Source: Hydrogenophaga sp.
Lineage (GTDB): Bacteria > Pseudomonadota > Gammaproteobacteria > Burkholderiales > Burkholderiaceae_C
Reading direction: 5' to 3'
Length of the DNA: 13,050 bases
Assembly: GCA_030684755.1 (NCBI GenBank)
Contig: JAUXXN010000280.1
Location: 1 to 13,050, forward strand
Shown piece after piece: positions 1 through 13,050 of this stretch (the stretch's first letter is position 1; each line of letters opens with the position of its first letter). Under the pieces are notes generated by a model. It was not told the DNA's origin. It did not search any database and saw nothing but the letters and a program-made list of their open reading frames with translations. The position numbers and the translations under genes were made by a program.

Positions 1-745
1 CAACAGGAATCAAGCCCCACCAAGGCCAAGGCAATGGTGGGGTTTCAATCAGCGAGTCACCTACCCGTAGGGTCCAAAACAGTTCGGCCAAGCCGACATA
101 CAGGTAAACGGGGTCGCGTCCCTGTGTTTGCCAAGTTGGGCTCGCGGTCGTTTGCGTAGCCCACAAAGTCATGGCCAGTATGCCGACCAGAAAGCTGAAA
201 GCCACAACAGCAACCGATCCGGTGACGCGCCAGAAGTGGTTCTTTTGATAAAGCGGATCGACCTTCGTTGGTGGTCCGAGCAGCACGGGCGACAGCCCAC
301 CCCGTCGGCCTATTTCGGCACGGATGCTAATGGTCAGCACGTTGTCACGGCGCAGCAGCTTAGGTGCCAAGGTCAGTAAGTGAGGAGCCTGGGCGTAATC
401 TCTGCCGTCAGGCCCAGCAAGCTGGCCTTTGCGTTGCAGCAAGGTTTGATTGAGGCTGATTTCGTAGGCGTTGCCGAGCCGTGGGAGGTACAGGCTCCAA
501 GGCTCTTCCGGCCGCTCTGGCAAGTGGAAGCGCAGGTCAAAGACGGCTTCCCCAGATTGGCCGGGGTGGTGTTTGTCCCAGTGATAAGGCAGGGACACCT
601 CGCGGGTGTGCGTTTGTTCTGCCAAGGTGACGGTCAATGTAGCCCTGTCGATAAGCAGCACGTTGGTGGGCAAGGTGGTCGAGTGGGCCGTCAGCGGCCA
701 AGCCCAGCAAAGCACAATCCAAAAGCGCACCCAGACGAAAAGCAC
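1..745 (-). CDS. 7TM sensor protein (probable histidine kinase), copy 1, N-terminal part, cut by window edge
   Basis: I translated this frame by hand from a GTG at 743-745. It stays open for 248 codons to the left edge, so the C-terminus, where a kinase module would be, lies outside the window. The protein starts with a hydrophobic signal segment, then a periplasmic beta-rich domain of about 150 residues (motif SLPYHWDKHHPGQSGE), then the first membrane helices. This order resembles 7TMR-DISM sensors that feed HisKA_3 kinases, which usually pair with NarL-type regulators; the kinase is inferred from that family and from the neighbour. The GTG follows the regulator's TAA directly (TAAGTG), with GGGGA about 7 bases upstream, so translation is probably coupled. 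It aligns without gaps to residues 1-248 of the copy at 5332-6645. Confidence 0.85.
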   Translation of the reverse strand, partial: MLFVWVRFWIVLCWAWPLTAHSTTLPTNVLLIDRATLTVTLAEQTHTREVSLPYHWDKHHPGQSGEAVFDLRFHLPERPEEPWSLYLPRLGNAYEISLNQTLLQRKGQLAGPDGRDYAQAPHLLTLAPKLLRRDNVLTISIRAEIGRRGGLSPVLLGPPTKVDPLYQKNHFWRVTGSVAVVAFSFLVGILAMTLWATQTTASPTWQTQGRDPVYLYVGLAELFWTLRVGDSLIETPPLPWPWWGLIPV

Positions 746-1429
746 TTAGCGATCCCCATGGTCAAAGTTCAGCAGGCCCATGCGGGATGCTTCAAAAACG
801 GCCTCGCTGCGGGAGTGAACAGAGAGCTTGCTGTACAGGTTTTTGATATGGGTCTGAACGGTATGCACGGTCACCCCTTGCAATCGGGCGATCTCTGCGT
901 AAGAAAATCCCCGGGCAATCAGCTCCAGAACCTCATGCTCTTTGGTTGTGAGCGCCAGCGGCTTGGGTGGGTGCGGGATAGCTCCGAGCGGCATGCGCGC
1001 TACCTGTGTGGCAAAGCGGGACAGCACCCGCCTGGCAATCAAGGGTGAGATGGGGGAGGCGCCCCGCTTCATTTCCAAAATGGTGGCAGATATGTCTTCC
1101 GGTGCTGCATCTTTGTGGATGTAGCCCAAGGCTCCAGCCTCAACACTGTTGAGCACATTTTCGTCGTCGCCGAACATGGAAATGACTAGGCACTCGCAGC
1201 CCTGCTGCGTCTGAGCTGCAAACCGGATCAGATCCAAACCGCTGCCATCGGGCAGTTCTAGGTCCACCAGCAGCACATCCAACCGCGCGGTAGGGTCAGA
1301 CATCAGCGTGCGTGCGCCAGCAACCGAGCCGGCTGTTCCGATCAGCGTGAGTTCGGGGCAGCGCTGGACACTGTCCGCGAAAAACGCGCACATCGCTGCG
1401 TCGTCTTCAATGATCAGCACGCGCCACAC
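746..1429 (-). CDS. NarL/FixJ-family response regulator, copy 1
   Basis: This is a 227-residue two-domain transcriptional regulator. Receiver: acidic pocket E8-D9-D10 (IIEDD), predicted phospho-acceptor D56 in LLVDLELPDGSG, S84 in VISM, and K106 in YIHKDAAP. After a linker comes a LuxR-type helix-turn-helix (about 160-220: KEHEVLELIARG, TVHTVQTHIKNLYSKL). The frame is open up to a GTG at 1531, but I prefer the GTG at 1427-1429. It has a strong ribosome site (GAGGGAG, 9-base spacing), gives the usual short N-terminus (xWRVLIIEDD), and is the only such start shared with copy 2. It is followed directly by the sensor gene and is presumably phosphorylated by it. It is about 88% identical to the regulator at 6646-7329 by eye, with every base of the DNA-binding region coding the same amino acids. 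It probably controls the divergent lipoprotein gene and/or itself (inference). Confidence 0.95.
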   Translation of the reverse strand: MWRVLIIEDDAAMCAFFADSVQRCPELTLIGTAGSVAGARTLMSDPTARLDVLLVDLELPDGSGLDLIRFAAQTQQGCECLVISMFGDDENVLNSVEAGALGYIHKDAAPEDISATILEMKRGASPISPLIARRVLSRFATQVARMPLGAIPHPPKPLALTTKEHEVLELIARGFSYAEIARLQGVTVHTVQTHIKNLYSKLSVHSRSEAVFEASRMGLLNFDHGDR

Positions 1430-1438
1430 GGTCGATGA

Positions 1439-1445
1439 CTCCCTC
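1439..1445 (-). promoter_or_regulatory. Shine-Dalgarno site deciding the regulator 1 start
   Basis: On the minus strand GAGGGAG lies 9 bases before the GTG at 1429. The upstream GTG at 1531 has no comparable site, so translation most likely begins at 1429. Confidence 0.6.
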
Positions 1446-1506
1446 AGTTGTTGCTCGGCAGGGGCTAAGGATACGGCCAAGTCTTGCGGCCAGCTGCCCT
1501 TGTCAG

Positions 1507-1522
1507 TCCCATGAATGTGGGA
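1507..1522. promoter_or_regulatory. Dyad TCCCATGAATGTGGGA, candidate operator
   Basis: Perfect 5-bp arms (TCCCA/TGGGA) around a 6-base spacer. The same 16 bases occur at 7407-7422, also between a regulator gene and a divergent lipoprotein gene. Its size and symmetry would suit a dimeric LuxR-type DNA-binding domain. Function is inferred only from position and conservation. Confidence 0.4.
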
Positions 1523-1548
1523 TGCGCTCACCCTAAGGCACCCCTACG

Positions 1549-1554
1549 ATTATC
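1549..1554 (-). promoter_or_regulatory. Possible -10 box for the regulator/sensor operon 1
   Basis: GATAAT on the minus strand matches the sigma-70 -10 consensus at 5 of 6 bases. No good -35 element sits 16-18 bases upstream, so an activator may be needed. A GTAG-7-CTAC dyad (1583-1597) lies upstream, centred near -48 if transcription starts around 1542. Confidence 0.25.
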
Positions 1555-1582
1555 AAATGCGTGGCTTTCACGTGGGCCTGTC

Positions 1583-1790
1583 GTAGACCATGCCTACCTA
1601 CAAAGATAAATCTATGCTCAATAAGCAGACAACGTTGACCCGCATTCGCACCTGCTCCACTACTACAGTGGCCCGAAAACCCGGCCCATGACAGACTATT
1701 TGTCAATTTCCTAAATTGTAGATGTAGAGAACCTACACAAGAGCGACATTCCGATAAAGGAAACCGATACGCCAGAGATACAGCACTACA
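1583..1790. promoter_or_regulatory. Cluster of CTACA/TGTAG motifs upstream of lipoprotein gene 1
   Basis: In the 421-bp gap between the two divergent genes, the pentamer CTACA or its complement occurs at 1598-1602, 1663-1667, 1717-1721, 1723-1727, 1733-1737 and 1786-1790. This is well above chance for about 200 bp. Two copies form a dyad TGTAG-AGAAC-CTACA (1723-1737), and GTAG-7-CTAC stands at 1583-1597. It could hold regulator-binding sites for the lipoprotein promoter. The stretch is AT-richer than its surroundings and I see no open frame in it that looks like a gene. Confidence 0.3.
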
Positions 1791-1850
1791 GCCATTAATG
1801 TCAATCCACGCGACCAATATCTAATTAGTTGTTGTTAATAGGAAAATGCC

Positions 1851-3578
1851 ATGAAATCTCGCAAACTGACCTTGTCTCTTACCCTCGGAACAGCGTTGGG
1901 CATCAGTATGTTGACCGTTGCCTGTGGTAGCGGAAACAGCCCTGATTTGGAAACTGCGACTCCCGCAGAGGCGCCTTTGCAAGCCGTGGGGACACCTATT
2001 CAAGTGCAAGTGTTCGGCTCTACGGAAGAACCAATAGTGGATACTGACTTTACTATCACCATTACCGGCAGCAACAAAGACAAGGTGGTTGATGCTTTGG
2101 GCAAGCCGGTGACATCAATCACCACAGCAGGGGGTGCTGCGTTGCTGACCTTGGCAAGTGGCACCACCTTGCCAGCAACCTTCAACGTGATGGTTTCTGC
2201 CCCTGGTTATTTACCCACGGGTAAAACTGTTTTTGTTTCAGAGGCTGGCGTGGTGGACGTGTCGGTGCCCGTTGTGAAACTGGTTACAGCAACCCCAGTT
2301 GTGCAGGCCGATGGTTCTACTGTCGCGGCTTTGACTGAGCAGGCGTCAGGGATTGCGGGCAATGTGATTGTTACCCCCGCTTCTGCGGTGAATTCTGCGG
2401 GTGTTGTCACAGCCGCTGCGGGCTTTGCATTTACTTCACCCGCAACGACCGCAACCATTGACTCGCAAGTTACCTTGACCATCCCGTCTGGTGTGAAAAT
2501 GACCGATGCAAGTGGTCAACCCATCACCGGTACGGTGACGGCCAACGTTGTGTCTTACTCTCCCACGGAAGACGCTGCACTTGCCGCTTTTCCGGGTGGA
2601 TTTGCAGTCGACGTTGCATCAGACACGTCCGCCTCAGCCACAACAAGCTCTGGCACGTTCATTTCAGGCGGTTTTGCAGCGTTCAACTTGGTGGACAGCA
2701 CAGGCAAAACGGTGAAGAGTTTTGACAAGCCCGTGACAACATCGATCACGGTACCTGCGGCTACAACCAATCCCGATGGCAGCGCTATCACCGTTGGCCA
2801 AGACATGCCGATCTGGAGTTACGACGAGACAATAGGCCGTTGGATAGAGGAAAAAGTGGGCAAAGTAGCCCGTACGGATACTTTGGGCAATTATGTGGTG
2901 GAATTTGAAGTTACCCACTTGTCTTACTGGAATATGGACTGGTTAAGAAGCGCCAATTGTAGGGCAAACGTAAGGGTCAATATGCCAACCGGTGCGACCA
3001 GGGTTAATCTCAGCGCCAAGTTTGTAGGTCTAAGAGGGTATCTGTATTCTGGTTATGCAGACAGCAATGCCTCATTCCCAATCTATAGAGCCCCAGCTAA
3101 CCTTCCTGTCGATATCACGATGTCTGTACCGGGAGCTGCGGGCACTGTTACCACACGCATTCAAAATTTGTGCGCGAACGGTGGAGCAATTCAACTGGAT
3201 GCGCGTTCACTCCAAGTTCCTACACCTGGGTCGGTATCAGGCACGGTTTACGAGGCCTGTTTCACCACCGGTGGTGTGGAAATAGCCAGTACGCGCCGAC
3301 CCTTGGTCGCTACAGTTCGGTTTTGGGGATATTCCGCTGCCAACCAGTACGTCTATCGCCACATAACGACGCTGGCAAATGGAACTTACAGCCTTGCCGG
3401 CCTCCCAGCAGGCACACGTTATACTAGCTATTCGTTTTCGCCACGCCGATTTTCTGTAGCATCTGCCCGTTTCTCCAGTAATAAAATAAATCAGTCGGTC
3501 ATTTCTGGTGCAAATAACCCTATTTCTGATTTCGTGTTTCCAATGCGTTGCAACAATGTCACAGGTGCTGCTTCGTAG
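1851..3578 (+). CDS. Secreted lipoprotein with Ig-like/ZU5-like and C-terminal carboxypeptidase-regulatory-like domains
   Basis: 575 residues. It starts at ATG 1851 with AGGA 7 bases upstream. There is a signal peptide with a lipobox-like site LTVAC (lipidated Cys25; Thr at -3 is unusual). Residues about 50-145 look like a beta-sandwich repeat (VSAPGYLPTG). Residues about 200-240 (DSQVTLTIPSGVKMTD) resemble a ZU5-type sheet. Residues 320-364 carry PIWSYDETIGRWIEE and THLSYWNMDW, a pattern I associate with FAM171/CILP-like and bacterial carboxypeptidase-regulatory-like proteins. The C-terminus (about 465-560; ANGTYSLAGLPAGTRY) looks like a prealbumin-like fold. It is probably an envelope or surface structural/adhesive protein; no catalytic site is seen. 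It is divergent from regulator 1, and a terminator follows at 3621-3644. The 3' third is noticeably AT-richer with codons such as ATA, AGA and AGG. Exact function is unknown. Confidence 0.85.
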   Translation: MKSRKLTLSLTLGTALGISMLTVACGSGNSPDLETATPAEAPLQAVGTPIQVQVFGSTEEPIVDTDFTITITGSNKDKVVDALGKPVTSITTAGGAALLTLASGTTLPATFNVMVSAPGYLPTGKTVFVSEAGVVDVSVPVVKLVTATPVVQADGSTVAALTEQASGIAGNVIVTPASAVNSAGVVTAAAGFAFTSPATTATIDSQVTLTIPSGVKMTDASGQPITGTVTANVVSYSPTEDAALAAFPGGFAVDVASDTSASATTSSGTFISGGFAAFNLVDSTGKTVKSFDKPVTTSITVPAATTNPDGSAITVGQDMPIWSYDETIGRWIEEKVGKVARTDTLGNYVVEFEVTHLSYWNMDWLRSANCRANVRVNMPTGATRVNLSAKFVGLRGYLYSGYADSNASFPIYRAPANLPVDITMSVPGAAGTVTTRIQNLCANGGAIQLDARSLQVPTPGSVSGTVYEACFTTGGVEIASTRRPLVATVRFWGYSAANQYVYRHITTLANGTYSLAGLPAGTRYTSYSFSPRRFSVASARFSSNKINQSVISGANNPISDFVFPMRCNNVTGAAS

Positions 3579-3620
3579 TCAGTTTAGGTAAATTTTTTCC
3601 TTGTTAATGCAAGGTTTGAG

Positions 3621-3644
3621 GCCGGTTTATGACCGGCTTTTTTT
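3621..3644 (+). terminator. Rho-independent terminator of lipoprotein gene 1
   Basis: Perfect 6-bp stem GCCGGT/ACCGGC with a TTATG loop, followed by seven T residues, 42 bases after the stop codon. Read from the other strand it lacks a T tract, so it serves the plus-strand gene; the convergent DUF389 gene ends at 3714. Confidence 0.9.
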
Positions 3645-3713
3645 CGTCTACCAAGCCTTGAATACACGTGTTGGATCGCCCTCAAAGCCGCCTGGGGCGA
3701 GCGCAGCCAGTTC

Positions 3714-5099
3714 TTAGCGGCTGCGCGATGCACCCAGCACGTGGTCGATGACGATGACCTCTTCGCGCTCCAAGCGCAAGGCCAGCCAGCGGGCCAGTGT
3801 GGTGCGTTCGCGGGCCGCCAGTGGGCGCTCAACCGTCACCACCACCAGGGCCGTGGTGGGTGCAGCGGTGGCCGCAGCGTCAGGCGGCGCAGCCACAGTA
3901 ACGGGTGCCAAAGGCTCAGCCAAGTAAGCCGCGCGCACCTGCGGCAGTTGCGCGCGAATCTCGCTTTCCAGCAAGTCGCGCGGCAACGGGGCGGGGGCTG
4001 GTGGCGCGTCCAAGCGCTTCAGGGTTTGTGCCAGTTGGGCTTCCAACTCGCGCACCTTGGCGTCGTTTTTTTGCACCTGGGAGATCAGCGTGCGTTGCAA
4101 TTCTTCGGTCAGGTCTTTGCGCAGAGCGCCCACGTCCAGGGACTCGTCGCCGGTGCGGCGCAACTGCACTTGCGCATCGGGCAGTCCGTTGCGGCGCAGG
4201 GCTGCCAGGGCCTGTTCTTGCAGTTGTTCTTGGTCACGGTCGCCCACGGTGGTCAGGCGGATCAACTGGGCTGTGGCGTCAATGTCGTACGACAGCACGC
4301 GCGGGTCGAGCAGCAGCTCGCTACCCGCGTTGCGGGCGGCGTTGTTGAACACCTCATGTTGCACAAATTTGTAGCCCAGCCAGATGCTGGGCACCAACAC
4401 CAGCGTCAGGCCCGCTGCGATGATGGCGCGGTGGCGCCGCCGCGTGGCCGCGTCCACCACACCGCGTGGCGGCAGGCGCAGCAGCTTGGCCACGGCCAGC
4501 GTGGACGCCGCAATGAACACGCTGTTGATGACATACAGATAAAAAGCACCAACGAAGAAGTCCCAGCGCCCGTTGGCAATGCCAAAGCCTGCCGTACACA
4601 GGGGCGGCATCAGGGCGGTGGCAATGGCCACGCCGGGCACGATGTTGTTGAAGCTGCGCCGCGTCACCGCCACCATGCCGGCCGCGCCGCCAAAGGCCGC
4701 GATCAACACGTCCCACAACGTGGGGCTGGTGCGGGCCAGCAGTTCGCTTTGCGGCTGGTCCAGCGGGCTCAGCGAGAAATAAAGGATCGACGTGATCAGG
4801 CTCAGCGCGGTGAAGATGCCCAGGTTCTTGGCCGCTTCACGGATGAGGGTGAAGTCGGCCACCGCAGCGGCATAGCCGATACCGACGATAGGGCCCATCA
4901 GCGGCGATATCAGCATGGCGCCGATGATCACCGCCGTGGAGTTGACGTTCAACCCCACCGACGCGATGAGGATGGCAAAGAACAGCACCCACAGGTTGGT
5001 GCCCACCACTTGGGCGCCACTGCGCAAGGCGCTGTCAATAACGTCAGCGTCTTGCTGGTCGCTGCGCAGATTGAAGAGGCGGTAAATGCGGGTGTTCAT
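3714..5099 (-). CDS. DUF389 (TIGR00341-type) integral membrane protein
   Basis: 461 residues from the ATG at 5097-5099. The family core is clear: an N-terminal stretch before the first helix, the conserved segment NSTAVIIGAMLISPLMGP (53-70), the second hallmark TALMPPLCTAGFG (161-173), and about six to seven membrane helices between residues 33 and 245. The C-terminal half is soluble, with a coiled-coil-like stretch (about 325-362), a Pro/Ala-rich linker, and a final VVVTVERPLAARER segment. Family function is not established; it is a conserved inner-membrane protein. Upstream codons extend the frame to a GTG at 5138, but the family-typical start is the ATG. No good ribosome site stands before either. 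It is convergent with lipoprotein gene 1. It may once have followed the permease gene whose tail lies just upstream (5218-5386). The opposite-strand open frame is a shadow. Confidence 0.93.
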   Translation of the reverse strand: MNTRIYRLFNLRSDQQDADVIDSALRSGAQVVGTNLWVLFFAILIASVGLNVNSTAVIIGAMLISPLMGPIVGIGYAAAVADFTLIREAAKNLGIFTALSLITSILYFSLSPLDQPQSELLARTSPTLWDVLIAAFGGAAGMVAVTRRSFNNIVPGVAIATALMPPLCTAGFGIANGRWDFFVGAFYLYVINSVFIAASTLAVAKLLRLPPRGVVDAATRRRHRAIIAAGLTLVLVPSIWLGYKFVQHEVFNNAARNAGSELLLDPRVLSYDIDATAQLIRLTTVGDRDQEQLQEQALAALRRNGLPDAQVQLRRTGDESLDVGALRKDLTEELQRTLISQVQKNDAKVRELEAQLAQTLKRLDAPPAPAPLPRDLLESEIRAQLPQVRAAYLAEPLAPVTVAAPPDAAATAAPTTALVVVTVERPLAARERTTLARWLALRLEREEVIVIDHVLGASRSR

Positions 5100-5217
5100 C
5101 GGACAGAAAAACGGGTGGGGAAATAGGTACAAACCCACTTAGTTTAGGGCGCCTGCAAGCGCACAGATGCTAACGGTTGTCGGAATACCGATCTTTCCGC
5201 ATGGTCCAAAGGGCGGG
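5100..5217. other. Spacer between DUF389 start and permease-tail fragment
   Basis: This 118-bp stretch holds no gene I can support. It should contain the DUF389 promoter, but no convincing -35/-10 pair is visible on the minus strand. It does not match the DNA downstream of the full permease gene (9375-9480), so the homology to that locus ends at 5218-5222. Confidence 0.5.
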
Positions 5218-5386
5218 TTACCCCCCGCTGCGCAGCAGCAGCGCCGGGTTCAGCCGCATTTGCCCCAGCAGGTAGCGCGCACCCATACCCAGGCTCACGC
5301 CGCTGACCAGCAGCGCCGTGAGCAGGCCGCTTCAGTACAGGCCCACCGGGCTCATGTCCAGGCGCCACAGCAGCAGGCCGGTGGCC
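5218..5386 (-). pseudogene. 3'-end fragment of an FtsX-like permease gene (last ~55 codons)
   Basis: Bases 5222-5386 match 9485-9649, the end of the intact permease gene, with three mismatches (5243, 5245, 5332). The frame is kept down to LLRSGG and a stop at the same place (TAA here, TGA there). The change at 5332 turns a Trp codon (TGG) into TGA, so the fragment is closed internally. It has no start of its own and is fused to the truncated sensor on its upstream side. The TGA/TAA difference suggests the fragment may come from a slightly diverged copy rather than from a simple very recent duplication. Confidence 0.9.
5222..5386. repeat. 165-bp direct repeat, left copy
   Basis: Pairs with 9485-9649 in the same orientation at an offset of 4263, with three mismatches in 165 bases (98%). 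The offset is a multiple of three. The two copies bracket cassette 2. Identity breaks sharply at 5387 (sensor coding DNA on this side, permease on the other) and at 5221. Confidence 0.95.
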
Positions 5387-6645
5387 TGCGTGGTCTGGTA
5401 AGTGGCGCTCAACTCGGCTTCCTTTTCGGCGATGCGCGTCTGCAACGTATGCATCAGCTCCCGGGCCTGCATTGAGGCGGTTCGAAAGCGAACTATCACG
5501 ATCCAAGCCAGTGCCATGCCAAACAGCAGAGCTGAATAGCGCATCAATGAGTTCTCTCCGTACGTGGGGTTGATCCGGAATATATACAGGTCGCGCATAC
5601 CCACCGCCACGTTGATCAAAATGGTAATGGCTACCAGGCGCTGCGGCCATGCCACGTCGGCCTTGATGCCTTGCCAGAGGTACACGCCGCCAAAGCCAAG
5701 AAATGTGACCCCCATGGCGGCGTACCAGAGTGTCAGTGCCACGGGCACGCCCCAGTTCAGGGCCATCAGCGCGGCCAATGGGCTGGCGCCCATCAACACC
5801 GCCAGCCAGACTTTGAACGCGTGTGCCCGTATGGACGTGCGCCAAGCAGCTACCTCCATACAGAACAGCGCCATGGCGTACCCCCAGGCACCCAGTACCA
5901 CCACAGGAACCAGTCCCCACCAGGGCCAGGAAAGCGGTGGCGTTTCAATGAGTGAGTCGCCGACCCGCAGGGTCCAGAACAGCTCGGCCAAGCCCGCGTA
6001 CAGGTAGATGGGATCGCGTCCCTGTGCCGGCCAGGGGTGGCCGGTGGTGGTTTGTGTGGCCCACAAGGCCAAGGCCAGCATGCCCACCAGAAAGCTAAAA
6101 GCTACGACCGCAATCGAGCCAGTGACACGCCAGAAGTGGTTTTGTTGGTACAGCGGTTCGACGCTGGTGGGTGGTCCGAGCAGCACTGGCGACAGTCCTC
6201 CCCGGCGGCCCATTTCGGCACGAATACGAATGGTCAGTACGTTTTCGTTGCCCAGTAGGTCAGGTGCCAGCGTCAGGTAGCGAGGCACCTGGGCGTAATC
6301 GCTCCCGTTGGACTCGGTGAGATGGCCCTTGCGTTGCAATACGGTTTGATTGAGGCTGACCTCATAGGCATTGCCCAGTCGCGGAAGGTACAGGCTCCAA
6401 GGCTTTTCCGGGCGTTCTGGCAAGTTGAACCGCAGATCAAAGGTGCCTTCCCCTGATTGTCCAGGGTGGTGCTTGTCCCAGTGATAAGGCAGGGACACAT
6501 CTCGGGTGTGTGTTTGCTCTGCCAAGGTGACGGTCAATGTGGCCCTGTCGATAAGCAACACGTCGGTGGGCAAGGTGGTCGAGTGGGCCGTCACCGCCCA
6601 GGCCAGGCATAGCACCATGGAAAAGCGCATCCAGACGAAAAACAC
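5332..6645 (-). CDS. 7TM sensor protein, copy 2: kinase domain lost, fused to a permease tail
   Basis: 437 residues from the GTG at 6643-6645, which abuts the regulator stop (TGAGTG, with GGGGGA 6 bases upstream). Signal segment about 1-22; periplasmic domain about 23-170 (SLPYHWDKHHPGQSGE, LYLPRLGNAYEVSLN); about seven helices between 174 and 386; then a coiled-coil linker (RELMHTLQTRIAEKEAELSA, about 395-414). In the HisKA_3 kinases it resembles, this linker leads into the dimerisation/phospho-acceptor helix and ATPase domain. Here it stops at Gln420 and continues as ATGLLLWRLDMSPVGLY, the permease sequence, ending at a TGA where the permease has Trp. There is no phospho-acceptor His and no ATP-binding motif, so it cannot act as a kinase itself. 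It may still bind ligand or form dimers with copy 1 (inference), or be a decaying pseudogene. Confidence 0.88.
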   Translation of the reverse strand: MFFVWMRFSMVLCLAWAVTAHSTTLPTDVLLIDRATLTVTLAEQTHTRDVSLPYHWDKHHPGQSGEGTFDLRFNLPERPEKPWSLYLPRLGNAYEVSLNQTVLQRKGHLTESNGSDYAQVPRYLTLAPDLLGNENVLTIRIRAEMGRRGGLSPVLLGPPTSVEPLYQQNHFWRVTGSIAVVAFSFLVGMLALALWATQTTTGHPWPAQGRDPIYLYAGLAELFWTLRVGDSLIETPPLSWPWWGLVPVVVLGAWGYAMALFCMEVAAWRTSIRAHAFKVWLAVLMGASPLAALMALNWGVPVALTLWYAAMGVTFLGFGGVYLWQGIKADVAWPQRLVAITILINVAVGMRDLYIFRINPTYGENSLMRYSALLFGMALAWIVIVRFRTASMQARELMHTLQTRIAEKEAELSATYQTTQATGLLLWRLDMSPVGLY

Positions 6646-7329
6646 TCATCGTCCCCCGTGATCGAAGCTCAGCAGGCCCATACGGGATGCCTCAAAAACA
6701 GCCTCGCTGCGGGAGTGAACGGACAGCTTGCTATACAGATTCTTGATATGGGTCTGAACTGTATGCACGGTTACGCCTTGCAATCGGGCTATCTCTGCAT
6801 AAGAAAAGCCCCGTGCAATCAGCTCCAGGACCTCATGCTCTTTGGGTGTGAGCGACAGCGGTTCGGGGTCGGGGTGGATAGCCTCGACCGGCATGCGCGC
6901 CACCTGCGTGGAGAAGCGGGCCAGCACACGCCGGGCAATCAAGGGAGAAATGGGCGAGGCACCCCGTTTCATTTCGACAATGGTGGCAGATATGTCGTCC
7001 GGTGCCGCATCTTTGTGGATGTAGCCCAGGGCGCCAGCCTCAATGCTGTTGAGCACATTTTCATCGTCGCCAAACATGGAAATCACCAGGCACTCGCAGC
7101 CCGGTTGCGTCTGACAAGCCAAGCGGATCAGATCCAGGCCGCTCCCATCGGGCAGCCCCAGGTCAACCAGCAGCACATCCAGTCGCGCGTCTGGGTCCGA
7201 CATCTGAGCGCGCGCGTCAGCTACCGAGCCGGCGGTTCCGATCAGCATGAGTTCGGGGCAGCGCTGAACACTGGCCGCGAAAAACGCACGCATCGCCGCG
7301 TCGTCTTCAATGATGAGCACACGCCACAC
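6646..7329 (-). CDS. NarL/FixJ-family response regulator, copy 2
   Basis: 227 residues from the GTG at 7327-7329 (GAGGGAG 9 bases upstream). The receiver is complete: E8-D9-D10, phospho-acceptor D56 in LLVDLGLPDGSG, S84 and K106. The LuxR-type helix-turn-helix (about 160-220) is identical to that of copy 1 from Lys163 to Leu220, although the DNA carries synonymous differences, so purifying selection kept it. Differences concentrate in the receiver (for example C14R, D19A, E58G) and the inter-domain linker (148-159). No ATG/GTG corresponds to the GTG at 1531 of copy 1, which supports the internal start. Its gene partner is the kinase-less sensor, so phosphorylation would have to come from sensor 1, another kinase or a small phospho-donor (inference). 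It probably acts on the shared dyad at 7407-7422 and the divergent lipoprotein gene. Confidence 0.95.
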   Translation of the reverse strand: MWRVLIIEDDAAMRAFFAASVQRCPELMLIGTAGSVADARAQMSDPDARLDVLLVDLGLPDGSGLDLIRLACQTQPGCECLVISMFGDDENVLNSIEAGALGYIHKDAAPDDISATIVEMKRGASPISPLIARRVLARFSTQVARMPVEAIHPDPEPLSLTPKEHEVLELIARGFSYAEIARLQGVTVHTVQTHIKNLYSKLSVHSRSEAVFEASRMGLLSFDHGGR

Positions 7330-7511
7330 GGTCGATGACTCCCTCAGTTGTTGCTCGGCAGGGGCTAAGGATACGGCCAAGTCTTGCGGCCAGCTGCCCT
7401 TGTCAGTCCCATGAATGTGGGAGGCGGTCGCTTGAAGGCCTGCATACGATCGTCAAGGCTGCGGTTGCCACGGTGGTGTCGCTTGCCAAGCTCACATTCA
7501 AGGATGGATTC
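7330..7511. promoter_or_regulatory. Divergent intergenic region of cassette 2 with conserved dyad
   Basis: 182 bp between the regulator 2 start and lipoprotein gene 2. The regulator-proximal half (to 7422) is identical to 1430-1522 and ends with the dyad TCCCATGAATGTGGGA at 7407-7422. The other half (7423-7511) is unrelated to the region before lipoprotein gene 1 and holds the AAGGA ribosome site (7500-7504). I see no convincing -35/-10 pair for either gene. Confidence 0.45.
7339..7345 (-). promoter_or_regulatory. Shine-Dalgarno site deciding the regulator 2 start
   Basis: GAGGGAG on the minus strand, 9 bases before the GTG at 7329, identical in sequence and spacing to copy 1. It outweighs the more upstream TTG at 7380. 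Confidence 0.6.
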
Positions 7512-9374
7512 ATGATCAAGACCCAGACAACTTTTGCCCGCTCTCGCATCTGGTGCGCCGCAGTTCTGTGTGCCGCCGGCGTTGGGTTGGCTGCCTGTGG
7601 CGGCGGCAGTAGCAGCAGCGATGGCGGTAGTGGTGGTGTCGGTGGCGGAGACACTGTGCCCGAGGCGCCAGCGCCCCTCGCTTCCGAATTTGTGGGGGTG
7701 GCAGCAGCAGGTCTTCCCCTGGTCGGTACCGTCACGGTGAAAGATGCCAATGGCGTCACACGCACGGAACGCATCGGTTCCAACGGCAGCTACAGCATCA
7801 ATGTAGAAGGCATGACGGGCCCTTATATCTTCCGTGCCATGGGGTTGGCGGGTGGACGCTCTTACGTCATCCACTCCACCGCTACGCAGGCCGATGTGGG
7901 GGGCGTCATCAACGTCACGCCACTGACCGATCTGGTGCTTTCCAACCTGGCCGGCGAAATTGCGCAACGGTATTTCGACCGCTGCAATGCGCTGGTCACA
8001 TGCGACCGCTCGGACGCCTTGACGGCATCGGCGCTGCAGGCCGAAGTGGTTCAGTTGCGCGAGCGTTTGCTGCCGGTGCTGCAGGCCCTGGGTGTCGAGG
8101 CTGGTATCGATTTGTTGCGCACCCCATTTACCCCCCTCGCCAGCGCACTGGACACAGCGCTCGACGTGCTGCGAGTGGACTACGACGAAGCAGGCGCGGT
8201 GGCCACCATCACCAACATCGTGACCCAACAATTTATCTCTGACGACCTGACGGTGACAGCCACCGCAGTGGCGCCAGAGAGCGGTGCGTTGGACGCAGGA
8301 GCTGTTGCCAGTTCGGGTGATGACATTGGCGCTATCCGCACCCTGCTCACGCAGCTCTCGGACCAGTTCGGCGGCGGCAGTGCCACAGCAGTGCAGGGTC
8401 TGTTGTCCAGCAATTTCTTGTTCAGTGATGAAGATGAAGACTCTTTCTCAAACATCATCGCCGGTGCCGATGCGGGTATCCGGCTCACCGATGTGGTGAT
8501 TGATCGTATTGACTATAGTGTCACGCCTCCTATAGCGGTTGGGAGTTGGGTTTCGCGGTCCGAGGGCGGCAATTTCCTGAGGCGGCTGGACGGTGCGCAG
8601 TTCGTCAAAGAGGCGGATGTCTGGAAATTCCACGGCGACCAGCGCGTGCTGGATATTGAGGCCTCTGCACTCATGGTGCGCACCTCCTTCGGTAGCAACG
8701 GCAACGTGTGCACCGCGACCGGGCTGATCCTGATGGTCGATGACGTGGACCCCTCCAACAATTCGGGGCTTGAACACATCATTGTCACCGGCCCAGGTTT
8801 GCCCACGGATGGCGTTCGGCTGAACCCATCCGAGCTTGGCGGCTCCTGGGGCATCGCGGATTCGATCACCAGCGACCAAACAGAGGGCTCAGATTTCTAC
8901 GCATTGGAAGACAGTTGTTCAGAGTCTGCAGGCGGCAGTACCCTCACCGCGATTCCCCGCAACGCGGCATACACCTTCACCGGCTATCAGAGCGGCGGCG
9001 AACCGGCTGGCATCAGCTACACCTGGCGTGTGGCCGAGCGCCCGTTGTCGCTGGCAGAGCTGTCGGGCGTGACGCAAGGCTTCCCCAGCGTGACACCCGA
9101 CTACGCCGCCTTCAGCAACTACAGCGGCGGCGCTCTGCAGGTGGCGGCCTCTGGGCTGGACGTGAGTGGTTCTGCAAGCATCGAACTGGTCGCGGAGGGC
9201 ATGGACGGCGCCGAATCCCAGGAGGTTGACTTGGAAAACCTGATTCCGACGCAACAAGGCACGCTGAGTCAAATCTTGACAGTCAACGCTGGCAGCTTCA
9301 GCAGCGGTTCGCTGAAGGTAGAAAGCCTGCAGCCCAATGGCCGCAGCTTCATGGTTCAGTACTGGCGTTATTGA
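7512..9374 (+). CDS. Secreted lipoprotein with Gly/Ser linker, hypothetical
   Basis: 620 residues from ATG 7512 (AAGGA 7 bases upstream). The open frame reaches further upstream, but only this start gives a signal peptide. A canonical lipobox GLAAC (lipidated Cys29) is followed by a flexible Gly/Ser-rich linker (30-47). Residues about 58-115 look like a carboxypeptidase-regulatory-like beta-sandwich (LPLVGTVTVKDANG, SNGSYSINVEG). The segment GVINVTPLTDLVLSNLAG (131-148) is a motif I associate with betaproteobacterial lipoproteins of this build. The middle is helical, the C-terminus beta-rich (YTFTGYQSGGEPAGISYTWR), ending MVQYWRY. No catalytic motif is recognised. It is likely an outer-membrane-anchored envelope or surface protein. 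It takes the same position relative to regulator 2 as the gene at 1851-3578 does to regulator 1, but the two proteins are not visibly homologous. Confidence 0.85.
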   Translation: MIKTQTTFARSRIWCAAVLCAAGVGLAACGGGSSSSDGGSGGVGGGDTVPEAPAPLASEFVGVAAAGLPLVGTVTVKDANGVTRTERIGSNGSYSINVEGMTGPYIFRAMGLAGGRSYVIHSTATQADVGGVINVTPLTDLVLSNLAGEIAQRYFDRCNALVTCDRSDALTASALQAEVVQLRERLLPVLQALGVEAGIDLLRTPFTPLASALDTALDVLRVDYDEAGAVATITNIVTQQFISDDLTVTATAVAPESGALDAGAVASSGDDIGAIRTLLTQLSDQFGGGSATAVQGLLSSNFLFSDEDEDSFSNIIAGADAGIRLTDVVIDRIDYSVTPPIAVGSWVSRSEGGNFLRRLDGAQFVKEADVWKFHGDQRVLDIEASALMVRTSFGSNGNVCTATGLILMVDDVDPSNNSGLEHIIVTGPGLPTDGVRLNPSELGGSWGIADSITSDQTEGSDFYALEDSCSESAGGSTLTAIPRNAAYTFTGYQSGGEPAGISYTWRVAERPLSLAELSGVTQGFPSVTPDYAAFSNYSGGALQVAASGLDVSGSASIELVAEGMDGAESQEVDLENLIPTQQGTLSQILTVNAGSFSSGSLKVESLQPNGRSFMVQYWRY

Positions 9375-9480
9375 TCTGAAAACAGGAGGCACTTGGCCAG
9401 GAGCGCTCACCGGCGCTTGGCGGGTGTGCTCTGCGTCGCTTAGGCAGCACCGCAGGTGTCACCCAGACGGCGCTCAAGTT
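9375..9480. other. Convergent intergenic region with possible hairpin
   Basis: 106 bp between the stops of lipoprotein gene 2 and the permease gene. AGCGC-TCACCG-GCGCT, extendable by CCA/TGG around a bulge (about 9399-9422), can fold into a hairpin that could slow transcription from either side, but no T tract follows. It is not a convincing Rho-independent terminator. Confidence 0.3.
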
Positions 9481-11980
9481 TCAGCCCCCGCTGCGCAGCA
9501 GCAGCACGGGGTTCAGCCGCATTTGCCCCAGCAGGTAGCGCGCACCCATACCCAGGCTCACGCCGCTGACCAGCAGCGCCGTGAGCAGGCCGCTCCAGTA
9601 CAGGCCCACCGGGCTCATGTCCAGGCGCCACAGCAGCAGGCCGGTGGCCAGCGCGCTGCCGGTCAGCAGGGCAAAGGCGGAGGTGACGGCGGCGAGCACC
9701 CCGTATTCCCACACCAGCACGCGGCGCAGCAGCGAATGGCGCGCGCCCAGTGCGTGCATCACCGTGGCGTCGAACAGTTGGCGGCTGCGGCTGGCCGCCA
9801 CCACGCTGGCCAGCACCAGCAGGCTGGCCGCCAGGCACACGCCCGCCACCACCGCCAGGCCGCTGCTGGCGCGGCCCATGAGGGCGCGGGTTTCGCGCAG
9901 CAGCGACTCGGTGCGCACGGTGGCGATGTTGGGTGCTACGGCGGCGATGCGGTCCTGGGCGTCCAGCGTCTGTTCCACCGGCAGCCAGGCCGCGCCCACG
10001 TGGCGGGTGATGAAGGGTTCCAGCGCGCCGTCGCTGAAAATCGCTTCCAGCCACAGGCGCGACTGCATGCGCCGCTGGCTGTAAATGGCGGCCAGCGTGG
10101 CCTCCACCGGCGTGCCCATGATCTCGAAGCGCAGCCGGTCGCCCACCTTCAGGCCCAGTTGGTCGGCCTCGCGGTCTTCCATGGCCACCAGCGGTTCGCC
10201 GTTGTGGTCTGGGGGCCACCAAGCGCCCCGGTCGATCACCACGTCGTCGAAGTTGCCCGAGCGGTTGCTCAGCTTGTGTTCGTCGCGGGCTTCGCGGGCG
10301 CGCTCGCCGTCGGCACTTTCGCGCAGGGTTTCGCCGTTCACCGCCGACAGCCGCCCCAGCACCAGCGGGGCGGTGCGCAGTTCAGCGCCTGCGCTGGCGC
10401 TGTGCAAGGTGTCGCGCAGCAGCGGAATTTGCTCGGTTTGCACGTCGTAAAACACCAGAGCCGGGGCGTTGGTGGGCACGGTGTCGTTCACGGTGCGCAG
10501 CAGCGTCATCACCACCAGCGTGCATGCCACCAGCAGGGTGAGGGCCGAGCCCAGCGAGAGCAGGGCGGTGCGCAGCGGCGAATGCGCTTGCTGCAAACCG
10601 GCCAACGCCAGTTGCAGCGGCAAGGGCAGGCGCGGGTGGTGTTGCAGCCGGGCGGCCAGGTGGCGCAGGCCGCGCGTGGCCAGGTCCAGCACGCCCAGCA
10701 GCGCGGCGGTGGCCAGCACAAAGGCCAGGCCAAAGCGCGGGTCGGGCAACACCGCCACCAGCAGCGCCAGCGTGGCGCTGGCCACGGCGGCGGTGAGCCA
10801 CCAGGCGCGGCGCGGCGTGTGCAGCGCCTGCCCTTCCACACCCCGAAACAAGGTGGCCGGGCTGACCGACAGCGCGCGGCCCAGCGCGGGCAACGAAAAC
10901 GCCAGCGCGGTGAGCACGCCAAACAGCAGCGCCACCCCAGCGGGTTGCCACAGGCCTTGCAGCAGCAGCGTGACCGGCAGTTTGTCGGCGGCCAGTTGGG
11001 CGCCCGCCAGCGCCAAGCCCATGCCCAGCGCCACGCCCACCGCGCTGGCCAGCAGCGCCAGCATCAAAATTTGCAGCAGCACCATGGCGGCCAAGCGCCC
11101 GTCGCGCAAACCCAGCGCGCGCAGCGTGGCCAGGCTGGTGAGCTTGCCTTGCAGGTAGGCCTGCACGCTGTTGAACACACCCAGGCCGCCAATGAACAGG
11201 GCAGAAAAGCCGATCAGCATGAGGCCCGAAGCGACTTGACCCAGCACCTCGGCCATGCGATCGCTGCGCTCGTCGAAGCTGCGCACCTCGGCGTCCAGCG
11301 TGGGAAAGGCGGCCATGAAGCGGTCGCGCCAGGCGGTGGCGGCCTGGGCGCTGGGCGGGTTCACGCGAACGCGGTAGCGGTATTCCACCCGGCTGAGCGG
11401 CTGCACCAGGCCGGTGGCCATGAGCGCGCCCTCGGCCACCAGCACCGGGGCGGCGCCCCAGTCGGCGCGCAGACTGCGGTCGGGCTGGCGCACCGTGATG
11501 GCGCGCACCACCAGTTCCAGCTCGCCAATGGCGATGCGGCTGCCGGGCTGCAGGCCGAAGCGGGTGGCCAAAGCGGCGTCAATGGCGGCGCCCCACTGGC
11601 CGTCGCGCTGGGCCAGCGTGTCAGCGAGCGGCGCGGCCGGGTTCAGTTCCACCTGGCCCACCAGCGGGTAGGCCGCGTCGGCGCTCAGCAGCTCGATCAG
11701 CTGGGCACGGCCGTCTTCGGTGCGCAGCATGGTGCGCAGCTCGATCACGCGCGACACCGTGGCGCGCGCCTGCATCCAGGCCAGCGTGTCGTTCGGCAGG
11801 GGTTGGGGCGATTCAATTTCCACATCGCCACCAAAGATCAGCCGGGCGTCGGTGCGCATGGCGTCGGCCACTTGGCGGTACAGACCGCCACCCGCAGCCA
11901 CCAGCGACACGCCCAGCACCAGGCAGGCCACAAAAATCCACAGGCGCCGACCACTCGCGCGCAGGTCGCGCCAGGCCAGG

Positions 11981-11997
<17 letters not shown>
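9481..11997 (-). CDS. FtsX-like ABC transporter permease (YbbP type)
   Basis: 838 residues from the ATG at 11995-11997, chosen because GGAG lies 7 bases upstream and the N-terminus MLFLLDLAWRDLRASGRRLW is typical; the frame runs further upstream without support. One helix (about 20-40), a large periplasmic domain (about 41-250), then four helices of the first FtsX module (about 252-375), extra helices (about 398-440 and one before the second soluble domain), a second periplasmic domain, and three C-terminal helices ending LLLRSGG. This two-module, about ten-helix build with length near 800 matches YbbP rather than the shorter LolC/LolE or MacB permeases. The substrate is unknown; YbbAP-like systems are thought to use ATP hydrolysis to move or extract hydrophobic or envelope molecules. 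It overlaps the ATPase gene by 17 bp. Its last 55 codons exist again at 5222-5386. Confidence 0.93.
9485..9649. repeat. 165-bp direct repeat, right copy (within the permease gene)
   Basis: Intact counterpart of 5222-5386. It encodes the last membrane helix region of the permease. It uses TGG at 9595-9597, where the left copy has TGA. Confidence 0.95.
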
Positions 11998-12754
<757 letters not shown>

Positions 12755-12796
12755 AATGACCGGCTTTCATCCCGCGCGCTTGCGCCACCCGCTCTT

Positions 12797-13050
12797 ATGG
12801 ATTTCTGGACCACCTCTTTGCTGCTGGCTGGCGCTGCGTTTGCGGCCGGCGTGCTCAACGCCATCGCCGGCGGCGGCAGCTTTCTCACCTTCCCCGCGCT
12901 GGTGTTTGCCGGTGTGCCGCCCATCATGGCCAACGCCACCAGCGCGCAGGCGGTGAGCCCGGGCTACCTGGGCAGCACGCTGGGTTTTCGGGCCGAGCTG
13001 CGGGAGCTGCCCACGCGGCGCCTGCAACGTGAAATGACGCTGTCGGCGGT
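12797..13050 (+). CDS. TauE/SafE (TSUP)-family membrane permease, N-terminal part, cut by window edge
   Basis: Starts at ATG 12797 and stays open through the right edge (84 codons seen). The N-terminus MDFWTTSLLLAGAAFAAGVL is the first membrane helix. It is followed by the family hallmark AIAGGGSFLTFPALVFAGVP and ANATSAQAVSPGYLGSTLGF. Members export or import sulfite, sulfoacetate or other organosulfonate and carboxylate anions; the substrate cannot be told from this part. It is divergent from the ATPase gene with only 42 bp between starts (93 bp if the ATPase starts at 12703). No ribosome site is evident before the ATG. Confidence 0.88.
   Translation, partial: MDFWTTSLLLAGAAFAAGVLNAIAGGGSFLTFPALVFAGVPPIMANATSAQAVSPGYLGSTLGFRAELRELPTRRLQREMTLSA

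Follow-up and report, generated by a model that had tools for sequence, protein, structure and literature searches.

Sensor copy 2, the second of two closely similar sensor genes in a contig of Hydrogenophaga sp., lacks a kinase part and runs in frame into the 3' end of an ABC permease gene. It is probably a sensor histidine kinase gene that was broken recently and has been left behind as a relic of ordinary recombination by homology-anchored insertion. The window, that is the whole stretch of DNA which was analysed (13,050 nucleotides), is the entire contig C205; the MAG to which it belongs has 689 contigs and is 82.6% complete and 3.2% contaminated. In the order of the plus strand it starts with the N-terminal 248 amino acids of sensor copy 1 (2..745, minus strand), the rest of which, with the kinase, lies on contig C132 (L005:2330-3451), followed by response regulator 1 (RR1; 746..1531, minus) and by L1 (1851..3578, plus), a large protein named by eye as secreted and lipoprotein-like, which is divergent from RR1. 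Next come a DUF389 membrane protein (3714..5096, minus; PF04087), a duplicate of the permease 3' end termed T' (5218..5386, minus), sensor copy 2 without kinase (5387..6645, minus; delimited by open reading frame and structure model), response regulator 2 (RR2; 6646..7380, minus) directly upstream of it, and L2 (7512..9374, plus), again secreted and lipoprotein-like by eye and divergent from RR2. The window closes with the intact FtsX-type ABC permease gene (9481..12081, minus; PF02687), the 3' end of which, T (9481..9648, minus), is the partner of T', and with the adjoining ABC transporter ATPase gene (11981..12754, minus; PF00005).

The domain search found Response_reg and GerE/LuxR domains in both response regulators, which are 89% identical over 244 amino acids. 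An alignment of the two cassettes, computed before removal of a 4-nt contig overlap described below, has 82% identity over 2,176 nt and extends from the junction at 5383 to 7552. L1 and L2 gave no significant similarity to each other in a protein comparison, while the response regulators from which they diverge are much alike; either protein may be a target or a partner of the sensors. In relatives' loci a response regulator gene adjoins the sensor in all six, and an L2-like gene divergent from the pair occurs in two (G011 and G086; 26% identity over 266 and 288 amino acids). No match to L1 was found at the cut-off in any of the six.

The reading frame of sensor copy 2 (6645 to 5332, minus strand) encodes 437 amino acids, with a GTG start and a TGA stop at 5332-5334. 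It consists of 420 sensor codons, after which the permease 3' end is entered at base 5386, a base common to sensor and permease sequence, in the same codon phase (GCC ACC GGC...). The permease sequence measures 168 nt from its first codon here, GCC, to the permease stop; the chimeric frame closes after 17 permease codons, at the TGA which stands where the permease has TGG. An earlier note on this DNA had placed the switch at 5386/5387, in frame and with TGA for TGG, and this was confirmed from the open reading frame and from the repeat alignment, in which bases 5222-5390 are 98% identical to 9485-9653 within the permease 3' end. A match of 169 nt at this identity is far beyond chance, while an in-frame fusion by itself is expected by chance one time in three. 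The 168-nt direct repeats T and T' bracket positions 5387-9480, so that the segment between them has the form of an insert flanked by a target repeat. At the join (5382..5386, minus strand) sensor and permease probably share the 5-nt microhomology GGCCA. The sensor side is partly inferred from the protein P0001, which has Ala and then Met (ATG) at this place, and GGCCA is shared only if native sensor 2 reads GCC ATG there.

The two tails differ in four codons, 18 (TGG in T, TGA in T'), 47 (CCC/CCG), 48 (GTG/GCG), and 55 (GGC/GGG), and in the stop codon (TGA/TAA), which makes five different bases in total: one nonsense, two synonymous, one Val/Ala, and one stop codon change. The longest exact run is 86 nt, the first two differences being 87 nt apart. 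Beyond the TGA that ends the sensor frame, the permease frame of T' continues to its own in-frame TAA (5218-5220), unlike the intact permease, which ends in TGA. As read from the sequence, T' is thus a permease 3' end that is genuine and complete; its single nonsense codon is of a kind that a piece of a pseudogene may contain. At the Val/Ala site all 28 other genomes aligned at the permease end have Ala, and T' therefore keeps the older state. These features bear on the reading that a broken sensor 2 was patched with filler DNA for which the permease tail, at a distance of 4.3 kb, was the template, no cassette having come in from outside. Such a patch would fit the identity of the two tails (98%) and the probable short microhomology at one end. 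A random patch, however, is unlikely to finish exactly at the permease's last codon with an alternative in-frame stop, and T', having the Ala of the other genomes where T has Val, is not an unchanged copy of today's T; filler DNA is accordingly an improbable origin.

In the preferred reading, homology-anchored insertion, a fragment from a close relative consisting of truncated sensor 2, RR2, L2, and a permease end would have been taken up into the permease locus, its permease end recombining with the homologous sequence there. The other end, in the sensor gene, would have been joined illegitimately to the permease at a point 168 nt ahead of the stop, aided by a microhomology of about 5 nt. This may have occurred by direct joining, i.e. 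homology-facilitated illegitimate recombination, or the fragment may first have been circularised and then integrated by a single crossover. Either route would restore the permease, leave cassette 2 without the 3' end of its sensor gene, and displace a permease tail of 168 nt. The 437 amino acid product would then most likely be an unselected by-product unable to phosphorylate RR2, and RR2 may be silent or may be served by sensor copy 1, whose own response regulator it closely resembles. Several points count against insertion, among them the single witness of the join, the want of a clean empty site, the unmatched flanks of the tails, and the partly inferred microhomology, all described elsewhere in this text. 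Cassette 2 (sensor, RR, and L2) has a GC content of 60-61% as against 71% for the permease, but DUF389 (65%) and the flank on C132 (64-65%) are not far from it. Besides, the classical one-sided outcome includes deletion and not duplication (PMC3240628).

Another origin of the join would be a misassembly or read chimera, in which two haplotypes, one with an intact sensor 2 beside the permease and one with DUF389 directly after the permease, were falsely joined at 5386. Among 67 genomes of the genus the 30-nt junction occurs in one, that of the MAG, and the viral contigs scanned did not have it; no second assembly with the join was thus found. This single witness, the fragmentation of the MAG into 689 contigs, and its contamination of 3.2% all favour an artefact, as do the resemblance of T' to a real permease end from a near-identical haplotype and the existence elsewhere of a kinase-bearing version of the sensor (P0001). 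A join by k-mers in an assembler needs more than about 5 shared nucleotides unless there is a chimeric read, and the approximately 5 nt apparently shared here, a partly inferred number, are too few for it. A nonsense codon would also be odd in the permease of a working haplotype. Ordinary reads could bridge the longest exact run of T and T', 86 nt, if such reads were used (the read type is not known), and by reasoning either resolution of the T/T' repeat retains the join between sensor and permease. On this balance an assembly artefact is unlikely, though it is the chief rival of insertion. The probabilities given to insertion, misassembly, and filler DNA sum to one; whether the product is under selection is a separate question which overlaps all three.

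The age of the truncation was estimated from synonymous divergence. T and T' have a dS of 0.042 (54 codons), compared with 0.191 between the permease and that of G074 (865 codons), the genome with the closest full-length permease gene among those searched, and with 0.765 between sensors 1 and 2 (419 codons). As the first value is far below both others, the truncation seems recent, long after the split of the two sensors and after the split from G074. This holds only if T and T' have not been kept similar by gene conversion, by which an older event could be made to look young. The earlier note had named a decaying relic among its readings; a relic is the better of the readings it offered, with the amendment that the tail copies make the truncation look recent. 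A single tandem duplication yielding the second sensor and the permease tail together was rejected, the dS of 0.77 between the sensors standing against 0.04 between the tails, barring tails homogenised by gene conversion. As a separate observation, synonymous divergence between the cassettes (2-1531 plus L005:2330-3451 versus 5387-7380) is uneven, with 0.46 for the response regulators, 0.47 for the ectodomain, 0.97 for the membrane part, and 1.47 for the linker, for which gene conversion over the response regulator and the ectodomain may be responsible.

The permease is present near full-length at an identity of at least 70% in 26 other genomes of the genus, and the closest full-length gene among the genomes searched is that of G074 (94%). 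In G074 the permease is linked to a DUF389 gene, 92% identical to that of the window, in the same order and orientation, and neither cassette occurs in the gene block compared. G074 has a single permease tail, and two other genes lie between permease and DUF389, so that it does not offer a clean empty site. By eye these two genes (L056:7240-10779) are glycosyltransferase-like and UbiA-like, and in the own, incomplete genome this stretch has no more than two matches, 32 and 67 nt long. An equal spacing of DUF389 and permease had suggested that the same chimera is present in G074; this was ruled out since the gap is filled by the other genes. The 3' flanks of T and T' showed no match to each other or to G074 beyond shuffled controls, and the assignment of the native flank consequently rests on the one Val/Ala site and on synteny.

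Relatives that bear a kinase show what sensor 2 has lost. Sensor copy 1 begins at 745 and leaves the contig; C132 and C205 overlap by 4 nt inside this gene, and the merged frame has 620 amino acids and no internal stop. The protein P0003 spans the break between the contigs exactly and lies wholly in the merged frame. It comes from a contig of 56,656 bp, while the break itself is bridged by the 4-nt overlap only. P0001, of 611 amino acids and from a metagenome contig of 2,410 bp, is 94% identical to sensor 2 over 412 residues and then continues into a kinase; HATPase_c is present in both P0001 and P0003. A protein search with sensor 2 yielded 271 matches, in clusters at 90% identity, the best 120 of which were used. 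The kinase is kept in 119 of these 120, and they contain no kinase-less class. HisKA_3 together with HATPase_c was found at E<=1 in all 59 listed homologues of alignment A2, the 60th member of which is the window protein with neither domain, and in 60 of the 61 members of alignment A4, where the exception, judged by length, is presumably P0078. All of the 120 matches listed have at least 596 amino acids except P0078 (453 amino acids). This only other short homologue among them has, by eye, a frameshift-like tail just after the linker, which may reflect kinase loss there too or a sequence error. The 437 amino acid fusion is absent as a representative among the matches listed; a second copy could hide inside the 90% cluster of P0001.

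Genomes of the family matched at E<=1e-120 in 22 of 399 cases including the own genome, and the matches of the 21 others reach residues 596-608 of the 611 of P0001. Among genomes with readable DNA, no match that passed the cut-offs exceeded 55% protein identity to sensor 2 outside the own genome; this covers 67 genomes of the genus (E<=1e-60) and 399 of the family (E<=1e-120, with scoring of three candidates in each), the own genome being counted in both numbers. A scan of genome contigs gave one relative at 48%.

A structure model of truncated sensor 2 has a mean pLDDT of 89 and contains a helix (2-20), strands (30-157), and seven helices (159-421). The N-terminal helix is probably a signal peptide, as read from the model. 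The ectodomain (about 30-157) is modelled as a periplasmic beta-sandwich or jelly-roll sensor domain and is followed by seven predicted transmembrane helices, both as expected of a 7TMR-DISM protein. The seventh helix is long in the model and runs into the coiled-coil linker, which is itself a confidently predicted helix; the chimeric tail is predicted to be disordered, with mean pLDDT values of 56 and 41 in the last two blocks. The top match in Foldseek was human WLS with an E value of 2e-6, but with a TM score of 0.31 and an rmsd of 15 it is weak as a match of the whole chain. Most of the 50 best rows were GH2 beta-glucuronidase or galactosidase chains, over about 150-200 columns with a TM score (query) of 0.22-0.25, which we take to be expected of a receptor with a galactose-binding-like ectodomain. 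Pfam 7TMR-DISM_7TM (PF07695) was recognised at E<=1 in 22 of 60 members of A2 and in 19 of 61 members of A4, the window protein remaining unmatched. Neither HisKA_3 nor HATPase domains were found in the window protein in the Pfam domain search. It is a truncated derivative of a HisKA_3-type sensor histidine kinase and not itself a histidine kinase, and the anatomy given in the earlier note, a complete 7TM sensor with linker, without catalytic module, and fused in frame to a permease tail, was right.

Whatever its origin, a kinase-less sensor might now be selected as an inhibitor, as a ligand sink, or as a partner of sensor 1. For this the open frame and the conservation of its first 420 codons can be put forward. 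The earlier note had proposed a dN/dS comparison of residues 1-420 with copy 1, and this did give a low value, 0.147, but such a ratio mostly reflects the time before the truncation. By parts it is 0.229 for the ectodomain, 0.116 for the membrane part, and 0.091 for the linker, with 0.129 for RR1 and RR2. From P0001 the protein differs by 26 amino acids with no significant excess on the truncated branch, the changes on the truncated and the P0001 branch being 12:7, 10:5, and 6:7 with three outgroups, none of them significant in a test of little power. Residues 67, 239, and 355, however, differ from P0001; at these positions 97%, 63%, and 87% of 119 homologues agree with P0001. The neutral probability of finding no stop in the sensor frame is 0.73, 0.39, or 0.21 if one, three, or five of the tail differences postdate the event, as calculated from substitutions per 168 nt only, with an assumed transition bias and frameshifts left out. 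So young a gene could thus be open without selection, and the open frame is weak evidence of function here. The earlier note was correct that an open and conserved frame argues against old decay; it proves little beyond this, the tail copies themselves indicating a recent event.

A selected function would gain from the high identity of RR1 and RR2, from the predicted helix of the linker, which could pair with sensor 1, and from the title of PMC5992135, which speaks of several modes of sensor kinase interaction. Against it stand the retention of the kinase in all but one of the 120 homologues listed and a well-studied case of inhibition (PMC4866733): there one sensor kinase, RetS, blocks another, GacS, as a heterodimer formed through its H1 domain, whereas truncated sensor 2 has no H1/DHp domain. 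Present selection on the kinase-less product is very unlikely, and nothing was found in support of the suggestion in the earlier note that it acts as a dominant-negative or ligand-sink partner of the intact sensor. In its most specific form, a newborn decoy receptor, the kinase-less 7TM protein would pair with sensor 1 through membrane part and linker, sequester the same ligand, and retune RR1 and RR2; the chance of this is slighter still.

If real, the locus offers a clear footprint of a single insertion which restored one gene while truncating another; next to the intact paralogue it also offers a receptor that is naturally without a kinase. Two lessons may be drawn from it: where a gene was broken only lately, an open frame says little about function, and a gene fusion known from one assembly needs read support. 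No publication describing a receptor that lacks a kinase and arose by fusion with the tail of a transporter came up in the literature searches, although one may still exist.

Three other known systems resemble parts of what is described here. In Pseudomonas aeruginosa PA14 the 7TMR-DISMED2 sensor kinase LadS is naturally out of frame from codon 380 due to a 49-nt duplication, and the authors consider it not functional and the event likely relatively recent (PMC3245244). Like sensor 2, LadS is cut after an intact sensing domain, with an aberrant tail and the rest conserved. It differs in that its frame is shifted and that it is a hybrid kinase, whereas the 3' part of sensor 2, which is of the HisKA_3 type, has been replaced in frame by the end of another gene.

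For the recombination itself an experimental test in E. coli is instructive, in which 56 of 60 clones were explained by a single crossing-over of circular molecules, in the 14 clones sequenced 109-950 bp of the homologous locus were duplicated, and in one-sided integration most illegitimate joins had 3-10 bp of microhomology (PMC3240628). These events share with the reading preferred for the window an insertion anchored by homology and a duplicated homologous locus. They were, however, laboratory events with a marker, and in one-sided events of the classical type recipient DNA is as a rule lost as well. In natural genomes, the T6SS clusters and rhs loci of Vibrio cholerae contain older 3' gene ends displaced downstream by an incoming module, for which homology-facilitated illegitimate recombination was proposed with a "perhaps" (PMC5361080). 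A 3' gene end pushed downstream and the mechanism proposed for it are common to both cases; in V. cholerae the effector changes and the immunity genes are retained, whereas in the window the permease appears to be restored and the incoming cassette itself to have been cut.
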